This document shows, piece by piece, positions 1-64,000 of a DNA stretch of 64,000 nt. The position numbers and the translations under genes were made by a program. Origin of the DNA: Streptosporangium sandarakinum (GTDB lineage: Bacteria; Actinomycetota; Actinomycetes; Streptosporangiales; Streptosporangiaceae); the NCBI RefSeq assembly GCF_013409935.1, contig NZ_JACCCO010000001.1, positions 1,364,001 through 1,428,000 of the forward strand. The letters run 5' to 3'. Below the pieces are notes generated by a model that worked only from the letters and a program-made list of their open reading frames with translations, made no database searches and was not told the origin of the DNA. Numbering within the stretch: position 1 is the first letter of the stretch; every line of letters starts with the position of its first letter.

Positions 1-532
1 GTCGATCCAGGAGGTCATCGCCCTGCTGCGCGGCGACGAGAGCCCCCTGGACCATGTCGAGGTACGGCGGGCGACCTACGAGCGCTACGCCGCCCTGCCC
101 GCCTACCCCACGCTGATCGTCGGCCGCTTCGACCCCGAGCGCTGGGCCGCCGACCCGGACCGGCGGCGTGACCTCTTCGACGCCCGGGGCGGCGGCGTGC
201 CGGTGAGCGAGACGGTCACCGGGTTCCCCGGGGCGCCCGGGATCGTCGAGGGCACGGCCCGCGTCATCGACTCCCCCGAGGACGGCGACCGGCTCGCCCC
301 GGGCGAGATCCTCGTGACGACGCTGACCAACATCGGCTGGACCCCGATGTTCCCCCGCGCCGCCGCCGTCGTCACCGACATGGGCGCGCCCCTGTCGCAC
401 GCCTCGATCGTCGCGCGCGAGCTGGGCATTCCGGCGGTGGTCGGCACCGGCAACGCGACCATGCGCCTGCGCGACGGCGACCGGATCAGGGTGGACGGCG
501 AGCGCGGCACCGTGGAGGTCCTCACCGCCTGA
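1..532 (+). CDS. PEP-utilizing enzyme, C-terminal phosphohistidine domain (5' end outside window)
   Basis: The reading frame is open from base 2 and ends at a TGA at 530-532, so only the last ~176 residues are present. They form a PEP-utilizing 'mobile' (swivelling phosphohistidine) domain. The segment APLSHASIVARELGIP holds the expected phosphorylatable His, and the GD-I-VDGERGTV ending is typical. This domain closes PEP synthases, rifampicin phosphotransferases and related dikinases. The catalytic and nucleotide-binding parts lie upstream of the window, so the substrate cannot be decided. A second PEP enzyme, ppdK, lies at 52 kb and is unrelated in position. Confidence 0.8.
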   Translation, partial: SIQEVIALLRGDESPLDHVEVRRATYERYAALPAYPTLIVGRFDPERWAADPDRRRDLFDARGGGVPVSETVTGFPGAPGIVEGTARVIDSPEDGDRLAPGEILVTTLTNIGWTPMFPRAAAVVTDMGAPLSHASIVARELGIPAVVGTGNATMRLRDGDRIRVDGERGTVEVLTA

Positions 533-569
533 CGGCGGCACGCGGCGCCGGGGCTCTAAGCTGCCGGTC

Positions 570-1496
570 ATGCGATGCCTCCCCCCGATCGGCGCCGGTC
601 CGCGGCGCCCTGCCGCCGCCGTCCGCCGGACCGCCCCCGCGGTGGTCGCCTGCCTGACCGCCTTCATGGCCACGTGCGCGACCGCGATGCCGTACGGGGC
701 GGCCGCGCGGGCCGACTCGGTCGCGGATCCGCGCGCCGCCACGCGGGTCCTCCCGGCGGCGCCGTACGGGACGACCGCGCGGCCTCACGGAACGGCCGGC
801 CGGGCCGGGTCCGCCGGGAGCCCGTCGCTGGGGAGGGGAAGGCCGGCGGTCACATCGTGCCCCGAGCCGCCGCTCGTCGACGGCGGGATCCCCCGGTCGC
901 GGGAGTACCTCACGGCGATCATGGGATGCCTGAACAGGTCGTGGTCCGGCCACTTCGCGCGTGCCGGACTGCGTTTCCGCGCGCCCACGGTCCGCTTCTA
1001 CGAGGAGCCCGCCGAGCGCGTGTGCGGCGTACCCTGGCCCACCGGCGCGGCGGCCTTCTACTGCACGGAGAAGGCCACGGTGGTGTTCCCGCTCACCGGC
1101 GACTGGATCGAGGGCCGGACCGACCTGTACCCGCTGAAGATCGCGGCGCACGAGTACGGTCACCACCTGCAGAGCCTCACCGGCTTCCGGGCCCGCTACG
1201 AGGCCCGCGCCCGCGCGGACCGTGCCCGCCGGGCCGAGCTCAACCGCCGCTACGAGCTGCAGGCGGACTGCCTGTCGGGAGTGTTCCTGGGCAGCGTGCG
1301 CGGCTCCCTGTCCCGCACCGCGCCGGACTGGACGGCGCTGTCGGAGGCGATCCGGGCCGCCGGCGACGACGGTGACGGCGGCCCGCGCACCCACGGCACC
1401 GGCGCCCACCGGGCCCACTGGTTCGACCGCGGCCTCCGCACGGTCTCCCCGGCCGCCTGCGACACCTGGGCGGCCCCGCCGTCCGCGGTGTCGTGA
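570..1496 (+). CDS. Secreted neutral zinc metallopeptidase-like protein (YpfJ-type)
   Basis: 308 residues from the ATG at 570, 37 bp after the previous stop. A basic N-terminus is followed by a hydrophobic stretch (about residues 22-40), consistent with secretion. The core has the zincin motif HEYGHH (in KIAAHEYGHHLQ), and further on ELQADCLSGVF, the E-x-x-A-D-C signature of the YpfJ/'putative neutral zinc metallopeptidase' family that supplies the third metal ligand. Residues 40-100 are low-complexity (Ala/Gly/Arg) and probably a flexible linker. Substrate unknown. It is followed by a repeat-rich spacer and a PucR regulator. Confidence 0.75.
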   Translation: MRCLPPIGAGPRRPAAAVRRTAPAVVACLTAFMATCATAMPYGAAARADSVADPRAATRVLPAAPYGTTARPHGTAGRAGSAGSPSLGRGRPAVTSCPEPPLVDGGIPRSREYLTAIMGCLNRSWSGHFARAGLRFRAPTVRFYEEPAERVCGVPWPTGAAAFYCTEKATVVFPLTGDWIEGRTDLYPLKIAAHEYGHHLQSLTGFRARYEARARADRARRAELNRRYELQADCLSGVFLGSVRGSLSRTAPDWTALSEAIRAAGDDGDGGPRTHGTGAHRAHWFDRGLRTVSPAACDTWAAPPSAVS

Positions 1497-1499
1497 CCG

Positions 1500-1634
1500 G
1501 CGGAGCCGCCCCGGCGGGCACGGACGGCACGGGCGGCACGGCGGGTGGAGACGGCACGGCGGGTACGAATAGCACGACGGGTACGGGCGGCGCGGGTGTC
1601 CCGGCGGGCACGGACGGCACGGTGAGGGAGGTGG
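1500..1634 (+). repeat. Imperfect short tandem repeats between peptidase and PucR genes
   Basis: The spacer is built from repeats around GGGCACGGACGGCACGG with degenerate GGCGGGTA/GGCACGGC units, beginning just after the upstream stop codon. Two near-identical copies of CCGGCGGGCACGGACGGCACGG bracket the array. No gene is recognised here. Confidence 0.6.
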
Positions 1635-1638
1635 GCGC

Positions 1639-3183
1639 GTGCTGAGACTGGACCGGCTGGTGAACGTCCTCGGCGGATACGGCGCCCGCCTGTGCTGCGC
1701 CCCGGCGTCGCGGGCGGTGGAGCTGCGCAGCGTGGCGGTGCACGACCCGACCGACCCTCACCCCGCGACCGGCGACGTCTTCCTGTCGGTCGGCGTGGAC
1801 TCGGCGGCCGACGCCGTACGGCTGGCCCGCGCGGCGCGGGCCGCCGCGGTGCTGGTGCGCGGGCGGCCGCCGCTGGACGAGGAGGCCCTGGCCGGCGCCC
1901 GGGACGCCGGGATCGCCGTGCTGCTGGTGGAGCCGGAGGTGTCGTGGAGCCAGCTGGCCGGCGTGGTGTACGGGCTGGTGGTCGAGGGCCGCCAGACCGA
2001 CGCCGGGCGGGGGCCCACCGACCTGTTCGCCCTGGCCGACGCGCTGGCGGCCGAGGTCGGCTCCGCGGTGACGATCGAGGACCAGATGTCGCGGGTGCTG
2101 GCCTACTCCGGTTCGCAGCAGGCCGCCGACCCGGCACGGCTGGAGACGATCCTGGGCCGGCGGGTGCCGGAGGCGATGCGCCGGCTGTTCGAGCGCGGGG
2201 GCGTCTTCGCGCACCTGACGACCTCCGACGAGCCTCTGTTCGTCGAGCCCTCGCCCGAACACGGCCTGCGGGGACGCATGGTGGTCGCGGTGCGCGCCGG
2301 ACGCGAGCTGCTCGGCTCGATCTGGGTGGAGTGCGAGCGCCCGCTGCCCGAGGAGCGCCGGGTCGTCCTCGTGGACGGGGCGCGGGCCGTCGCGCTGCAC
2401 CTGCTGCGGTCCCGGGTCGGCGCCGATCTGGAGCGCCAGGTGGAGTCGGACCTCGTCATCCGGCTGCTGGAGGGCACGGCCGAGGCGCCCTCCCTGGTCA
2501 GCAGGCTCGGCCTGCCCCGGGGCCGGTTCCGGGTGATCGCGTTGCAGGCCCACGTCGCCGAGGAGCGGCACGCGGCGATCCTGCTGGCCTTCGAACGCGC
2601 GACCACGGGGTTCGGCTGGTCCCGGCCGGGACGCAGCGCGCTGTTCGGCAACACCCTGTACACCGTGCTGCCCTGCGGCGGCGACCCCGGGCCCGCCCGC
2701 GACTGGCTCGCCTCGATCGTGAACGTCCTGCCGCGGCGGGTCACCGTGTTCGCCGGCGTCGGCGGAGCCGCGGACCTGGGCCAGTTGCCCGCGAGCCGGC
2801 AGGAGGCCGACGAGAGCCTCGCCCTGCGGGCCGCCCGGCCCGGCGGCGACCTGGCGGTCGTCTACGACGAGTCGTGGGACGGGATCCTGCTGCAGCGTCT
2901 GCGGGCGGCCGCCTCCGCCGGGCGCGTCCCGGCCCGCGGGCCCGTCGCCGAGCTGACCCGGCACGACGCCGAGCACGGCACCCGGTACATCGCGACGCTG
3001 CGCGCCTGGCTGGAGGAGCAGGGGGACCCGGTCGCCGCCGGGAGCCGCCTGGGCGTCCACCCCAACACCGTCCGCTACCGGCTGCGCCGGATGGGGGAGA
3101 TCACGAGCCTGCAGCTGGAGCTGCCGGAGAAGCGGCTGGCGATGATCATCGCGCTGGCCGCCGGGCAGGACGAGCGGTCCTGA
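1639..3183 (+). CDS. PucR family transcriptional regulator
   Basis: 514 residues from a GTG at 1639, preceded by GAGGGAGGTGG, a good ribosome binding site. The N-terminal ~130 residues resemble the PucR sensory domain. The middle holds a GGDEF-like/CdaR linker, and the C-terminus carries the PucR-type helix-turn-helix (AAGSRLGVHPNTVRYRLRRMGEI). This family commonly activates catabolic genes for purines, amino acids or proline in response to a small ligand. The next gene, in the same direction, is an FAD amino-acid dehydrogenase, the plausible target; that link is inferred from position only. Confidence 0.85.
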   Translation: MLRLDRLVNVLGGYGARLCCAPASRAVELRSVAVHDPTDPHPATGDVFLSVGVDSAADAVRLARAARAAAVLVRGRPPLDEEALAGARDAGIAVLLVEPEVSWSQLAGVVYGLVVEGRQTDAGRGPTDLFALADALAAEVGSAVTIEDQMSRVLAYSGSQQAADPARLETILGRRVPEAMRRLFERGGVFAHLTTSDEPLFVEPSPEHGLRGRMVVAVRAGRELLGSIWVECERPLPEERRVVLVDGARAVALHLLRSRVGADLERQVESDLVIRLLEGTAEAPSLVSRLGLPRGRFRVIALQAHVAEERHAAILLAFERATTGFGWSRPGRSALFGNTLYTVLPCGGDPGPARDWLASIVNVLPRRVTVFAGVGGAADLGQLPASRQEADESLALRAARPGGDLAVVYDESWDGILLQRLRAAASAGRVPARGPVAELTRHDAEHGTRYIATLRAWLEEQGDPVAAGSRLGVHPNTVRYRLRRMGEITSLQLELPEKRLAMIIALAAGQDERS

Positions 3184-3230
3184 CCCCGGGCGGCGGCCCG
3201 GCCTTCCGGCGTCCGCGGCGGCCCCGAAGG

Positions 3231-3289
3231 CGTCCCGGCGTCTCCCGGGAACGTCCCGGCGTCTCCCGAAGGCGTCCCGGCGGCCCGGG
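3231..3289 (+). repeat. 21-bp tandem repeat, ~2.8 copies
   Basis: Units start with CGTCCCGGCGTCTCCCG at 3231 and 3252, with a partial copy at 3273. The array occupies the otherwise featureless 286-bp gap between the PucR gene and the oxidoreductase. The rest of the gap (3290-3469) shows several CGTACG-type words but no gene. Confidence 0.7.
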
Positions 3290-3469
3290 TGTTTGTCGCG
3301 GCCGGACAAGCCCGGCGCCCCCGGTTGTCCGGCGCCGACAGACCGTTCCCGCGCCGGGCGCGTCATGCTCGTGCCACGTGGGCAAGACCCGCGTCGGGCG
3401 TACGACGAGCGTACGTCCGCCGGACGCCGTGCGTACGGCGAGCGGACGAGTCGGAGCGGAGAGGTTGTC

Positions 3470-4720
3470 ATGGGCATCGAGGGCGGACCGCGCACGGCGG
3501 TGGTGATCGGCGCCGGCGTGGTGGGACTGTCCACCGCCTGGTTCCTGCAGGAGCGCGGTGTGGAGGTCACCGTGGTCGACCGCGACGGCGTCGCCGCGGG
3601 CGCGTCGTGGGGCAACGCGGGCTGGCTCTCCCCGGGGCTGGCCATCCCGCTGAACGAGCCCGGGGTGCTGCGCTACGGCATGCGCTCCCTGCTGGACCCG
3701 AGCGCCCCGCTGCACGTGCCGGCCACGCTGGACACGAAGCTGTGGTCCTTCCTCACCCGGTTCGCCGCCAACTGCACCTGGCGGTCGTGGGGCCGCGCCG
3801 TACAGGCCAACCTCCCGTTCAACGAGGAGTGCCTGGAGGCGTTCGACGTGCTCACCGCCAACGGCGTCGAGTCCCCCACGATCGAGGCGCCGATCCTGGC
3901 CGGGTTCGAGACCTCGCGCCAGGCCGTGGGCCTCCTGCACGAGCTGCGCCGGATCAACCGGTCCGGGCTGCACATCGACTACGAGGTGCTCGACCGCGAC
4001 CGCCTCTCCGGGTACGCGCCGCAGCTCTCCTCCGGGGTGCGGGTCGGGATCCGGCTGGACGGCCAGCGCTACGTCGACCCCGGGGAGTTCACCCGCTCGC
4101 TGGCCCGCTCGGTCGTCGCCCGCGGCGGCGTCATCCGGTCCGGCTTCCGGGTGACCGGGGTGGATGACGACGCGGGCCGGCTCACCGTCCGGTCCGGCGC
4201 GGGGGACGGCGTCACCGCCGACGCCGTCGTCCTGGCCACCGGCGCCTGGCTGAACGTGCTCGGCCGGGAGTGGGGGGTGCGGACGCCGGTGCGCGCCGGA
4301 CGCGGCTACTCCTTCACCGTGCCGACCACCGAGCCGGTGCCGGGGCCGATCTACCTGCCCGCCGTACGCGTGGCCTGCACGCCGTACCAGGGCGGGCTGC
4401 GCGTCGCCGGGACGATGGAGTTCCGCGACGCGGACGCCCCCCTGGAGCCGCGGCGGGTCCAGTCCATCATCGAGTCCGCCCGGCCGCTGCTGGCCGGCGT
4501 CTCCTGGGAGGAGCGCACCGACACCTGGGTCGGCCCCCGCCCCGTCACGCCCGACGGGCGGCCGCTCGTCGGCGCGACCAACGCGCCGGGACGGTTCGTC
4601 GCGGGCGGGCACGGCATGTGGGGGTTCACCCACGGGCCGGTGACCGGGCGCATGCTCGCCGAGCAGATCACCACCGGCAAGCAGCCCGGGGCCCTGCGTG
4701 ACTTCGACCCCACCCGCTGA
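3470..4720 (+). CDS. FAD-dependent D-amino-acid dehydrogenase-type oxidoreductase
   Basis: 416 residues. The ATG at 3470 is chosen over an in-frame start at 3293 because it has a ribosome binding site (GGAGAGG) and begins immediately before the FAD-binding Rossmann motif VVIGAGVVGLSTAWFLQERG. The C-terminal DAO-fold signature GRFVAGGHGMWGFTHGP is present. The family (DadA/glycine oxidase-like) oxidises D-amino acids or other secondary amines, passing electrons to quinones. The preceding PucR regulator suggests inducible amino-acid catabolism. Substrate not determinable. Its 3' end has been tandemly duplicated (see repeat at 4715). Confidence 0.85.
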   Translation: MGIEGGPRTAVVIGAGVVGLSTAWFLQERGVEVTVVDRDGVAAGASWGNAGWLSPGLAIPLNEPGVLRYGMRSLLDPSAPLHVPATLDTKLWSFLTRFAANCTWRSWGRAVQANLPFNEECLEAFDVLTANGVESPTIEAPILAGFETSRQAVGLLHELRRINRSGLHIDYEVLDRDRLSGYAPQLSSGVRVGIRLDGQRYVDPGEFTRSLARSVVARGGVIRSGFRVTGVDDDAGRLTVRSGAGDGVTADAVVLATGAWLNVLGREWGVRTPVRAGRGYSFTVPTTEPVPGPIYLPAVRVACTPYQGGLRVAGTMEFRDADAPLEPRRVQSIIESARPLLAGVSWEERTDTWVGPRPVTPDGRPLVGATNAPGRFVAGGHGMWGFTHGPVTGRMLAEQITTGKQPGALRDFDPTR

Positions 4721-4768
4721 GGAGCCCATCCGCTGAAGACCTCATCAGCTGAGAGCCTCATCCGCTGA
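4715..4768 (+). repeat. 16-bp tandem repeat spanning the oxidoreductase stop codon
   Basis: Units CGCTGAGGAGCCCATC (4715), CGCTGAAGACCTCATC (4731), AGCTGAGAGCCTCATC (4747), then a partial CGCTGAGC (4763). The first unit contains the last sense codon and stop (CGC TGA) of the upstream gene, so the array duplicated the gene's very end and repeated the TGA. Confidence 0.8.
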
Positions 4769-4865
4769 GCGAACCCACCGCCGTCCGCGCCGCCCGGCGC
4801 GGGCGGCGGTGGCATGAGAACCTTTGCCGCCTCCTGACCGGTATGTGTCATTGGGACGAGGCGAT

Positions 4866-4879
4866 GGGACCAAAGACCC
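4866..4879 (+). promoter_or_regulatory. DosR/DevR-type dormancy box upstream of narK
   Basis: GGGACCAAAGACCC matches the mycobacterial DosR core GGGACTWWAGTCCC at 12 of 14 positions and is nearly palindromic. It lies 73 bp upstream of the narK start, a usual distance for activation. Nitrate reductase and transport genes are known targets of DevR/OsdR-type hypoxia regulators in actinobacteria. The assignment is from pattern only; no dosR gene is in the window. Confidence 0.55.
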
Positions 4880-4951
4880 TGATGTTCAACCAGCCATCCG
4901 GGGAAGGTACCTCCGAACGCTCGCCGCCAGGGACCGGAGGCTTTCATCGCG

Positions 4952-6166
4952 ATGAGGACCACCCCGCAGACCGCCCCGCGGGCGACCGGAGCCGGAGGAG
5001 GCGCGACGGTCGCGCTGATACTGGCGACGGTCGCGTTCGCGGTGAACTTCTGGGCCTGGGCCCTGCTCAGCCCGCTCGGCCCGGCCTACCAGGAGCTTCT
5101 CCGGCTGAGTCCCGGCGAGGTGTCGATCCTGGTCGCCGTCCCGGTCATCGTCGGGTCGCTGGGCCGGATCGTGCTGGGCGGGCTGACCGACCGCTACGGC
5201 GGGCGCGCGGTCTTCGCGGTGGCGAGCCTGCTGGGCGTGGTGCCCGTGGTGTTCCTGGCCTTCGTCGAGAACTACCCGGCGCTGCTGACCGGCGGGTTCC
5301 TGCTCGGCATGACGGGGGCGACCTTCGCGATCGGCGTGCCGTACGTCAACGCGTGGTATCCGCCGGAGCGCCGCGGGCTGGCGCTGGGGATCTTCGGCAT
5401 GGGCAACATCGGCACCGCGATCTCCGGCTTCGCCACCCCGTGGCTGGCGGACTCCTACGGGCGCAGGGCGCCGTTCTTCGTGGTCGCCGCCGCGCTCGTC
5501 GTGGTCGGCGTGGTCTTCTGGCTGGTGGGCCGGAACGCCCCGGGCACCCGGCCGGCCGCCGAGCCGTTCACCACCCGGTTCCTCGTCGCGGCACGGCTGC
5601 GCGTCACCCGTGAGCTGGCGGCGATGTACGCGCTGACCTTCGGCGGGTTCGTCGCCTTCGGCGTCTACCTGCCGCTGTACCTCAAGTCCGGTTACGGCCT
5701 GACCACCGCCGACGCCGCGGCCCGCGCCGCCGGGTTCGTGGTGCTGGCCACCCTCGCCCGGCCCGCGGGCGGCTGGCTGTCCGACCGGCTGGGCGGCCGC
5801 CCGGTGCTGGCCGTGGCGCTGGCGGTCGTGACGGCGTGCGCGGTCGTGGTGGCCTTCACCCCGGCGATGCCGCTGGCCACGGCCGCCTTCCTGGCCATGG
5901 CCGCGGCGCTCGGCGTGGGCAACGGCGCGGTGTTCGCCCTGCTGGGGCGGATGATCCCGGGCCCGATGGTCGGCAGCGCGACCGGCGTGGTCGGCGCGGC
6001 CGGCGGGCTCGGCGGGTTCCTGCCGCCGATCGTGATGGGGCTGATCTACCAGGCGACCGGCTCCTACGCCATCGGGCTGATGCTGCTTGCGACGGTCGCC
6101 GCCGCCGCGTTCGTCTACTGCCGCTTCGCGCTCGGCGCGAAGGAGCCGAAGGAGGGCACCGCATGA
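4952..6166 (+). CDS. narK: NarK-type nitrate/nitrite transporter (MFS)
   Basis: 404 residues with about twelve hydrophobic helices. The MFS loop motif GRIVLGGLTDRYGGR follows helix 2, and the glycine-rich helices (MTGATFAIGVPYVNAWYPPERRGLALGIFGMGNIG) carry the NarK/NasA nitrate signature pattern. It would import nitrate and/or export nitrite. The ATG at 4952 is preceded by GGAGG 11 bp upstream. The stop overlaps narG by ATGA, so transport and reduction are translated together. A DosR-type box lies upstream. Confidence 0.9.
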   Translation: MRTTPQTAPRATGAGGGATVALILATVAFAVNFWAWALLSPLGPAYQELLRLSPGEVSILVAVPVIVGSLGRIVLGGLTDRYGGRAVFAVASLLGVVPVVFLAFVENYPALLTGGFLLGMTGATFAIGVPYVNAWYPPERRGLALGIFGMGNIGTAISGFATPWLADSYGRRAPFFVVAAALVVVGVVFWLVGRNAPGTRPAAEPFTTRFLVAARLRVTRELAAMYALTFGGFVAFGVYLPLYLKSGYGLTTADAAARAAGFVVLATLARPAGGWLSDRLGGRPVLAVALAVVTACAVVVAFTPAMPLATAAFLAMAAALGVGNGAVFALLGRMIPGPMVGSATGVVGAAGGLGGFLPPIVMGLIYQATGSYAIGLMLLATVAAAAFVYCRFALGAKEPKEGTA

Positions 6167-9100
6167 CCGCCGTGGATGGACCCGTCAGCGACGCCCTGCT
6201 CCGGCTGGGCCGCCACCTGCGCCCCGGGGAGGTGTCCCCAGACCTGCGGACGCTGCATCAGATCGGCGGCCGCCAGGGCGACGCCTTCTACCGCGACCGG
6301 TGGAGCCACGACAAGGTGGTGCGCTCCACACACGGGGTGAACTGCACCGGCTCCTGCTCGTGGAAGGTCTACGTCAAGGACGGGATCATCACCTGGGAGG
6401 CGCAGCAGACCGACTACCCCAGCGTCGGGCCCGACCGGCCGGCGTACGAGCCGCGCGGCTGCCCGCGGGGCGCCGCGTTCTCCTGGTACACCTACTCCCC
6501 CACCCGGGTCCGCTTCCCCTACGCCCGCGGCGTGCTGGTGGAGATGTACCGGGAGGCGAAGGCGCGGCTCGGCGACCCGGTGGCCGCCTGGGCCGACGTC
6601 GTCTCCGACCCGGTACGGCGCCGCCGCTACCAGTCGGCCCGGGGCAAGGGCGGCCTGGTCCGCGTCACCTGGGACGAGGCGACGGAGATGATCGCCGCCG
6701 CGCACGTGCACACGATCAGGACGTACGGCCCCGACCGGGTCGCCGGGTTCTCCCCCATCCCCGCGATGTCCATGGTCTCCCACGCCGCGGGATCCCGGTT
6801 CGTCTCGCTGATCGGCGGCACCATGCTGTCGTTCTACGACTGGTACGCCGACCTGCCGGTCGCCTCCCCGCAGGTCTTCGGCGACCAGACCGACGTGCCT
6901 GAGTCGGCCGACTGGTGGGACGCCGCCTACCTGATGCTGTGGGGCTCCAACGTTCCGGTCACCCGCACCCCCGACGCGCACTACATGGCCGAGGCCCGCT
7001 ACCGCGGCCAGAAGGTCGTGGTCGTCTCCCCCGACTACAGCGACGCGACCAAGTTCGCCGACGAGTGGCTGGCCCCGCACCCGGGCACCGACGGCGCGCT
7101 GGCCATGGCCATGGGCCACGTGATCCTGAAGGAGTTCTTCGCCGACCGGCGGACGCCCTACTTCGACGACTACATCCGGCGCCACACCGACCTGCCGTTC
7201 CTGGTCGCGCTGGAGGAGCGCGACGGCTCCCTGGTGCCCGGGAAGTTCCTGACCGCCGCCGACCTCGGCGAGGAGGGGGCGGAGGCGGCGTTCAAGACGG
7301 TGCTCCTGGACCGGACGACCGGCGGCCCGGCCGTGCCCAACGGCTCACTCGGCTTCCGCTACTCCGCCGAGGGCGAAGGCCGCTGGAACCTCGACCTCGG
7401 CGACATCGACCCGGCGGCGTCCCTGCACGGCCTGCCCGGGGCCGAGGCCGTACCGGTCGCGCTGCCCCGGTTCGACCAGCCGGACGGCGACGGGGTGCTG
7501 CGCCGCGGGGTGCCCGCGCTGCGGGTCGCGGACCGCCTCGTCACCACGGTCTTCGACCTCCTGCTCGCCCAGTACGGCGTGGCCCGCCCCGGCCTGCCGG
7601 GCGGCTGGCCGGCCTCCTACGAGGACGCGGCCGAGCCGTACACCCCCGCCTGGCAGGAGGCGGTGACCGGGGTGCCGGCGGCGCGGGCGGCGCGGATCGC
7701 CCGCGAGTTCGCCCGCACCGCCGAGGAGTCCGGCGGCCGCTCGATGATCATCATGGGGGCGGGCACCAACCACTGGTTCCACTCCGACACGATCTACCGG
7801 TCGTTCCTGGCGCTGACCACGCTGACCGGCTGCCAGGGCGTCAACGGCGGCGGCTGGGCGCACTACGTGGGTCAGGAGAAGTGCCGGCCCGTCACCGGCT
7901 GGGCGCAGCTCGCGGGCGGGCTCGACTGGGCGCGCCCGCCCCGGCAGATGATCGGCACCGCCTACTGGTACCTGCACACCGACCAGTGGCGCTACGACAC
8001 CTACACCGCCGACACCGTCTCCTCCCCGCTCGGCGACGGCTCGTTCGCCGGGAAGTCCACCGCGGACCTGCTGTCGCAGTCGGCCCGGCTGGGCTGGATG
8101 CCGTCGTACCCGACGTTCGACCGCAACCCCCTGGACCTGGCCGACGAGGCCGCCGCGGCCGGGCTGGAGCCGGGACCGTACATCGCCGGGCGGGTCGCCT
8201 CGGGCGCCCTCGGCTTCGCCTGCGAGGACCCCGACGCGCCGGGCAACTGGCCGCGGGTGCTGACGGTGTGGCGTGCCAACCTGCTGGGCTCCTCGGCCAA
8301 GGGCAACGAGTACTTCCTGCGCCACCTGCTGGGCACCGACTCCTCGGTGCGGGCGGAGGAGGCCGCGCCCGACCAGCGGCCCGGCGACGTGCGCTGGCGC
8401 GAGGAGGCGCCACAGGGCAAGCTCGACCTGCTGCTGTCGCTGGACTTCCGCATGACGTCCACGACGCTGTTCTCCGACATCGTGCTGCCCGCCGCGACGT
8501 GGTACGAGAAGCACGACCTGTCGTCGACCGACATGCACCCGTTCGTACACGCCTTCTCCCCCGCGATCGACCCGCCCTGGCAGACCCGCACCGACTTCGC
8601 CGCGTTCGCCGCCATCGCCAAGGCGTTCAGCGCCCTGGCCCGCACCCATCTCGGGGTACGGCGGGACGTGGTGGCGGTGCCGCTGCTGCACGACACCCCC
8701 GACGAGCTGGCCACCCCGCACGGCCGGGTGCGCGACTGGCGGCTGACCGGGGAGACGCCCGTGCCCGGCCGGGACTTCCCGAAGATCGTGACGGTCGAGC
8801 GCGACTACGGCGCCGTCGCGGAGAAGATGGCGGCGCTCGGCCCCCTGACGGACCGGCTCGGCGCCACGACCAAGGGCGTCACCTACGACGTGGCCGAGGA
8901 GGTGGACCGGCTGCGGAGCCTCAACGGCGCCGTCCGCGGCGGTGCGGCCGACGGCCGGCCGTCCCTGGCCCGCGACGTCGACATGTGCGAGGCGATCCTC
9001 GCCCTGTCGGGCACCACCAACGGGCGGCTGGCCGCGCAGGGGTTCGCCACGCTGGCCCGCCGTACCGGGACCTCCTTCGACGGCCTAGCCGACGAGCACA

Positions 9101-9828
9101 AGCGGATCACCTTCGCCGACACCCAGGCCCGCCCGGTGCCGGTGACCACCTCCCCGGAGTGGTCGGGCAGCGAGACCGGCGGGCGCCGCTACTCGGCGTT
9201 CACCGTCAACGTCGAGCACCGCAAACCCTGGCACACCCTCACCGGCCGCCAGCACTTCTTCCTGGACCACGACTGGATGCACGAGGCCGGGGAGGCGCTT
9301 CCGGTCTACCGGCCGCCGCTGAACATGACCGCGCTGTTCGGCGAGCCGGGCCTCGGGGAGGGCGGCGCCGAGGGCGTCGTCGTGCGCTACCTCACCCCGC
9401 ACTCCAAGTGGTCGATCCACTCCGAGTACCAGGACAACCTGCTGATGCTGTCGCTGTCGCGAGGCGGGCCGACCATCTGGATGAGCCCGGCCGACGCCGC
9501 CCGCGCGGGCATCGCCGACAACGACTGGGTGGAGGCGGTCAACCGCAACGGCGTGGTGGTGGCGCGGGCGGTCGTCTCGCACCGCATGCCGACCGGGACG
9601 GTGTACATGTACCACGCCCAGGAGCGGGTGGTGGACGTGCCGAAGAGCGAGACCTCCGGCCGGCGCGGCGGCATCCACAACTCCCTGACCCGCCTGCTGG
9701 TCAAGCCGACCCACCTCATCGGCGGCTACGCCCAGCTCACGTTCGCCTTCAACTACCTGGGCCCGACCGGCAACCAGCGCGACGAGATCACGGTGGTCCG
9801 CCGCCGCTCGCAGGAGGTCGACTACTGA
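6163..9828 (+). CDS. narG: Respiratory nitrate reductase alpha subunit
   Basis: 1221 residues. The ATG at 6163 overlaps the narK stop. It is the molybdo-bis-PGD catalytic subunit that reduces nitrate to nitrite on the cytoplasmic face of the membrane. The FS0 [4Fe-4S] ligands are visible as His57, Cys61 and Cys65 (STHGVNCTGSCSW) plus the Cys of EPRGCPRG. The Mo-ligand Asp lies in LSFYDWYADLPVASPQ, and QTDVPESADWW matches the family closely. Near-universal NarG motifs run to the C-terminal molybdopterin dinucleotide-binding domain (PTHLIGGYAQLTFAFNYLGP). Full length, no disruption seen. Confidence 0.96.
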   Translation: MTAVDGPVSDALLRLGRHLRPGEVSPDLRTLHQIGGRQGDAFYRDRWSHDKVVRSTHGVNCTGSCSWKVYVKDGIITWEAQQTDYPSVGPDRPAYEPRGCPRGAAFSWYTYSPTRVRFPYARGVLVEMYREAKARLGDPVAAWADVVSDPVRRRRYQSARGKGGLVRVTWDEATEMIAAAHVHTIRTYGPDRVAGFSPIPAMSMVSHAAGSRFVSLIGGTMLSFYDWYADLPVASPQVFGDQTDVPESADWWDAAYLMLWGSNVPVTRTPDAHYMAEARYRGQKVVVVSPDYSDATKFADEWLAPHPGTDGALAMAMGHVILKEFFADRRTPYFDDYIRRHTDLPFLVALEERDGSLVPGKFLTAADLGEEGAEAAFKTVLLDRTTGGPAVPNGSLGFRYSAEGEGRWNLDLGDIDPAASLHGLPGAEAVPVALPRFDQPDGDGVLRRGVPALRVADRLVTTVFDLLLAQYGVARPGLPGGWPASYEDAAEPYTPAWQEAVTGVPAARAARIAREFARTAEESGGRSMIIMGAGTNHWFHSDTIYRSFLALTTLTGCQGVNGGGWAHYVGQEKCRPVTGWAQLAGGLDWARPPRQMIGTAYWYLHTDQWRYDTYTADTVSSPLGDGSFAGKSTADLLSQSARLGWMPSYPTFDRNPLDLADEAAAAGLEPGPYIAGRVASGALGFACEDPDAPGNWPRVLTVWRANLLGSSAKGNEYFLRHLLGTDSSVRAEEAAPDQRPGDVRWREEAPQGKLDLLLSLDFRMTSTTLFSDIVLPAATWYEKHDLSSTDMHPFVHAFSPAIDPPWQTRTDFAAFAAIAKAFSALARTHLGVRRDVVAVPLLHDTPDELATPHGRVRDWRLTGETPVPGRDFPKIVTVERDYGAVAEKMAALGPLTDRLGATTKGVTYDVAEEVDRLRSLNGAVRGGAADGRPSLARDVDMCEAILALSGTTNGRLAAQGFATLARRTGTSFDGLADEHKRITFADTQARPVPVTTSPEWSGSETGGRRYSAFTVNVEHRKPWHTLTGRQHFFLDHDWMHEAGEALPVYRPPLNMTALFGEPGLGEGGAEGVVVRYLTPHSKWSIHSEYQDNLLMLSLSRGGPTIWMSPADAARAGIADNDWVEAVNRNGVVVARAVVSHRMPTGTVYMYHAQERVVDVPKSETSGRRGGIHNSLTRLLVKPTHLIGGYAQLTFAFNYLGPTGNQRDEITVVRRRSQEVDY

Positions 9829-9911
9829 TGCCCGCCACGGAACCGCGCCGTCCCTTCGAACCCTTCATGCCCTTCGTGCCCTTCGAGCGGGAGGAGGTGA
9901 GCGGGCGATGA
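9828..9911 (+). CDS. Possible 27-residue coupling ORF in the narG-narH spacer
   Basis: The ATG at 9828 overlaps the narG stop (TGATG) and the ORF ends in a TGA at 9909-9911 that overlaps the narH start (ATGA), so it bridges the two genes exactly. The peptide contains a four-fold CCCTTC-derived repeat (PFEPFMPFVPFE). The narH ribosome binding site GGGAGGAGG lies inside it. It may act only to carry ribosomes from narG into narH; no family is recognised. Confidence 0.35.
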   Translation: MPATEPRRPFEPFMPFVPFEREEVSGR

Positions 9912-11605
9912 CCAGGGTCATGGCGCAGCTCGCCATGGTGATGAACCTCGACAAGTGCATCGGCTGCCACACCTGCTCGGTCACCTGCAAGCAGGCGTGG
10001 ACCAACCGGGCCGGAGTCGAGTACGTCTGGTTCAACAACGTCGAGACCCGTCCCGGCCAGGGCTATCCGCGCACCTACCAGGACCAGGAGAAATGGAGGG
10101 GCGGCTGGGAGCTGAACCGGCGCGGCCGGCTGCACCTGCGGGCCGGCGGGCGGCTGCGCAAGCTGCTGTCCATCTTCGCCAACCCGCTGATGCCGTCGAT
10201 CCAGGACTACTACGAGCCCTGGACCTACGACTACGACCGGCTGTTCTCCGCCCCCGCGCAGGAGGACACCCCGGTCGCGCGGCCCAGGTCCCTCATCACC
10301 GGCGAGGACACCAAGATCACCTGGAGCGCGAACTGGGACGACGACCTGGCCGGCGGGCCGGAGCTGGCGCCCGCCGACCCGGTGCTGCGCAAGGTCTCGG
10401 AGGAGGTGAAGCTGGAGTTCGAGCGGGCGTTCATGTTCTACCTGCCGCGCATCTGCGAGCACTGCCTCAACCCCTCGTGCGTGGCCTCCTGCCCCTCCGG
10501 CGCGATGTACAAGCGCTCCGAGGACGGCATCGTCCTGGTGGACCAGGACCGCTGCCGCGGCTGGCGGATGTGCGTGACCGGCTGCCCGTACAAGAAGGTG
10601 TACTTCAACCACCGCACCGGCAAGGCCGAGAAGTGCACCTTCTGCTACCCGCGGGTCGAGGTGGGCATCCCCACCGTCTGCTCCGAGACGTGCGTCGGGC
10701 GGCTGCGCTACATCGGCCTGCTGCTGTACGACGCCGACCGGGTCGCCGAGGCCGCCGCCGTACCGGATGAGAAGGACCTGTACGAGGCGCAGCGGAGCGT
10801 GCTGCTCGACCCGCACGACCCCGAGGTGGCCGCGGCGGCCAGGGCGCAGGGCATCCCGGAGGACTGGCTGGAGGCCGCCCGCCGCTCCCCCGTGTACAAG
10901 CTCATCTTCGACTACAACGTCGCGCTGCCGCTGCACCCGGAGTACCGGACGATGCCGATGGTCTGGTACGTCCCGCCGCTGTCGCCGGTCGTCGACGCGC
11001 TGGCCGGCACCGGCCACGACGGCGAGGACGCCGGCAACCTGTTCGGCGCCATCGACACGCTGCGCATCCCGATCGACTATCTGGCCGGGCTGTTCACCGC
11101 CGGCGACCCCGAGCCGGTCCGCGCGGTGCTGCACAGGCTGGCGGCGATGCGCTCCCACATGCGGCGCGACAACCTCGGGCAGCAGCCGGACCCCTCGATC
11201 GCCGAGTCCGTCGGCATGACCGGCGAGCGGATCGAGGAGATGTACCGGCTGCTGGCCATCGCCGCCTACGACGAGCGCTACGTCATCCCCCGGGCGCACG
11301 CCGAGCAGGGCGCGTGGCTGGAGGAGACGGCCACCGGCTGCAGCCTCGACCGCGAGGGCGGCCCCGGCATGGGCGGTCCGTTCGGTGAGGCGTCCGGCAT
11401 GCCCGCGCCGGTCTCCGTGGAGACCTTCCACGCGCTCAAGGACCGGCAGACCACCGAGGGCCTGGCCGAGGCCGACCGGCTCCGCGGCCGGGTCAACCTC
11501 CTCAACTGGGACGGCAAGGGCGTCCCCGAGGGCCTCTTCCCCCGCCAGGACGACGGCTCCCGCCAGGACGACGGCTCCCGCCAGGACGATGAGAGGAAGA
11601 CATGA
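9908..11605 (+). CDS. narH: Respiratory nitrate reductase beta subunit
   Basis: 565 residues; iron-sulfur electron-transfer subunit linking NarI haem to NarG. Four cysteine groups are visible: CIGCHTCSVTCK near the N-terminus, CEHCLNPSCVASCP, CRGWRMCVTGCP, and CTFCYP with CSETC. The Trp in CRGWRMC is the usual replacement that makes one centre a [3Fe-4S] cluster. The extreme C-terminus is unusual: an 18-bp repeat at 11543-11590 encodes RQDDGS twice and RQDDE before the stop. It overlaps narJ by ATGA. Confidence 0.96.
   Translation: MTRVMAQLAMVMNLDKCIGCHTCSVTCKQAWTNRAGVEYVWFNNVETRPGQGYPRTYQDQEKWRGGWELNRRGRLHLRAGGRLRKLLSIFANPLMPSIQDYYEPWTYDYDRLFSAPAQEDTPVARPRSLITGEDTKITWSANWDDDLAGGPELAPADPVLRKVSEEVKLEFERAFMFYLPRICEHCLNPSCVASCPSGAMYKRSEDGIVLVDQDRCRGWRMCVTGCPYKKVYFNHRTGKAEKCTFCYPRVEVGIPTVCSETCVGRLRYIGLLLYDADRVAEAAAVPDEKDLYEAQRSVLLDPHDPEVAAAARAQGIPEDWLEAARRSPVYKLIFDYNVALPLHPEYRTMPMVWYVPPLSPVVDALAGTGHDGEDAGNLFGAIDTLRIPIDYLAGLFTAGDPEPVRAVLHRLAAMRSHMRRDNLGQQPDPSIAESVGMTGERIEEMYRLLAIAAYDERYVIPRAHAEQGAWLEETATGCSLDREGGPGMGGPFGEASGMPAPVSVETFHALKDRQTTEGLAEADRLRGRVNLLNWDGKGVPEGLFPRQDDGSRQDDGSRQDDERKT
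11543..11590 (+). repeat. 18-bp in-frame tandem repeat at the 3' end of narH
   Basis: The unit CGCCAGGACGACGGCTCC occurs at 11543 and 11561, with a 12-bp partial copy at 11579. Being a multiple of three, it only lengthens the C-terminus with Arg-Gln-Asp-Asp-Gly-Ser units, presumably a disordered tail. Confidence 0.85.
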
Positions 11606-12228
11606 GCGCTCTCGACGACGCCGGGCTGCGCACCGCCCACATGGTGGCCTCGGTGCTGCTCGGCTACCCCGACGAACGGCTGTACGAGGCGCGGCCGCTC
11701 CTTTCGAGGTCGGTGGAGACCCTCCCCTTCGGGGAGGTCCGCGCCCGGCTGGCCGCCTTCCTCCGCCACGTGGCCGCCACCCCGCGGCGGGAGCTGGAGG
11801 CGCACTACGTGGCGACGTTCGACCTGAAACGGCGCTGCTGCCCGTACCTGACGTATTACACCTACGGCGACACCCGCAGGCGCGGCGCGGCGCTGCTGCG
11901 GTTCAGGCACGCGGTCCGCGCGGCGGGGTTCGACCTCTCCGGCGAGGAGTTGCCCGACCACCTGGCGGTGGTGTGCGAGCTGTCGGCGCGCGGCGCCACC
12001 GGGCCCGCCATGCGGCTGCTGCGCGAGCACCGCGCGGGCCTGGCGGTGCTGACGCGGGCGCTGCGGGAGGAGGGGTCGCCGTACGCCGACGTCGTGGCCG
12101 CGGTGCAGGCGACCCTTCCGCCGGCCCGCCCGTGGGAGCAGGAGGCGGCGCTGCGCCTGGCGGCCGAGGGACCGCCCGCCGAGGAGGTCGGGCTGGAGCC
12201 CTACGCGATCGCGGGGGGCGACCGGTGA
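11602..12228 (+). CDS. narJ: Nitrate reductase molybdenum cofactor assembly chaperone
   Basis: 208 residues; ATGA overlap with narH and GTGA overlap with narI. NarJ is a cytoplasmic, non-subunit chaperone that binds NarG and assists cofactor insertion and membrane docking. The family hallmark is intact here (PYLTYYTYGDTRRRG at about residues 74-88), followed by the helical GEELPDHLAVVCELSA region. This copy is the comparison standard for the divergent second narJ at 13278. Confidence 0.93.
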   Translation: MSALDDAGLRTAHMVASVLLGYPDERLYEARPLLSRSVETLPFGEVRARLAAFLRHVAATPRRELEAHYVATFDLKRRCCPYLTYYTYGDTRRRGAALLRFRHAVRAAGFDLSGEELPDHLAVVCELSARGATGPAMRLLREHRAGLAVLTRALREEGSPYADVVAAVQATLPPARPWEQEAALRLAAEGPPAEEVGLEPYAIAGGDR

Positions 12229-12953
12229 ACGCCCTGGACACGGCGCTGTGGGTGGTGGCCCCCTACGTGGCGCTGACCGTTTTCGTGCTCGGTCACGTGT
12301 GGCGCTACCGCTACGACAGGTTCGGCTGGACCACGCGCTCGTCGCAGATGTACGAGTCCCGGCTGCTGCGGGCCGGCAGCCCGCTGTTCCACTTCGGCCT
12401 GCTCCTGGTGATCCTCGGCCACGTCGGCGGGCTGGTGGTCCCCAAGGGCTGGACCGAGGCCGCCGGGGTGAGCGAGACGGCCTACCACGTCGCGGCCGTC
12501 GTGCTCGGCACGCTGGCGGGCGTGGCGACCGTGGGCGGCCTGGTGATCCTGGTCTACCGGCGCCGCACCGTCGGCCCGGTGTTCACCGCCACGACCCGCA
12601 ACGACAAGCTCATGTACGCGGTCCTCGCCCTGACCATCGCGCTCGGCCTGGCCGCGACGGTCGTGGCCAACGTCATCGGCGGCGGCTACGACTACCGCAC
12701 GACGATCTCCCCGTGGTTCCGGTCGATCTTCCTGCTCCACCCGGAGGGCGAGCTGATGGCGGGCGCCCCGCCGCTGTTCCGGCTGCACGCGCTCAGCGCG
12801 CTGGTGCTGTTCGCGATCTGGCCGTTCACCCGGCTGGTCCACGCGCTCACCGCGCCGGTCGGCTATCTCACCCGTCCCTACATCGTCTACCGCAGCCGGG
12901 ACGACCGGCGCGGCCTGACGGCGCCCCGGCGCGGGTGGGAACCGACCCACTGA
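12225..12953 (+). CDS. narI: Respiratory nitrate reductase gamma subunit
   Basis: 242 residues from the GTG at 12225, overlapping the narJ stop. It is the membrane diheme cytochrome b subunit that oxidises quinol and passes electrons to NarH. Five hydrophobic helices are evident. The four axial haem ligands are in place: His56 and His66 (LFHFGLLLVILGHVGG) and His188 and His206 (RLHALSAL...RLVHAL), almost the numbering of the E. coli protein. It ends the coupled narKGHJI run; a 324-bp spacer follows. Confidence 0.95.
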   Translation: MNALDTALWVVAPYVALTVFVLGHVWRYRYDRFGWTTRSSQMYESRLLRAGSPLFHFGLLLVILGHVGGLVVPKGWTEAAGVSETAYHVAAVVLGTLAGVATVGGLVILVYRRRTVGPVFTATTRNDKLMYAVLALTIALGLAATVVANVIGGGYDYRTTISPWFRSIFLLHPEGELMAGAPPLFRLHALSALVLFAIWPFTRLVHALTAPVGYLTRPYIVYRSRDDRRGLTAPRRGWEPTH

Positions 12954-13078
12954 CGGACCCGCGGGCCGTACGGCGGGCGGGCGTCCGCCGTACGGCCGGC
13001 GGCGCCGCCACCCGCCGCGCCGCCCCTCGCCGCACCGTCGGCCGTACCACCGGATATTTCCTGCTTTATGTGAACTTA

Positions 13079-13113
13079 AGGACCTTAGTCCCAGGCGGCC
13101 CGACCAAAGACCC
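13079..13113 (+). promoter_or_regulatory. Paired DosR/DevR-type boxes upstream of the second narJ-like gene
   Basis: AGGACCTTAGTCCC (13079-13092) matches the DosR core GGGACTWWAGTCCC at 12 of 14 positions. A weaker CCGACCAAAGACCC (13100-13113) matches at 10 of 14. Starts are 21 bp apart, two helical turns, the geometry expected for cooperative dimers on one DNA face. The inner word GACCAAAGACCC is shared with the narK box. The remainder of the 12954-13277 spacer holds a CGTACGGCGGGCGG-rich stretch and an AT-rich segment (13050-13080) but no gene except the small ORF at 13189. Confidence 0.55.
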
Positions 13114-13188
13114 TGCCGCGCCGACCGGCCATCCCGAAAAGCTGGTCCCCGCACGTATGACGCCACAGGGTCCGGAAGGGATTCCCAC

Positions 13189-13281
13189 ATGATGACCGCC
13201 CGACAGGTCGCCCGGGAGAGAACCGGACGAGGACCGTCGGCCGCGCCGGCACGAGCCGCGACGGGCGCCGCGTCGTCATGA
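13189..13281 (+). CDS. Possible 30-residue leader ORF coupled to the second narJ-like gene
   Basis: Starts with ATGATG at 13189 after a convincing ribosome binding site (GGAAGGGA) and stops at a TGA overlapping the ATG of the next gene (ATGA at 13278). The peptide is rich in Arg, Ala and Ser (begins MMTARQVARERTGRG) and matches no family I recognise. The downstream gene itself has no good ribosome binding site, so this ORF may deliver ribosomes to it. Confidence 0.4.
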   Translation: MMTARQVARERTGRGPSAAPARAATGAASS

Positions 13282-13859
13282 GCGTTCTCGACGGCGGGGT
13301 GCGCACCGCCCACATGGTCGCCTCGGTACTGCTCGGACGGCCCGACGAGGGGCTGCGGGAGGCGTGGCCGCTCCTGGCGAGATCGGTCGCCACGCTTCCC
13401 TTCGGCGAGGTCCGCAACCGGCTGACCGCCTTCCTCGTCCACGTGGCGGCCACGTCCCAGACCGCCCTGGAGGCGCACCACACCGCGGTGCTCGGCCCGG
13501 GACGCAACCGCCGGTTCCGCCTGGCCTGCCACTCCCCCGGCGACGCGGCCGAACGCCAGGAGACTCTGCACCGGTTCGAGAACGCCTTCCGCACCGCGGG
13601 GTTCGGCCTGTCCGGTGAGCAGCCGGCCGACCACCTGGCGGCGGTGTGCGAGCTGTCGGCCCGCGGCGCCGTGGATCCGGCCGTGCAGCTGCTGCGCGAG
13701 CACCGCGCGGACCTGGCGGAGCTGCGCGGGGAACTGGAGGAGGAGGGGTCACCGTACGCCCACATCGTGGCCGCGGTGCAGGCGACCATTCCCCCGGCCG
13801 GCCCGCGCGAGCGACGCCCGGTGCCCTGCGCCGCGCGGAGCCGGTTCACCGCCTGGTAG
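13278..13859 (+). CDS. Divergent second NarJ-like protein
   Basis: 193 residues, clearly a paralogue of the narJ at 11602: shared blocks include RTAHMVASVLLG-PDE, TLPFGEVR-RL-AFL-HVAAT, AGF-LSGE--DHLA-VCELSARGA and EEGSPYA--VAAVQAT. However, the NarJ hallmark PYLTYYTYGDTRRRG is replaced by an unrelated stretch (NRRFRLACHSPGDAAERQ), and the C-terminus is shortened. The frame is otherwise intact. It sits alone behind its own DosR-type boxes. It could serve another client, act as a regulator of NarJ, or be a degenerating duplicate. Confidence 0.8.
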   Translation: MSVLDGGVRTAHMVASVLLGRPDEGLREAWPLLARSVATLPFGEVRNRLTAFLVHVAATSQTALEAHHTAVLGPGRNRRFRLACHSPGDAAERQETLHRFENAFRTAGFGLSGEQPADHLAAVCELSARGAVDPAVQLLREHRADLAELRGELEEEGSPYAHIVAAVQATIPPAGPRERRPVPCAARSRFTAW

Positions 13860-13888
13860 CGCCGTACGGTGAACCGGCCCGGTTCACC
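13841..13888 (+). terminator. Overlapping inverted repeats at the end of the second narJ-like gene
   Basis: CCGGTTCACCG (13841) pairs with CGGTGAACCGG (13867), with the gene's TAG stop in the loop. The latter arm can alternatively pair with CCGGTTCACC at 13879-13888, forming a 21-bp palindrome with a one-base centre. No T-run follows; probably a terminator or mRNA-end structure. Confidence 0.5.
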
Positions 13889-13931
13889 ACCCGGTGACGC
13901 CGGGAGGCCGGTCGAGGGGGACGGATGCGGG

Positions 13932-14093
13932 TCAGGCGGGCGCGAGGCGCTCGGCGGCCATGTCGCGCAGCCGGTCGGCGAACGCGAGCGCCTGCTCGGG
14001 CGTCATGCGCGGCTCGGGACCGACGTAGAAGACCACGATGTCGCCGTTGGGGGACGTCGTGGCCGCGAACGGGAGCGAAGGTGAGATGACCAT
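13932..14093 (-). CDS. Small conserved-type protein of unknown function (53 aa)
   Basis: Starts at the ATG at 14093 (MVISPSLPFAATTSPNGDIVVFYVG) and ends with an amphipathic helix TPEQALAFADRLRDMAAERLAPA. The composition and codon pattern are coding-like, unlike the shadow frames around it. The layout (short beta segments, then a helix) resembles small actinobacterial proteins that often flank other genes, but I do not recognise a family. Confidence 0.5.
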   Translation of the reverse strand: MVISPSLPFAATTSPNGDIVVFYVGPEPRMTPEQALAFADRLRDMAAERLAPA

Positions 14094-14164
14094 GATGCGA
14101 TCATTCTTGCCTGCCCCACCGACATTTCGCAGTTCGTTTAACCCGCCGCGGCCGCTTCCGCTCC

Positions 14165-14950
14165 TCAGGACACCGTGCGGGGCGTGCCGTTCGGGGTGAG
14201 TGCGGCCGGGGCCGGGTCGCCGGCGCCGTAGGAGCCGTTGAACCCGATGCCGGTCGAGGCGCCGGGGCGAGGGAGGCGGAACGGCCCGGGGGTACGGCCG
14301 AGCGCGCGTGCCGCGCCCCCGGGGCCGGGTCAGGACGCGGCGCAGGTGTAGCCGGAGGGCACCTGGATGTTGCCGTACCAGACCTCCCAGGTGGCCCCGG
14401 CGAGGCTGACCGTGCCCACCCGCGAGCCGACCGGCTGGATCGGCCCCACGCGGTTGAGCCACACCATGATCTCGGCGCCGGTGTTCTGGCCGTCGGTCCG
14501 CGGGGTCGGGTCGAACCAGATGTCGTAGGCGGCGTCGTACACCCCGCTGCCGGGGTAGGTCATGCTGACGCTGGTCTGGACGCCGTTGAACCGGCTGTCG
14601 CTGGCCCGCATCGGCAGGCCGCTGCCGGAGGTGCAGTTGGCGTAGTGGCATCCGGCGTAGATCGACGGGTACGAGCCCGGCGCGCCGTTCGTCGGCTTGT
14701 TGTGGCTCGCCTGGGTGACGGTGAAGCCGGTGCCCGTGACGTTGACGCACTGGGTCGTGTCGTCACCCCAGTTGTTGTTCTGGACGATGTACCTGCCGTT
14801 CTGGATGGTGGTCGAGCCGTACTTCTCGCAGATGGTCGTGTCGGCGCGTGCCGGGGCGGTGACCGCTCCCGCCGCGAGGACCAGGCCGAGCGCGGCGAGG
14901 ATCACCGCGACGGCCCGGCTCATGCCGCGTCGTTCTCTCGTGTCCGTCAT
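14165..14950 (-). pseudogene. Decayed secreted GH12 cellulase with CBM2 remnant
   Basis: Starts at the ATG at 14950 with a signal peptide (MSRAVAVILAALGLVLAAGAVTAPARA), then a GH12 endoglucanase domain: DTTICEKYGSTTI, NNWGDDTTQCVNVTGTGF, YDIWFDPTPRTDGQNTGAEIMVWLNRVGP with the nucleophile Glu. After WEVWYGN the frame stops early (TGA at 14330-14332). The last ~70 residues of the fold, with the acid/base Glu, are missing. In the same frame beyond the stop a tail (STGIGFNGSYGAGDPAPAALTPNGTP) looks like the end of a CBM2 cellulose-binding module. Best read as a GH12-linker-CBM2 gene that lost its middle. Confidence 0.7.
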
Positions 14951-15177
14951 GGTGCGCTGCTCCGGGGGTCGCGAACGTCTGTGGGGTCCCTCCTGCACGA
15001 CGCACCATAAAGTCCGGTCTCCTCGCTGCAAACGGTCGCCCGGTCGTACCGCGCCGAGTCCGGCCGGTCACCAGGTGCGATCCTCACCGGCGGGTCGCGG
15101 GTCCCGTGAAAATTTCACCCGTCTCCACCCTGCCGGAGGCCGCCGGAAGCCCGCCGGACGCCCGGGGCCGCCGCCCC

Positions 15178-15249
15178 GGGCTCAGCGCCCCGGGCTCACC
15201 GCTCTGGGCTCACCGCTCTGGGCTCACCGCCCCCGGGGCTCAGCGCTCC
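15178..15249 (-). repeat. 14-bp tandem repeat spanning the Nudix gene stop codon
   Basis: About five units of GGGCTCACCGCTCT-type sequence (plus strand) at 14-bp period, with perfect copies at 15192 and 15206. The unit at 15236-15249 contains the gene's last codons and stop, so the array copies the gene end (GAGCGCTGAGCCCC on the minus strand) outward, each copy carrying a TGA or GTGA. Confidence 0.8.
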
Positions 15250-16034
15250 GGGTCGTCCCAGCCGTGGAGCGCGAAGCCCCGCCCCTCCGCGATCGCCCGC
15301 AGGGCCGCCGCGGGGTAGTCGACCATGTCCGCGGGCAGCCCGTCCATCGGATACCAGGCCAGGCCGTCGCACTTGCCGGGTTCGGCGTTGTACGGCTCGC
15401 CGGTCCAGCGCTCGGCCCGGAAGAACAGCCCGACCCGGTCGGGGGCGCGGTGCATGACGTGGACGAAGGTCAGGTCGGCCGGGTCGACGGTGACGCCGAC
15501 CTCCTCCGCCGCCTCGCGGGCCGCGGCCCGGAGCGCCGGCTCCCCGGCCTCCAGGTGCCCGCTGGGCAGGTGCCACAGGCCGTCGCCGTACCCGGTGTTC
15601 GCCCGCCGCCCGAGCAGCAGCGCGCCGTCGCGGACGAACATCACGTGCACGTCGACGATCGCGGTGAACCGGGTCCGGCGCACCCGGTGCGGCGCGGTCG
15701 CGACGCGCCGGTCGAGGGCCTGCGCCCACTTGACGGCGACGGCGGCGACCTGGATCAGCTCGCCACGCAGCAGGTCGGGGTCGTCCTCGGCGAACGCCTC
15801 CAGGACCTCCTCGCGCAGGATGTGCCGCCAGGTGACCCCGCCCGCGCGCTTGGCCTCGTCGAGGTCGCGCTTGGCGCGGTCGGCGGCGGCCGTGCCCTCG
15901 GAGCCGGTGCCGTCGGGGTGCTCCTGTATCCCCCACATGGCGTCCTGCGCGGCCCGTTCGGCGGCGACGTCGGCGAGCACCCTCCTCAAGGATCCCGGCA
16001 CGCCGGAGTCTCCGTCGGCCCTCACGCCCCACAC
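15240..16034 (-). CDS. Nudix hydrolase with N-terminal NTP-pyrophosphohydrolase-like domain
   Basis: 264 residues from a GTG at 16034 (GAGGAG just upstream). Residues ~20-108 form an all-helical module (LADVAAERAAQDAMWG..HPDGTG...REEVLEAFAEDD...RGELIQVAAVAVKWAQAL) seen in MazG-like and phage-associated proteins. The C-terminal half is a Nudix domain with a complete box, GHLEAGEPALRAAAREAAEEVGV. It would hydrolyse a nucleoside diphosphate-linked compound; the two modules may act on the same nucleotide pool. The macrodomain and NADAR genes nearby also concern ADP-ribose/nucleotide chemistry. Confidence 0.8.
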   Translation of the reverse strand: MWGVRADGDSGVPGSLRRVLADVAAERAAQDAMWGIQEHPDGTGSEGTAAADRAKRDLDEAKRAGGVTWRHILREEVLEAFAEDDPDLLRGELIQVAAVAVKWAQALDRRVATAPHRVRRTRFTAIVDVHVMFVRDGALLLGRRANTGYGDGLWHLPSGHLEAGEPALRAAAREAAEEVGVTVDPADLTFVHVMHRAPDRVGLFFRAERWTGEPYNAEPGKCDGLAWYPMDGLPADMVDYPAAALRAIAEGRGFALHGWDDPER

Positions 16035-16158
16035 CCTCTCCTCGCGCGTGCCCGCCGCCCGGTCCCCGGCGCGTCCGCCGTACGGTCGCGGCGGCGGAAC
16101 GGCGTTCGGCGGTGACGCCTCCGCTGACGATCCGCCGCGGAGGCGTCACCGCGGACGA

Positions 16159-16911
16159 CTAGTGCCGGATCCGGGCGTCGCCGATGTCGACCGGGAGGGC
16201 GGGCCTGCCGTCCACCGGCGGTGTCGGGCCTCCCTCGACGGGCTGGATGCCACCGGCCGCGATGCGGTCCAGGGCGGCGAGCCCGGCGGCGTCGACCGTC
16301 CCGAAGACCGTGTAGTTGGCCGCCAGCCCGGAGTCGCCGTAGACCAGGAAGAACTGGCTGCCGTTGGTGTCCGGCCCGGCGTTGGCCATGGCCAGCACTC
16401 CGCGCGCGTACGTCCTGCGCTGCCCGGTGGAGTCGCCCGGCCACGGCGGCAGATCGGTGGGCAGTTCGTCCTTGTACCGGTAGCCCGGTCCGCCCTCGCC
16501 GGTGAAGTTGGGATCACCGCACTGCAGCACCTTCAGCCGGTCATAGGCGGTCAGCCGGTGGCACGAGGTGGCGTCGTAGAACCTGTGCCGGATCAGGTGC
16601 ACGAAGCTCTGCACCGTACAGGGGGCCTTGGCCGCGTCGAGGGTGAGCCCGATGTCGCCGTGGTTGGTCTTGAGGACCGCGGAGACGGGGCGGGTGGGGG
16701 TGCGACGCGGGTCCGGCGGCAGCGGCACCTTGCGCGCGGCCGGCTCGTCCGGGGTCGGGGTGTACTGACACGGACCATTCGTCGGCCTCGGCGGCCTGCC
16801 CCCGGCCTCGGCCGCCGAAGCGGGCATCACTCCCGATGTGACCAGCGAGCCCGTCGCCGCCATGACCATCGCGGCGCGTACCGCGCGTCGCGGCAACGCT
16901 CTGTCGAACAT
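16159..16911 (-). CDS. Secreted cyclophilin-type peptidyl-prolyl isomerase
   Basis: 250 residues with an N-terminal signal peptide (basic [27 protein letters not shown], AxA site near residue 33) and a Pro-rich linker to ~75. The cyclophilin domain follows: [34 protein letters not shown] with the catalytic Arg, [28 protein letters not shown] and YTVFGTV. It would assist folding of exported proteins. It stands alone between the Nudix gene and the divergent macrodomain gene. Confidence 0.88.
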
Positions 16912-17089
16912 GGTGTCCTCCCGGGAGATGATCGATGACCTCCTGAGGTCTAATCGATCTGACCGAGGACGTCAAGGACTCGGCCCGGCGCACCGGCGGG
17001 ATGTGAGAAGACCGGCCGCGGTGGAAGATTACGGGCCTGGTCTCCTCCCCGCGGCCGAAGCCCGGGGTCTCCACGCTCAAGGAGTTTCG

Positions 17090-17611
17090 ATGAGAATCAC
17101 GCTGGTCCCCGGGGACATCACCACCCAGAACGTCGACGCCGTCGTCAACGCCGCCAACTCCTCGCTCCTCGGGGGCGGCGGGGTCGACGGGGCGATCCAC
17201 CGGCGCGGCGGCCCGGCGATCCTCGCCGAGTGCCGCGAGCTGCGCGCCTCCCGCTACGTCAACGGGCTGCCGACCGGCATGGCGGTGGCCACCACCGCGG
17301 GCGAGCTGCCGGCCCGCTGGGTCATCCACACCGTCGGCCCCGTCTTCTCCGCCGGCGAGGACCGTTCGGAGCTGCTCGCCTCCTGCTACCGCGAGTCGCT
17401 GCGGGTCGCCGACGAGCTCGGCGCGGCCGGCGTCGCCTTCCCCGCGGTGTCGGCGGGGGTGTACGGCTGGCCGATGGACGACGCCGCCCGCATCGCGGTC
17501 GGCACCGTGAGCGCCACGGCCACTCGGGTGTCGGAAGTGCGGTTCGTCCTGTTCACCGCGGACGCCCACGCCGCCTTCGACCTGGCGCTCAGCCTGCTGG
17601 ACCGGCCGTAG
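17090..17611 (+). CDS. Macrodomain protein (O-acetyl-ADP-ribose deacetylase type)
   Basis: 173 residues starting at the ATG at 17090, eight bases after an AAGGAG ribosome binding site. The entire protein is one macrodomain: [34 protein letters not shown] is the MacroD/YmdB signature including the catalytic loop, and [12 protein letters not shown] is the phosphate-binding loop. Such enzymes remove ADP-ribose from proteins or nucleic acid, or deacetylate O-acetyl-ADP-ribose. It is followed 161 bp later by a NADAR protein, another ADP-ribose hydrolase family. Confidence 0.9.
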
Positions 17612-17772
17612 CCCCGCGCCCGACCGACCGGACCCGCCGTGATTCCGTGTCCGCTGAGCCGTACGGCGTGCCGGGGCGCCGGGGCGGCGGCGTGCCGGGG
17701 CGGTGGGGCGCCGAGGCGGCGCGCCCGTCAATCCGGTGGCCCGGCCGCGGCCGTGCGTGACATGGTGAGCCG

Positions 17773-18381
17773 GTGTCCGGAATGAGCAGACTCCCCCGTT
17801 CGGTCGCCGAGGCCGTGACCGCCGAGCGGAACGGCGTGGCGCTCCGCCACCTGTTCTTCTGGGGGCACCGGCCGCCACGCGGCGGAGGCGTCGGCCCGGG
17901 GTGCCTCAGCCAGTGGTGGGAGGCCCCCTTCACGGTGGACGGGCACGTCTTCCGCTCCGCGGAGCACTACATGATGGCCCGCAAGGCGTGGTTGTTCGGC
18001 GACGACGAGACCGCCGAACGAATCCTCGGCGCCCGGCATCCCGATGAGGTCAAGCGGCTCGGCCGCGAGGTCCGGGGCTTCGACGAGGCCGTCTGGCGCG
18101 AGCATCGCTACGGGATCGTGGTGCGCGGCGGTGTCGCGAAGTTCGGCGCGCACCCGGAGCTGAGGGAGTTCCTGCTGGGCACCCGCGGCCGGGTCCTGGT
18201 CGAGGCCAGCCCGGTGGACCGGATCTGGGGCATCGGGCTCGCGGCGGACGACGCGCGCGCCGCCTCCCCCGCCGCCTGGCGGGGGTCCAACCTCCTCGGC
18301 TTCGCCCTCATGGACGCCCGCGACGCCCTGGCGGACGGCGACCCGGGGGAGCCGGGGACGACCCTCCCCGGGGCGGGGTGA
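17773..18381 (+). CDS. NADAR family protein (YbiA-like)
   Basis: 202 residues from the GTG at 17773, or 199 from the ATG at 17782. The NADAR fold is recognisable from LSQWWEAPFTVDGHVFRSAEHYMMARKAWLFGD, VWREHRYGIVVRGGVAKFGAHPELREFLLGT and DRIWGIGL, with the conserved Glu of SAEHYMMA. NADAR enzymes act as N-glycosidases on riboflavin-pathway intermediates and have been shown to remove ADP-ribose from guanosine. Pairing with a macrodomain suggests repair of ADP-ribosylated targets, an inference from adjacency. Confidence 0.85.
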   Translation: MSGMSRLPRSVAEAVTAERNGVALRHLFFWGHRPPRGGGVGPGCLSQWWEAPFTVDGHVFRSAEHYMMARKAWLFGDDETAERILGARHPDEVKRLGREVRGFDEAVWREHRYGIVVRGGVAKFGAHPELREFLLGTRGRVLVEASPVDRIWGIGLAADDARAASPAAWRGSNLLGFALMDARDALADGDPGEPGTTLPGAG

Positions 18382-18409
18382 GCCGGGACCGGCGCCATCG
18401 AGGGGACAG

Positions 18410-18617
18410 AAAGGTTCATTTAAGGCTAAAGGGACAATAACCCTAGAAGTCGAAATAAGGAACAATTCAAAAATAAGGCAAGCTTGGTGATTCAAGCCGA
18501 CACTGATTAACAAAAAGGAGTCCGGGGAGCAGTCCTCAGATTTCTCCTTTTTGATAACTAATTGGTGGAAAGTCGTAAGGCGCGCCTGATCGGCTGTACG
18601 GGATCTTCAACCCGTAC
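18410..18617 (+). other. AT-rich noncoding island with hairpins
   Basis: The sequence from about 18412 to 18570 is strikingly AT-rich against its surroundings. It contains AGGG/CCCT flanking ACAATAA (18429-18443), a 10-bp stem CAAAAAGGAG (18511-18520) pairing with CTCCTTTTTG (18544-18553), and a 7-bp stem GTACGGG/CCCGTAC (18596-18617). The middle hairpin ends in a T-run on both strands and can serve as a terminator for the NADAR gene. No ORF is convincing. Whether the rest is the 5' leader of the 5'-nucleotidase gene or a transferred fragment is unknown. Confidence 0.55.
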
Positions 18618-18634
18618 GACCCCAAGGAACACGC

Positions 18635-20419
18635 GTGCGACTCCTCCCCCGAAGGCTCCCCATCGTGGCGGGCCTGGCCCTGACCGCGCTCGTCACGACC
18701 CAGCCGGGCATCGCCCAGGCCCGGCCGCCGCACGAGCGGCCCGTGGACGTGCAACTGCTGTCCATCACCGACCTGCACGGCTATCTGCGCCCGCACGACG
18801 ACGCGGCCAACGGCACCGTCAAGGACGCCGAGGGCAGGACGATCGTGGTCGGCGGCGCCCCCTACATCGCCACCCACCTGAAGCGGCTCCGGGCCGGCCA
18901 CAAGAACTCGATCACCTTCTCCACCGGCGACAACTTCAGCGGCTGGCCGACCGAGGTCGCCTACCACGCCGACGAGCCGACCATCGAGTTCCTCAACCGC
19001 GTCGGCGTGGAGTTCAGCGCCGTCGGAAACCACGAGCTCGACCTGTCGCCGTCGTTCCTGCGCGACCACATGGGCAAGGGCCGCTGCTTCGGCGAGGTCG
19101 ACGTGGACAGTTGCTTCACCGACTCGACCGGCCGGCGCTTCCACGGCGCGGACTTCCCGTTCTCCTCGGCGAACATCACCGCCAAGGGGTCGGGCAAGCC
19201 GCTGCTCGCGCCGTACGTCATCCGGTGGGTGAAGCCGGAACGCGGGCCGAAGATCCCGGTGGGCTTCATCAACCTGACGACCCCCACCACGGTGGGCGGC
19301 TCGACCTCCTACCAGCCGACTCTGGACAACCTCTCGCTGGTGGAGACCGCCAACCGCTACGCCGCCGAGCTGAAGCGCCGGGGCGTGGAGGCGATCGTGG
19401 CCAACGTGCACGAGGGCGGCACCGCGGGCGACGTCTACGACCGGTGCAACGCCAACCCCACGGGCCCGGTGTTCGACTTCGCCCGGCAGGTCACCCCGGA
19501 CATCGACGCGATCGTCACCGGCCACTGGCACGCCCTGTTCAACTGCTCGGTGCCGGACCCGGCGGGCGACCCGCGCCCGGTGGTCGAGGCGGCCAACCAC
19601 GGCAGGCTGATCAACGAGATCAACCTGCGGATCGACCCGGCCACCCGGGACGTGATCCGCTCGGCGACCACCTCGGTCAACCACCCGGTCACCCGTGACG
19701 TGCCCGCCGACCCCGAGATGGTCACGCTCGTCGACCACTGGGTGAACCGGGGCGGGCAGACCTACGCCCGGCCGGTCGGCACGATCACCGGGGACCTCAC
19801 GCGGACCCGCGACGCCGACGGCGAGAGCACGCTCGGCAACTTCGCCGCCGACGCCGAGTACGCCGACTCCCGGCGCACCCCGGGCGGGAACGCCGACCTC
19901 GCGATGGTCGCCGTCGCCCCGGTCAAGGGCTCGGTGGCGCTCCGCGGCGACCTGCGGTACGCCAAGGGGACCAACCCGGCCGACGCCGACGGCACGGTGC
20001 TGTTCGGTGAGGCGTGGTCGGCCTTCGGCTACGCCAACCCGGTGGTCACCGTCTCCGTCACCGGCGCGGCGATCGAGCAGGCACTGGAACAGCAGTGGCA
20101 GACCCAGGCGAACGGCTCGGTGCGCTTCGCCCCGCTGGCCGTCTCCGGCAACGTCCGCTACTCCTACGACGCCACCCGGCCGGTCGGCGACCGGGTGAAC
20201 CCCGCCGACGTCCTGATCGACGGCAGGCCCCTGGAGACCGGGCGCACCTACCGGCTCGCCGCCCTGGCCTACACCCTGATCGGCGATGACGGCTACACCG
20301 CGTTCGCCGGGTTCACCGACGCCGTGCGCGGCAGCCGCGACTACGAGGCGTTCCGTGCCCACTTCGCCCAGGGTCCCGTGACGCCCCCGGCCCTCGACCG
20401 GGCCACCGCGCTGCGCTGA
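18635..20419 (+). CDS. Secreted bifunctional metallophosphatase/5'-nucleotidase
   Basis: 594 residues from a GTG at 18635 (AAGGAAC upstream). A signal peptide covers residues 1-30 (LPIVAGLALTALVTTQPGIAQA). The calcineurin-like metal motifs are present in order: SITDLHGYLRPHD, STGDNFSG, VGNHELD, GHWHALFN. The C-terminal 5'-nucleotidase domain follows, ending with TGRTYRLAALAYTLIGDDGYTAF. It dephosphorylates nucleotides outside the cell for nucleoside/phosphate recovery. Confidence 0.92.
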   Translation: MRLLPRRLPIVAGLALTALVTTQPGIAQARPPHERPVDVQLLSITDLHGYLRPHDDAANGTVKDAEGRTIVVGGAPYIATHLKRLRAGHKNSITFSTGDNFSGWPTEVAYHADEPTIEFLNRVGVEFSAVGNHELDLSPSFLRDHMGKGRCFGEVDVDSCFTDSTGRRFHGADFPFSSANITAKGSGKPLLAPYVIRWVKPERGPKIPVGFINLTTPTTVGGSTSYQPTLDNLSLVETANRYAAELKRRGVEAIVANVHEGGTAGDVYDRCNANPTGPVFDFARQVTPDIDAIVTGHWHALFNCSVPDPAGDPRPVVEAANHGRLINEINLRIDPATRDVIRSATTSVNHPVTRDVPADPEMVTLVDHWVNRGGQTYARPVGTITGDLTRTRDADGESTLGNFAADAEYADSRRTPGGNADLAMVAVAPVKGSVALRGDLRYAKGTNPADADGTVLFGEAWSAFGYANPVVTVSVTGAAIEQALEQQWQTQANGSVRFAPLAVSGNVRYSYDATRPVGDRVNPADVLIDGRPLETGRTYRLAALAYTLIGDDGYTAFAGFTDAVRGSRDYEAFRAHFAQGPVTPPALDRATALR

Positions 20420-20460
20420 CCCCGGCCGACCGTACGGCCCGCGCGGCGGTCGTCGCCGCG

Positions 20461-20545
20461 CGGGCCGTACGCCGGAAGGCCACGTGGGCCGTACGCCGAA
20501 GGCCACGTGGGCCGTACGCCGGAAGGCCAGGCGGGCCGTACCGTC
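20461..20545 (+). repeat. Tandem ~25-bp repeats downstream of the 5'-nucleotidase
   Basis: Three successive copies of GGGCCGTACGCCGGAAGGCC followed by ACGTG or AGGCG, the second copy one base shorter. They occupy most of the gap before the TetR gene; no coding signal. Confidence 0.65.
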
Positions 20546-20600
20546 CTCGTGGCCCTCGAAGGCCACTCGCCGTAAGCGGCTCCCGGTGGGGTGCGAGCCG

Positions 20601-20622
20601 TACTGTACCGATCATTCCAAAA
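20601..20622 (+). promoter_or_regulatory. Operator-like site upstream of the TetR gene
   Basis: The right half GATCATTCCAAAA recurs as GATCAATCCAAAA upstream of the MFS gene (21408-21420). It lies 17 bp before the TetR start, where binding would block its own transcription. Confidence 0.45.
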
Positions 20623-20638
20623 ATGTTACGGTGACCGC

Positions 20639-21262
20639 ATGGCACGGCCGAGGACGTTCGACGAGGACCGGGCCCTGGACGCGGCGATGCACGCCTTCTG
20701 GGAGAAGGGCTACGAGGCCACCTCGACCCAGGACCTGTGCGACGCCACCGGACTGGGCCGCAGCAGCATCTACAACGCCTTCGCCAGCAAGCACGACCTG
20801 TTCAAGCGCGCGCTGGCCCGCTACATCGAGACCATGGACGCCGCCCAGTTCGCCGTCCTGGAGGACGAGGGCAGGCCCGGCGCGGAGCGGATCCGCACCC
20901 TGTTCGCCATGGTGATCGGCGACGACCCGGACGACCGGCGCGGCTGCCTGGCCGTCAACACGGTCGTGGAGCTCGCCGACCGGGACCCGGAGGCGGCCGG
21001 AATGCTGGAACGCGACACCGCGCGCCGGCTGGCCGTCATGCGCGCGGCGCTGGAGGCGGGACAGCGCGAGGGCGGCATCACCTCCTCCCGCGACGCGGGC
21101 TCCCTGGCCCGCTTCGTCAACGCGGTGATCGCGGGGCTGCGGGTCTCGAGCCAGGGAGGCGCCGACCGCGCCACACTGGAGGCCATCGTGGCGACGGCGA
21201 TGGACGCGCTCACCCGCGAACCCGCGCCTTCCGACCCCGGGCCGGCCACCCCGGACCGCTGA
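20639..21262 (+). CDS. TetR/AcrR family transcriptional regulator
   Basis: 207 residues from the ATG at 20639, chosen because MARPRTFDEDRALDAAMHAFWEKGYEATSTQDL begins the standard TetR helix-turn-helix; a start 48 bp upstream adds unrelated sequence. GLGRSSIYNAFASKHDLF completes the DNA-binding domain, and the remainder is the ligand-binding helical core. It likely represses itself and the MFS exporter at 21441 through shared sites, judged from near-identical half-sites before both genes. Confidence 0.88.
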   Translation: MARPRTFDEDRALDAAMHAFWEKGYEATSTQDLCDATGLGRSSIYNAFASKHDLFKRALARYIETMDAAQFAVLEDEGRPGAERIRTLFAMVIGDDPDDRRGCLAVNTVVELADRDPEAAGMLERDTARRLAVMRAALEAGQREGGITSSRDAGSLARFVNAVIAGLRVSSQGGADRATLEAIVATAMDALTREPAPSDPGPATPDR

Positions 21263-21398
21263 CCACCGGCCCACCGATCCACTCACCCCGAACCACCGGC
21301 CCATGGGCCCACCGATCCACCGGCCCAGGACCGCCGGGCGCCGGCCTGGAACCCGCCCCCGAAGCCCCGGGACTCCACGCCGCCCTCCCATGCCCATG

Positions 21399-21420
21399 TT
21401 TTGAATCGATCAATCCAAAA
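21399..21420 (+). promoter_or_regulatory. Near-palindromic operator upstream of the MFS exporter
   Basis: A 22-bp imperfect palindrome centred on ATCGATCA, with outer arms TTTTG and CAAAA, followed after 10 bp by the ribosome binding site AAGGAG. It shares GATCA-TCCAAAA with the site before the TetR gene. Confidence 0.5.
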
Positions 21421-21440
21421 CCGATCTCCCAAGGAGAACC

Positions 21441-22649
21441 GTGCATCGCGCCGTACACATAATGGCCCTCGGCATCTTCGCCATGGTGACCAGCGAGTTC
21501 GCCGTCGCCGGTCTCATGCCGCAGATCGCGGAGGGGCTGGGCGTCACCGTCCCGCAGGTCGGCTACCTCGTCACCGCCTTCGCGGCGGCCATGGCCGCAG
21601 GCGGCCCGTTCCTGACCGTGGCGCTGCTCCGGGTGAACCCGAAGACGGCGCTGACGGCGCTGTTCGCCGTCTTCCTGGCGGGCAACGTGCTGGCCGCCGT
21701 CGCCCCCGGCTACGGGGTCATGACGGTGGCGCGGGTGATCACCGGAGCCGCCTCCCAGGCGTTCTTCGGGATCTCGATCTCACTGTGCCTGCGACTGGCG
21801 CGTCCCGAGGCGCGGGGCCGGGCCGTCGCGGCGGCCATGAACGGCCTGATGCTCGGCACGCTGCTCGGCATGCCGCTGTCCACCCTGATCGGCGAACGGC
21901 TGGGCTGGCGCGCCGCCTTCTGGGCCGTCGGCGTCCTGACGGTGATCGCCGCCCTGGCCACGCTCGCCGGGGTGCCGCGTCTGGAGCGCGCCGGCGACGG
22001 CGGGAACCTCCGGAGCGAACTGGCCGCCTTCCGCGCCCCGCGCCTGTGGCTGACGTTGTCCACCAGCACGTTCATCATCGGCGCGACGTTCGCGGCCTTC
22101 ACCTACTTCACCCCGGTCCTCACCGGGGTCACCGGCTTCGCCGCCGGGACCGTCCCGCTGCTGCTCGTCGCCTACGGCGCCGCCACCGTGGCCGGGAACG
22201 TCGTCGTCGGGCGTCTCGCCGACCGGCACACCCTCGCCGTGCTGTTCTGCGGCCTGGTCCTGAACCTCGTCTTCCTCACCGGGTTCGCGCTGCTGGCCCA
22301 TCTCCCGGTCCCCGCCGTGACGTTCATGATGGGGATCGGCCTGGCAGGGGTCACCCTCAACGCGGCGATGACCGCCCGCGTCCAGCGGGCCGGGAACGCC
22401 GGGCCGCTGGTCAACACCGTCCACACCTCCTTCATCACCCTCGGCGTCATCATCGGGTCCTGGGCCGGCGGGCTGGGCGTCGACGTCTTCGGCCTGCGCG
22501 CCCCGCTGTGGCTCGGCGCCGCCCTGGCCGCGATCGGGATCGCCACCCTCGTTCCCGACCTCCTCCGCCGCCGTCGCCCGGCGCTCTCGGACGCGCCGCG
22601 CGAGGGTGCCAGGACCGATGGCGATCTACTCTCCGAGGCCGTGAGTTGA
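21441..22649 (+). CDS. MFS drug exporter, DHA1 family
   Basis: 402 residues from a GTG at 21441 with AAGGAG five bases upstream. About twelve transmembrane helices start at residue 7 (MALGIFAMVTSEFAVAGLMPQIAEGLG, the DHA1 N-terminal pattern). ARPEARGRAVAAAMNGLMLGTLLGMPLSTLIGERLGWRAAFW is the typical 'motif C' region. It would export hydrophobic compounds by proton antiport. The TetR gene just upstream and the shared operator suggest substrate-induced expression. Confidence 0.88.
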   Translation: MHRAVHIMALGIFAMVTSEFAVAGLMPQIAEGLGVTVPQVGYLVTAFAAAMAAGGPFLTVALLRVNPKTALTALFAVFLAGNVLAAVAPGYGVMTVARVITGAASQAFFGISISLCLRLARPEARGRAVAAAMNGLMLGTLLGMPLSTLIGERLGWRAAFWAVGVLTVIAALATLAGVPRLERAGDGGNLRSELAAFRAPRLWLTLSTSTFIIGATFAAFTYFTPVLTGVTGFAAGTVPLLLVAYGAATVAGNVVVGRLADRHTLAVLFCGLVLNLVFLTGFALLAHLPVPAVTFMMGIGLAGVTLNAAMTARVQRAGNAGPLVNTVHTSFITLGVIIGSWAGGLGVDVFGLRAPLWLGAALAAIGIATLVPDLLRRRRPALSDAPREGARTDGDLLSEAVS

Positions 22650-22800
22650 GGACGGCTTCGGGAACGCCTGGCCGTACGAACCGGACGCCGGGGTAGGGAA
22701 CCGGCAGGCCGCACGCCGCGGCGCCCGCGCCGTCCCACCGGCCGCCGCGGGCGTCCCGTCGGCCCGCCGGAGGACCCCACACGGAAGGTGAGGACCAGCA

Positions 22801-23259
22801 GTGGCCCACGCATGCAGGAACGGCCTGATCGCCGGCGCCGCCGGAACCGTGGCCCTCAACGCCCTGACCTACCTCGACATGGCCGTCCGCGGCCGGGGGC
22901 CGAGTTCCACGCCCGAGCAGGCCGCGGGGATCCTCGCCGGCAAGACCGGCCTCGACCTGGGCGAGGAGGAGACCGCCGAGCACCGCAAGGAGGGCATCGG
23001 CCCGCTGCTCGGCATGGCGGCCGGCCTCGGAGTGGGGGTGGCCTACGGGCTGTTCCGGCGGGCCGTGCCCCGTCTCCCCCGGCCGCTGGCCGTGCTCGCC
23101 GTGGGCGCGGCGGTGATGGTCGCGGGCAACGCGCCGATGGTGACGCTGGGGCTCACCGACCCTCGCGAGTGGGGGACGGAGGGCTGGCTGTCGGACCTGG
23201 TCCCGCATCTGGGCTACAGCCTCGCCACCGTGGCGGCCTATGAGGCGATCAGCCGCTGA
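22801..23259 (+). CDS. Small membrane protein of unknown function
   Basis: 152 residues from the GTG at 22801 (GAAGGTGAGGA upstream). Three hydrophobic segments: residues 8-28, ~73-88 and ~97-112, plus a weaker one near the C-terminus. The soluble loop PEQAAGILAGKTGLDLGEEETAEHRKEGIGPLLG resembles a conserved actinobacterial family of short membrane proteins, but I cannot name a function. Confidence 0.65.
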   Translation: MAHACRNGLIAGAAGTVALNALTYLDMAVRGRGPSSTPEQAAGILAGKTGLDLGEEETAEHRKEGIGPLLGMAAGLGVGVAYGLFRRAVPRLPRPLAVLAVGAAVMVAGNAPMVTLGLTDPREWGTEGWLSDLVPHLGYSLATVAAYEAISR

Positions 23260-23374
23260 CCGGCGCCCGCCCGGACCGTTCCGGCCCCGCCCGGGCCGGA
23301 ACGCCCGGATCACCCCGGCCGGGCTTGAGCGCCGGGTCAGGATGTCCAGGCCACCGCGTTCGGGCCGGTGTGGT

Positions 23375-24070
23375 TCAGGCCGGGGCCATGAAGGTGCCCG
23401 GGCTGCCGTCGGTGGCCCGCCATTCCGGGCCGCGCTCCCGGCTCGCCCCGGCCAGTGCCTCGCGGACCCCTTCGGCGTCCTTGTCCGTGGCGTAGACGGG
23501 AGTGCCGGGCTGCTGGCGCCAGGAGTCGTCCAGGCCGCCGGCGTCGACCGGGTCGAAGCCGAGCTGGTCGACCAGGTCCATGACGACCCTTTTCGCGGCC
23601 TCGTCGTCGCCTGCGACCGGCAGGGCCACGCGCCCCGGGGCCCCGGCGGGACGGCCGTGCTCGGCGAGGTGCCGGGCGTAGATGTTGTTGAACGCCTTGA
23701 TCACCGGACGGCCGAGGCGCTTTTCCACCCAGCGGCTCTCCGGCAGGCCGGACTCGATCTCCTTGATGCGGCCGTCACGCTGCCGGGGGTAGTAGTTGCC
23801 GGTGTCGACGACGACCACGTCGTCCGGCACCCCGTCGAAGAGGCCGGAAGGCAGCTCGGGCACCCGGCACTCCGGGATCGTGATCACGACGAGGTCGGCC
23901 CCGCGCGGCGCCTCCTCGACGGTCACCGCCTTCGCCCCGGTCTCCGAGGCCAGGTCGGCGAGGGTCTGCGGGCCGCGCGAGTTGGCCACCGTCACCTCGT
24001 GACCGAGGTCCGTCAGCCGCCGGGTGAGGGCGCCGCCGATGTTTCCGGCGCCGATGATGCCGATCCTCAT
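23375..24070 (-). CDS. NADPH-dependent F420 reductase-like oxidoreductase
   Basis: 231 residues beginning directly with a Rossmann NADP-binding motif MRIGIIGAGNIGGALTRRL, then VANSRGPQTLADLA, where the Ser-Arg after the second strand suggests NADP(H) preference. The F420-dependent NADP reductase/YqcG-like fold follows (IKAFNNIYARHLAE, LPVAGDDEAAKRVVMDLVDQLGFDPVDAGGL). It may transfer hydride between NADPH and F420 or a related cofactor; close homologues are annotated generically. Confidence 0.78.
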   Translation of the reverse strand: MRIGIIGAGNIGGALTRRLTDLGHEVTVANSRGPQTLADLASETGAKAVTVEEAPRGADLVVITIPECRVPELPSGLFDGVPDDVVVVDTGNYYPRQRDGRIKEIESGLPESRWVEKRLGRPVIKAFNNIYARHLAEHGRPAGAPGRVALPVAGDDEAAKRVVMDLVDQLGFDPVDAGGLDDSWRQQPGTPVYATDKDAEGVREALAGASRERGPEWRATDGSPGTFMAPA

Positions 24071-24302
24071 GGTCGCTCCAGGGATTCTCCGGGAATGCGG
24101 CGTGGCCGTCCGCTCCGGGCCCCGGGACGAGCGGGCCGGCGCGGCCCCGGACGGGCCGTGGAGGCGGGCGCCACCGGAAAACCGATCGTACGCGAAATGG
24201 CCGCCGTCGCGCGTTCCGCGCCACGCAAAGGAATTCCCCTCCGGATTCCGGAGCGATTAACGGTGATTCGAGACGAGACGGCGCGGACCGGAATTCCGGA
24301 AC

Positions 24303-24332
24303 GCGTGCGGCGGGCGGGTGCCCGCCGCACGC
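24303..24332 (-). terminator. Hairpin just downstream of the small Cys peptide gene
   Basis: GCGTGCGGCGGGC (24303-24315) and GCCCGCCGCACGC (24320-24332) form a perfect 13-bp stem with a GGGT loop, starting 10 bp past the peptide's stop. No T-run follows, as is common in GC-rich actinomycetes. Confidence 0.65.
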
Positions 24333-24342
24333 CGGACGCGGA

Positions 24343-24504
24343 TCAGCAGCAGGGACGCCTGCCGCCGTCGGCCTTCGCGCCGGTCCAGACGCCGTCGCCG
24401 CCACATCCGGACACGCAGCTGCCCTTGACGGGCGTCGCGTGCGCGGTCGCCTTACGGCCGAGAAGGGAGATGATCCGGTCGGTGACGCCGTTGACGAGCT
24501 TCAT
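24343..24504 (-). CDS. Putative secreted Cys-rich peptide precursor (53 aa)
   Basis: Minus-strand ORF from the ATG at 24504 to a TGA at 24343-24345, with ribosome binding site AAAGG eight bases upstream. Residues 1-23 (MKLVNGVTDRIISLLGRKAT...) form an amphipathic leader-like helix ending in Ala-Thr-Ala-His-Ala, an A-x-A signal-peptidase-type site. The remaining ~30 residues are Gly-rich, with cysteines at 30, 34, 52 and 53 and a terminal Pro-Cys-Cys. Its own promoter and terminator make it a single-gene unit directly downstream of the S26 peptidase/ABC/thioredoxin/MauE operon. Function inferred from context: a bacteriocin-like or signalling disulfide peptide. Confidence 0.6.
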   Translation of the reverse strand: MKLVNGVTDRIISLLGRKATAHATPVKGSCVSGCGGDGVWTGAKADGGRRPCC

Positions 24505-24545
24505 CTCAGAGACCTTTCGCCGGAACGGTCATTAATTTATCCATA

Positions 24546-24574
24546 GTCTTACTTGCATCAACTAAATACGTCAA
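24546..24574 (-). promoter_or_regulatory. Candidate promoter of the small Cys peptide gene
   Basis: Minus strand: -35 TTGACG (24574-24569), 17-bp spacer, -10-like TAAGAC (24551-24546), within an AT-rich segment (24530-24595) that stands out locally. It would give a 5' leader of about 35 bases. The -35 is strong, the -10 weak. Confidence 0.45.
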
Positions 24575-24579
24575 TGCAC

Positions 24580-25038
24580 TCATTGTGAATTATTTCCGGC
24601 AGTCTCTCCGAGCCGCCTCACCACGACGCCCTGTATCCGGGCGGCGGCGAAGAATCCCTCCTGGCGGGAGTCCACGCTGTGCCCAGGATTGTCCCCGAGC
24701 AGCACGAACCGGTCGCTCGGCACCGGCGTGCCCGCGGCCCCGGCCAGCGCCGGCCCGAGGCCGTCCGGCACCGGGTCGCCCGGCACGGCCACCACCCGTT
24801 TGATCAGCAGCCGGCGGGCCGGCCGCCGCGGCCGGACGCCCTCGTACTCGGGCAGCACCACGACCACCTGCCCCGGCCGGACCCGCCCCGGCCGCACCGG
24901 CCTGGCCAGCACGCGGTCCCCGTCCGCGAAGGCCGGTTCCATGCTGGGCCCGCTGACCGTCGCCACCACGAGCCGCCGCGCCCACCGGAGCGCCGCAGCG
25001 GCGGCCACGGCCAGGGCCGCGGGGATCAGCCACCACAC
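24580..25038 (-). CDS. S26 family signal peptidase
   Basis: 152 residues from the GTG at 25038. The longer reading from a GTG at 25119 adds 27 Gly/Arg-rich residues encoded by repeat copies, so it is disfavoured. One N-terminal membrane helix (WWLIPAALAVAAAAAL) precedes the catalytic motif SGPSMEPAF (Ser32). The Lys general base is in LLIKRVVAVPGD (Lys80), and LLGDNPGHSVDSR is box E. It is a type I signal peptidase-like enzyme cleaving on the outer face. As the last gene of the ABC/TlpA/MauE operon it may process the small peptide encoded next. Confidence 0.85.
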   Translation of the reverse strand: MWWLIPAALAVAAAAALRWARRLVVATVSGPSMEPAFADGDRVLARPVRPGRVRPGQVVVVLPEYEGVRPRRPARRLLIKRVVAVPGDPVPDGLGPALAGAAGTPVPSDRFVLLGDNPGHSVDSRQEGFFAAARIQGVVVRRLGETAGNNSQ

Positions 25039-25129
25039 GTCACACCACCGTCCTCGTCCCGTCCCGCCGGTCCCACATCGCACCGCCGTCCCCGTGCCGG
25101 ACCGCCGACTCCATGTCACACCGCCGTCC
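25016..25129 (-). repeat. Three 38-bp tandem repeats across the ABC transporter/signal peptidase junction
   Basis: The word GGACGGYGGTG (minus strand) recurs with its end at 25129, 25091 and 25053, exactly 38 bp apart. The first copy holds the ABC stop codon followed by C and ATG; the third holds TGA-C-GTG, the likely peptidase start. The original stop/start junction seems to have been triplicated, inserting 76 bp between two once-adjacent genes. Confidence 0.75.
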
Positions 25130-27035
25130 TGGACCGGTATCCCGACGCCTGCAGGGTGAACAGCCGCGCGTACTCACCGCCGGCGGCGACCAGCTCGTCA
25201 TGGCTCCCCTCCTCCACGACCACGCCGCCGGACAGCACCACGATGCGGTCGGCGTCCCGGACCGCGCCCAGGCGGTGCGAGATCAGCAGGCTCGTGAGGC
25301 CGTTCCGGTACTCCTTGAGGCTCGTGTGCACCTCGTGCTCGGCGGCGGCGTCCAGCCCGGCGCTCGGCTCGTCGAGGATGACGAGGTCCCGGTCGGCGCG
25401 CATGAAGGCGCGGGCCAGCGCGACGCGCTGCCGCTGCCCGCCGGACAGGCCGACCCCGACCGCCTCCCTGTCCACGTCGCTGGTGAACCGGCGGCTCAGC
25501 AGGGTCCGGTAACCGTCCGGCAGCGCGGCGAGCGTCTCGTGCACCCCCGCCCGCCGCGCCGCCGCCTCGATGCGGTCCTGGTCGTGCAGCGCGTCCAGGT
25601 CGCCGACGCCGACGTTCTCGGCCGCGGTCAGCTCGTAGTCCATGTAGTCCTGGAACACGGCGCTGATCCGCCCGCGCAGCGCGTCCGGATCGGCCTCGCG
25701 GATGTCGACGCCGTCCCACAGCACCGCGCCCCGGGTCGGGTCGTAGAAGCGGCACAGCAGCTTGACCAGCGTGGACTTTCCCGCGCCGTTGAGCCCCACC
25801 AGGGCGACGGCCCGGCCGTACGGGATCACCAGGTTCACCCCGCGCAGCACCCAGGGGTGGCCCTCGGAGTAGCGGAACCACACGTCCCGCAGCTCGATGC
25901 CCCGCCGCAGCGGCGGCAGCGCGGCCGGCCGTACGGCCACCGGCAGGTCCGGGACGCCCCGCAGCACCGTGAGGTAGTGCCGGAAGAGCAACAGCGACTC
26001 GTGCGCCCTGGCGATGTCCTGCGCCACGCCGCCGAGCGCCGCCTGCACGCCCATGACGGCGGTGATGAACATCGCGACGTCACCGACGCTCAGCCGGCCG
26101 GCGCGCGCCGCCGCGACCGCCCACACCAGTCCCGGCACCAGCACCGCGACACCGACCAGGCCCAGGCCCGCCCGGACGGCGAACTCCCGGCGGTCCACCC
26201 GGCGCTGCGTCGCCTCGTGCGCCCGCCGTTCCGCCAGCATCCGGCCGCGCACGAACCCGCCCAGGCCGAGGAGGCGCACCTCCTTGGCGGCCCGTTCCGT
26301 CGCGAGCAGGTCGCGGTAGAAGATCTCCCGCCGCTCCGCCGGGGTGATCTCCCAGAACGCGGCCGCGCGGTGTTTGCCGAGCAGGAGCTCGGCGGCGAGC
26401 ACCGGGACGCCGGACAGCAGCACGATCACCGCCATCAGCGGGCTCAGCGCGCTCACCAGGCCGAGCAGCCCGGAGATCGTGAGGGCGCTGCGCGAGACGC
26501 CGAGGAGTCCCTCGATCACCCGGTTCGGCCCGCGCCCGCCGGACTCGTCGGCGAGCTGCAGCCGGTCGAGGAAGGCCGGGTCCTCGAACGGGGCGAGACC
26601 GCGGATCCGCGCCACCGCGGTGAACAGCCGTTCCTTGGCGAGGGCGCCGATCTCCCGTTCCACCTCGGCGCGCAGGAACGTCCCGGCGGCGGTCAGCGCC
26701 ATCGACCCGAGCACCGTGGCGCCCAGGGCCCCGGCGAGCAGCGCGGGCTCACCGAGACCGGAGTCCCCGGTCAGGCCGTTGACGATCGCCCGGGTGAGCC
26801 ACGCGGTGCCGACCGGCAGCGCCGCCGACACCAGGGTCACGACGACGTAGAGCGCCAGCCGCCCGGGAGCCGCCCGTACGGCGAGCCGCGCCGCCTCGAC
26901 GATCCGGGCCGCCGTGCCGTCACCGGTTCGCGGCGGGGTCGCGGGCTCGCCGCCGGTCGGCGACGGGACGGTGAGACCGGCGGGACCGGCGAAACCGGAC
27001 TCGGGCTCCTCCCCGGTCCCCGACGGGCCGGTCAT
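25116..27035 (-). CDS. ABC transporter, fused permease and ATP-binding domains
   Basis: 639 residues. Residues ~40-340 hold the type-1 exporter membrane domain (about six helices). The nucleotide-binding domain follows with Walker A (VGLNGAGKST), Q-loop region (AVFQDYMDYE), signature LSGGQRQRVALARAF, Walker B (LVILDEPSA) and switch His (LLISHRLG). There is no N-terminal C39 peptidase domain, so cleavage of a substrate must be done by another enzyme, consistent with the S26 peptidase downstream. Its ATG overlaps the thioredoxin gene stop. Likely a peptide exporter, by context. Confidence 0.88.
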   Translation of the reverse strand: MTGPSGTGEEPESGFAGPAGLTVPSPTGGEPATPPRTGDGTAARIVEAARLAVRAAPGRLALYVVVTLVSAALPVGTAWLTRAIVNGLTGDSGLGEPALLAGALGATVLGSMALTAAGTFLRAEVEREIGALAKERLFTAVARIRGLAPFEDPAFLDRLQLADESGGRGPNRVIEGLLGVSRSALTISGLLGLVSALSPLMAVIVLLSGVPVLAAELLLGKHRAAAFWEITPAERREIFYRDLLATERAAKEVRLLGLGGFVRGRMLAERRAHEATQRRVDRREFAVRAGLGLVGVAVLVPGLVWAVAAARAGRLSVGDVAMFITAVMGVQAALGGVAQDIARAHESLLLFRHYLTVLRGVPDLPVAVRPAALPPLRRGIELRDVWFRYSEGHPWVLRGVNLVIPYGRAVALVGLNGAGKSTLVKLLCRFYDPTRGAVLWDGVDIREADPDALRGRISAVFQDYMDYELTAAENVGVGDLDALHDQDRIEAAARRAGVHETLAALPDGYRTLLSRRFTSDVDREAVGVGLSGGQRQRVALARAFMRADRDLVILDEPSAGLDAAAEHEVHTSLKEYRNGLTSLLISHRLGAVRDADRIVVLSGGVVVEEGSHDELVAAGGEYARLFTLQASGYRSRTAV

Positions 27036-27550
27036 GGCCTCGCCGCCGCCAGGCCCGGCTCGTATCCGCTGGCCCGGATGGTGTGGTCGGGGTTGAGGAC
27101 GCAGAACGCCGGGGTCGCGTAGAGATGGAAGGCGACCTGCACCGGGCCGCGTTTCTCCTCCACCACGACCCGCGCCACCGGGTCGAGCCGTGACGTCATC
27201 TCCACCGCCAGCTCCGGCGTGCCGCGCACCACCGCGAGGACCTGCCGCGGGTCGGACCTCCGCTCCGCCTCGGCGATGAACTGCGGCAGGCGGTCGTGGC
27301 AGACCTCGCAGTTCCAGTTGAAGAAGCCGACGTACACCTCGCCGGTGAGGTCCGCCCGCGTCAGCGGCTCGCCGTCGAGCGTGACCGTGGCGAAGTCACC
27401 GATCTCCACGCCGTCCGGCAGCATCGGCGGCACGCCCGCCTCGACCTCCGCCAGCCGGTCGGCCTGCTCCCTGACCTTGCGCAGCAGGCCGACGGTGAGC
27501 AGCAGGTTGAGCAGCGAGACCACGGTGAGTACGGCGACGAGAGCGGTCAT
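27032..27550 (-). CDS. Membrane-anchored TlpA/MauD-like thioredoxin
   Basis: 172 residues. An N-terminal membrane anchor (residues 3-22, LVAVLTVVSLLNLLLTVGLL) and a short coiled segment lead to a thioredoxin-fold domain with active-site Cys81-Glu-Val-Cys84 (FFNWNCEVCHDRLPQF) and the cis-Pro loop YATPAFCVLNPD. It would oxidise, reduce or isomerise disulfides outside the membrane. The ribosome binding site AGGAG precedes it and it overlaps the ABC gene by ATGA. MauD-type proteins pair with MauE-type membrane partners, which is the gene upstream. Confidence 0.85.
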   Translation of the reverse strand: MTALVAVLTVVSLLNLLLTVGLLRKVREQADRLAEVEAGVPPMLPDGVEIGDFATVTLDGEPLTRADLTGEVYVGFFNWNCEVCHDRLPQFIAEAERRSDPRQVLAVVRGTPELAVEMTSRLDPVARVVVEEKRGPVQVAFHLYATPAFCVLNPDHTIRASGYEPGLAAARP

Positions 27551-28106
27551 GGGTTCTCCTATCGCTTGTGTTCCGCGCCGGCCGGAACAGCGCGACGAGG
27601 TCGTCGATCACGGTCACCAGGACGCCCGCGACGAGCCCGGCCAGCCCGGCGACCGCCGCCTCGCCGAACTCCGGGCCCCGCCCGGCGGGAGAGGCGGCGG
27701 AGGCCGCCAGGCCCAGCAGCGCCACCGCGACGAGCACCAGGTTGCGGACCACGTGGCCGGCGCCCAGCGGCGTCTCGGACCGGCCGAAGCACGAGCACGG
27801 TTCCCGGTTGCCCCGGGCGAGCGACATCGCGATGCCGGCGGTGAAGGCGGCCAGCAGCGCCGCGGCCACACCGAACCCCGCCGTCCCCGCCGCCCGCGCC
27901 GGTACGGCCAGCAGCAGCACGATCACCACCTCGGCCGCCGCGAACGCCAGTGCCGCCGGCCGTACCAGGCCCGAGGGCAGCACCTCCATCCGGCGCAGCG
28001 ACCGCACGAAGGCGCCGAACCGGCCGGGACCGCCCAGCTTCCCGGCGGCGGCGATGAGGAAGATGACACCGATCATGAATCGGCACCCGATGACCAGATG
28101 GACCAC
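27396..28106 (-). CDS. MauE/DoxX-like redox-associated membrane protein
   Basis: About 236 residues from the GTG at 28106, preceded by GGAAGGCGGAG. Four hydrophobic helices: FMIGVIFLIAAAGKLGG (the DoxX-like start), PAALAFAAAEVVIVLLLAVP, GFGVAAALLAAFTAGIAMSL and LVLVAVALLGLAASA. A PCSCFG motif lies between helices 3 and 4 and is probably the redox-active pair. The conserved part ends near VIDDLVALFRPARN, but no stop occurs until 27396, so the tail (Arg/Gly-rich) overlaps the thioredoxin gene by 155 bp. Either the overlap is real or a frameshift removes a stop near 27559. Confidence 0.75.
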   Translation of the reverse strand: MVHLVIGCRFMIGVIFLIAAAGKLGGPGRFGAFVRSLRRMEVLPSGLVRPAALAFAAAEVVIVLLLAVPARAAGTAGFGVAAALLAAFTAGIAMSLARGNREPCSCFGRSETPLGAGHVVRNLVLVAVALLGLAASAASPAGRGPEFGEAAVAGLAGLVAGVLVTVIDDLVALFRPARNTSDRRTHDRSRRRTHRGLAAQPAAHRRPAAQGQGAGRPAGGGRGGRAADAAGRRGDR

Positions 28107-28341
28107 GGCTCCGCCTTCCGGAATGGGGGGGAGGAAGACCGGCGGACGTATCAGCGGACATGTCAGCAGAGAAATGATGATCTTAACCGGACGATGACAC
28201 GGTATGTCGATACACCGCATTCCGCCAGCCCCTCCCGCACCGGCGTTCGTGTCCCGGGTGGAACCCGGAGAGCCGCGTGCCCGCCCTGTCCGGGTCACCG
28301 GGCGGACGGCGGGCGGGGGCGGCGGCACGGGCGGCTCCGGT

Positions 28342-28424
28342 CGCCCGTCCGCCCGCCCGCCCGCCCGCCCGTTCGCCCGTTCGTCCGTTCGTCCGTTCGT
28401 CCGTTCGTCCGTTCGTCCGTCCGG
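28342..28424 (+). repeat. Microsatellite of CCCG and 8-bp CCGTTCGT units
   Basis: A run of about five GCCC/CCCG tetranucleotides followed by five copies of CCGTTCGT-type octamers. It fills the middle of the 393-bp gap between the divergent MauE-like and DUF1992 genes. The left part of the gap (28107-28250) would hold the promoter of the redox/export operon; no clear -35/-10 is visible. Confidence 0.85.
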
Positions 28425-28499
28425 GCAGGGCCCGCCGGGGCGGCCGACGCCGGTGGCTATGCTCGGAAACGCCACTGTCCGGCGTGCTGGAGGCGGGCG

Positions 28500-28982
28500 A
28501 TGACGGAGCGCAGGCCACTCGGTGTCAACTTCGAGACGTGGGTCGACCGGCAGATCCGTGAGGCCGCGGAGCGCGGCGCGTTCGACGACCTGCCCGGCGC
28601 GGGCAAACCGCTGCCCGGCGAGGGCGAGCCGTACGAGGAGATGTGGTGGATCAAGCAGAAACTCCACTCGGAGGGCCTGTCGTTCCCGCTGCCCGGCACG
28701 CTCGCTCTGCGTAAGAAGGCCGAGGAGGCGCGGGCCGCGGCCGCCGAGGCGCGCTCGGAGGACGAGGTCCGCCGGACCATCGGGGAGATCAACGAGGAGA
28801 TCGTCGAGGGGCACCGCAAGGCCCTGTCCGGTCCCCCGCTGAACCTGATGCCCTTCGACGTCGAGGAGGTCGTCCGCGACTGGCGCGACCGTCACCCGGC
28901 CCGGGAGGAGACCCCGGGGCCCGAGCCCGCTCCCCCGCAGAGAAGGCGGGGGTTGTTCGGCCGGTTCCGCCGGAGAGGATGA
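28500..28982 (+). CDS. DUF1992 domain protein (DnaJC28-like conserved domain)
   Basis: 160 residues from the ATG at 28500 with a GGAGGCGG ribosome binding site. The DUF1992 core is clear: FETWVDRQIREAAERGAFDDLPGAGKPLPGEGEPYEEMWWIKQKL. A charged coiled segment (KKAEEARAAAAEARSEDEVRRTIGEINEEI) follows, then a basic Pro-rich tail. The function of this domain in bacteria is unknown. Confidence 0.85.
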   Translation: MTERRPLGVNFETWVDRQIREAAERGAFDDLPGAGKPLPGEGEPYEEMWWIKQKLHSEGLSFPLPGTLALRKKAEEARAAAAEARSEDEVRRTIGEINEEIVEGHRKALSGPPLNLMPFDVEEVVRDWRDRHPAREETPGPEPAPPQRRRGLFGRFRRRG

Positions 28983-29093
28983 CGCCGCCGGGCTGTTCGC
29001 CGGGGACGACAGCCAGGTGGTCGGGTGACGACGGCGGGCCCCCGCCCGCCGGGCAGGCGGACGGGGGCCCGGGAGCCGGACGGGGGAACCGCG

Positions 29094-32045
29094 TCAGTTG
29101 ATCGTGACGATCGTCCCGAAGCCGTTGGGGTACTCGACGTAGCCGGTGTTCGTCCGCTGCGTCGCCTTCGTCCAGGAGGCCGTCAGCGGGATCGGCGTGC
29201 CGACGGTCGCCTTCGGCTTGTTCGGCGTCAGTGTGAGCGTGCCGCGCGCGTTGTCGGCGGTCACGAGGTTGACCTGGGTGAGGAAGTCGGTGGACGTGGT
29301 CCCGGGCAGGTCCCCGAGGGTGAGCACGACCAGGGTGTACCTGCCGGGGCGCGGGTGGGCCAGCACGGCGCGGGAGTCGCCGTCCAGGCTGAACACCCAC
29401 GACACGAACTCGCGCGTGCCGTTCTCCTCATAGAAGAGGAGTCCGCCGACCTGGGCCTCGGGGTTCGCCGCCCTGAGCTTGAACGAGACGGCCTTGGCGT
29501 CGTCGGTGATCGTGACCGGGATGTCGCGGCCCCACACCTCGCTCTCGTTGACGGTGCCCGGCACCTCGTCCGCCGACACGAGACCGTACGGGGTGACCGA
29601 GAACTTCTTCGTTCCGGGCGTCACCTCGAAGCCCACCGAGCCGTCGGCGCCGGTGCCCTTCACCTCGGCGGGCGCCCGCGCGCTCAGCGGGGTGGCGACG
29701 ATCGAGCTGCGCACGGTCGTGCCCGCGCCGGTCCACGTGAGCCGCCCGACGACGGTGTCCGTGGTGGTCGACGGGAGCATCTCCATGGAGACGGTGAACT
29801 CCTTGGTCTCACCCGCCTTCTTGAAGACCAGCGTGGACGGCTTGACCTTGGTCTTGAAACCGGGCAGTTCGATCGCCGAGTGGTAGACGCCCGGGGTGAC
29901 GGCGGTGACCTTGCGGGTGACCGTCCGCGAGCCGAAGAGGTCGCCGACGGAGATCGTCGGGTAGTTCACGTCGGTCCCGGCCAGCGGCTTGGCGCCGGTG
30001 CCGGTCTTGACGCCCTTGCCCTCCAGGTAGCCGTACCAGTCCTCGGCGCCCGCGTCGTAGACCAGGCCCGGGGTGAGCATGCGGGCCGGGTCGACGTGCC
30101 CTGCGCCCTGGGCGAACACGTCCGGGGTCTTGGTGTCGTAGGCGGTGGTCATCATGGCCGACTTGATCGCCATCGGCGACAGGAGCGGGTGCTCGCCGAG
30201 GTAGAGGGCGGCCAGGCCGGCGACGTGCGGGGTGGCCATGGAGGTGCCGGAGTAGAAGTCGAAGTCCTTGCCGCCGTTGCCGGGAGGCGCCACGGCGGCC
30301 AGGATCGCCACGCCCGGCGCGGTGACGTCCGGCTTGAGCAGGTCACCGTTGTTGCCGAGCGAGGGGCCGCGCGAGGAGAAACTCGCGACCTGCGGGTACG
30401 GCTCGCCACCGGAGGCGGCCGGGGCGAACGTGGCCGTCGCGCCCGCGGTGGCCGCGTAGCCGGCGACCTTGTCCGCGTCGGGGGCGTTGACGTGCACGGT
30501 CGGCACGGAGTGCAGGTCTGCGTCGGTGCTCTGGTCGGTCGGGTTGCCCAGCACCATGCCGACGCCTCCGGCCCGCTTGACCTCGGCCGACTTGTCCACG
30601 CGGGCCGTGGTCCCGCGCAGGCAGTAGACGATCTTCCCGGCGGTCTTGGCGGGGTCGAGCGAGCCGGCCGCGCAGATCTGCGCGTCGGACTCGGTGGCCG
30701 TGCCCGTCTTCACCGACAGTGCCGTGACCAGCGGCTTGGGCCCGAACGGGGCGACGACCGTGGTGCTCACGCCGCGGACGACCGTGCCGTCGCCGAGCCG
30801 GACCTCGGCCTGCCAGGGCGCGATCGTGCCGGCCGCGACCGTCGTCGTCCACGGCATCGTGTTGTCCAGCGTGGACGGGTCGGGACCGGAGTTGCCCCCC
30901 GCCGTCGCGACGAAGACCCCGGCCTCGGCGGCGGCCAGGAAGGCGCGCTGGACCGGGTCGTCGGCCGCCGACTCGAACATGCCGCCGACCGAGTAGTTGA
31001 TCACATCGACGCCGTCGGCGACCGCCTGGTCGACGGCCGCCACGAGGTCGGAGGTGTAGCCGCCCGTCGTGCCGCCGTCCTTGCCCTGCCAGAGGGCCTT
31101 GTAGACGGCGACGGCCGCGCCGGGGGCGACGCCGGAGATCGCACCGTAGTCGACGCCGTTCGCCGTGGCCTGGACGGCGTGGTCGCCCGCCGCGGTGCCG
31201 GCGGTGTGCGAGCCGTGGCCCTGCGCGTCCCGCGGGGAGACGTAGTCGGCGCGCTTGTCGGGCGGGTTGCCCCTCAGCCACTGCTCGCCGAAGTACCGGG
31301 CGCTGATGACCTTCTGGTTGCACAGGCTCGCGGCGAACTCCTCGCCGGTCTGGCACAGGCCGGTGAACGTGGCCCCGTCGGCCTTCTTCATGACCGTGGC
31401 CCCGTCCTTCAGGTAGGGCCGGTACGGTTCGGCGCTCGTGGGCGGCTCCGTGCCGAGGGCCGGAGCGGCGAAGGAGGGGTTCTCCGGCCAGATGCCCGTG
31501 TCGATGACGCCGACGACGACGCCCTTGCCCGCCTTGCCGGTGCCACCGAGCTTCGCCCACAGGCCGGCGTCGCCCGACAGGCCGAGGAAGTCGGTGGAGT
31601 TGCGGTCGTCCAAGGCCTTGCGCAGGGTGTCGGGGACGACCGACACCACGCCCTGGGTCGCGTGCAGCCGCAGCGCCTGGGCCGGGGTGAGCTGGGCGGT
31701 GAAGCTGTTGGAGGCGACCGCGTGGTGGCCGGTGGCGGCGGCGCCGACGCTGCGGGCCACCTCGTTCTGCCGGTCGGTCAGGCGGTCGCGGTAGCGCCTG
31801 GCGTGGGAACTGGTGGTGTCGACCTTCTTGCCCTTGCGGCCCCTGGTGGGGGCGATGCCCTCCGTACCGCCGTCGTAGGTGGCCAGCGGCGGTTCGGCCA
31901 GGGTGACGATGTACGCCGCGGGGGCGGGGGCGGTCGCGGAGGGTGCCGACGCGGCGGCGGGTTGGGCGATGGCCGGGGCGATGGCGGTGACCGCCAGCGC
32001 GGCGGCCAGCGCCGACACACGATGGACGCGGGGGTTGCGGAACAT
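29094..32045 (-). CDS. Secreted subtilisin-like serine peptidase (S8)
   Basis: 983 residues. Signal peptide (residues 1-33, VSALAAALAVTAIAPAIAQPAAA), inhibitor-I9 propeptide (about 43-140, YIVTLAEPP...SFTAQLTPAQA), then an S8 catalytic domain with Asp in VIDTGIWPENPSF, His in DAQGHGSHTAGTAAG and Ser in YSGTSMATPHVAGLAALYL. A PA insertion (VDKSAEVKRAGGVGMVLGN) and a Fn3-like C-terminal half resemble the cucumisin/pyrolysin type. Extracellular protein degradation. A divergent regulator starts 151 bp away. Confidence 0.93.
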   Translation of the reverse strand: MFRNPRVHRVSALAAALAVTAIAPAIAQPAAASAPSATAPAPAAYIVTLAEPPLATYDGGTEGIAPTRGRKGKKVDTTSSHARRYRDRLTDRQNEVARSVGAAATGHHAVASNSFTAQLTPAQALRLHATQGVVSVVPDTLRKALDDRNSTDFLGLSGDAGLWAKLGGTGKAGKGVVVGVIDTGIWPENPSFAAPALGTEPPTSAEPYRPYLKDGATVMKKADGATFTGLCQTGEEFAASLCNQKVISARYFGEQWLRGNPPDKRADYVSPRDAQGHGSHTAGTAAGDHAVQATANGVDYGAISGVAPGAAVAVYKALWQGKDGGTTGGYTSDLVAAVDQAVADGVDVINYSVGGMFESAADDPVQRAFLAAAEAGVFVATAGGNSGPDPSTLDNTMPWTTTVAAGTIAPWQAEVRLGDGTVVRGVSTTVVAPFGPKPLVTALSVKTGTATESDAQICAAGSLDPAKTAGKIVYCLRGTTARVDKSAEVKRAGGVGMVLGNPTDQSTDADLHSVPTVHVNAPDADKVAGYAATAGATATFAPAASGGEPYPQVASFSSRGPSLGNNGDLLKPDVTAPGVAILAAVAPPGNGGKDFDFYSGTSMATPHVAGLAALYLGEHPLLSPMAIKSAMMTTAYDTKTPDVFAQGAGHVDPARMLTPGLVYDAGAEDWYGYLEGKGVKTGTGAKPLAGTDVNYPTISVGDLFGSRTVTRKVTAVTPGVYHSAIELPGFKTKVKPSTLVFKKAGETKEFTVSMEMLPSTTTDTVVGRLTWTGAGTTVRSSIVATPLSARAPAEVKGTGADGSVGFEVTPGTKKFSVTPYGLVSADEVPGTVNESEVWGRDIPVTITDDAKAVSFKLRAANPEAQVGGLLFYEENGTREFVSWVFSLDGDSRAVLAHPRPGRYTLVVLTLGDLPGTTSTDFLTQVNLVTADNARGTLTLTPNKPKATVGTPIPLTASWTKATQRTNTGYVEYPNGFGTIVTIN

Positions 32046-32196
32046 TGCGCCTCTGGGGGGATGAGCCTGGTCACCCGTCCGGGGAGGATCACCGGAGGGC
32101 CGCTACGGAGTCAAGCGTCCGGCGTTGATCCCTGTCGAGATATAGTGCTGGCATTTTCGGCCACATGACCAAAAACGACATTTCGGCAGGTGCTCC

Positions 32197-33195
32197 GTGG
32201 GCGATCGGTCCGTGCTCGGCGCCGTGGGCGTCACGGACTTCGACGAACGGGTGTACCGGCTGCTGCTGCGCCGGCCCGGCCGGCGGACGGGGGAGATGGC
32301 CGCCGAGCTCGGCGTCGGCCCGGCCCGGGTGCGTTCCGCGCTGGCCCACCTGGCCGATGCCGGGCTGCTGCGCCGCGGCGGGCCCGGCCGGTACGAGGCG
32401 GTGCCCCCGGAGGCGGCGATCGAGTGGCTGGTGGACCGGCGGCGGCTGGAGACCGAGACGCGGCTGGCCGCGGTCAGGACGGTCGTCTCGGACTTCACCC
32501 AGCTCTACCACTCGGGCCGGATGGAGTCCGGCCCGGCCGGGGTCGTGGAGGTCCTGGCGGGGGAGGAGGCCGTCAAGCGGGTCGTCACCGAGCTGCAGCG
32601 GACGGTCGGCACCGAACTGCTCGGCTTCGACCGCCCGCCCTACGTCGGCCGCCCCGACGACTCGACGGACACCAACGAGTCGGAACTGGAGACCACCCGG
32701 AGCCTGCTGACGCGTGGCGTGGACATCCGCGTGGTCTACTGCGCCGACTCCCTGTACCGCCCGGGCCGCCTGGAGACCCTGGTACGGCTGGCCGAGGAGG
32801 GCGAACGCTCCCGCTTCGTCGAGCACCTGCCGTTCAAGCTGCGCATCGCCGACCGCAGGGTCGGCCTGTTCCCGCTGGTGGACGGGGTGTACGACAACAT
32901 CGCGCTGCTGCACCCCTCCCGGCTGCTCGACGCGCTCGTCGAGCTGTTCGAGGTCTACTGGGAACGCGGCCGGCCGCTGACGGGCCTGCCGCAGACGACG
33001 GACGAGCGGCCGCCCGAGGAGGACCTGCTCGTGCTGCGGTTGCTGAACGCCGGCCTCAAGGACGAGGCCATCGGCCGGCACCTGGGCGTCAGCGCGCGGA
33101 CGGCCACCCGCAAGATCGCCGCCGTGGTCGAGCGGCTCGGCGTGACGACCCGCTTCCAGGCCGGCGCGGCGGCCGCCGCCCGCGGCTGGCTCTGA
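32197..33195 (+). CDS. TrmB/LuxR-type transcriptional regulator
   Basis: 332 residues from the GTG at 32197. Residues ~12-65 are a winged-helix TrmB-like domain (DERVYRLLLRRPGRRTGEMAAELGVGPARVRSALAHLADAGLL). The middle resembles a phospholipase-D-like sensor region. The C-terminus is a LuxR/GerE helix-turn-helix (DLLVLRLLNAGLKDEAIGRHLGVSARTATRKIAAVVERLGV). This arrangement is common in actinomycetes and often sits beside extracellular peptidase genes; the S8 peptidase is its likely, unproven, target. Confidence 0.82.
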   Translation: MGDRSVLGAVGVTDFDERVYRLLLRRPGRRTGEMAAELGVGPARVRSALAHLADAGLLRRGGPGRYEAVPPEAAIEWLVDRRRLETETRLAAVRTVVSDFTQLYHSGRMESGPAGVVEVLAGEEAVKRVVTELQRTVGTELLGFDRPPYVGRPDDSTDTNESELETTRSLLTRGVDIRVVYCADSLYRPGRLETLVRLAEEGERSRFVEHLPFKLRIADRRVGLFPLVDGVYDNIALLHPSRLLDALVELFEVYWERGRPLTGLPQTTDERPPEEDLLVLRLLNAGLKDEAIGRHLGVSARTATRKIAAVVERLGVTTRFQAGAAAAARGWL

Positions 33196-33255
33196 CCAAC
33201 GCGACGCGAGCGAACACGACGCGGACGAACACGACGTCAACGAACACGGCGTGGA
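33196..33255 (+). repeat. Four 15-bp tandem repeats starting at the regulator's stop codon
   Basis: Units CCAACGCGACGCGAG, CGAACACGACGCGGA, CGAACACGACGTCAA and CGAACACGGCGTGGA follow the TGA directly at 33196, 33211, 33226 and 33241. The rest of the 33196-33718 gap holds only the weak minus-strand ORF listed next. Confidence 0.75.
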
Positions 33256-33346
33256 CGGACCCCGGCCGGGCCGGGACACCGATCAGGCCACCGATGTCCT
33301 CCCCGCTCCGCCGTCCCCCGGCGTCCTCAGACCGTCGGTGCCCTTC

Positions 33347-33679
33347 TCACCGCCCGTCCCGGCCTCCTCGGCCCCCGGCGTCCTCCTCGTTGCCCTGCCG
33401 CCGGTCGGTCGTGCCGGACGCCCGCTCGGTGGTCCACGTCGAACGCGTCTGGGAGGGCTCCCGCTGGTCGTCCCAGATCCGGCCGCCGTCGAGGTCGAGC
33501 ACGCCCACGGGGGCGTCGATGGTGATCCCCGGCCGCGGGAACGGGGCGTCCGGGAGCCGGTAGGCCGTGCCCTCGCCGGTCGGCTGGTCGCTGGTGACAC
33601 CGTCCCCGGCCAGGCCGTGCTCCCGCGCGTCGTAGACCCGGCACGCGTCGGCGCCGCGCCCCTTCGGGCGCCCGTTCAT
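33347..33679 (-). CDS. Hypothetical protein or gene remnant (110 aa)
   Basis: Minus-strand ORF whose third codon positions are almost all G or C, as in real genes of this window. The segment YRLPDAPFPRPGITIDAPVGVLDLD looks like the C-terminal part of a globular protein, while the last 45 residues are polar and low-complexity. I do not recognise a family; it may be the tail of a larger lost gene. Confidence 0.35.
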   Translation of the reverse strand: MNGRPKGRGADACRVYDAREHGLAGDGVTSDQPTGEGTAYRLPDAPFPRPGITIDAPVGVLDLDGGRIWDDQREPSQTRSTWTTERASGTTDRRQGNEEDAGGRGGRDGR

Positions 33680-33718
33680 CCCCTCGCCGTACCTGGGGCT
33701 CCGCCCCGTATGCCCTGG

Positions 33719-34618
33719 TCAGGAGGCCGGCTGGCCGGGAACGGCGGGCCGGCGCGCCGACCCGGTGACGTAGTCGCGGAAGCGGGCGGCCGGGGCGGGC
33801 AGCGGACGGTCGGTGCGCCAGGTCAGGCCGATGGTACGGCGGGCGCCCTCGGAGGCGATGGGAAGCCCGACGGTGCCCGACTGCCCGGCGAAGGGCTCGG
33901 GGACGATCGCCACGCCGAGCCCGGCGGCGACGAGGCCCTCGATGGTGGCGAGGTCCTGGCTCTCGAACGAGATCGCCGGAGAGACCCCCGCGTCCCGCAG
34001 GAGGGCGTCGACCAGGAAACGGTAGCCGAAGCCGGCCGGTGTGGTGACGAGCTCCTCGCCGGCCAGCTCCTCCAGCCGGACCCGTCCACGGTCCCGCAGG
34101 CGGTGGCCGGGCGGCACGACGAGCACCAGCCGCTCCTCCTGCAGGGGGTACCAGCCGTGGTCACCGGGCGGGCGGGGGGAGGTGATGGCGAGGTCCACGG
34201 CCCCGGTGCCGAGGTCACGGCCGATCTCGTGGGCGGGCTCCTGGCTCAACAGCACCCGTACCCGGGGCGCGTGCCCGTGGAAGGAGCGGAGCAGCCGGGG
34301 GACGAGCGAGGTGGCGATGGAGTCGAGGAAGGCCAGCCGTACCACCCCGGCGTCCGGGTCCAGCACGCTCCCGAGGTCGGAGAGCAACTGGTCGTAGCGG
34401 GCGGTGAGGTCCCGCGCGGCTGCCACCACGATCTCCCCGGTGGGCGTCAGGTGCACGCCGCCGTGCGCCCGCTCGAACACGCGGGCGCCGAGCTCGGCCT
34501 CCACGCGGGCCAGGGCCCGCGACAGCGTCGGCTGGCTGGTACGGAGGACCGCGGCGGTGTCGGTGACGTGCCCGTGGTCGGCGAGCGCGACCAGCCAGGC
34601 GAGATCCCGGAGCAGCAC
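33719..34618 (-). CDS. LysR family transcriptional regulator
   Basis: 299 residues. N-terminal winged helix LRDLAWLVALADHGHVTDTAAVLRTSQPTLSRALARVEAELGARVFER, then the two-lobe effector domain. Divergent from an MFS exporter, the usual arrangement in which the LysR protein controls both promoters from the intergenic space. A 15-bp perfect inverted repeat lies 9 bp before its start. Confidence 0.92.
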   Translation of the reverse strand: MLLRDLAWLVALADHGHVTDTAAVLRTSQPTLSRALARVEAELGARVFERAHGGVHLTPTGEIVVAAARDLTARYDQLLSDLGSVLDPDAGVVRLAFLDSIATSLVPRLLRSFHGHAPRVRVLLSQEPAHEIGRDLGTGAVDLAITSPRPPGDHGWYPLQEERLVLVVPPGHRLRDRGRVRLEELAGEELVTTPAGFGYRFLVDALLRDAGVSPAISFESQDLATIEGLVAAGLGVAIVPEPFAGQSGTVGLPIASEGARRTIGLTWRTDRPLPAPAARFRDYVTGSARRPAVPGQPAS

Positions 34619-34627
34619 GGATGAATC

Positions 34628-34642
34628 ATACGCGTCGCGTAT
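34628..34642. promoter_or_regulatory. LysR-type palindrome between LysR and MFS genes
   Basis: ATACGCGTCGCGTAT: perfect 7-bp arms with one central base, containing the T-N11-A core of LysR-type boxes. Its position directly before the LysR start suits autoregulation. Confidence 0.55.
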
Positions 34643-34736
34643 CGAAACCGGCCGGAACGCACATTGGACGTATCAGGTGTCGCGCCCGAGACTCGGAAGG
34701 TCAGTGAGAATCCACCACACCGAGGAACAGACAGGC

Positions 34737-35993
34737 ATGAGTCGGCACACCGTGGAGGCGGCGCCCCGGCCGAGCGCCCCGCCGGAGGGCTACCTGCCCG
34801 GGTCGCGCGCCTACCGGCGCGTGGTCGTGGCGCTGTTCGCCGCCGGGGTGGCCACCTTCGCCCTGCTGTACAGCACCCAGGCGATCCTGCCCGAGCTCTC
34901 GGCGCAGTTCGGGGTCTCCACCGGGGACAGCACGCTGAGCGTCTCGCTGACCACGCTGGGCCTGGGGATCGCCCTGCTGGTCGCCGGTCCCGCGTCCGAC
35001 GTGCTGGGCCGCACCCGCCTCATCCACCTGTCCGTCACGGCCTCCGCCGTCGTGGCGGCGGGGTGCGCGCTGGCCCCCGGCTGGTCCGCCCTGCTCGCGC
35101 TGCGCCTGCTCCAGGGCGTCGTGCTGGCCGGGCTGCCCGCCGTGGCGACCGCCTACCTGCGCGAGGAACTGCACCCCTCGACGCACGCCCGCGCCGCCGG
35201 GCTGTACGTCGGCGGCACCGCCCTGGGCGGCATGATCGGCCGTCTCGTGACGGGCGCCGTGGGAGAGGCCGCCGGCTGGCGCTGGGCGCTCGCCGCGGCC
35301 GCGGTCCTCGGCCTGGCGTGCGCCGTCGCCGTCCGCCTGCTGCTCCCCCGCTCGCGCGGGTTCGTCCCGGCCCCGGCCGGCGCCCGCGCCCTGCTGCGCA
35401 TGAGCCTGCGCGCGGTCTCCGACCCGGGGCTGGTGACCCTCTACGCCATCGGCTGCTGCTCCATGGGAGCCCTCGTCGCCGTGTTCAACACCGTCGGCTT
35501 CCGGCTCCAGGGGCCGCCGTTCGACCTCGGCCTCGGCGTCGCGAGCCTGGTGTTCCTCGTCTACCCGCTCGGCACCCTCAGCTCCACCGCCTTCGGCCGG
35601 CTCGCCGACGTCCGCGGGCGCCGCGCCGTACTGCCGCTGGGCTGCCTCCTCGCCGTCGCCGGAGCCCTGCTGACCCTGCCGTCCTCGCTGCCGGTCGTCG
35701 TGGCCGGGCTGGCGCTCCTCACCGCGGGCTTCTTCGCCGTCCACGGCCTCGCCAGCGGGTGGGTGCCCGCCCGCGCGCACGCCGGCGGCGTGTCCACCGG
35801 CCAGGCCGCCTCGCTCTACCTGTTCACGTACTACCTGGGCTCGTCGGTCTTCGGCAGTCTCGCCGGACCCGCCTGGACGGCCGCCGCCTGGCCGGGCGTC
35901 GTCGCGCTCGCCACCGTGCTCCTGCTGGCCACCGGGGTGCTGGCCGTACTGCTGCGCCGGACACCGGCCCTGCCGGGAGGGCAGGCCCGCTGA
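34737..35993 (+). CDS. MFS exporter (YnfM/AraJ-like)
   Basis: 418 residues from the ATG at 34737 (GAGGAACAG upstream). Twelve hydrophobic segments from residue ~27 (VVVALFAAGVATFALLYSTQAILPELSAQFGVS, the YnfM-type first helix). VLGRTRLIHLSV is the loop-2 motif, and GWVPARAHAGGVSTGQAASLYLFTYYLGSS matches the C-terminal half of this subfamily. Small-molecule efflux; regulated probably by the divergent LysR protein. Confidence 0.88.
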   Translation: MSRHTVEAAPRPSAPPEGYLPGSRAYRRVVVALFAAGVATFALLYSTQAILPELSAQFGVSTGDSTLSVSLTTLGLGIALLVAGPASDVLGRTRLIHLSVTASAVVAAGCALAPGWSALLALRLLQGVVLAGLPAVATAYLREELHPSTHARAAGLYVGGTALGGMIGRLVTGAVGEAAGWRWALAAAAVLGLACAVAVRLLLPRSRGFVPAPAGARALLRMSLRAVSDPGLVTLYAIGCCSMGALVAVFNTVGFRLQGPPFDLGLGVASLVFLVYPLGTLSSTAFGRLADVRGRRAVLPLGCLLAVAGALLTLPSSLPVVVAGLALLTAGFFAVHGLASGWVPARAHAGGVSTGQAASLYLFTYYLGSSVFGSLAGPAWTAAAWPGVVALATVLLLATGVLAVLLRRTPALPGGQAR

Positions 35994-36016
35994 GACCCCG
36001 GGCCGCGGAGAGCCGG

Positions 36017-36889
36017 CTAACGCTGAAAGTGCCAGAACAGCATCGACGGCGTCCCGGCGACGGCCGCGTGCGCCGCCTCGGGTGCCAGGTCGCACAGGGC
36101 CCACGGCCACACGTCCCACGGCTCCAGGACGCCGGTCCGTTCGCGTGGCTCCCCCGGCGGATGCCTGGGCTCCTCGCAGCGCCGCACCTGGAGTCCCGCC
36201 GCCAGCGCGGCTCGTAGGTAGTCCCCGACCAGGTGGCGGTAGGTGGCCACCCTCCCGGGCCGGCCGTCCGGCAGCCGCACGGGCGGGATCACTCCCCGCG
36301 CCACGCCCTCGGGGTGGATGTCGGCGATCACCACATGCCCGCCGGGCCGCGACACCCGGGCGAACTCGGCCAGCACCGGGTCCAGTACGGGCACGTGCGT
36401 CAATGCCAGCGCGCAGACCACCAGGTCGACGGACGCGTCGGGCAGCGGCAGGGAGGACAGGTCGCCCAGCCGGAACTCCGCCTGCGGCACCCTGCGGCGC
36501 GCCCGCTCCAGCATGTCGGGCGAGGCGTCCACGCCGCGCACCCGATGGCCGCGACCGGCCAGGTAGGCCGCCATCCTGCCGGTTCCGCACGCCGCGTCCA
36601 GGGCGTCGCCGACCGGCAGCGCGTCGACGATCTCCCTGACGAAGGGCTCGTCGAGGTCGAACGCGGTGTTGGGGCCGTCGTAGGTCCGCGACCAGACCCG
36701 GTAACCCTCCACGGTGTCCACGCGGGCCACCTCGACGGCGGCGTCGGCCAGGGAGGCGTCGTCGAGGAACCCGCGGATCTCGGCCAGGCGCGCTTCGACG
36801 AACGCGCGGTCGTGTTCGCCGGTGTATGCCCGCATCAGGGCGATGCCTTCCAGCCCGAGCACGTACGCCAGAGGATGCTCGTAGATCAC
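36017..36889 (-). CDS. Class I SAM-dependent methyltransferase
   Basis: 290 residues. SAM-binding motif I ALDAACGTGRMAAYLAGRGHRVRGVDAS, then motif II/III (LVVCALALTHVPVLDPVLAEFARVSRPGGHVVIADIHPE). An extra N-terminal helical region of ~85 residues (MIYEHPLAYVLGLEGIALMRAY) precedes the fold. Acceptor substrate unknown. Convergent with the MFS gene, 23 bp apart. Confidence 0.85.
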   Translation of the reverse strand: MIYEHPLAYVLGLEGIALMRAYTGEHDRAFVEARLAEIRGFLDDASLADAAVEVARVDTVEGYRVWSRTYDGPNTAFDLDEPFVREIVDALPVGDALDAACGTGRMAAYLAGRGHRVRGVDASPDMLERARRRVPQAEFRLGDLSSLPLPDASVDLVVCALALTHVPVLDPVLAEFARVSRPGGHVVIADIHPEGVARGVIPPVRLPDGRPGRVATYRHLVGDYLRAALAAGLQVRRCEEPRHPPGEPRERTGVLEPWDVWPWALCDLAPEAAHAAVAGTPSMLFWHFQR

Positions 36890-37062
36890 CGTGACACGCT
36901 AACGACGACCACCGCGCGGACGCCATCGAATTCGAGCCGGACGGGCACGCGCTCGACACCGGCGACGAAGCCCGTCTGTGACGACCGCACCACACCGGTC
37001 ACGGAAAAACGTTCGCGCTCCGGCCTGGATGTGGGCCGTGCCCGCCGAGGGCGATCGGCGGT

Positions 37063-37548
37063 TCACGCGCCGAGGTCCGCCCGAAGCGAGACGTGCATGG
37101 GAGCGAACCCGCGCGCCCGGTAGAAGCGGATGGCGTCGGTGTTGGCCGCGTAGGCGGACACCACGGCCTGGTTCGCGCCCCGCTCCCCGGCCCACGCGAA
37201 GAATCCTTCGATGAGCCGGGCCCCCACGCCGTGCCCCCGATGCTCCTCGTCCACCCGCATGCTGACCAGCTCGGCCACGACGGCGTCCGGACGGAGCTCG
37301 TCCCGGCCCCGCAGCCGGGCGGTGAGATGACCGACCACCGGCCCGTCGGGCGAACCGGCCCGGGCGAGCAGCGCCAGGCTCCTCACGCCCGTCACCATCC
37401 CCCGGTAGTAGTCGTGCCCGTCCCTCGCCGGCCAGTCCACGTCCATGAACGGATCCCGCCTGCCGCCGTCCTCCCGGAAGAGCGCGGCGGCCGAGGCGAC
37501 GAGGGCGGGCACGTCCTCGACCCGCGCCGTCGTGAGTGTGACCTCCAT
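37063..37548 (-). CDS. GNAT family N-acetyltransferase
   Basis: 161 residues from the ATG at 37548; the ORF reaches 37569 but MEVTLTTARVEDVPALV is the natural domain start. Acetyl-CoA binding motif A VSMRVDEEHRGHGVGARLIEGFFAWAGERGANQAVVSAYAANTDAIRFYRARGFAPM is complete. Substrate unknown. The preceding spacer 36890-37062 has no feature. Confidence 0.85.
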   Translation of the reverse strand: MEVTLTTARVEDVPALVASAAALFREDGGRRDPFMDVDWPARDGHDYYRGMVTGVRSLALLARAGSPDGPVVGHLTARLRGRDELRPDAVVAELVSMRVDEEHRGHGVGARLIEGFFAWAGERGANQAVVSAYAANTDAIRFYRARGFAPMHVSLRADLGA

Positions 37549-37802
37549 ACCGACGACAGTAAAGATCATGATTAATCATGTAAAGCGAATCGAGGTCCGG
37601 GGCGGGACCTCCGACCCGAAACGAGTCGGCGACCGCTCAGGCCGCGGCCGGCACGGTCGTCCGCCGTATCGAACATGTGATCTAAAAAATCTGGAACCGA
37701 ATCCCTGCCGAGACTACGATCTTGATGTTCGCCGGCCGTTGGTCGGCCGGTTCTTCACGCTGACGGGGCGCGAAGACGCCTCATGACCGGACAGGAGATC
37801 CT

Positions 37803-38849
37803 TTGAAGCGTGCACTGGTCGCGTTGGGTGTCGGCTTGAGCGTGTTGGGTTCCACCGTCGGCGCCGGGCCGGCACAGGCCGCGAGTGTCGCGGTGGTCAA
37901 GTTGGCCCCCACCGTGGAGACGGCTCAGCAGGTCGCGAGGTTCTGGCTCGCCGACGGAGCCGCCAACCTGAGGAACGCCACGCCGTACACCGTGCAGACC
38001 GTGGTCGGCGGGGAGCGCCTGCCCACGGACATCGTTCCGGACGGCTCCCCGGTTTCCATCGCACCGGGGGAAGGGCCGACCTCACCGGAGACGGAGATGC
38101 CCACGACCTCGGGCAAGGTGTTCTTCATCGGCAGTGACCTCCAGCCGCACTGGTGCACCGGCACGGCCGTGTGGTCGAAATACTGGAACATCGTCGCGAC
38201 GGCGGGTCACTGCCTGTTCGACATCGAGGCACCGGGCGGCGCGCTGGCCAAGTGGGCCTTCGTGCCCGGCTACTCCGAGGGCACGACCCCGTTCGGCCTG
38301 TACGTCGGGAAGCAGGGCTCCACTCCCTATGACTTCGACGACATCCGGGACTACGACAGCGACCTCGCCTTCGTCAACGTGTACCGCGGTGTCGTCCTCT
38401 CTTCTCCGGACGCGCTGACCGACGTCGGCAAGATGACCGAGAACGTCGGCGGCCAGGGAATCGCGTTCAACCAGCCGCTCGCACCCACGGTCGACGTCTT
38501 CGGCTACCCCTCCGGCCCCGAACCCGACGGCAGCCGGCCCTACACGGGCGAGACCCTCGAACGGTCGACCGGACCGGCGTTCGCCATGAAGGTCACCGGC
38601 CTCCGCGCGGACCGGCCCGTGGGCGTGGACTCCCCCTTCACCGGTGAGGGCTCTCTCGGTTCCTCGTGGCTGACCCATTACACGAGCGACAGCCGTACCG
38701 GCTATCTCAACGGCATCACGATCAGCGTCTCCGACACCGACGGCGACAGTCGGTACGACACCGGCGTCTCGGCGTACTTCGACAGTGAGGCGTACATGGC
38801 CTACCGGAATGCCTCCAACCTCTGGACCGGCTCCATCGTTCTGCAGTGA
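37803..38849 (+). CDS. Secreted trypsin-fold serine peptidase-like protein
   Basis: 348 residues from a TTG at 37803, chosen because GGAGA lies at the right distance and a signal peptide follows (LVALGVGLSVLGSTVGAGPAQA). Trypsin-fold landmarks: VATAGHCLFD (His), YDSDLAFVNVY (Asp). The expected GDSGG segment is instead GEGSLGSSWL, so activity is uncertain: either the Ser of EGS is catalytic in a variant loop, or it is inactive. The last residues Leu-Gln come from a 61-bp tandem duplication that moved the original stop downstream. Confidence 0.8.
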   Translation: MKRALVALGVGLSVLGSTVGAGPAQAASVAVVKLAPTVETAQQVARFWLADGAANLRNATPYTVQTVVGGERLPTDIVPDGSPVSIAPGEGPTSPETEMPTTSGKVFFIGSDLQPHWCTGTAVWSKYWNIVATAGHCLFDIEAPGGALAKWAFVPGYSEGTTPFGLYVGKQGSTPYDFDDIRDYDSDLAFVNVYRGVVLSSPDALTDVGKMTENVGGQGIAFNQPLAPTVDVFGYPSGPEPDGSRPYTGETLERSTGPAFAMKVTGLRADRPVGVDSPFTGEGSLGSSWLTHYTSDSRTGYLNGITISVSDTDGDSRYDTGVSAYFDSEAYMAYRNASNLWTGSIVLQ

Positions 38850-38904
38850 GACGTTCATGACCTACCGGAATGCCTCCGAGCTCTGGACCGGCTCCATCGT
38901 GTGA
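38783..38904 (+). repeat. 61-bp tandem duplication spanning the peptidase stop codon
   Basis: Copy 1 is 38783-38843, copy 2 is 38844-38904, each starting CAGTGAG and sharing CCTACCGGAATGCCTCC and CTCTGGACCGGCTCCATCGT. As 61 is not a multiple of three, the second copy is out of frame. The present stop (CAG TGA) is created at the junction, while copy 2 retains the probable ancestral end ATC GTG TGA. Confidence 0.9.
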
Positions 38905-39055
38905 ACGGTTCCGTCCCCGCCGCGTCCGCCCGAAGGGGCGGGCGCGGCGCCGTCGCGGGTACGGCCGGCGGTCGCCGCCCTCGCGCCCATGGGCACCGGG
39001 CGGCGGTGACGCCGGCGACGGATCCGATGACCTCGCCGCTGTGGGGACCGTACCG

Positions 39056-39451
39056 TCAGCGTGCCGGTGGGGTGGCGTCCGGGAGTCCGCCGGTCCGATC
39101 ACCGGATCGGATCGATCGGCGTTCCCAGGCCACGGCCGCGACCACACCGACGGCGTAGGCGACCAGGTCCCATGGGTCGGGGAACGCGCCGACCAGGACA
39201 CCGCCGACGCCCGGCGGGGTCATGCCGACCATTTGATAGAGCTCGACGGCGGCGGCGATCGCGGCCGTGGCCAGGGCGCGGCGTGCGACCGTGGTGCGCC
39301 ATAGCAGCCCCAGGAACGCGTAGACCAGCATGGTGGCGACGACGTCGCTCACGTAACCGCGGATGAACGGTTGTCCCGGGCCCCGGTAGAGGAGGACGAA
39401 CGCGCCGACGGCGAGGGCGACGCCACCCAGAAGGACCATGGCGCGGCGCAT
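39056..39451 (-). CDS. DUF2809 family membrane protein
   Basis: 131 residues with four hydrophobic helices. The DUF2809 pattern is visible in GQPFIRGYVSDVVATMLVYAFLGLLWRT, AVELYQMVGMTPPGVGGVLVGAFPDPWDLVAYAVGV. Function of the family unknown; similar to VanZ-like small membrane proteins. Confidence 0.8.
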   Translation of the reverse strand: MRRAMVLLGGVALAVGAFVLLYRGPGQPFIRGYVSDVVATMLVYAFLGLLWRTTVARRALATAAIAAAVELYQMVGMTPPGVGGVLVGAFPDPWDLVAYAVGVVAAVAWERRSIRSGDRTGGLPDATPPAR

Positions 39452-39521
39452 GAGATCGACACCTTCCGAAACTCAACGATCAGGGCGAACTGATCATAGA
39501 GCTCGCCCCTTGGACGGCGAC

Positions 39522-39740
39522 TCATCTGGCGAGTCGGCGGTGGCGAACGAGGGCTGCGACGACTGCGATGAAGGATGCGAAGTGGTCGGCTCGGCGTTCG
39601 TAGCGTCGGTGTAGGCGGCGGCAGCCGGCCGGCCAGGAGACGGCGCGTTCGGCGACCCAGCGGTGGCGCCCCGATCTCCGGCCGGACTCGATGCCTTGGC
39701 GGGCGATGCGCGGGATGATGCCGCGGCTGCGTAGGAAGGC
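39522..39740 (-). pseudogene. IS5-family transposase remnant (C-terminal part)
   Basis: About 70 residues matching the end of IS5-type DDE transposases (LRSRGIIPRIARQGIES, GRHRWVAERAVSWPAGCRRLHRRYER, then ...ALVRHRRLAR and a stop). The His-Arg-Trp-Val-x-Glu-Arg segment contains the third catalytic acid. Everything upstream is missing. A GGGCGA/TCGCCC pair in 39483-39511, just past the stop, may be a relic of the terminal inverted repeat. It lies 100 bp from a tRNA gene. Confidence 0.75.
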
Positions 39741-39836
39741 GCTGGGAAGAGACAGCCGCAGACGATCGGACACCGCAAGCCCGCCCCTGACCGCGAACAG
39801 GCAGGCCGAAGGCACATCCGAGGTGGTAACGAGAGG

Positions 39837-39910
39837 TAGGGCGGGCGGGACTCGAACCCGCGACCCAGGGATTATGAGTCCCCTGCTCTAACCGGCTGAG
39901 CTACCGCCCC
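39837..39910 (-). tRNA. tRNA-Met (anticodon CAT)
   Basis: 74 nt, folded by eye. Acceptor GGGGCGG (39910-39904) pairs with CCGCCCT with one G-T wobble. D arm GCTC-GAGC; anticodon stem GGGGA/TCCCT with loop CTCATAA; T arm GCGGG-TTCGAGT-CCCGC; discriminator A. CCA is not encoded. The CAT anticodon means elongator Met, or Ile2 if the C is lysidinylated; Met is favoured. Confidence 0.9.
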
Positions 39911-40082
39911 TCGCGCGCATGCCGTACTGCGGCATTCAACCAAAGGTCGGGCCCGTTCGCACATCCGGCGGGCGCGGCGCGTTCAAGCTGTGACCTTCGG
40001 GGACCTCTGGGGACCTGCGAGGTCGGAGGGGCGTTCCGGACTCGCTACTCTACGGAGGGACCTTGTTGAGGAGTGTTTGACC

Positions 40083-41210
40083 ATGCGCGTTGTTGATGCT
40101 TTTCGTGAGTCCTTCGGCACGGAGCCCCAGGGGGTGTGGCACGCTCCGGGACGGGTCAACCTGATCGGCGAGCACACCGACTACAACGACGGGCTGGTCC
40201 TGCCGTTCGCGGTGCCGTGGGGGGTCACCGCGGCGGTCTCGCCGCGCGAGGACGGCGTCGTACGGCTGCGCTCGCTCCAGGCGGCCGAGCCGGGGGGCGT
40301 CGAGACCGTCGAGGATCTGGAGCGGGCCGCGGGCTGGGCCCGCTACGCCGTCGGGGTGTTCTGGGCGCTGCGCGAGGAGGGGCACCCGGTGCGGGGCGCC
40401 GACCTGGTGATCGACGGGGACGTCCCGCAGGGGGCGGGGCTGTCGTCCAGCGCGGCACTGGAGGTGGCGGTCGGCACCGCCCTCAACGACCTGTACGGCC
40501 TGGGCATGACGAAGATGGAGGTCGCTCAGGTCGCGCAGCGGGCCGAGAACGACTTCGTGGGCATGCCCTGCGGGATCATGGACCAGGCCGCCTCCGCGCT
40601 CGCCGAGGAGGGCAGGGCGCTCTTCCTCGACTGCCGGAGCCTGGGGAGCAGGAACGTCCCGTTCGACCTGGCCGCGCACGGTCTGCGGCTGCTGATCATC
40701 AACACCGGGGTCCGCCACGAGCTGGCCGACGGCCAGTACGCCCGGCGTCGGCGCGACTGCGAGGAGGCCGCCAGGCGTCTGGGCGTGGCCGCGCTGCGCG
40801 ACGTGACCGACCTGGCGGCCGCCCTGGGGCGGCTCAGCGGCGACGAGCGCAGGCGCACCCAGCACGTGGTGACCGAGAACCACCGGGTCGAGGCGGTGAT
40901 CGGGCTGCTGCGGGCCGGGGCCGTTCAGGAGATCGGCGCCCTGCTGAACGCCTCCCACCTGTCGCTGCGCGACCAGTTCGAGGTGTCCTGCCCGGAGCTG
41001 GACGTGGCCGTGGAGGCGGCGGTCCGCGGCGGGGCGCGGGGGGCGCGGATGACCGGCGGCGGGTTCGGCGGGTCGGCCATCGCGCTGGTCGCCGAGGACC
41101 GGGTGCAGGCCGTACAGGACTCGGTGGTCCTCGCCTACGCCGAGCGCGGCTGGGCCCGGCCGGAGATCTACCCCGCCGTCCCGGCCGCCGGAGCCCGTCG
41201 CCTCCGGTGA
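40083..41210 (+). CDS. galK: Galactokinase
   Basis: 375 residues from the ATG at 40083 with GAGGAG upstream; the ORF extends to 39990 but the domain starts here. GHMP-kinase motifs: GRVNLIGEHTDYNDG (galactokinase signature), GDVPQGAGLSSSAALEVA (ATP loop), MTGGGFGGSAIAL (motif 3). It phosphorylates galactose in the Leloir pathway. No galT or galE lies beside it here; it stands alone with a strong terminator. Confidence 0.95.
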   Translation: MRVVDAFRESFGTEPQGVWHAPGRVNLIGEHTDYNDGLVLPFAVPWGVTAAVSPREDGVVRLRSLQAAEPGGVETVEDLERAAGWARYAVGVFWALREEGHPVRGADLVIDGDVPQGAGLSSSAALEVAVGTALNDLYGLGMTKMEVAQVAQRAENDFVGMPCGIMDQAASALAEEGRALFLDCRSLGSRNVPFDLAAHGLRLLIINTGVRHELADGQYARRRRDCEEAARRLGVAALRDVTDLAAALGRLSGDERRRTQHVVTENHRVEAVIGLLRAGAVQEIGALLNASHLSLRDQFEVSCPELDVAVEAAVRGGARGARMTGGGFGGSAIALVAEDRVQAVQDSVVLAYAERGWARPEIYPAVPAAGARRLR

Positions 41211-41212
41211 TC

Positions 41213-41268
41213 CTCCTCCGCCGCCTCGGTGACGAGGTGACGGCCTCGGCACCGAGGCGGCGGAGGAG
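41213..41268 (+). terminator. galK terminator hairpin
   Basis: A perfect 19-bp inverted repeat, 41213-41231 with 41250-41268, separated by 18 bases, begins 2 bp after the galK stop. Arms begin CTCCTCCGCCGCC. Confidence 0.75.
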
Positions 41269-41359
41269 CGGGTTCAGACCGGGCGGCTGCCACCGACGCC
41301 TTCGATCTGTCCGGAAAGCGGAGAATGCGCGAACAGCCGTCGGCCCGTATCGTCGAGGG

Positions 41360-41860
41360 ATGCCCTCCGAGATCGTGAACGTGGTCTACCGCAAGTACGA
41401 CGGCTCCCTGCACTGGCATCACCCTGCCGTGCTCCTCGGCGAGGACGAGCACGGCGTCTGGACCGGCTGCCCGGTGGGCACCGTCGCCCGCCGGGGCCAC
41501 GAGTCGTCCGTCACCTGGAAGCACGCGTCCGTGATGCTCTTCCCCCGCGACGCCTGGTGGACGGCCTGCTTCAACGCCGCGCCGTACAAGGCGGAGATCT
41601 ACTGCGACATCTCGACCGTGCCGCAGTGGCGGGACGGCGAGGTGACCATGGTCGACCTCGACCTCGACGTGCTGCGCATGCGCGACGGGCGGATCATCCT
41701 GGACGACGAGGACGAGTTCGAGGAGCACCGGGTCCGTTACGCCTACCCGCCCGAGGTCGTCGACGGCGCCCGCGCCTCGGCCGCCCTGCTGCTGGAGGCC
41801 GTCACCGCCCGCACCGAACCCTTCGGCCCCGCGCCCCACTGGCTCTCCCTTGTGTCATGA
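41360..41860 (+). CDS. DUF402 domain protein
   Basis: 166 residues from the ATG at 41360 (GAGGG upstream). DUF402 core: ARRGHESSVTWKHASVMLFPRDAWWTACFN, YCDISTVPQWRDGEVTMVDLDLDVLRMRDGRIILDDEDEFEEH. The conserved Asp/Glu cluster is the metal site of FomD-like nucleotide phosphohydrolases of this family. It ends in a 6-bp tail overlap with the convergent enoyl-CoA hydratase gene. Confidence 0.85.
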   Translation: MPSEIVNVVYRKYDGSLHWHHPAVLLGEDEHGVWTGCPVGTVARRGHESSVTWKHASVMLFPRDAWWTACFNAAPYKAEIYCDISTVPQWRDGEVTMVDLDLDVLRMRDGRIILDDEDEFEEHRVRYAYPPEVVDGARASAALLLEAVTARTEPFGPAPHWLSLVS

Positions 41861-42643
41861 GCGCGGGAGCGGGGGGAAGCGGGGAGCGCGGCGTTCCAGG
41901 AAGGCCGCCACGCCCTCGGTGACGTCGGGGCGGCCGAACGACTCGGTCATCAGGCGGACCGCGGCGGCCTCGGCCTCCTCCAGGGTCCGGTTCCAGTCGC
42001 CCCGGACCTGGCGCTTCATCACGGCCATCGACGTCGGCGAGCTGTGGAGCGCCAGCTCGCGGGCGTAGGCCGCGGTCTCCGCCAGGAGGCTCTCCCCCGG
42101 CACCGAACGGCTGACCAGTCCCAGCTCGTACGCCTCGACCCCGGTGAACGTACGGCCGGACAGCAGCAGGTCCATGGCCCGCGCCTGGCCGATCAGCCGG
42201 GGCAGGATCCACGACAGGCCGTACTCGGCGATCAGGCCGCGCCGGGCGAAGGCGGTGGTCCACTTCGCCTCGTCCGCGGTGAAGACCAGGTCGCAGGCGA
42301 GGGCGCAGACCATGCCGAGCCCGGCGCAGGCGCCGTTGACCGCGGCGATGACGGGCTTGCCGAGCGTGGCCGGGAGGGTGACGGAGCGCCGGTCGGGCTC
42401 GCCCTCCCGGCGGTAGGAGCCGTCCAGGACCGCGGTGAGGTCCTCGAAGTCCGCGCCCGCGCAGAAGCCCCGGCCCGCGCCGGTCACGACGACCACCCGG
42501 ACCGCCGGGTCCCGATCCGCCTCGGCGAGCAGGTCGAAGTAGCGGCGTCCCATCGCGTCGGTCCACGCGTTGAGGCGGTCGGGGCGGTTGAACGTCAGCG
42601 TCAGCACGCCCTCGTCGATCGCCGACAGCACCGGGTCAGCCAT
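41855..42643 (-). CDS. Enoyl-CoA hydratase/isomerase family protein
   Basis: 262 residues from the ATG at 42643 (GGGAAGGGA upstream). Crotonase fold: LTFNRPDRLNAWTDAM, VVVVTGAGRGFCAGADFEDL (first oxyanion-hole loop), KPVIAAVNGACAGLGMVCALACDLVF (second loop) and TSMAVMKRQV. Acts in fatty-acid or aromatic acid beta-oxidation; specific substrate not evident. The 228 bp upstream of its start hold no gene. Confidence 0.9.
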   Translation of the reverse strand: MADPVLSAIDEGVLTLTFNRPDRLNAWTDAMGRRYFDLLAEADRDPAVRVVVVTGAGRGFCAGADFEDLTAVLDGSYRREGEPDRRSVTLPATLGKPVIAAVNGACAGLGMVCALACDLVFTADEAKWTTAFARRGLIAEYGLSWILPRLIGQARAMDLLLSGRTFTGVEAYELGLVSRSVPGESLLAETAAYARELALHSSPTSMAVMKRQVRGDWNRTLEEAEAAAVRLMTESFGRPDVTEGVAAFLERRAPRFPPLPRS

Positions 42644-42871
42644 GTCCGCCCGTCCCTTCCCTCGGCCGTTCACATCGGAGCGCCTTCCGACACCGGGGAA
42701 CGCTCCTGCGCCGCCGGGCATCCCGTCACCGGACGGGCGCCGACCAGAACACCGAACCATGTTCTGCTCAGCCCCGCAACGCCACCCGCCGGACGGCACG
42801 GCCCCGCCGTCCGGACCGGCGGAACCCCCGCGCCGCTCCGCCCGGGGCCCGCGAAGCCCCGCGCCGTCCGG

Positions 42872-43495
42872 CTATCGAGGCCGGGCGGCGCGTACGGCCT
42901 CGGCACTCGCGGTGTCGCCCCGCTCCTCCAGCCCGGCGATGACGCCGTCGATGTCCGGCCCCGGCCGGTTCTGGCTGAGCTTGAACTTCGCCTCGACGCG
43001 GCTGATGACCACCTCGACCCCGACGATGGCCCGCAGCTGGCCGGCGACGAACTTCGCGGGGGCGTCGTCCACCGACCAGGCCGGGTCGTTCCCCGCCTCG
43101 TGCAGCTCGGTGAGCCTGCGGACCACCATCTCCGTCCAGGCCGGGTCGTCGTGGACGACCAGCCGGCCGTAGACGTGGGCGGTGACGTAGTTCCAGGTCG
43201 GCACCACGCGGCCGTGCTCGGCCTTCGACGCGTACCACGAGGGCGTGACGTAGGCGTCCGGGCCGCGGACGATGACGAGGGCCTCGCCCTCTACGGGCTG
43301 CCGCCACTGCTCGTTGTTGCGGGCGAGGTGGCCGAGGAGCGCCCCGTGCGGGCCGCCGTCCGGGTCGTACACGAAGGGCAGGAACGTCGCGAGAAGCCCG
43401 GCCGGGGTCACGGTGACCAGGTCCGCCGCGCCCGGGTCGGCCAGGAGGTCGCGTACGGCGTCGGCGTCGGGGACGAAGTGGGCGGGGACGTACAT
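42872..43495 (-). CDS. PaiB-type FMN-binding regulator
   Basis: 207 residues with PaiB family features: MYVPAHFVPDADAVRDLL, LLGHLARNNEQWR, SWYASKAEHGRVVPTWNYVTAHVYG (the flavin-binding split-barrel core) and AIVGVEVVISRVEAKFKLSQNRP. Named as negative transcriptional regulators of sporulation/protease genes in Bacillus, but they may be flavin enzymes. Confidence 0.88.
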   Translation of the reverse strand: MYVPAHFVPDADAVRDLLADPGAADLVTVTPAGLLATFLPFVYDPDGGPHGALLGHLARNNEQWRQPVEGEALVIVRGPDAYVTPSWYASKAEHGRVVPTWNYVTAHVYGRLVVHDDPAWTEMVVRRLTELHEAGNDPAWSVDDAPAKFVAGQLRAIVGVEVVISRVEAKFKLSQNRPGPDIDGVIAGLEERGDTASAEAVRAARPR

Positions 43496-43577
43496 GGTCT
43501 TCTTTCCGTTCCGGTCGAGGAGGTCCGGCAGAGACTGGAGACGCCGACGGGAGACAGACCGGGCGGCGGGAACGCGG

Positions 43578-43608
43578 AAGGCCCCGGGAGCGGGGCTCCC
43601 GGGGCCTT
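43578..43608 (-). terminator. Terminator of tRNA-Asn
   Basis: AAGGCCCCGGGAG (43578-43590) pairs perfectly with CTCCCGGGGCCTT (43596-43608) around CGGGG, six bases past the tRNA 3' end on the minus strand. Confidence 0.8.
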
Positions 43609-43614
43609 CGTTGG

Positions 43615-43687
43615 CTCCCGCGATAGGACTCGAACCTATAACCTGCCGGTTAACAGCCGGCTGCTCTGCCGATTGAGCTACACGGGA
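43615..43687 (-). tRNA. tRNA-Asn (anticodon GTT)
   Basis: 73 nt. Acceptor TCCCGTG (43687-43681) pairs with CGCGGGA; anticodon loop CTGTTAA reads GTT; T arm ATAGG-TTCGAGT-CCTAT; discriminator G. CCA not encoded. Terminator follows. Confidence 0.95.
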
Positions 43688-43855
43688 TTGCGGCTCCGCG
43701 CTGGTCGGGGGGGAAGTTCTCCCCGTTCCTCGCGGCGCAGGAATAGATTAGCGCACTCTGAGAGTGTGTGTCGCATCGAAGCTCGCGGGTAGGTCGGAGA
43801 GGACCGCCCATCCATGGGTAGGGGGTCCTCGCGAAGCGCGGATGTGGAGGTTGAG

Positions 43856-44170
43856 ATGTATCGACTGATGTTCGGGGTGGGTCTCGCGGTGGGCTACGTC
43901 CTGGGAAGCCGGGCCGGTCGGCAGCGCTACGAGCAGATCAAGCGCATGGCCGAGCGGGTGGCCGACAGCCCCGCCGTACAGGAGGCCGCCGGCCTCGTCG
44001 GCGCACGGGTTTCGAAGGCCACCGACATGGCCAGAACCAAGGTGGGCGGTGTGGCCAAGAACAAGCTGCCCTTCCTGCAGTCCGAGAACGGCTCGCAGGC
44101 CGGTGAGAGCGACGACACGGGCACCGGCTGGCCGCAGAAGGAGACCCAGACCGCGGCCGGGCCCTACTAG
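43856..44170 (+). CDS. YtxH-like small membrane-associated protein
   Basis: 104 residues from the ATG at 43856, chosen over 43814 because GGAGGTTGAG stands directly before it. One N-terminal hydrophobic helix (MYRLMFGVGLAVGYVLGSRAGRQRYEQI), an amphipathic helix (MAERVADSPAVQEAAGLVGARVSKATDMA), then a polar tail. Such proteins are common and uncharacterised in actinomycetes. Confidence 0.75.
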   Translation: MYRLMFGVGLAVGYVLGSRAGRQRYEQIKRMAERVADSPAVQEAAGLVGARVSKATDMARTKVGGVAKNKLPFLQSENGSQAGESDDTGTGWPQKETQTAAGPY

Positions 44171-44187
44171 ACCGCAAGGTGCGTGAG

Positions 44188-44224
44188 CACGACGAAGGCC
44201 CCTTTACCAGGGGCCTTCGTCGTG
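44188..44224 (+). terminator. Terminator hairpin after the YtxH-like gene
   Basis: CACGACGAAGGCCCC (44188-44202) and GGGGCCTTCGTCGTG (44210-44224) form a perfect 15-bp stem with loop TTTACCA. The convergent gene at 44324 could also use it. Confidence 0.85.
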
Positions 44225-44323
44225 TCCGGGGTGGAAAGGCGGCCGACCCCGCCATAAGGCGCCTTCCCCGAGCCGGGCCCGCCATGAAACGTCTCTCCGG
44301 GCCACCGGGTCACCGGGCGGCCG

Positions 44324-44785
44324 TCAGACGCCGAAGCTGCGGCGGGCCTCCTCGAGCGCCTGCTCGGCCAGGGCCCGCAGGCCCGGGTCCTCGGGGTCCA
44401 TGCCGCTGTCGAAGACGAACTCCCAGACCGTCCGGTCGTCGTCGGTCCTCCTGGCCACCAGCCGCACTCCCCCGCGCGCGTCCAGCGGGGCGTACTGGCT
44501 CACCACGATCGAGGCGGTCACCCGCTCCCGCACGGCCTCCGGGACGCGGCCGGGCTCGGGCAGCAGCGCCCGGTGCTCCTCGCCCGACGTGGTGACCACC
44601 GTCAGGCCCTCCTCGTCCCACAGCCCCCGGTCCACCCGGAACCACGGCAGCCGGGTCCCCCGGATGTAGAGCGCCCGGTCGGTGGCGATGACGTAGCCGT
44701 CGGGTCCGTCGGCGTAGGTGAGCACCCGGTCGGGCGGCGTGACCGCCTCGCGGACCTCGGCGGGCATGCGGTTGAAGAGCTTCAT
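44324..44785 (-). CDS. Conserved hypothetical protein, PH-like
   Basis: 153 residues starting MKLFNRMPAEVREAVTPPDRVLTYADGPDGYVIATDRALYIRG, a pattern of beta strands resembling bacterial PH-like domains, ending with a helix (DPGLRALAEQALEEARRSFGV). Function unknown. Its ATG overlaps the stop of the GH63 gene (ATGA), so the two are co-translated. Confidence 0.7.
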   Translation of the reverse strand: MKLFNRMPAEVREAVTPPDRVLTYADGPDGYVIATDRALYIRGTRLPWFRVDRGLWDEEGLTVVTTSGEEHRALLPEPGRVPEAVRERVTASIVVSQYAPLDARGGVRLVARRTDDDRTVWEFVFDSGMDPEDPGLRALAEQALEEARRSFGV

Positions 44786-46107
44786 ACGGCCACGCTATCG
44801 GCGAGCAGGTCGAGGGTGAGGGCGGCCGAGGCGGAGAAGTCGCGGCTGCCCCGGCCGCTGCCGTCGAAGGGGTCGAAGCACTCGCGGAAGCCCGCCTGCC
44901 GTACCAGGCGCAGGGTGCCGGCGGCCAGCAGCCGGGCCAGCTCGGTACGGCCGTGCGCGTCGGCCGCCCGCAGCAGCAGCCAGTTGGTGATCACCCAGGA
45001 CGGTCCCCGCCAGTAGCGGGAGCGGTCGAACTGCGGGGAGCGGATCTCGCAGCTCGGCACCGGGTATCCGGCGGCGCCCATGAACCTGGGCGACTCCAGC
45101 ACGCCCACCAGCGTGGCCATCAGGTCGGACGGCAGCCCCGGGTCGAGCAGGGGCCCGAAGGAGCCGACCGCGCAGACCGGGCTGAGCCGTCCGGCCCGCA
45201 GGTCGCGGGCGTGGAAGAGGCCGTCGAGCCAGAGGCGGTCCAGCAGCGCCGCCCGGATCCGCTCCGCCGCCTCCCGGTGCGGCGCGGGGTCGGCCCCCGC
45301 CACCGGCGCCAGCTCGGCGAGCGCCTCGCAGGAGGCCAGCCAGATCCCGTTGAACATCGGGTCCTCGACCGCGAAGGGGTGGTCGCGCAGGTAGGCGGGG
45401 TCGTAGCCGGAGTCGCGGTAGCGGGCGGCCAGCCAGGTGTAGCGGTCGTGGTGACCGGTCTGCGCCTCACCGCTCCGCTCCCGGCCGTGGTAGGCGGGGC
45501 GCAGGGGCGGCAGCGCGTCCAGCGGGGCGTCCCAGACGGGGCTGTCGTCCATCCCCGACTCCCAGGGATGCACGATCGCCGCCAGCCCTCCCCCGCCGAG
45601 GTCCCGGGTGACGGCGAGGTGGTCGTGCTGCGCGACGAGCATCGGGTACACCAGGCGGACCAGCGCCGCGGCCTCGTCGCGGTCGGTCGCGTGCCGCCAC
45701 ACCCACCACAGGGCCAGGGCCTGCGACGGCGGCTGGGTCAGCCCGGAGGTGGGCACCCGGTTCGGGGCCTCCGGGCGGTCCCGCGACCGCCAGAACGAGG
45801 GGCCGGGGAAGTACGTCTCGGCGTGGGAGTGGCGGGAGGGGTGGAAGACGATGTGCGGCACCATGCCGGTGCGCCACCGGCCCTCCATCAGGCTGAGCAG
45901 CTCCGTGCCGGCCCGGCGGGTGTCCCAGCGGGCCAGGCCGGCGACGACGAAGGCCGCGTCCCAGTTCCACTGGTGCGGGTAGAGGCCGGGCGCGGGCACG
46001 GTGCAGGAGCCCGTCCGGTTCGCGCCGAGCACGGACCACGCCTCACGCCCGAGCGCGCCGTTGTCCAACGCGGGCCGCGCTTCCATTCGCCCAGTCTGCT
46101 CCCGCAA
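44782..46107 (-). CDS. GH63-type glucosylglycerate/mannosylglycerate hydrolase-like enzyme
   Basis: 441 residues; an alternative ATG at 46086 is possible. (alpha/alpha)6-barrel features: GLYPHQWNWDAAFVVAGLARWDTRRAGTELLSL, GMVPHIVFHP, HPWESGMDDSPVWD and RYWRGPSWVITNWLLLRAA. The ESGMDDSP segment holds one catalytic acid. Mycobacterial relatives hydrolyse glucosylglycerate, a compatible solute stored under nitrogen stress; that specificity here is inferred from motif similarity. Confidence 0.82.
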   Translation of the reverse strand: MREQTGRMEARPALDNGALGREAWSVLGANRTGSCTVPAPGLYPHQWNWDAAFVVAGLARWDTRRAGTELLSLMEGRWRTGMVPHIVFHPSRHSHAETYFPGPSFWRSRDRPEAPNRVPTSGLTQPPSQALALWWVWRHATDRDEAAALVRLVYPMLVAQHDHLAVTRDLGGGGLAAIVHPWESGMDDSPVWDAPLDALPPLRPAYHGRERSGEAQTGHHDRYTWLAARYRDSGYDPAYLRDHPFAVEDPMFNGIWLASCEALAELAPVAGADPAPHREAAERIRAALLDRLWLDGLFHARDLRAGRLSPVCAVGSFGPLLDPGLPSDLMATLVGVLESPRFMGAAGYPVPSCEIRSPQFDRSRYWRGPSWVITNWLLLRAADAHGRTELARLLAAGTLRLVRQAGFRECFDPFDGSGRGSRDFSASAALTLDLLADSVAV

Positions 46108-46195
46108 CGACGAGGAGAAAAGGTTCGGATCTGCTATCGGCCGATTCGCGCCCCGCCGCCGGGCGGGCCGCGACCGCGCCGGGACACCCCGGAAA

Positions 46196-46233
46196 CGGGC
46201 TCCGGGAACGGCTCCGGGAACGGCTCCGGGAAC
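46196..46233 (+). repeat. 12-bp tandem repeat, three copies
   Basis: GGCTCCGGGAAC repeats at 12-bp period immediately before the sigma-gene terminator, in the 190-bp spacer between the GH63 and sigma factor genes. Confidence 0.75.
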
Positions 46234-46279
46234 GGCGAAGGCCCCGGGGAGCTGAGGTCGCTCCCGGGGCCTTCGCCGT
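46232..46279 (-). terminator. Terminator of the sigma factor gene
   Basis: A 20-bp stem with a single bulged G: left arm 46232-46252, loop TGAGGTC, right arm 46260-46279. It lies 20 bp past the sigma gene's stop on the minus strand and contains the same AAGGCCCCGGG core as the two terminators near 44 kb. Confidence 0.85.
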
Positions 46280-46299
46280 ACGGATGTCCCGGCGGACGC

Positions 46300-47448
46300 T
46301 CAGTCGAGGTAGTCGCGGAGCATCTGGGCGCGGGTCGGGTGGCGGAGCTTGGCCAGCGTCTTGGACTCGATCTGGCGGATCCGCTCCCGCGTCACGCCGA
46401 ACTCCCGGCCGACCTCCTCCAGTGTCCGGGGGTGGCCGTCGGCCAGGCCGAAGCGCAGCTGGATGATGCGCTGCTCACGCTCGGACAGCGTCGCGAGGAT
46501 GTCGTCGAGCTGGTCCTGCAGCATGATGAAGGCGGCCGCCTCCATCGGCACGACGGCGTCGGCGTCCTCGATGAAGTCACCGAGGTCGGAGTCCTCCTCC
46601 CCGATCGGCGACTGCAGCGAGACGGGCTCCTGGGCGATGCGCTGGATCTCGATCACCCGCTCGATCGGGAGGTCCATCTCCAGCGCGATCTCCTCGGGCG
46701 CGGGCTCGCGGCCGAGGTCCTGGTGGAGCTGACGCTGGACCCGGACGAGCTTGTTGATCGTCTCGACCATGTGCACCGGAATGCGAATGGTGCGCGCCTG
46801 GTCGGCGATCGCCCGCGTGATCGCCTGGCGAATCCACCACGTGGCGTACGTGGAGAACTTGTAGCCCTTGGTGTAGTCGAATTTCTCGACCGCCCGGATG
46901 AGCCCGAGGTTGCCCTCCTGGATAAGGTCCAGGAACAGCATCCCGCGGCCCACATATCTTTTGGCTATCGAGACGACGAGCCGCAGATTTGCCTCGATGA
47001 GGCGCTGCTTGGCGCGGTTGCCCTCCCAGACGAGCTCCCGGAACTCCGGGAAGGCCAGGCGTGAGGCGACGCCGGTCAGCTTGTCCTCGGCGAACAACCC
47101 GGCCTCGATCGACTTGGCGAGCTCCACCTCCTCCTCGGCGGTGAGCAACGGCACCCGGCCGATCTCCCGCAGGTAGATGCGGACCAGATCGCTGGTCGGC
47201 GCGCGTCTGCCGACGTCCTCCTCATCCGAGCGGCCCGGTTCCTCGTCGCCCTGGGGCTCGAGGACCTCCACTCCCTGTTCGGCGAGCATCCGCACGACGC
47301 GTTCGAGCGCGTCGGACGGCAGCTCGGACTTGTCGAGAGCGGCGGCCACGTCATCGACCGTGACGCTCCCGCGCTCTCTTCCCTTCGCGACGAGGTCGGC
47401 CACCTGGTCTACCGATGGCGGCCCACTTGGCAGCACCGATGCACCCAC
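46300..47448 (-). CDS. RNA polymerase sigma-70 factor, primary type
   Basis: 382 residues from a GTG at 47448. Short N-terminal region (no long acidic 1.1), then region 1.2 ([29 protein letters not shown]), 2.1-2.4 ([39 protein letters not shown] and [30 protein letters not shown]), region 3, and 4.2 ([29 protein letters not shown]). All core-binding and -10/-35 recognition parts are present. The position next to dnaG mirrors the dnaG-rpoD pairing of other bacteria. Whether it is the single essential sigma or an HrdA/D-like relative cannot be told from this window. Confidence 0.9.
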
Positions 47449-47587
47449 GGGAGACAGTCTGCTGTATTAGGCAGTCAAAATGGCAGACCCATTTTTGTAA
47501 CCGAAGGTAAGGCCGCGATCATTATCGAATCGAGACCTCATTAGGGTTTGGCCGAATGACGGTGTGGAAATCAAAGACCATTACGCT

Positions 47588-49438
47588 TCAGCTTCCCGCG
47601 GCGCGTTCCCGCAGTACCCGCCGCTGCTGCTCCATCGCGACCAGTTCGCCGAACAGGCGGTTGTACTCCTGCTGCTCCTCGACCGGGTTGGTCCGCTCTA
47701 GCTGGGATTTGAGCTGGTCGAGCGCACGAGAGACCTTGATCAGCTCAAGAGCCGTCAGCATCCCCGTGGCATAGGGTTCCTCTTTCATCTGGTCGACCCG
47801 GATCTCCTCAACGGCGAACCGCGTCACGAGCCCGCTCAGCGTCTCGTTCGCGCTTCCCAACAGCCGGTCCACCCACTCTCGTCCCCCGGCGCCAGCAGCC
47901 GCCACGCCCCCCACCTCGGCGATGAGCCGGTAAAGGGCCGCGCACTCGGGAACAGTGAATGCATCCTCTCCGATCGCGTCGAACCCCGGCCCTAGGAGCG
48001 CCGGGCGCTGCACGGCCAGTTTGAGGATCTCGGTTTCCATGCGGATCGCGGAATCGGCCAGATCGGCACTCCTATGGGCCGCCTTCCTCCGGGAAGCGGC
48101 CTGCTTTGCCCCTCCGGACACTTCCATGATCCGGCTCAGCACGAAGCTCTCATCCTGGAAGCCGAGCCAGCGATCCAGGTTCACCGCGTAGAGCTTGCGC
48201 AGGCCCTGGTCCCTAATGCGAGCTACGAAGGGCGCGGCGGCGTCGAGAGCGGACAGCCGCCCCTCGTTGGTGGTGACGTCGTAGTTGGAGACCAGGTTGC
48301 GGATCGCAAACTCGAATAGCGGTTTCCTCGTGGCTACCAGATCGCGCACAGCGGCGTCGCCGTGCCTGATGCGCAGATCACAGGGGTCGAGCCCATCGGG
48401 CTGCACGGCCACGAAGGTCTGGGTGGCGAACTTCTGGTCGTCGGCGAAGGCCCGCAGCGCCGCCTTCTGGCCGGCCGCGTCGCCGTCGAAGGTGAAGATC
48501 ACCTCTCCCTGGGAAATCGAACGGTCCATCAGTAGCCGCCGCAGCACCTTGATGTGCTCGGCGCCGAACGCGGTGCCGCAGGTCGCCACCGCCGTCGGCA
48601 CGCCCGACAGGTGGCAGGCCATCACGTCGGTGTAGCCCTCGACGATCACCGCCTGGGAGCGCCGGGAGATCTCCCGCTTGGCGAGGTCGACGCCGTAGAG
48701 GACCTCGCTCTTCTTGTAGAGGGGGCTCTCGGGGGTGTTGAGGTATTTCGGGCCGTCCTCGGCGTCGTTGAGCTTGCGCGCGCCGAAGCCGATCACGTCG
48801 CCGGTGATGTCGCGGATCGGCCAGATGAGCCGCCCGCGGAACCGGTCGATCGGGCCCCGGCGCCCCTCCTTGGCCAGCCCTCCCTTGACGAGTTCGGCGG
48901 CGGTGAACCCGCGGGCCATCAGGTGCCGGGTGAGCGCCTCCCACTCGGCGGGGGCGTATCCCACGCCGAAGCGCTCGGCGTCGGCCCGCTCGAACCCGCG
49001 CTCCGACAGGAACCTGCGCCCGGCCGCCGCCTCCGGGGCGGTCAGCCTGGAGGCGTAGAACTCCGCCGCCGCCCGGTGCGCCTCGATCAGCCGGCTGCGC
49101 TCGCCCTGCTCCCGGCCGGGGACGTATCCCCCCTGCTCGTAGCGGAGCTGGATGCCCGCGCGGTTCGCCAGCTGCTCGACGGCCTCGGCGAACGACAGGT
49201 GCTCCAGCCGCCGGACGAAGGTGATGACGTCGCCGCCCTCGCCACAGCCGAAGCAGTACCAGTAGCCGCGGGCGGGCGTGACGTTGAACGACGGGCTCTT
49301 CTCGTCGTGGAAGGGGCACAGCCCCTTCAGGTTGCCGCCGCCCGCGTTGCGGAGCTGGATGTGCTCGCCCACGATGTCGGCGATCGGTGAGCGCTCCCGT
49401 ACGAGCGCGATGTCGTCGTCACTGATCCGGCCTGCCAC
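47588..49438 (-). CDS. dnaG: DNA primase
   Basis: 616 residues. N-terminal CHC2 zinc finger (GLCPFHDEKSPSFNVTPARGYWYCFGCGEGGD), TOPRIM core (AVIVEGYTDVMACHLSG, VIFTFDGDAAGQKAALRA) and C-terminal helicase-binding region. Synthesises primers for replication. The 3' third of the gene (about 47590-48400) uses visibly more A/T at third positions than the 5' part and its neighbours. Confidence 0.95.
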   Translation of the reverse strand: MAGRISDDDIALVRERSPIADIVGEHIQLRNAGGGNLKGLCPFHDEKSPSFNVTPARGYWYCFGCGEGGDVITFVRRLEHLSFAEAVEQLANRAGIQLRYEQGGYVPGREQGERSRLIEAHRAAAEFYASRLTAPEAAAGRRFLSERGFERADAERFGVGYAPAEWEALTRHLMARGFTAAELVKGGLAKEGRRGPIDRFRGRLIWPIRDITGDVIGFGARKLNDAEDGPKYLNTPESPLYKKSEVLYGVDLAKREISRRSQAVIVEGYTDVMACHLSGVPTAVATCGTAFGAEHIKVLRRLLMDRSISQGEVIFTFDGDAAGQKAALRAFADDQKFATQTFVAVQPDGLDPCDLRIRHGDAAVRDLVATRKPLFEFAIRNLVSNYDVTTNEGRLSALDAAAPFVARIRDQGLRKLYAVNLDRWLGFQDESFVLSRIMEVSGGAKQAASRRKAAHRSADLADSAIRMETEILKLAVQRPALLGPGFDAIGEDAFTVPECAALYRLIAEVGGVAAAGAGGREWVDRLLGSANETLSGLVTRFAVEEIRVDQMKEEPYATGMLTALELIKVSRALDQLKSQLERTNPVEEQQEYNRLFGELVAMEQQRRVLRERAAGS

Positions 49439-49652
49439 GCCGCGAGTCTAGTCGGGCGTCCCGACAGGTCGGCGTCCCCGCGACGTTCCCGAGGCGCCTC
49501 CGAGGCGTGCTCACGGCTTCTCCGCGGCGCCTCCGCGGCCGGGCCGGGACGGGGCCGCGGGACGGCGGACTTTCCCAAATGGTTCATGACGGACAATGAG
49601 GTCGGTTACAAATGTAAGGGCTGTTTCTCGATAGGTTACGCGGGTGGAGATC

Positions 49653-50561
49653 ATGCGATCGGGGCACAAAGCACGACTGGCCGTCGTGACCGGCGCGGTG
49701 CTCGTCACCGGGGCCTGCGGCTCGGCCGGCGGGGCGACGAGCGTCAGCGCGCGACCGGCCCCCCTTTCCCAGGCGGTCGCCGCGACGGCCACGGCGACCC
49801 CGGAGACCCCGGAGACCCCGGCGGCGACGGGAAGCCCGGCGCCGGGAGCCACGGGGACGCCCGCCCCCCGGGTGCCACCGCAGACCCTGCGGCGCCCCAA
49901 GGCCGACGAGCCGGTGCGGGTGCCGCCGCCCAAGCTCTCCGACTTCACCTACTCATTCCCCGTCCAGGGGTGCCGGGTGACGTACCAGAGCCAGCTCCTC
50001 GTGCTGCCCAAGACCACCATCTGGGCGGCCAAGGGCTGCTCGTTCGTCTCCCCGGTGAACGGCGTGGTCGACGAGGTCAACGTCAAGAACCGGTGGACCG
50101 CCTCCACCGACCGGGGTGCCGACCGCGAGGGCCGCTTCGTGACCGTCGTCGGCGACGACGGCGTGCGCTACCTCGGCGGTCACCTGGAGCGGGTCGCCCC
50201 GGGGATCGTCCCGGGCCGGAGGGTGACCGCCGGCCAGATCCTCGGCCAGGTCGGCAACTCAGGCAACGCCCGCTCCACGGCCAGCAACCTCTACTTCGCG
50301 ATCTCCTGGAAGACCGATCCCTCGCTCTGGTGGGTACGGCGCGGCATGGTCAACCCGTGGAACTACCTGGACGCCTGGCTCAACGGCAACCGCACCCTGT
50401 CCCCGCGCGACGAGATGACGGCCGTCAGGAACCGGACCGGCGCGGCACCCAGGTGCGCGACCCTGTGCGCCTCGAAGCCGAAGCCGAAGTCCAAGCCCAC
50501 CGAGCGCCCGCCGCGGCCCGACGACAAGCACATCACGGTGGGCACGCTCAGCGGCGGCTGA
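49653..50561 (+). CDS. M23-fold (LytM-like) lipoprotein
   Basis: 302 residues from the ATG at 49653, five bases after GGTGGAG. Signal peptide with a lipobox (VLVTGACGS), a Thr/Pro-rich linker (residues ~45-90), then a peptidase-M23 fold (SFVSPVNGVVDEVN, RYLGGHLERVAPGIVPGRRVTAGQILGQVGNSGNA, SNLYFAISW). The usual metal-binding H-x-H is not evident: the final strand reads YFAIS. It may bind peptidoglycan without cleaving it. The 213 bp upstream, partly AT-rich, carry the promoter region. Confidence 0.72.
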   Translation: MRSGHKARLAVVTGAVLVTGACGSAGGATSVSARPAPLSQAVAATATATPETPETPAATGSPAPGATGTPAPRVPPQTLRRPKADEPVRVPPPKLSDFTYSFPVQGCRVTYQSQLLVLPKTTIWAAKGCSFVSPVNGVVDEVNVKNRWTASTDRGADREGRFVTVVGDDGVRYLGGHLERVAPGIVPGRRVTAGQILGQVGNSGNARSTASNLYFAISWKTDPSLWWVRRGMVNPWNYLDAWLNGNRTLSPRDEMTAVRNRTGAAPRCATLCASKPKPKSKPTERPPRPDDKHITVGTLSGG

Positions 50562-50682
50562 CCTCCGTACCCTCCGCACGGCCCGGCCGTACGGCCCGGA
50601 CCCGCCGGCCCGGCGGGACGCATGACCTGACGGGCGCGGCCGGGCCGGGCGCGTGACCGGGTGAGGCCGCGGCCCGCGCCGG

Positions 50683-51921
50683 TCAGCGGGTCCAGCTCGT
50701 CAGGCGCCGGTGCCAGGTGACGGCCGCGGTGTCCGACAGCGAGGCGACCTGGTCGACGACCACCCGCAGCCGCCCGGCGTCGTCGGCGGCCCTGGCGAAG
50801 GCCGCCTGCAGGGCGGGCTCCAGCGTCTCCGGGGCGCCCCGCATGATCAGGTCGGCCAGCTCGCGGATGAGCTCGCGCTGCCTGGCCTGGTTGGCGTGGT
50901 GGACGTCGCGGGTCATCACGTAGTGGGCGGTGAGCCCCTTCAGCACCGCGCACTCCAGCCGGGTGGTCCTCGGCACGATGAGGCCGGCGTCGTGGCGGCC
51001 CGCCGCCGGGCCGTACTCCTCTCGGGTGGCGACCTGCGCCGACCGGCACAGGCGGCCGATGAGCTCGCTGGTCAGGGCCTTGAGCGCGGCGAGGTCGCCG
51101 AGGGAGCCGTCGAAGTGGCGGGGCCAGATCGGCTGGGCCACCAGGCGGGCGAAGACGTGCTCCAGCTCGCCGGGGTCGGCGTCCGGGGCGTACCAGGAGG
51201 CGGTGGTCACGCACACCTCGCGGCGCTCGGCGGGGTCGCGCAGGGCCTCCAGTACGACGTCCCCGGCGTGCAGGGCGTCCTCCAGGTCGTGCACGGAGTA
51301 GGCGACGTCGTCGGCCCAGTCCATGATCTGGGCCTCGAAGCTGACCCGCCGCTCGGGCGCGCCCTCCCTGATCCAGGTGAAGACGGGCAGATCGTCGTCG
51401 TAGGCGCAGTACTTGGGGCTCGTCCGGCGCGTCCAGGGATACTTGATCGTGGCGTCCAGGGAGGCGCGGGTGAGGTTGAGCCCGACGCTGCGGCCGTCCT
51501 CGGTGAGGACCTTCGCCTCCAGCCGGGTCAGCAGGCGCAGGCTCTGCGCGTTGCCCTCGAACCCCCCGCACGGGGCCGCGACCTCGTCGAGCGCGGCCTC
51601 CCCGTTGTGCCCGAACGGCGGGTGGCCGAGGTCGTGGGCCAGGCAGGCGGTCTCCATCAGGTCGGGGTCGCGGCCGAGCGCCTGCCCCATCTCCCGGCCG
51701 ATCTGCGCGCACTCCAGCGAGTGGGTCAGCCGGGTGCGGGGGATGTGCTGCCCGCTGCCGAGCGTCTCGCCCGGCCCGACCACCTGGGTCTTGGCCGCCA
51801 GCCGCCGCAGGCCCGCGCTGTGCAGCACCCGCGCCCGGTCGCGTTCGAACGGCCCTCGCTCCGGGTTGCCGGGGGGTTCCGGCACCCATCTGGCCTGGTC
51901 GTGTTCGTCGTAACCGTGCAT
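50683..51921 (-). CDS. dgt: Deoxyguanosinetriphosphate triphosphohydrolase-like protein
   Basis: 412 residues from the ATG at 51921 (MHGYDEHDQARWVPEP); an in-frame ATG at 51957 is possible, but neither has a ribosome binding site. A TAAAAT sequence ends 10 bases before the chosen ATG, suggesting a leaderless mRNA. HD-domain residues: RLTHSLECAQIG (first His), ACLAHDLGHPPFGHNGE (His-Asp), MDWADDVAYSVHDLED (last Asp). It hydrolyses dNTPs to deoxynucleosides and triphosphate. Confidence 0.9.
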   Translation of the reverse strand: MHGYDEHDQARWVPEPPGNPERGPFERDRARVLHSAGLRRLAAKTQVVGPGETLGSGQHIPRTRLTHSLECAQIGREMGQALGRDPDLMETACLAHDLGHPPFGHNGEAALDEVAAPCGGFEGNAQSLRLLTRLEAKVLTEDGRSVGLNLTRASLDATIKYPWTRRTSPKYCAYDDDLPVFTWIREGAPERRVSFEAQIMDWADDVAYSVHDLEDALHAGDVVLEALRDPAERREVCVTTASWYAPDADPGELEHVFARLVAQPIWPRHFDGSLGDLAALKALTSELIGRLCRSAQVATREEYGPAAGRHDAGLIVPRTTRLECAVLKGLTAHYVMTRDVHHANQARQRELIRELADLIMRGAPETLEPALQAAFARAADDAGRLRVVVDQVASLSDTAAVTWHRRLTSWTR

Positions 51922-52085
51922 AAGTGCAGTGATTTTATCCGGCGTCCGCCAATCCATTCCGAACTACAGGAAAACAGCGGACGCCGCGCCGGCGGCCCGG
52001 CGGGCGGGTCCCGCGTCACGCGGGCCGCCCACCGGGCCCTTCCGGTCCTCTGTCCCCCGTTTCCCGGTCCCCGGTCCCCGCAGGG

Positions 52086-54728
52086 TCAGCGGGTGTCGGA
52101 GTCCGCGCAGACCAGGGCGGCCCGGCCCGCCTCCAGCCGGGCCACCGGGATGCGGAACGGCGAGCAGGAGACGTAGTCCAGCCCGGTCTCGTGGCAGAAG
52201 TGGATGGAGTCGGGGTCGCCGCCGTGCTCGCCGCAGATGCCGAGCTTGATGTCGGGGCGGGTCCGGCGGCCCTCCTCGGCGGCGAGCCGTACGAGTCGGC
52301 CCACGCCGTCGCGGTCCAGCGACTCGAACGGGGAGACGCCGAAGACGCCCAGCTCCAGGTAGCGGGAGAAGAACGCGGCCTCGACGTCGTCGCGGGAGAA
52401 GCCCCAGGTCATCTGGGTGAGGTCGTTGGTGCCGAAGGAGAAGAACTCGGCGGCCTCGGCGATCTGCCCGGCGGTCAGCGCCGCCCGCGGCACCTCGATC
52501 ATCGTGCCGACCAGGGCCTCGACGCCGGTCTCGGCCAGGATCGCCCGCGCCTCGTCCCGGACGTTCTCCAGCTCCTGCACGGCGGCGACGAGTGGGATCA
52601 TGATCTCCGCGCGGGTCCCCTCGACGGCCCTGGCCGCCTCGGCGATCGCCCGGACCTGCATGGCGAACAGACCGGGGATGACCAGGCCGAGCCGTACGCC
52701 GCGCAGGCCCAGCATCGGGTTCTGCTCGTGCAGCCGCTTGACGGCGGCGAGCAGCTTGAGGTCCTTCTCGTCGGCCCGGTCCCCGGCGAGGGCGACCTTC
52801 ACCGACAGGTCGGTGCAGTCGGGCAGGAACTCGTGCAGCGGCGGATCGAGCAGGCGGATCGTGACCGGCAGGCCCTTCATCTCCCGGAAGAGCTCCACGA
52901 AGTCGCCCTGCTGCAGCGGGCGGAGGGCCTCCAGCGCCCGCGCGCGCTCGGCGTCGGTCTCGGCCAGGATCAGCTCCTCGACGAGCTGCCGCCGGTCGCC
53001 GAGGAACATGTGCTCCGTACGGCACAGCCCGATGCCCTGGGCGCCGAACCGGCGGGCGCGGGCGGCGTCCTCGGCGTTGTCGGCGTTGGCCCGCACCTCC
53101 AGCCGCCGCATCCCGTCGGCGTGCCGCATGACGCGGTCCACCGCCCGCACCAGTTCGTCCTCGTGGTCGCCGGAGCCCTCGAAGTACTCCACGACCTGGG
53201 AGTCCACCACGGGCACCTCGCCGAGGTAGACCGCGCCGGTGGAGCCGTCGATGGAGATGACGTCGCCCTCGTTGACCACGACGCCGCCGGGTACGGTGAA
53301 CGAGCGGTCCTGGGTGGAGACCTCCAGCTCCTCGGCGCCGCAGACGCAGGTCTTGCCCATGCCGCGGGCCACCACGGCCGCGTGCGAGGTCTTGCCGCCG
53401 CGGCTGGTCAGCACCCCCTGGGCGGCGATCATGCCGGCCAGGTCGTCGGGGTTGGTCTCGCGGCGGACCAGGATGACGTTCTCCCCCCTGTCCGCGAGCT
53501 CGACGGCCCGCTCGGAGGAGAAGACGGCCTTGCCGACGGCCGCGCCCGGGGAGGCGTTCATCCCCTTGGCGATCTTCTTGGCGTCGGCGTCCCCGGCGAA
53601 GCGGGGGAACATGAGCTGGGCGAGCTGGTCGCCGGTGACCCTGGTGACGGCCTCGTCCATGCTGATCAGGCCCTGCTCGGCGAGCTGTACGGCGATGCGG
53701 AACGCCGCGCCCGCGGTCCGCTTGCCGACCCGGGTCTGCAGCATCCACAGCTTGCCGCGCTCGACGGTGAACTCGATATCGCACAGGTCGCGGTAGTGGT
53801 TCTCCAGCGTGGCCATGATCTGCATGAGCTCGTCGTAGACGGGCTTGTCGATGCGCTCCAGCTCCTGCAGCGACAGGGTGTTGCGGATGCCCGCGACGAC
53901 GTCCTCGCCCTGGGCGTTCTGCAGGTAGTCGCCGTAGACGCCCTGGTGGCCGGTGCCGGGGTCGCGGGTGAAGGCCACTCCGGTGCCGGAGTCCATGCCG
54001 CAGTTGCCGAAGACCATGGAGCAGACGTTGACCGCGGTGCCGAGGTCGGCGGGGATGCGTTCCTGGCGGCGGTAGAGGATGGCGCGCGGGGCGTTCCACG
54101 ACCTGAAGACGGCCTCGACCGCCATGTGCATCTGGCGGTGCGGGTCGGCGGGGAAGTCCTCGCCGGTCTGGTCGCGGACGATGCCCTTGTAGGTCTCGAC
54201 GAGGCGCTGGAAGTCGGCGGCCTCCAGGTCGAGGTCGTCGCGGCCGGCCTTGAGCTCCTCCAGGGCGTCGTCGAACAGCTCGCCGTCGATGCCCTGGACG
54301 GTCTTGCCGAACATCTGGATGAGCCGCCGGTAGGAGTCCCAGGCGAAGCGCTCGTTGCCGCTGGACTGCTTGGCCAGGCCGTGCACCGACTCGTCGTTCA
54401 GCCCGATGTTGAGGACGGTCTCCATCATGCCCGGCATGGAGAACTTGGCCCCGGAGCGCACGCTGACCAGCAGCGGGTCGTCCGCCTGTCCCAGGCGGCG
54501 GCCCATCTTCGCCTCCAGCGCCGAAAGGTGCCGGGAGGTCTCCTCCTCCAGCCCTTCCGGGAGCCGGCCCTCCGTCAGGAAGTGGCGGCACGCTTCGGTG
54601 GTGATGGTGAAGCCGGGGGGCACCGGCAGGCCGAGATTGGTCATCTCCGCCAGGTTGGCCCCCTTACCGCCGAGCAGATCTTTGAGATCTTTGTTGCCCT
54701 CGGTGAAGTCGTAAACGTACTTGGGCAC
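52086..54728 (-). CDS. ppdK: Pyruvate, phosphate dikinase
   Basis: 880 residues from a GTG at 54728 with GAAGGAG upstream. Nucleotide-binding N-terminal domain (LLGGKGANLAEMTNLGLPVPPGFTITTEA), phosphohistidine domain (LTSRGGKTSHAAVVARGMGKTCVCG, catalytic His), and a PEP/pyruvate-binding barrel (IGLCRTEHMF, ELGVFGVSPFESLDRDGVGRLV, KLGICGEHGGDP). Interconverts pyruvate/ATP/Pi with PEP/AMP/PPi, linking glycolysis and gluconeogenesis. A strong palindrome 180 bp upstream suggests GntR-type control. Confidence 0.97.
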   Translation of the reverse strand: MPKYVYDFTEGNKDLKDLLGGKGANLAEMTNLGLPVPPGFTITTEACRHFLTEGRLPEGLEEETSRHLSALEAKMGRRLGQADDPLLVSVRSGAKFSMPGMMETVLNIGLNDESVHGLAKQSSGNERFAWDSYRRLIQMFGKTVQGIDGELFDDALEELKAGRDDLDLEAADFQRLVETYKGIVRDQTGEDFPADPHRQMHMAVEAVFRSWNAPRAILYRRQERIPADLGTAVNVCSMVFGNCGMDSGTGVAFTRDPGTGHQGVYGDYLQNAQGEDVVAGIRNTLSLQELERIDKPVYDELMQIMATLENHYRDLCDIEFTVERGKLWMLQTRVGKRTAGAAFRIAVQLAEQGLISMDEAVTRVTGDQLAQLMFPRFAGDADAKKIAKGMNASPGAAVGKAVFSSERAVELADRGENVILVRRETNPDDLAGMIAAQGVLTSRGGKTSHAAVVARGMGKTCVCGAEELEVSTQDRSFTVPGGVVVNEGDVISIDGSTGAVYLGEVPVVDSQVVEYFEGSGDHEDELVRAVDRVMRHADGMRRLEVRANADNAEDAARARRFGAQGIGLCRTEHMFLGDRRQLVEELILAETDAERARALEALRPLQQGDFVELFREMKGLPVTIRLLDPPLHEFLPDCTDLSVKVALAGDRADEKDLKLLAAVKRLHEQNPMLGLRGVRLGLVIPGLFAMQVRAIAEAARAVEGTRAEIMIPLVAAVQELENVRDEARAILAETGVEALVGTMIEVPRAALTAGQIAEAAEFFSFGTNDLTQMTWGFSRDDVEAAFFSRYLELGVFGVSPFESLDRDGVGRLVRLAAEEGRRTRPDIKLGICGEHGGDPDSIHFCHETGLDYVSCSPFRIPVARLEAGRAALVCADSDTR

Positions 54729-54909
54729 GGCTGCTCCTTCTGCGACTTCAAGCGACGTGTGTCACCGCCTCACTCCGGACTCTACCGACGAAAAAGATGA
54801 TGAAACGTCACCCATCGGTATGCAGTGTGTTTTGGCCTGTCAGGGGGTGTTTGACGGTCTAATCCAATCCAAAGGAGAGCCAAATAAACCGCCATATCGG
54901 CCCGCCGTA

Positions 54910-54943
54910 GAATTGGTTTATACCAATTGGTGTAAACCAATTC
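54910..54943. promoter_or_regulatory. 34-bp palindrome with two GntR/HutC-type sites upstream of ppdK
   Basis: The 17-bp arms differ at one position. Each half contains the HutC-subfamily consensus GT-N-TA-N-AC inside TGGTTTATACCA (54914-54925) and TGGTGTAAACCA (54928-54939). The surrounding 54840-54945 is unusually AT-rich. The rest of the 54729-55086 gap holds only the glyS terminator. Confidence 0.6.
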
Positions 54944-55012
54944 ACCGGGCATTCACCCGCCTCCCGCCCCGGGCGTCCGCACGGCCGCGCGGGGCGAGAT
55001 CCCCGGAGAACG

Positions 55013-55051
55013 CGTACGGCCCCCGCCTCGCAGGGAGGCGGGGGCCGTACG
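55013..55051 (-). terminator. glyS terminator hairpin
   Basis: CGTACGGCCCCCGCCTC (55013-55029) pairs perfectly with GAGGCGGGGGCCGTACG (55035-55051) around GCAGG, 36 bp past the glyS stop. Confidence 0.85.
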
Positions 55052-55086
55052 GAACGGGACGGGACGCCGGGCAGGCCGGCGGCGGG

Positions 55087-56472
55087 TCAGTCGTTGAGGT
55101 GCTTGCGGAGGTAGGAGTCGACCTGGTCGAGGGCCACGCGCTCCTGGGCCATCGAGTCGCGCTCGCGGATGGTCACCGCCTGGTCCTCAAGGGTGTCGAA
55201 GTCGACGGTGACGCAGAACGGCGTGCCGATCTCGTCCTGGCGGCGGTAGCGGCGGCCGATCGCGCCCGCGTCGTCGAACTCGACGTTCCAGCGGCGGCGC
55301 AGCGCGGCCGCCAGGTCGCGGGCCTTGGGCGACAGGTCGGCGTTGCGCGACAGCGGCAGCACGGCCACCTTGACCGGGGCGAGGCGGTGGTCCAGGCGCA
55401 TGACCGTGCGCTTCTCCATGACGCCCTTGGCGTTGGGCGCCTCGTCCTCGGTGTAGGCGTCGATCAGGAAGGTGAGCGTGGCGCGGTCGACGCCGGCCGC
55501 CGGCTCGATCACGTACGGGACGTAGCGCTCGCCGGTCTCCTGCTCGAAGAAGCTGAGGTCGGTTCCGGAGGCCTTGCCGTGCGCGGTCAGGTCGAAGTCG
55601 GTGCGGTTGGCGACGCCCTCCAGCTCACCCCACTCGCTGCCGGTGAAGTTGAAGCGGTACTCGATGTCGACGGTCCGCTTGGAGTAGTGCGACAGCTTCT
55701 CCTGCGGGTGCTCGTACAGCCGGAGGTTCTCGGGGTTGATGCCGAGGTCGGTGTACCAGCGGTAGCGCTCGTCGATCCAGTACTGGTGCCACTCCTCGTC
55801 ACTGCCGGGCTTGACGAAGAACTCCATCTCCATCTGCTCGAACTCGCGGGTGCGGAAGATGAAGTTGCCCGGGGTGATCTCGTTGCGGAACGACTTGCCG
55901 ATCTGGCCGATGCCGAACGGGACCTTCCTGCGCGCCGACTGCTGCACGTTGAGGTAGTTGATGAAGATGCCCTGGGCGGTCTCGGGCCGCAGGTAGGCCA
56001 GGCCGGATTCGTCCTCGACCGCGCCGAGGTAGGTCTTCAGCAGGCCGCTGAACTGCCGGGGCTCGGTGAAGGCGCCCTTGTTGCCGCAGTTGGGGCAGGT
56101 GATGTCGGCGAGCCCGCGTTCCGGGGCGTGGCCGTGCTTCTCCTCGAAGGCCTCTTCGAGGTGGTCGGCGCGGTAGCGCTTGTGGCACGACTGGCACTCG
56201 GTGAGCGGGTCGGTGAAGGTCTCGACGTGACCGCTGGCCTGCCACACCTCGGGGGCCAGGATCACGCAGGAGTCGAGGCCGACCACGTCGTCGCGGCCCT
56301 GCACCACGGCCTTCCACCACTGCCGCTTGACGTTGTTCTTGAGCTCCACTCCCAGCGGGCCGTAGTCCCAGGAGGCGCGCAGGCCGCCGTAGATCTCGCT
56401 GGAGGGGTAGACAAGACCACGTCGCTTGGCGAGGCTGACGATGGTGTCCATGATGTCCGTACGGCGTGCCAT
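55087..56472 (-). CDS. glyS: Glycyl-tRNA synthetase (dimeric type)
   Basis: 461 residues, class II synthetase of the alpha2 type. Motif 1 region ([32 protein letters not shown]), CX2C zinc pair ([15 protein letters not shown] ... CPNCGNKG), motif 2 ([15 protein letters not shown]), and motif 3 ([20 protein letters not shown]). The anticodon-binding domain is at the C-terminus. Charges tRNA-Gly. ATG at 56472. Confidence 0.96.
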
Positions 56473-56666
56473 AAGGGAAAATCTCCATCCGGCTGGAGGT
56501 CGGCGAGGAATCGTTGGGCTCCAGCTTAGGGGAGCCGGGCGGGCGGGGTGCCCGCCCGGCTCGGCCCGTCCGTCTTGTCATTGAAAAGCCCGCGGGAACG
56601 TTCCGGGAAAAGCGGCGGGCGGCGGTCCGCCGGTTCCCCGGAGCCCGTCCCCCCGGCGGCGACCCG

Positions 56667-56945
56667 TCAGGCCCGCGCGACGTCCTCGAAGGCGCTCGGC
56701 TCGTTGATCATCAGCGTCATGAGCGGGTACATCGCCATCCGGGCCGCGCCCAGCGCCCGCCGGTAGAACCCGGCCCCCTCCCACTCGCTGACCAGCGCCC
56801 ACAGCTCCGGGTCGTCCACCGACCTGGTCACCCGGCCCCTGATGTGACCGGGCTGGGCGGCCAGCGTGTCGGCGATGTCGTGGACCTGGGCGAGGAACTC
56901 CCCGGTCCGGGCGGCGGGCACCGAGTAGCGGATGACTGCGAGCAT
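56667..56945 (-). CDS. Antibiotic biosynthesis monooxygenase (ABM) domain protein
   Basis: 92 residues from the ATG at 56945. One dimeric ferredoxin-like ABM domain: MLAVIRYSVPAARTGEFLAQVHDIADTLAAQPGHIRGRVTRSVDDPELWALVSEWE. Such small proteins may be haem-degrading or quinone-forming oxygenases or have no enzymatic role. Its upstream region is a 58-bp repeat array. Confidence 0.78.
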   Translation of the reverse strand: MLAVIRYSVPAARTGEFLAQVHDIADTLAAQPGHIRGRVTRSVDDPELWALVSEWEGAGFYRRALGAARMAMYPLMTLMINEPSAFEDVARA

Positions 56946-56976
56946 CCGCCCAGCATGCCAGAACCGCCCGGGAGGG

Positions 56977-57115
56977 CCGCGCCGCACATGCCGCCCCGGG
57001 GCGGGCCGTACCGCGCGTGCCGTCGGAGAGAGGACCGCGCCGCACATGCCGTCCCAGGGCGGGCCGTACCGCGTGCGCCGTCGGAGAGAGGACCGCGCCG
57101 CACGTGCCGTCGCGG
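56977..57115 (+). repeat. 58-bp tandem repeat, ~2.4 copies, between divergent genes
   Basis: Units begin CCGCGCCGCACATGCCG at 56977 and 57035 and (ACGTG variant) at 57093, and end GTCGGAGAGAGGA. The array fills the region between the ABM gene and the divergent DUF6703 gene. Confidence 0.85.
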
Positions 57116-57139
57116 GGAGGGCGGCGTTAGGCTCGGGCC

Positions 57140-57544
57140 GTGGCCGACAAACGAAGTCAGCGCCCCGCGCACCCTCTGGCCAGAAGCCGTCCCCCGGAGC
57201 GAGGACGCCCCCGGGGCGGCCGTCCGCTCCCGCCGGGCGAGCACTTCCTCACCCCGGGCGCCACGGGCCTGCGGCGCACGGTCGAGCGGCGCAGCGCGGC
57301 GCCGCTGGTCTTCCTGTTCGGGCTTCCCCGGTGGATCCTGCCGGCGCTGCTGGTGGTGCTGCTCCTGGTGGGCTTCGCGGTGCCGTCCGCCTGGGGCGGG
57401 GTGGCGGTGCTGCCGGTGCTGGCGTTCGTCGTCTGGCTGGCCTACATGTCGTGGCCGTCGCTGGGGATGAAGGGGCGCGTCCTGCGGGTGGTGCTGGTCA
57501 CCTTCCTGGCCCTGCTGGCCGCCGACCGCTTCGGAGCCTTCTAG
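57140..57544 (+). CDS. DUF6703-type membrane protein
   Basis: 134 residues from a GTG at 57140. A Pro/Arg-rich N-terminal 45 residues precede three hydrophobic helices (PLVFLFGLPRWILPALLVVLLLVGFAVPS, VAVLPVLAFVVWLAYMSW, RVLRVVLVTFLALLAADRF). Conserved in Streptosporangiales and streptomycetes; function unknown. It ends 38 bp before the znuA start. Confidence 0.75.
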   Translation: MADKRSQRPAHPLARSRPPERGRPRGGRPLPPGEHFLTPGATGLRRTVERRSAAPLVFLFGLPRWILPALLVVLLLVGFAVPSAWGGVAVLPVLAFVVWLAYMSWPSLGMKGRVLRVVLVTFLALLAADRFGAF

Positions 57545-57552
57545 CCTGATTT

Positions 57553-57567
57553 TGACAATCATTTTCA
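57553..57567 (+). promoter_or_regulatory. Zur box before the znuACB-zur operon
   Basis: TGACAATCATTTTCA, a 15-bp near-palindrome of the TGA-N-AAT-N-ATT-N-TCA type used by actinobacterial Zur repressors, 15 bp before the znuA ATG. Since zur is in the operon, autoregulation by zinc is expected. Confidence 0.75.
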
Positions 57568-57582
57568 TTCACGTCCATACTG

Positions 57583-58590
57583 ATGGACATGAAGTCGGAT
57601 TTCCCCCGACGTATGCCCATGCATACTGCCGGCGCGCTCGCCCTGATGACCGTCCTCGCCACCACCGCGGCCTGCGGCTCCGGTTCGGCCGACTCCGGTA
57701 AGGCGGGGAGCGCGTTCGGCGTCAGCGCGGCCATGTACCCGCTGCAGTGGCTGACCGAGCGGGTGGGCGGACCCGACATCGCCGTCACCGGCCTGGCCAA
57801 GCCCGGTGTCGAGCCGCACGACCTGGAGCTGTCGCCCATCCAGGTGGCCCGGCTGGAGGAGACCGGACTCGTCGTCTACATCAGGGGCGTGCAGCCCGCC
57901 GTGGACGAGGCGGTCGGGCAGCACGCCGCCGACCGGGGGTTCGACGCGGCGACCGCGGTGCGGACCCTCCCCGCGACCGCCGGGGACGACCACGCCGACG
58001 AGCACGCCGGGGAGACGGGCGAGGAGCACGCCGGCGAACACGGCGACGAGCACGCCGGGGAAGGCGGCTCCCCGATCTCCTACGACCCGCACATCTGGCT
58101 TGACCCGTCCCGCTTCGCGACCGTCGCCACCAAGCTGGGCGAACGGCTCGCCGCCGCCGACCCCGCCCACGCCCAGGGGTACCGGGAGCGCGCCGCCAAG
58201 GTGGCGGCCGAGCTGACCGCCCTGGACGGCGAGATGGCGCGGGGCCTGCGGACGTGCGCCTCGAACGCGATCGTCACCAGCCACGCCGCCTTCGCCTATC
58301 TCGCCGACCGCTACCGGCTCCGTCAGATCGGGGTCAGCGGCGTCAACCCGGACGCCGAGCCCGCCCCCGCCCGCCTCGCCCAGGTGGCCGAGGTGGCCCG
58401 CCGGGAGAAAGTGACTACCATTTTCACCGAGAGCCTCGTCAGCCCCAAGGTCGCCGAGGTCCTCGCCAGCGAGGTCGGCGCGAAGACGGCCGTCCTCGAC
58501 CCCATCGAGAGCCGGCCGGCGAGCGGCGACTACACCTCCGCCATGCGCCGCAACCTCACCGCACTCCAGGCAGCGCTCCGCTGCTCGTAA
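57583..58590 (+). CDS. znuA: Zinc ABC transporter substrate-binding lipoprotein
   Basis: 335 residues from the ATG at 57583 (a second ATG is 6 bp on). Lipobox in MTVLATTAACGSG. Cluster A-1 fold with GVEPHDLELSP (first metal His), a His/Asp/Glu-rich loop at about residues 130-163 (DDHADEHAGETGEEH...) that gathers zinc, DPHIWLDPS and SHAAFAYLADRYRL (further ligands), ending FTESLVSPKVAEVLASEVG. Captures extracellular Zn2+. Confidence 0.93.
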   Translation: MDMKSDFPRRMPMHTAGALALMTVLATTAACGSGSADSGKAGSAFGVSAAMYPLQWLTERVGGPDIAVTGLAKPGVEPHDLELSPIQVARLEETGLVVYIRGVQPAVDEAVGQHAADRGFDAATAVRTLPATAGDDHADEHAGETGEEHAGEHGDEHAGEGGSPISYDPHIWLDPSRFATVATKLGERLAAADPAHAQGYRERAAKVAAELTALDGEMARGLRTCASNAIVTSHAAFAYLADRYRLRQIGVSGVNPDAEPAPARLAQVAEVARREKVTTIFTESLVSPKVAEVLASEVGAKTAVLDPIESRPASGDYTSAMRRNLTALQAALRCS

Positions 58591-58598
58591 GGGCCATC

Positions 58599-59378
58599 GT
58601 GACTTCTGACCAAGCGGTTTTCACCATGAAGGGCGGCCAGGTGAGCCTGGACCGCCGCCCGGTGCTCCGCGGCATCGACCTGACCATCGAACCCGGCGAG
58701 GTCGTGTCCGTGCTGGGCGCGAACGGATCGGGCAAGTCCACCCTCATCCGCGCGCTGCTCGGCCTGACCCCGCTGACCGGCGGCACCACCCTCCTGTACG
58801 GCAGGCCGCCCGCCCGGTTCCGCGACTGGCGGCGGATCGGCTACGTGCCCCAGCGGCTGTCGGTGGGCGGCGGCGTGCCGACCACCATCCGCGAGGTCGT
58901 CGCCTCCGGCAGGATCGCCCGGCAGCGGCGGTTCCGCCCGACGAGCGCGGCCGACCGCGAGGCGACCGAACGGGCCCTCGCCGCCGTGGGCATGACCGGC
59001 CGGGCCGGCGACCCGGTCCAGGCCCTGTCGGGCGGCCAGCAGCAGCGGGTGCTGATCGCCCGGGCCCTGGCCGGGGAACCCGACACCTACGTCATGGACG
59101 AGCCCACGGCCGGGGTGGACGCCGACAGCCAGCAACTCCTCGCCGACACCCTGTCCGCGCTCGTCAGCCAGGGCAGGACGGTCCTGCTGGTCGCGCACGA
59201 GCTGGGCCCCCTGGAGCCGTTGATCACCCGCGCCGTGGTGCTGCGCGACGGCTGCGTCTGCCACGACGGCCCGCCACCGCGCGCCGTCGGCGCCCACGCC
59301 CTGCCCGGCCACGACCACGTGCACCCGCACGCCGAGGAGAACCCCGTGAGCACGCTCGACTGGAGGCCCACGCCGTGA
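58599..59378 (+). CDS. znuC: Zinc ABC transporter ATP-binding protein
   Basis: 259 residues from a GTG at 58599, 8 bp after znuA. Walker A LGANGSGKSTLIRALLGL, signature LSGGQQQRVLIARALAG, Walker B TYVMDEPTAGVD, switch His LLVAHELG. A His-rich C-terminus (HALPGHDHVHPHAEE) fits a zinc transporter. It overlaps znuB by GTGA. Confidence 0.93.
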   Translation: MTSDQAVFTMKGGQVSLDRRPVLRGIDLTIEPGEVVSVLGANGSGKSTLIRALLGLTPLTGGTTLLYGRPPARFRDWRRIGYVPQRLSVGGGVPTTIREVVASGRIARQRRFRPTSAADREATERALAAVGMTGRAGDPVQALSGGQQQRVLIARALAGEPDTYVMDEPTAGVDADSQQLLADTLSALVSQGRTVLLVAHELGPLEPLITRAVVLRDGCVCHDGPPPRAVGAHALPGHDHVHPHAEENPVSTLDWRPTP

Positions 59379-60208
59379 TCGAACTACTGAGCCTGGGCCT
59401 CATGCGCCGGGCGCTGATCGCGGCCCTGCTGGTCGGCCTGGCCGCCCCGGCCATCGGCACGTTCATCGTCCAGCGCCGCCTGGCCCTGCTCGGCGACGGC
59501 ATCGGCCACGTCGCCCTGACCGGCGTGGCGCTCGGCTTCCTGACCGGCACCGCCCCCGTGCTGACCGCGGTGGCGGTCTCGGTGCTGGGCGCCGTGACGA
59601 TCGAACTGGTCCGGGCGCGCGGCAGGACCAGCGGCGACGTGGCGCTCGCCCTGCTGTTCTACGGCGGCATCGCCGGGGGCGCGCTGCTCATCTCGCTGGC
59701 CCCGGGCGGCAGCAACACCACCCTGATGTCCTACCTGTTCGGCTCGATCAGCAGCGTCACCTCCCAGGACGTGTGGGCGATCGGCCTGCTGGCCGCGGCC
59801 GTGCTCGGCGTGGTCGCCGTCTTCGGGCGCGAGCTGTACGTGCTGTGCCAGGACGAGGAGGTCGCCAGGGCCAGCGGCCTGCCGGTGCGCTTCCTCAGCC
59901 TGCTGATCGCCGTCACCGCCGCGCTGACCGTGGTCATCGCCATGCGGGTGGTGGGCCTGCTGCTGGTCAGCGCGCTGATGGTGGTCCCGGTGGCGACCAG
60001 CCAGCAGTTCACCCGGGGGTTCCGGGCCACGATGCTGCTGTCCATGGTCTTCGGGGTGCTCGCCACGGTCGGCGGGCTCACCTCGTCGTTCTACGTGGAG
60101 GTGCCGCCGGGTGCGATCATCGTGGTGGTCGCCCTCGCGGGGTTCGTCCTCGCCCTGGGGCTCGGTAGATTCGTACGCCGCAGCCGATCACAGGAGTCCA
60201 CGCCATGA
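59375..60208 (+). CDS. znuB: Zinc ABC transporter permease
   Basis: 277 residues from a GTG at 59375. ABC-3 family permease with about eight helices; family motif FIVQRRLALLGDGIGHVALTGVALGFLTG near the N-terminus. Overlaps zur by ATGA, so the four genes are one transcript. Confidence 0.93.
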   Translation: MIELLSLGLMRRALIAALLVGLAAPAIGTFIVQRRLALLGDGIGHVALTGVALGFLTGTAPVLTAVAVSVLGAVTIELVRARGRTSGDVALALLFYGGIAGGALLISLAPGGSNTTLMSYLFGSISSVTSQDVWAIGLLAAAVLGVVAVFGRELYVLCQDEEVARASGLPVRFLSLLIAVTAALTVVIAMRVVGLLLVSALMVVPVATSQQFTRGFRATMLLSMVFGVLATVGGLTSSFYVEVPPGAIIVVVALAGFVLALGLGRFVRRSRSQESTP

Positions 60209-60609
60209 GCAGCAGGCGCGATGCCGTACACGCCGTCCTTCGCAGCAGCGAGGGTTTCCGCAGTGCCCAGGACGTGTACGCCGAGATGCGCGCGCAGGGC
60301 GCGAAGATCGGCCTGACCACGGTCTACCGGGCGCTGCAGAACCTCGCCGACGGCGGTCAGGTCGACATGCTCCGGACGGACGACGGGGAGTCCGTCTACC
60401 GCGCCTGCGCCAGCGGTGACCATCATCACCATCTGGTCTGCCGCGTCTGCGGGCGGACGGTCGAGGTGGCCGGGCCCGTGGTGGAGCGGTGGGCCGAGGC
60501 GGTCGGGGCCGAGCACGGCTTCACCGAGGTCACCCACACGGTCGAGGTCTTCGGCACCTGCGGCTCCTGCTCGGCGGCGAAGGCCGCCGGAACGGCGGCC
60601 CGCTCCTGA
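60205..60609 (+). CDS. zur: Zinc uptake regulator, Fur family
   Basis: 134 residues. Winged helix (FRSAQDVYAEMRAQGAKIGLTTVYRALQNLADGGQVDML), metal-sensing segment GDHHHHLVCRVCGRTVEV with the CXXC structural zinc site and a second pair CGSC near the C-terminus. Zn-bound Zur represses the operon through the box at 57553. Confidence 0.94.
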   Translation: MSSRRDAVHAVLRSSEGFRSAQDVYAEMRAQGAKIGLTTVYRALQNLADGGQVDMLRTDDGESVYRACASGDHHHHLVCRVCGRTVEVAGPVVERWAEAVGAEHGFTEVTHTVEVFGTCGSCSAAKAAGTAARS

Positions 60610-60725
60610 CCGGCCCGCGGCGTCCGTCCGTGAGATGCCCCCGCGGGGCCGTTCCCGGGATACGCTTCCGAAACGGCCGGTCGCCGTGCGCGTTCCCGCG
60701 AAAACCACATATAACAGGGGTCAAC

Positions 60726-61274
60726 ATGCCATTCGCCCATGACATGCTGTGCTCACTCGCCACCATGATCGATCTGATCAACACCTCTCCCTCCGTCAAC
60801 GGCGAGGAGGGGCTGGGCGACCTGCGGGCGCTCGGCGAGTTCGTGGAACGTCAGCAGGTGAGCAACGTGGGCAGGCTGCGGGCCACCGACCTGACCGAGG
60901 TCCGGGCCCTGCGCGAGTCCTTCCACCGGGTCATCGTCGCCCCCGACCGGGCCACCGTGATCATCCGGCTGAACACGCTGCTGGGCGGCACCAGGATCAC
61001 CCCCACCCTGGCCGAGCACGACGGCCACCCCCTGCACATCCACTACTTCGCGCCGGGCGCGTCGCTCGCCGAGCGGCTGTCGGCCGACCTCGGCGTCGCC
61101 CTGGCCCACCTGCTCGTCGAGGACGAGTGGGAGCGCCTGCGGAGCTGCTCGGCCCCCGACTGCGACCACTTCTTCCTGGACGAGTCGCGCAACCGCTCGC
61201 GCGTCTACTGCGACAGCCGCACCTGCGGCAACCGCATGCACGTCGCCGCCTACCGCGCCCGCCGCCGCGCCTGA
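60726..61274 (+). CDS. CGNR zinc-finger (ABATE domain) protein
   Basis: 182 residues from the ATG at 60726. N-terminal ABATE-type helical domain, C-terminal zinc finger CSAPDCDHFFLDESRNRSRVYCDSRTCGNRMHVAAYRARRR with the CGNR motif. Predicted DNA-binding stress regulators; function unproven. 117 bp after zur, possibly co-transcribed. Confidence 0.88.
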   Translation: MPFAHDMLCSLATMIDLINTSPSVNGEEGLGDLRALGEFVERQQVSNVGRLRATDLTEVRALRESFHRVIVAPDRATVIIRLNTLLGGTRITPTLAEHDGHPLHIHYFAPGASLAERLSADLGVALAHLLVEDEWERLRSCSAPDCDHFFLDESRNRSRVYCDSRTCGNRMHVAAYRARRRA

Positions 61275-61287
61275 GCCCCGTCCGCGT

Positions 61288-61313
61288 GACGCCGGGCCCG
61301 GCGGCCCGGCGTC
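61288..61313. terminator. Bidirectional terminator between CGNR gene and uppS
   Basis: GACGCCGGGCC (61288-61298) and GGCCCGGCGTC (61303-61313), perfect 11-bp stem with loop CGGC, between two convergent stop codons. Confidence 0.75.
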
Positions 61314-61325
61314 AGGCGCACGATG

Positions 61326-62105
61326 TCAGCGGGAGACCTCGTTGGGCACCGCTCCGCCGTACCGGCGGTCGCGCTTGGCGTAGGTCTCGCACGCCTCCCA
61401 CAGGTCGCGGCGGTCGAAGTCGGGCCACAGGCGGTTGAGGAAGACCATCTCGGCGTAGGCGCTCTGCCAGAGCAGGAAGTTGGAGGTGCGCTGCTCGCCG
61501 GAGGAGCGCACGAACAGGTCGACGTCGGGGATCTCCGGCTCGTCGAGGTAGCGGGCGAAGGTCGACTCCTTGACCCGGTCGGGCTTGACGCGCCCGGCGG
61601 CGATGTCGGCGGCCAGGCGGACCGCGGCGTCCACGATCTCGGCGCGGCCGCCGTAGTTGACGCAGAACTGCAGGGTCAGGGTGGAGTTGCGCTCGGTCAT
61701 CCGCTCGGCGTCCTGCAGCTCGCCGATGACGCTCTTCCACAGCCGTCCGGGGCGGCCCGCCCAGCGGACCCGCACGCCCATCGCGTGGAGCTGGTCGCGG
61801 CGGCGGCGGATGACGTCGCGGTTGAAGCCCATCAGGAAGCGCACCTCGTCCGGGGAGCGCTTCCAGTTCTCGGTGGAGAAGGCGTACGCCGACAGGTAGG
61901 GGACGCCCAGCTCGATGGCGCCCTCGATCACGTCGAAGAGCGACGCCTCGCCCGCCTTGTGGCCCTCGGTGCGCGGCAGCCCGCGCTGCTTGGCCCACCG
62001 GCCGTTGCCGTCCATCACGATCGCCACGTGCCGGGGCACCAGGTCGCGCGGAATGGGGGGCGGGACGGCTCCGGAGGGGTGCGGTGCCGGTGGGCGGACG
62101 TTCAC
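61326..62105 (-). CDS. uppS: Isoprenyl (undecaprenyl/decaprenyl) diphosphate synthase
   Basis: 259 residues from a GTG at 62105 overlapping the recO stop. cis-prenyltransferase motifs: [28 protein letters not shown] (catalytic Asp), [60 protein letters not shown]. Makes the long-chain polyprenyl carrier for cell-wall synthesis. recO-uppS pairing is normal in actinobacteria. Confidence 0.95.
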
Positions 62106-62839
62106 GAGGCGGGCTCCCTTTCTACGTGTCGAAGAGAGCGTATTCCGTGTTCGAGGTGCCATTGGAGATACGCGGCCACCAGGCCGCTGCACTCGGCGCG
62201 GTGGCGCCCCTCGGAGGCGTCCGCGGTCGCCCAGTCGCCCTTGAGCAGCGCGCTCATCAGGGCGATGGTCTCCCCCGCGGGTACGGCGGAACCGGCCGGG
62301 CGGCACGCGCCGCACACCACTCCCCCGGCCACGATGGCGAACGCCCGCACCGCGGGGGCCTTGCACCGGGCGCACGCCTCCAGGGCCGGGGCGTAGCCGG
62401 CGACGGCCAGCGAGCGCAGGAAGTAGGCGTCGAGCACCAGCCTGGGCTCGTGCCCGCCGGAGCCGAGCGTGCGCAGGCCGCCGACCAGCAGCAGGAACTG
62501 GCGGAGCGCGGGCTCCTTCTCCCCCATGATCAGCCGGTCGGCGGTCTCCAGCATCGCGCTGCCCGCGGTGTAGCGGGGGTAGTCGTGGACGAGCGCCTCG
62601 CCGTACGGGTGGATCGTCTCGGCCTGGGTGATCACATCGAGGGTGCGGCCGTTGTGCAGCTGGAGGTCGACGTGGGTGAACGGCTCCAGCCGGGCGCCGA
62701 AGCGGGACATGGTGCGCCGGACGCCCTTGGCGACGCCGCGGATCTTGCCGGTGCGCCTGGTCAGCACGGTGACGATGCGGTCGGCCTCGCCCAGCTTGTG
62801 GGTGCGCAGCACGATGCCCTCGTCACGGTACAGACTCAC
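62102..62839 (-). CDS. recO: DNA repair protein RecO
   Basis: 245 residues: [54 protein letters not shown] is the OB-fold start. The zinc-binding CARCKAP...[10 protein letters not shown] lies near residue 150. Mediates RecA loading in gap repair and annealing. Confidence 0.95.
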
Positions 62840-63003
62840 CGGATCAGTTTAGTGCGGTGACCGGGACGAAAGGCCGTTTTACCCGGTCCACCGGCACGGA
62901 ACGATCACGAGTGCGCGTTGTTCACCCGAAACTAACTAAACTTTGGCTCTCGGCGAACCCCCCGCCTTGATGTTCCACCCCCGCCCCCGCACGAAAGGGT
63001 GCC

Positions 63004-64000
63004 ATGCCCCGCGTGGTCCTGCTGGGTTCATCGCCCGGCCACGATGACGTCCCCGGCCAGCCGGCGCCGCCCGCCGCGCTGACGCTGCCCGCGCTCCCCG
63101 GCTGCCCCACGGTGATCGGCAAGCTGCACGGACAGCTCGCCTCCCTCGACCCGGCGCCGGTGACGATCGCCCGCGTCGCCGACGCGCCGGCCTACCGCGG
63201 CTTCCCCGGCACGCTCGTCGAGACCGCGGATCTGGCCGGCGACCTGCGCGCCCTGGCCGACGCGGTCGAGGACAGCGAGGAGAACCTGCTGATCCTCCCG
63301 TCCAACTCGCTGATCCACGACGAGCTGATCTACCAGATCACCAAGTCGAAGCGCGGCGCGCTGGCGCTGATCGCCAAGGAGCCCCGCGAGGACCGCGAGG
63401 AGGACGAGAACGGCGACCTCATCGTCCCGGACATCCCGATCAGCGAGGCCGAGCCGGAGATCGGCGATCGGGTGTACGAGGGCCTGCCGGTCCGGCTGCG
63501 CGCCGCCAGGTCCCGGATCATCTCCGTCGGCTCGGCGTTCCACGCGGTGACCCGGCCCAACGCCATCGCGCTCGGCCCGCTGCACCTGCACCGCAAGCAC
63601 GCGCCCGCTCTGGCCGAGGCCGCCCGCGAGCTGGCGGACATGGCCCACCTGTTCGGCCCCGAGGACGACCTGGTCCAGCTCCTGGTCCTGGGCCTGGTAC
63701 GGCGGGGCGTCTCGGTCGGCATCCGAGGCCGCCGCGACCTGTTCTTCCGCCGGGTCACCTCGCCCGAGCAGGCCGACGAGGCCGTGGCCGAGATGGCGAC
63801 CTTCGACGAGGACCGCGCCCGGCTGAACAACGCGGTCAAGGGCGCCGACGGCTTCTTCACCACCTTCTTCGTCAGCACCTACTCGCGGTTCATCGCCCGC
63901 TGGGCGGCCCGGCGCGGGCTCACCCCGAACCAGGTCACGCTGATCTCGATCGCCCTGGGCGTGGCGTCGGCGGCGTGCTTCGCCACCGGCGCGCGGGCCG
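63004..64000 (+). CDS. CDP-alcohol phosphatidyltransferase family protein (3' end outside window)
   Basis: 332 codons are visible from the ATG at 63004 (GAAAGGG upstream). Residues 1-270 form a soluble N-terminal domain, and from about residue 283 the membrane part begins (GFFTTFFVSTYSRFIARWAARRGLTPNQVTLISIALGVASAACFA), the characteristic entry of this family. The D-x2-DG-x2-AR active-site motif would lie beyond the window. The extended N-terminal domain suggests an inositol-phosphate/alcohol transferase of actinobacterial type rather than a plain PgsA. Confidence 0.8.
   Translation, partial: MPRVVLLGSSPGHDDVPGQPAPPAALTLPALPGCPTVIGKLHGQLASLDPAPVTIARVADAPAYRGFPGTLVETADLAGDLRALADAVEDSEENLLILPSNSLIHDELIYQITKSKRGALALIAKEPREDREEDENGDLIVPDIPISEAEPEIGDRVYEGLPVRLRAARSRIISVGSAFHAVTRPNAIALGPLHLHRKHAPALAEAARELADMAHLFGPEDDLVQLLVLGLVRRGVSVGIRGRRDLFFRRVTSPEQADEAVAEMATFDEDRARLNNAVKGADGFFTTFFVSTYSRFIARWAARRGLTPNQVTLISIALGVASAACFATGARA

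Follow-up and report, generated by a model that had tools for sequence, protein, structure and literature searches.

A gene cassette probably serving a small cysteine-rich peptide in Streptosporangium sandarakinum and its actinomycete relatives

The 64,000-nucleotide stretch of the Streptosporangium sandarakinum genome analyzed here (the window) contains a cassette that is probably devoted to a tiny cysteine-rich peptide and that belongs to a large actinomycete family with no name in the databases searched. Across the family we observed a recurrent gene set, a shared leader ending in [AVG]xA, an even number of cysteines behind it, and coupling of the leader to the S26 peptidase gene and to the ABC and TlpA genes. 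The reading that we favor, to which we give a probability of roughly 0.78, is that the cassette makes, exports, and trims a small disulfide-bonded peptide by means of the leader, the ABC protein, the S26 peptidase, and the TlpA-MauE pair. On balance, we also lean toward regarding the family as an unrecognized class of ribosomal peptides that would combine export by a peptidase-less ABC protein, trimming of a non-Sec leader by an S26 enzyme, and maturation by MauE and TlpA only, with a constant leader and unlike disulfide-rich cores in Streptosporangiaceae and Streptomyces. We know of no product or activity for this family; the product would act outside the cell, most plausibly against competitors. 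If this reading is true, stable disulfide-bonded mini-proteins are encoded by roughly half of the order's genomes sampled (leader in 116 of 249) and by some Streptomyces. The constant leader makes the family easy to find, and the cores should be easily swapped in the laboratory.

The five genes lie where the sequence-only reading had placed them (Table 1), and both the PCSCFG motif of MauE and the CEVC motif of TlpA are present. The TlpA and ABC genes overlap by 4 nt, as do the ABC and S26 genes, and the MauE frame stays open for 155 nt into the TlpA gene; because of these overlaps, a single coupled operon, as had been proposed for these four genes, is a fair description. The peptide open reading frame (ORF) lies 75 nt past the S26 gene. 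The additional proposal that the peptide forms an independent unit gained no support, since no promoter- or terminator-like sites were seen in positions 24000-28500, a result that neither shows nor excludes such a unit.

Table 1. Features of the cassette in the window, as assigned from sequence
Feature	Position	Strand	Remarks
MauE-like membrane redox protein	27396..28106	-	GTG start; conserved part to ~27567; CSCFG
TlpA/MauD-like thioredoxin, membrane-anchored, CEVC	27032..27550	-	One N-terminal hydrophobic segment
ABC exporter, membrane domain and ATPase, without C39 peptidase	25116..27035	-	PF00005, 103.9 bits
S26 (type I) signal peptidase, Ser59/Lys107	24580..25119	-	PF10502, 59.6 bits; TIGR02227, 61.3 bits
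Predicted precursor peptide, 53 residues, 4 Cys	24343..24504	-	Best leader-profile match of the window
Precursor leader, residues 1-23, ending in ATAHA	24436..24504	-	Aligned to the family leader with an HMM and visually
Predicted core of 30 residues (TPVKGSC...PCC), with stop codon	24343..24435	-	After AxA; 4 Cys; cleavage site inferred
Putative ribosome-binding-like GAAAGG, 9-14 nt upstream of the peptide ORF	24513..24518	-	Read from the sequence

The individual proteins can be assigned with some precision. MauE scores 87.9 bits against PF07291, above the curated cut-off of 27, and has five hydrophobic segments; all 15 hand-picked relatives retain the cysteines of its C.CFG motif, and its profile gave no PDB match at E≤1. 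The TlpA sequence on its own falls below the Pfam cut-off (21.8 versus 26 bits). A profile built from its relatives matches thioredoxin structures in the PDB (best, 3.4e-11), ResA among them, and all 17 hand-picked sequences share the CxxC pair and a later proline. Judged by the CxxC pair, the conserved proline, and these profile matches, the protein is a TlpA/ResA-type thioredoxin. The ABC protein, the only cassette protein with PADLOC matches, contains Walker A and LSGGQ motifs. Its hydrophobic segments begin at residue 55, ABC_tran is the sole Pfam domain over the cut-off, with no C39 match in Pfam, and among the matches listed those to peptidase-bearing exporter models begin at residue 269 or later. 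The protein therefore lacks a C39 domain, which bears out its earlier description as an exporter without a peptidase domain of its own. The S26 protein exceeds the cut-offs of both the Pfam and TIGRFAM models, its profile matches solved structures of signal peptidases I, and all 16 hand-picked sequences keep the catalytic Ser and Lys; by this dyad and the profile match, it is a type I signal peptidase. The same genome holds four other S26 matches, three of which are stronger than that of the cassette.

The family is defined by a leader with the consensus M..I.RLgDRLL..lVP..AxA, behind which stands a variable cysteine-rich core. With the widest leader profile, the leader followed by at least 4 Cys was found in 80 of 90 loci, the window included, and reversed frames gave no match. 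Thus, co-occurrence of S26, ABC, TlpA, and MauE genes with small cysteine-rich ORFs carrying a DR-type leader, the check that had been suggested at the outset, was found, and the opposite outcome, operons consistently devoid of a small Cys peptide, was not seen. When half of the loci were used to train profiles, these recovered 88 matches (E≤0.1) in 71 of 80 loci kept out of training, again with none in reversed frames, and the cores of all 88 are even, with 4 to 12 Cys. A profile ending before the AxA motif still picked leaders with [AVG]xA in 88 of 88 cases, with Ala at -1 in all 88, a test that is only partly independent because the profile was trained on AxA leaders. One set of 80 loci was hand-picked from the matches listed so as to cover genera and is a non-random sample. 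Loci were selected by TlpA/ABC similarity, so that only MauE, S26, and the peptide were found independently. The full set of four cassette genes occurs in 63 of the 90 loci; among the 89 with TlpA, MauE was undetected in 17 and S26 in 9.

Within the order, ABC relatives (E≤1e-80) occur in 129 of 249 genomes and TlpA relatives in 127. Leader and ABC gene occur together in 114 genomes, the ABC gene without the leader in 15, the leader without the ABC gene in 2, and neither in 118 (relatedness uncorrected). The class search gave 38 of 394 at E≤0.01, 16 inside the window's family and 22 outside it; among the latter, G416, G535, and G569 have both cassette and leader (L182-L184), and the remaining 19 matches are mostly weak and within long frames. 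The phylum search gave 0 of 246 at E≤0.001. In a plasmid collection, the ABC protein finds 29 records, and the same gene set was present in all six examined, including one from Streptomyces clavuligerus (L225), whose cassette is on a large plasmid with two precursor genes immediately upstream. A related-locus search with TlpA returned one locus, in S. pseudovulgare. Eleven family peptides compared with NCBIfam and Pfam matched no family.

The leader is tied to the S26 gene as well: it is present in 77 of 80 loci with S26 and in 3 of 10 loci without it. Type I signal peptidases cut at AxA, and S26 enzymes normally process Sec substrates. The [AVG]xA ends could therefore indicate a standard Sec signal peptide, with the S26 protein as a spare signal peptidase and something else as the substrate of the ABC protein. 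We consider this very unlikely and rejected a Sec-secreted peptide. No hydrophobic segment was found in the window peptide. Among 90 leaders the median of the best 11-residue mean hydropathy is only 0.82 (range, 0.11 to 2.24), with a charged D/R in mid-leader, and the ABC gene is present in 114 of the 116 genomes that have the leader.

In the model that we favor, the ribosome would produce the 53-residue precursor, and its non-Sec leader (DR...L...ATAHA) would be recognized by the ABC protein, which would carry the precursor across the membrane. At the outer membrane face, the S26 enzyme would cleave after AxA, and the membrane-anchored TlpA-like thioredoxin, held oxidized by MauE, would join the cysteines into disulfides, two in the window peptide and two to six in its relatives. 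We infer the cleavage of the leader by S26, the transport by the ABC protein, the disulfide chemistry, and the order of the steps; read in this way, the idea that A-x-A cleavage, disulfide formation, and ABC export are complementary parts of one cassette largely holds. If it is true, an ABC exporter would here rely on a signal peptidase instead of a C39 domain, and a testable oxidase function would be assigned to the MauE family, whose role is poorly understood.

The cysteine content of the cores bears on the last of these steps. TlpA/ResA-type proteins often act as reductants, the TlpA profile finds ResA, and the cores are 19% Cys, features that would also suit a peptide whose cysteines are kept reduced by TlpA and MauE as a reductase pair, making it a metal binder or redox buffer. 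The parity of the cysteines speaks against this, and we regard it as the least probable of the alternatives weighed here. All 90 cores that were kept have an even number, as does each of the 27 core clusters, whose sequences differ widely, and evenness across 27 unlike clusters is better explained by pairing than by ligand sets. The 90 cores derive from 91 second-round matches at E≤5, from which one with a single Cys (L109, E=4.1) was removed; another (L107, E=2.9), with six Cys seen by eye, was retained. With the same profile, reversed frames gave 3 matches at E≤5 and none at E≤1, and all 89 matches at E≤1 are even. Beyond this set, an even number is also present in 22 of the 23 unique cores from another genus (a long frame, L207, was removed), the exception being the 7-Cys core of L214, and in all 8 from the plasmid-collection records (a match without Cys, L228, E=0.46, was removed). 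At least 8 Cys are present in 43 of the 90 relatives; the window peptide has 4.

Loci without S26 raise the question of additional modification. An ATP-grasp RiPP pair occurs in four of the seven loci that have neither S26 nor leader, and copies of the module beside such a maturase imply that it is compatible with modified peptides. The peptide might accordingly be modified further, for example with thioethers, and disulfides might be secondary. This seems highly improbable to us: among the matches listed, no RiPP-modifying enzyme exceeds the Pfam or NCBIfam cut-offs in the five window proteins, and a BTAD regulator is the sole extra gene family to recur in more than 8 of 80 loci under the coding-frame filter. 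Under looser clustering, extra gene families occur in as many as 22 other loci. A scan of the leaderless loci for an AxA/even-Cys pattern yielded apparently spurious frames only, and the second MauE/ABC/TlpA locus of the S. sandarakinum genome (L189) was found to have neither S26 nor peptide.

The window peptide itself appears to be a divergent member of the family, with weaker membership than its relatives. Its leader aligns with the family, sharing the DR, the hydrophobic pattern, and KATAHA; it has no proline. With the third and widest profile, the ORF reaches E=0.0053, a low value that rests on one relative, L188, the only one to share its arginine; once L188 is left out, E is 0.3 (next-best frame, 3.3). 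With the earlier, second-round profile it scored E=0.53 in the window and E=7 among 13,073 frames, and the genome-level leader search missed it at E≤0.01. A direct search with the window peptide across 16 genomes of the genus found it in two, its own and that of one sister species. This narrow occurrence and the weak leader would fit a chance or relic ORF, with the true substrate encoded elsewhere in the genome, a reading that would leave the family interpretation intact for the relatives. We think this unlikely. With every profile, each built without the window ORF and its sister copy, the ORF is the top match of 1,015 six-frame stretches in the 64 kb, exactly at the cassette. The window also presents the gene set of the family, with all four genes and 4 Cys after ATAHA. 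Moreover, the peptide gene is conserved above its flanks: it is 96.9% identical in DNA to the sister copy (L047), compared with 89.5% and 91.6% for the flanks. The dN/dS ratio of 0.52 rests on only 5 substitutions and is uninformative.

Sublancin and other glycocins are exported cysteine-rich peptides with disulfides and thioredoxin-like partners. The cassette differs from these systems in that no glycosyltransferase matched among its five proteins (Pfam and NCBIfam), which led us to reject a glycocin. A C39-type (double-glycine) bacteriocin was likewise rejected, given the missing C39 domain and a leader ending in ATAHA ([AVG]xA in relatives) rather than in GG, GA, or GS. TMcins, the analogue that emerged from the literature, are described as uniting a leader protease, a dedicated oxidoreductase, and an ABC exporter on one peptide at the membrane, with activity that requires the disulfide (PMC13252029). 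As described there, they use a DUF3267 site-2-type protease, a DsbA-like protein, and a precursor transmembrane helix, none of which was seen in the cassette; a TMcin was rejected because the peptide has no transmembrane segment and the five proteins have no DUF3267 match in Pfam. MauE and MauD are thought to aid disulfide formation in a subunit during methylamine dehydrogenase maturation (cited in PMC7794033). The cassette shares these two families but combines them with an exporter and a peptidase, and no methylamine dehydrogenase subunit is among its five proteins.

The only directly relevant work found in the literature is decRiPPter (2020), which hinted at such clusters earlier. According to its main text, three candidate RiPP families in Streptomyces contain MauE homologs, one of them also MauD, and each has a predicted precursor with at least 8 Cys; a role in precursor modification is proposed there, and the strict filter demanded transporter, peptidase, and regulator genes (PMC7794033). 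The terms S26 and signal peptidase do not occur in that main text, and neither a leader motif nor a mechanism is given in its section 7. That study mined Streptomyces only, and precursors of the present family have 4 to 12 Cys. Judged from the main-text description, the decRiPPter mauE families are likely the same family as the one described here.

The gene set named by the sequence-only reading was identified correctly and lies where it was placed: MauE, TlpA, an ABC exporter without a C39 domain, an S26 signal peptidase and a 53-residue peptide open reading frame (ORF), in that order on the minus strand. The disulfide-peptide pathway which that reading proposed is very probably right as well. 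TlpA overlaps the ABC gene by 4 nt, as the ABC gene does that of S26, and a pattern scan detected no promoter or terminator pattern around the cassette, which speaks neither for nor against the proposal that the peptide ORF is a separate unit.

Genes of the cassette in the window and the adjoining peptide ORF
Feature	Position	Strand	Remarks
MauE	27396-28106	minus	exceeds Pfam cut-off
TlpA	27032-27550	minus	score below Pfam cut-off
ABC exporter	25116-27035	minus	ATPase domain exceeds Pfam cut-off
S26 peptidase	24580-25119	minus	exceeds Pfam cut-off
53-residue ORF, four cysteines	24343-24504	minus	75 nt after S26; no Pfam/NCBIfam match

Pfam finds no C39 domain in the ABC protein, whose matches to peptidase-bearing exporters, among the matches listed, begin at residue 269 or later. 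Hand-picked alignments show invariant Ser59 and Lys107 in S26 (16/16), an invariant CxxC and late proline in TlpA (17/17) and invariant CxCFG cysteines in MauE (15/15). Against the PDB, the S26 profile retrieves signal peptidases I and the TlpA profile thioredoxins such as ResA; the MauE profile has no match there. On hydropathy, TlpA and S26 would each have a single N-terminal anchor and MauE five segments, with none in the peptide. The genome contains four other S26 matches, three of them stronger, so the cassette S26 is an extra one. At 27396-27566 the MauE frame has no stop at its usual end and continues, 155 nt of it into TlpA, which reflects either a lost stop codon or a sequence error. 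The gap upstream of MauE holds a simple repeat of cgttcgtc-type units (28346-28425).

The cassette is common: among 249 genomes of the order, 127 have TlpA relatives (E<=1e-8) and 129 have ABC relatives (E<=1e-80). We assembled 90 loci from 80 stretches around such relatives, hand-picked across many genera, nine of thirteen further loci and the window; TlpA and ABC are present in them through selection, and MauE and S26 independently of it. By profile search the four genes are complete in 63 loci, with only MauE absent in 16, only S26 in 8 and other gaps in three. At nine loci (L050, L054, L056, L062, L065, L068, L093, L110 and L118) the usual place of MauE, immediately upstream of TlpA, is taken by a peptide gene, and the fetched stretches revealed no MauE.

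Listing the small Cys-rich ORFs in cassette loci brought out a recurrent leader, M..I.RLgDRLL..lVP..AxA. Its 24-position profile gave 89 matches at E<=1 in 72 of the 85 loci searched, against none in reversed frames (three at E<=5), and two-fold cross-validation by locus recovered 88 (E<=0.1), spread over 71 of the 80 held-out loci, again with none in reversed frames. Some loci encode two or three precursors. At the genome level, leader and ABC occur together in 114 of 249 genomes, ABC only in 15 (the window's genome being counted here), leader only in 2 and neither in 118 (p=4e-51, uncorrected for relatedness). The genomes G077 and G240 have a match to the leader but lack an ABC relative at the E<=1e-80 threshold. 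In NCBIfam the window peptide and ten relatives have no match; in Pfam the sole hit among them is weak (E=0.24). Across 90 leaders, the best 11-residue hydropathy mean has a median of 0.82 (range 0.11-2.24) and charges fall in the middle; the leaders are thus not Sec-like.

Cysteine parity, the cleavage motif and coupling to S26 all count for the proposed mechanism. Second-round leader matches at E<=5 numbered 91, from which we left out that at locus L109 (E=4.1, one Cys), so that 90 remained, including one at E=2.9. Every kept core has 4, 6, 8, 10 or 12 cysteines after the leader, and all 27 similarity clusters that the cores form are even. The genus g74, elsewhere in the class, yielded 23 unique cores, and 22 of these are even; the remaining one, with seven cysteines (L214), is the sole kept leader peptide with an odd number. 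Type I signal peptidases follow a -3/-1 rule, and the leader ends, as read from sequence, conform to it. The seed pattern of the profile required AxA; the 16 of 90 leaders outside that pattern all have Ala at -1, with Ala (11), Val (4) or Gly (1) at -3. A profile ended before the motif recovered 88 leaders, all ending [AVG]xA, a test that is not fully independent because both profiles derive from AxA seeds. The sequence-only reading had also suggested looking for co-occurrence of the four cassette genes with small Cys-rich ORFs sharing a DR-type leader, and this is borne out: the third profile finds a leader ORF carrying four or more cysteines at 77 of 80 loci with S26 versus 3 of 10 without (Fisher p=1.7e-6, uncorrected for relatedness; reversed frames 0). 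As for the exceptions with S26, leader-like Cys peptides are visible by eye at L107, the stretch of L079 stops ~0.6 kb before a leader match, and no leader-like peptide was seen at L051. The leader peptides at cassettes L094, L097 and L113, where no S26 was detected within the fetched stretch, may be served by another S26.

Four of the seven loci lacking both S26 and leader (L109, L120, L186 and L193) encode an ATP-grasp maturase (TIGR04187 at L109, E=5.4e-85, below cut-off) and a precursor ending like NTSTSCYAGSDTCRDDVCA. This seems to be a graspetide-type peptide using the same redox/export module. Neither maturase nor precursor was found at L063, L116 and L189. These pairs at S26-less cassettes, together with the leader-S26 coupling, make the redox/export part look like a module, with S26 accompanying the AxA leader. 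L189, in the window's genome, and L116, in its sister species, are second MauE/ABC/TlpA loci without S26 at which no leader peptide was found; L189 adjoins a BTAD regulator gene.

Viewed alone, the window peptide looks like an orphan, present in 2 of 16 genomes of the genus (its own and one sister species). It retains DR, the hydrophobic pattern and ATAHA, and the proline is absent. The second-round profile gave it E=7 among 13073 frames and E=0.53, the top match, in the window alone. The third profile, built from 106 leaders with this peptide and its sister left out, gave E=0.0053 in the window's 1015 six-frame stretches (runner-up 3). That gain hinges on one relative, L188, with an arginine at the same place; without it the peptide is still first at E=0.3 (runner-up 3.3), so the statistics alone make membership likely, not certain. 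Its position, ATAHA, four cysteines and conservation above its flanks (96.9% DNA identity to the sister copy versus 89.5% and 91.6%) lend further support, and most likely the peptide belongs, as a divergent member, to a large family without a curated name in the libraries tried.

Among described systems, decRiPPter (PMC7794033) reported three candidate families from Streptomyces that contain mauE, and mauD too in one case, with precursors of eight or more cysteines throughout; a cluster passed its strict filter only with transporter, peptidase and regulator genes. Its main text names neither 'S26' nor 'signal peptidase', and its section on the mauE families gives no leader. TMcin (PMC13252029) offers experimental precedent for a disulfide peptide likewise matured at the membrane, but by proteins other than those of the window cassette. 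A literature search, beyond whose reach most subscription papers lay, returned nothing closer. The 90 cores are mutually unlike, mostly basic (68/90 positive) and rich in Cys, Gly and Tyr, and a BTAD regulator family, assigned from Pfam of two members, recurs: a coding-frame filter places it at 29 of 80 loci, a looser filter at 38. These traits would fit candidate antagonistic or signalling peptides, and we lean toward a predicted antagonistic product.

A class search with the leader profile matched 38 of 394 at E<=0.01, 16 in the window's family and 22 outside; three of the latter were examined (L182-L184, all g74) and have cassette and leader. Of 246 g74 genomes, 19 have a match at E<=0.001, that of L207 being a long frame and no peptide, and TlpA and MauE lie within 1.5 kb at 18 and 17, respectively, of 24 partly overlapping loci. 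A phylum search gave 0 of 246 at E<=0.001. By tblastn, the ABC protein matched 29 records of a plasmid collection, 26 from Streptomyces and many from the same species. All six that we opened (L225-L230) carry MauE, TlpA, ABC and S26 along with leader peptides, one or two per record; the eight peptides are all even in cysteines (a ninth match, with no Cys, was left out), and in the four annotated records the peptides are labelled 'hypothetical protein'. In Streptomyces clavuligerus (L225) two leader peptides are encoded directly upstream of MauE, and an annotated ATP-grasp domain protein lies ~3.5 kb downstream of the S26 gene.
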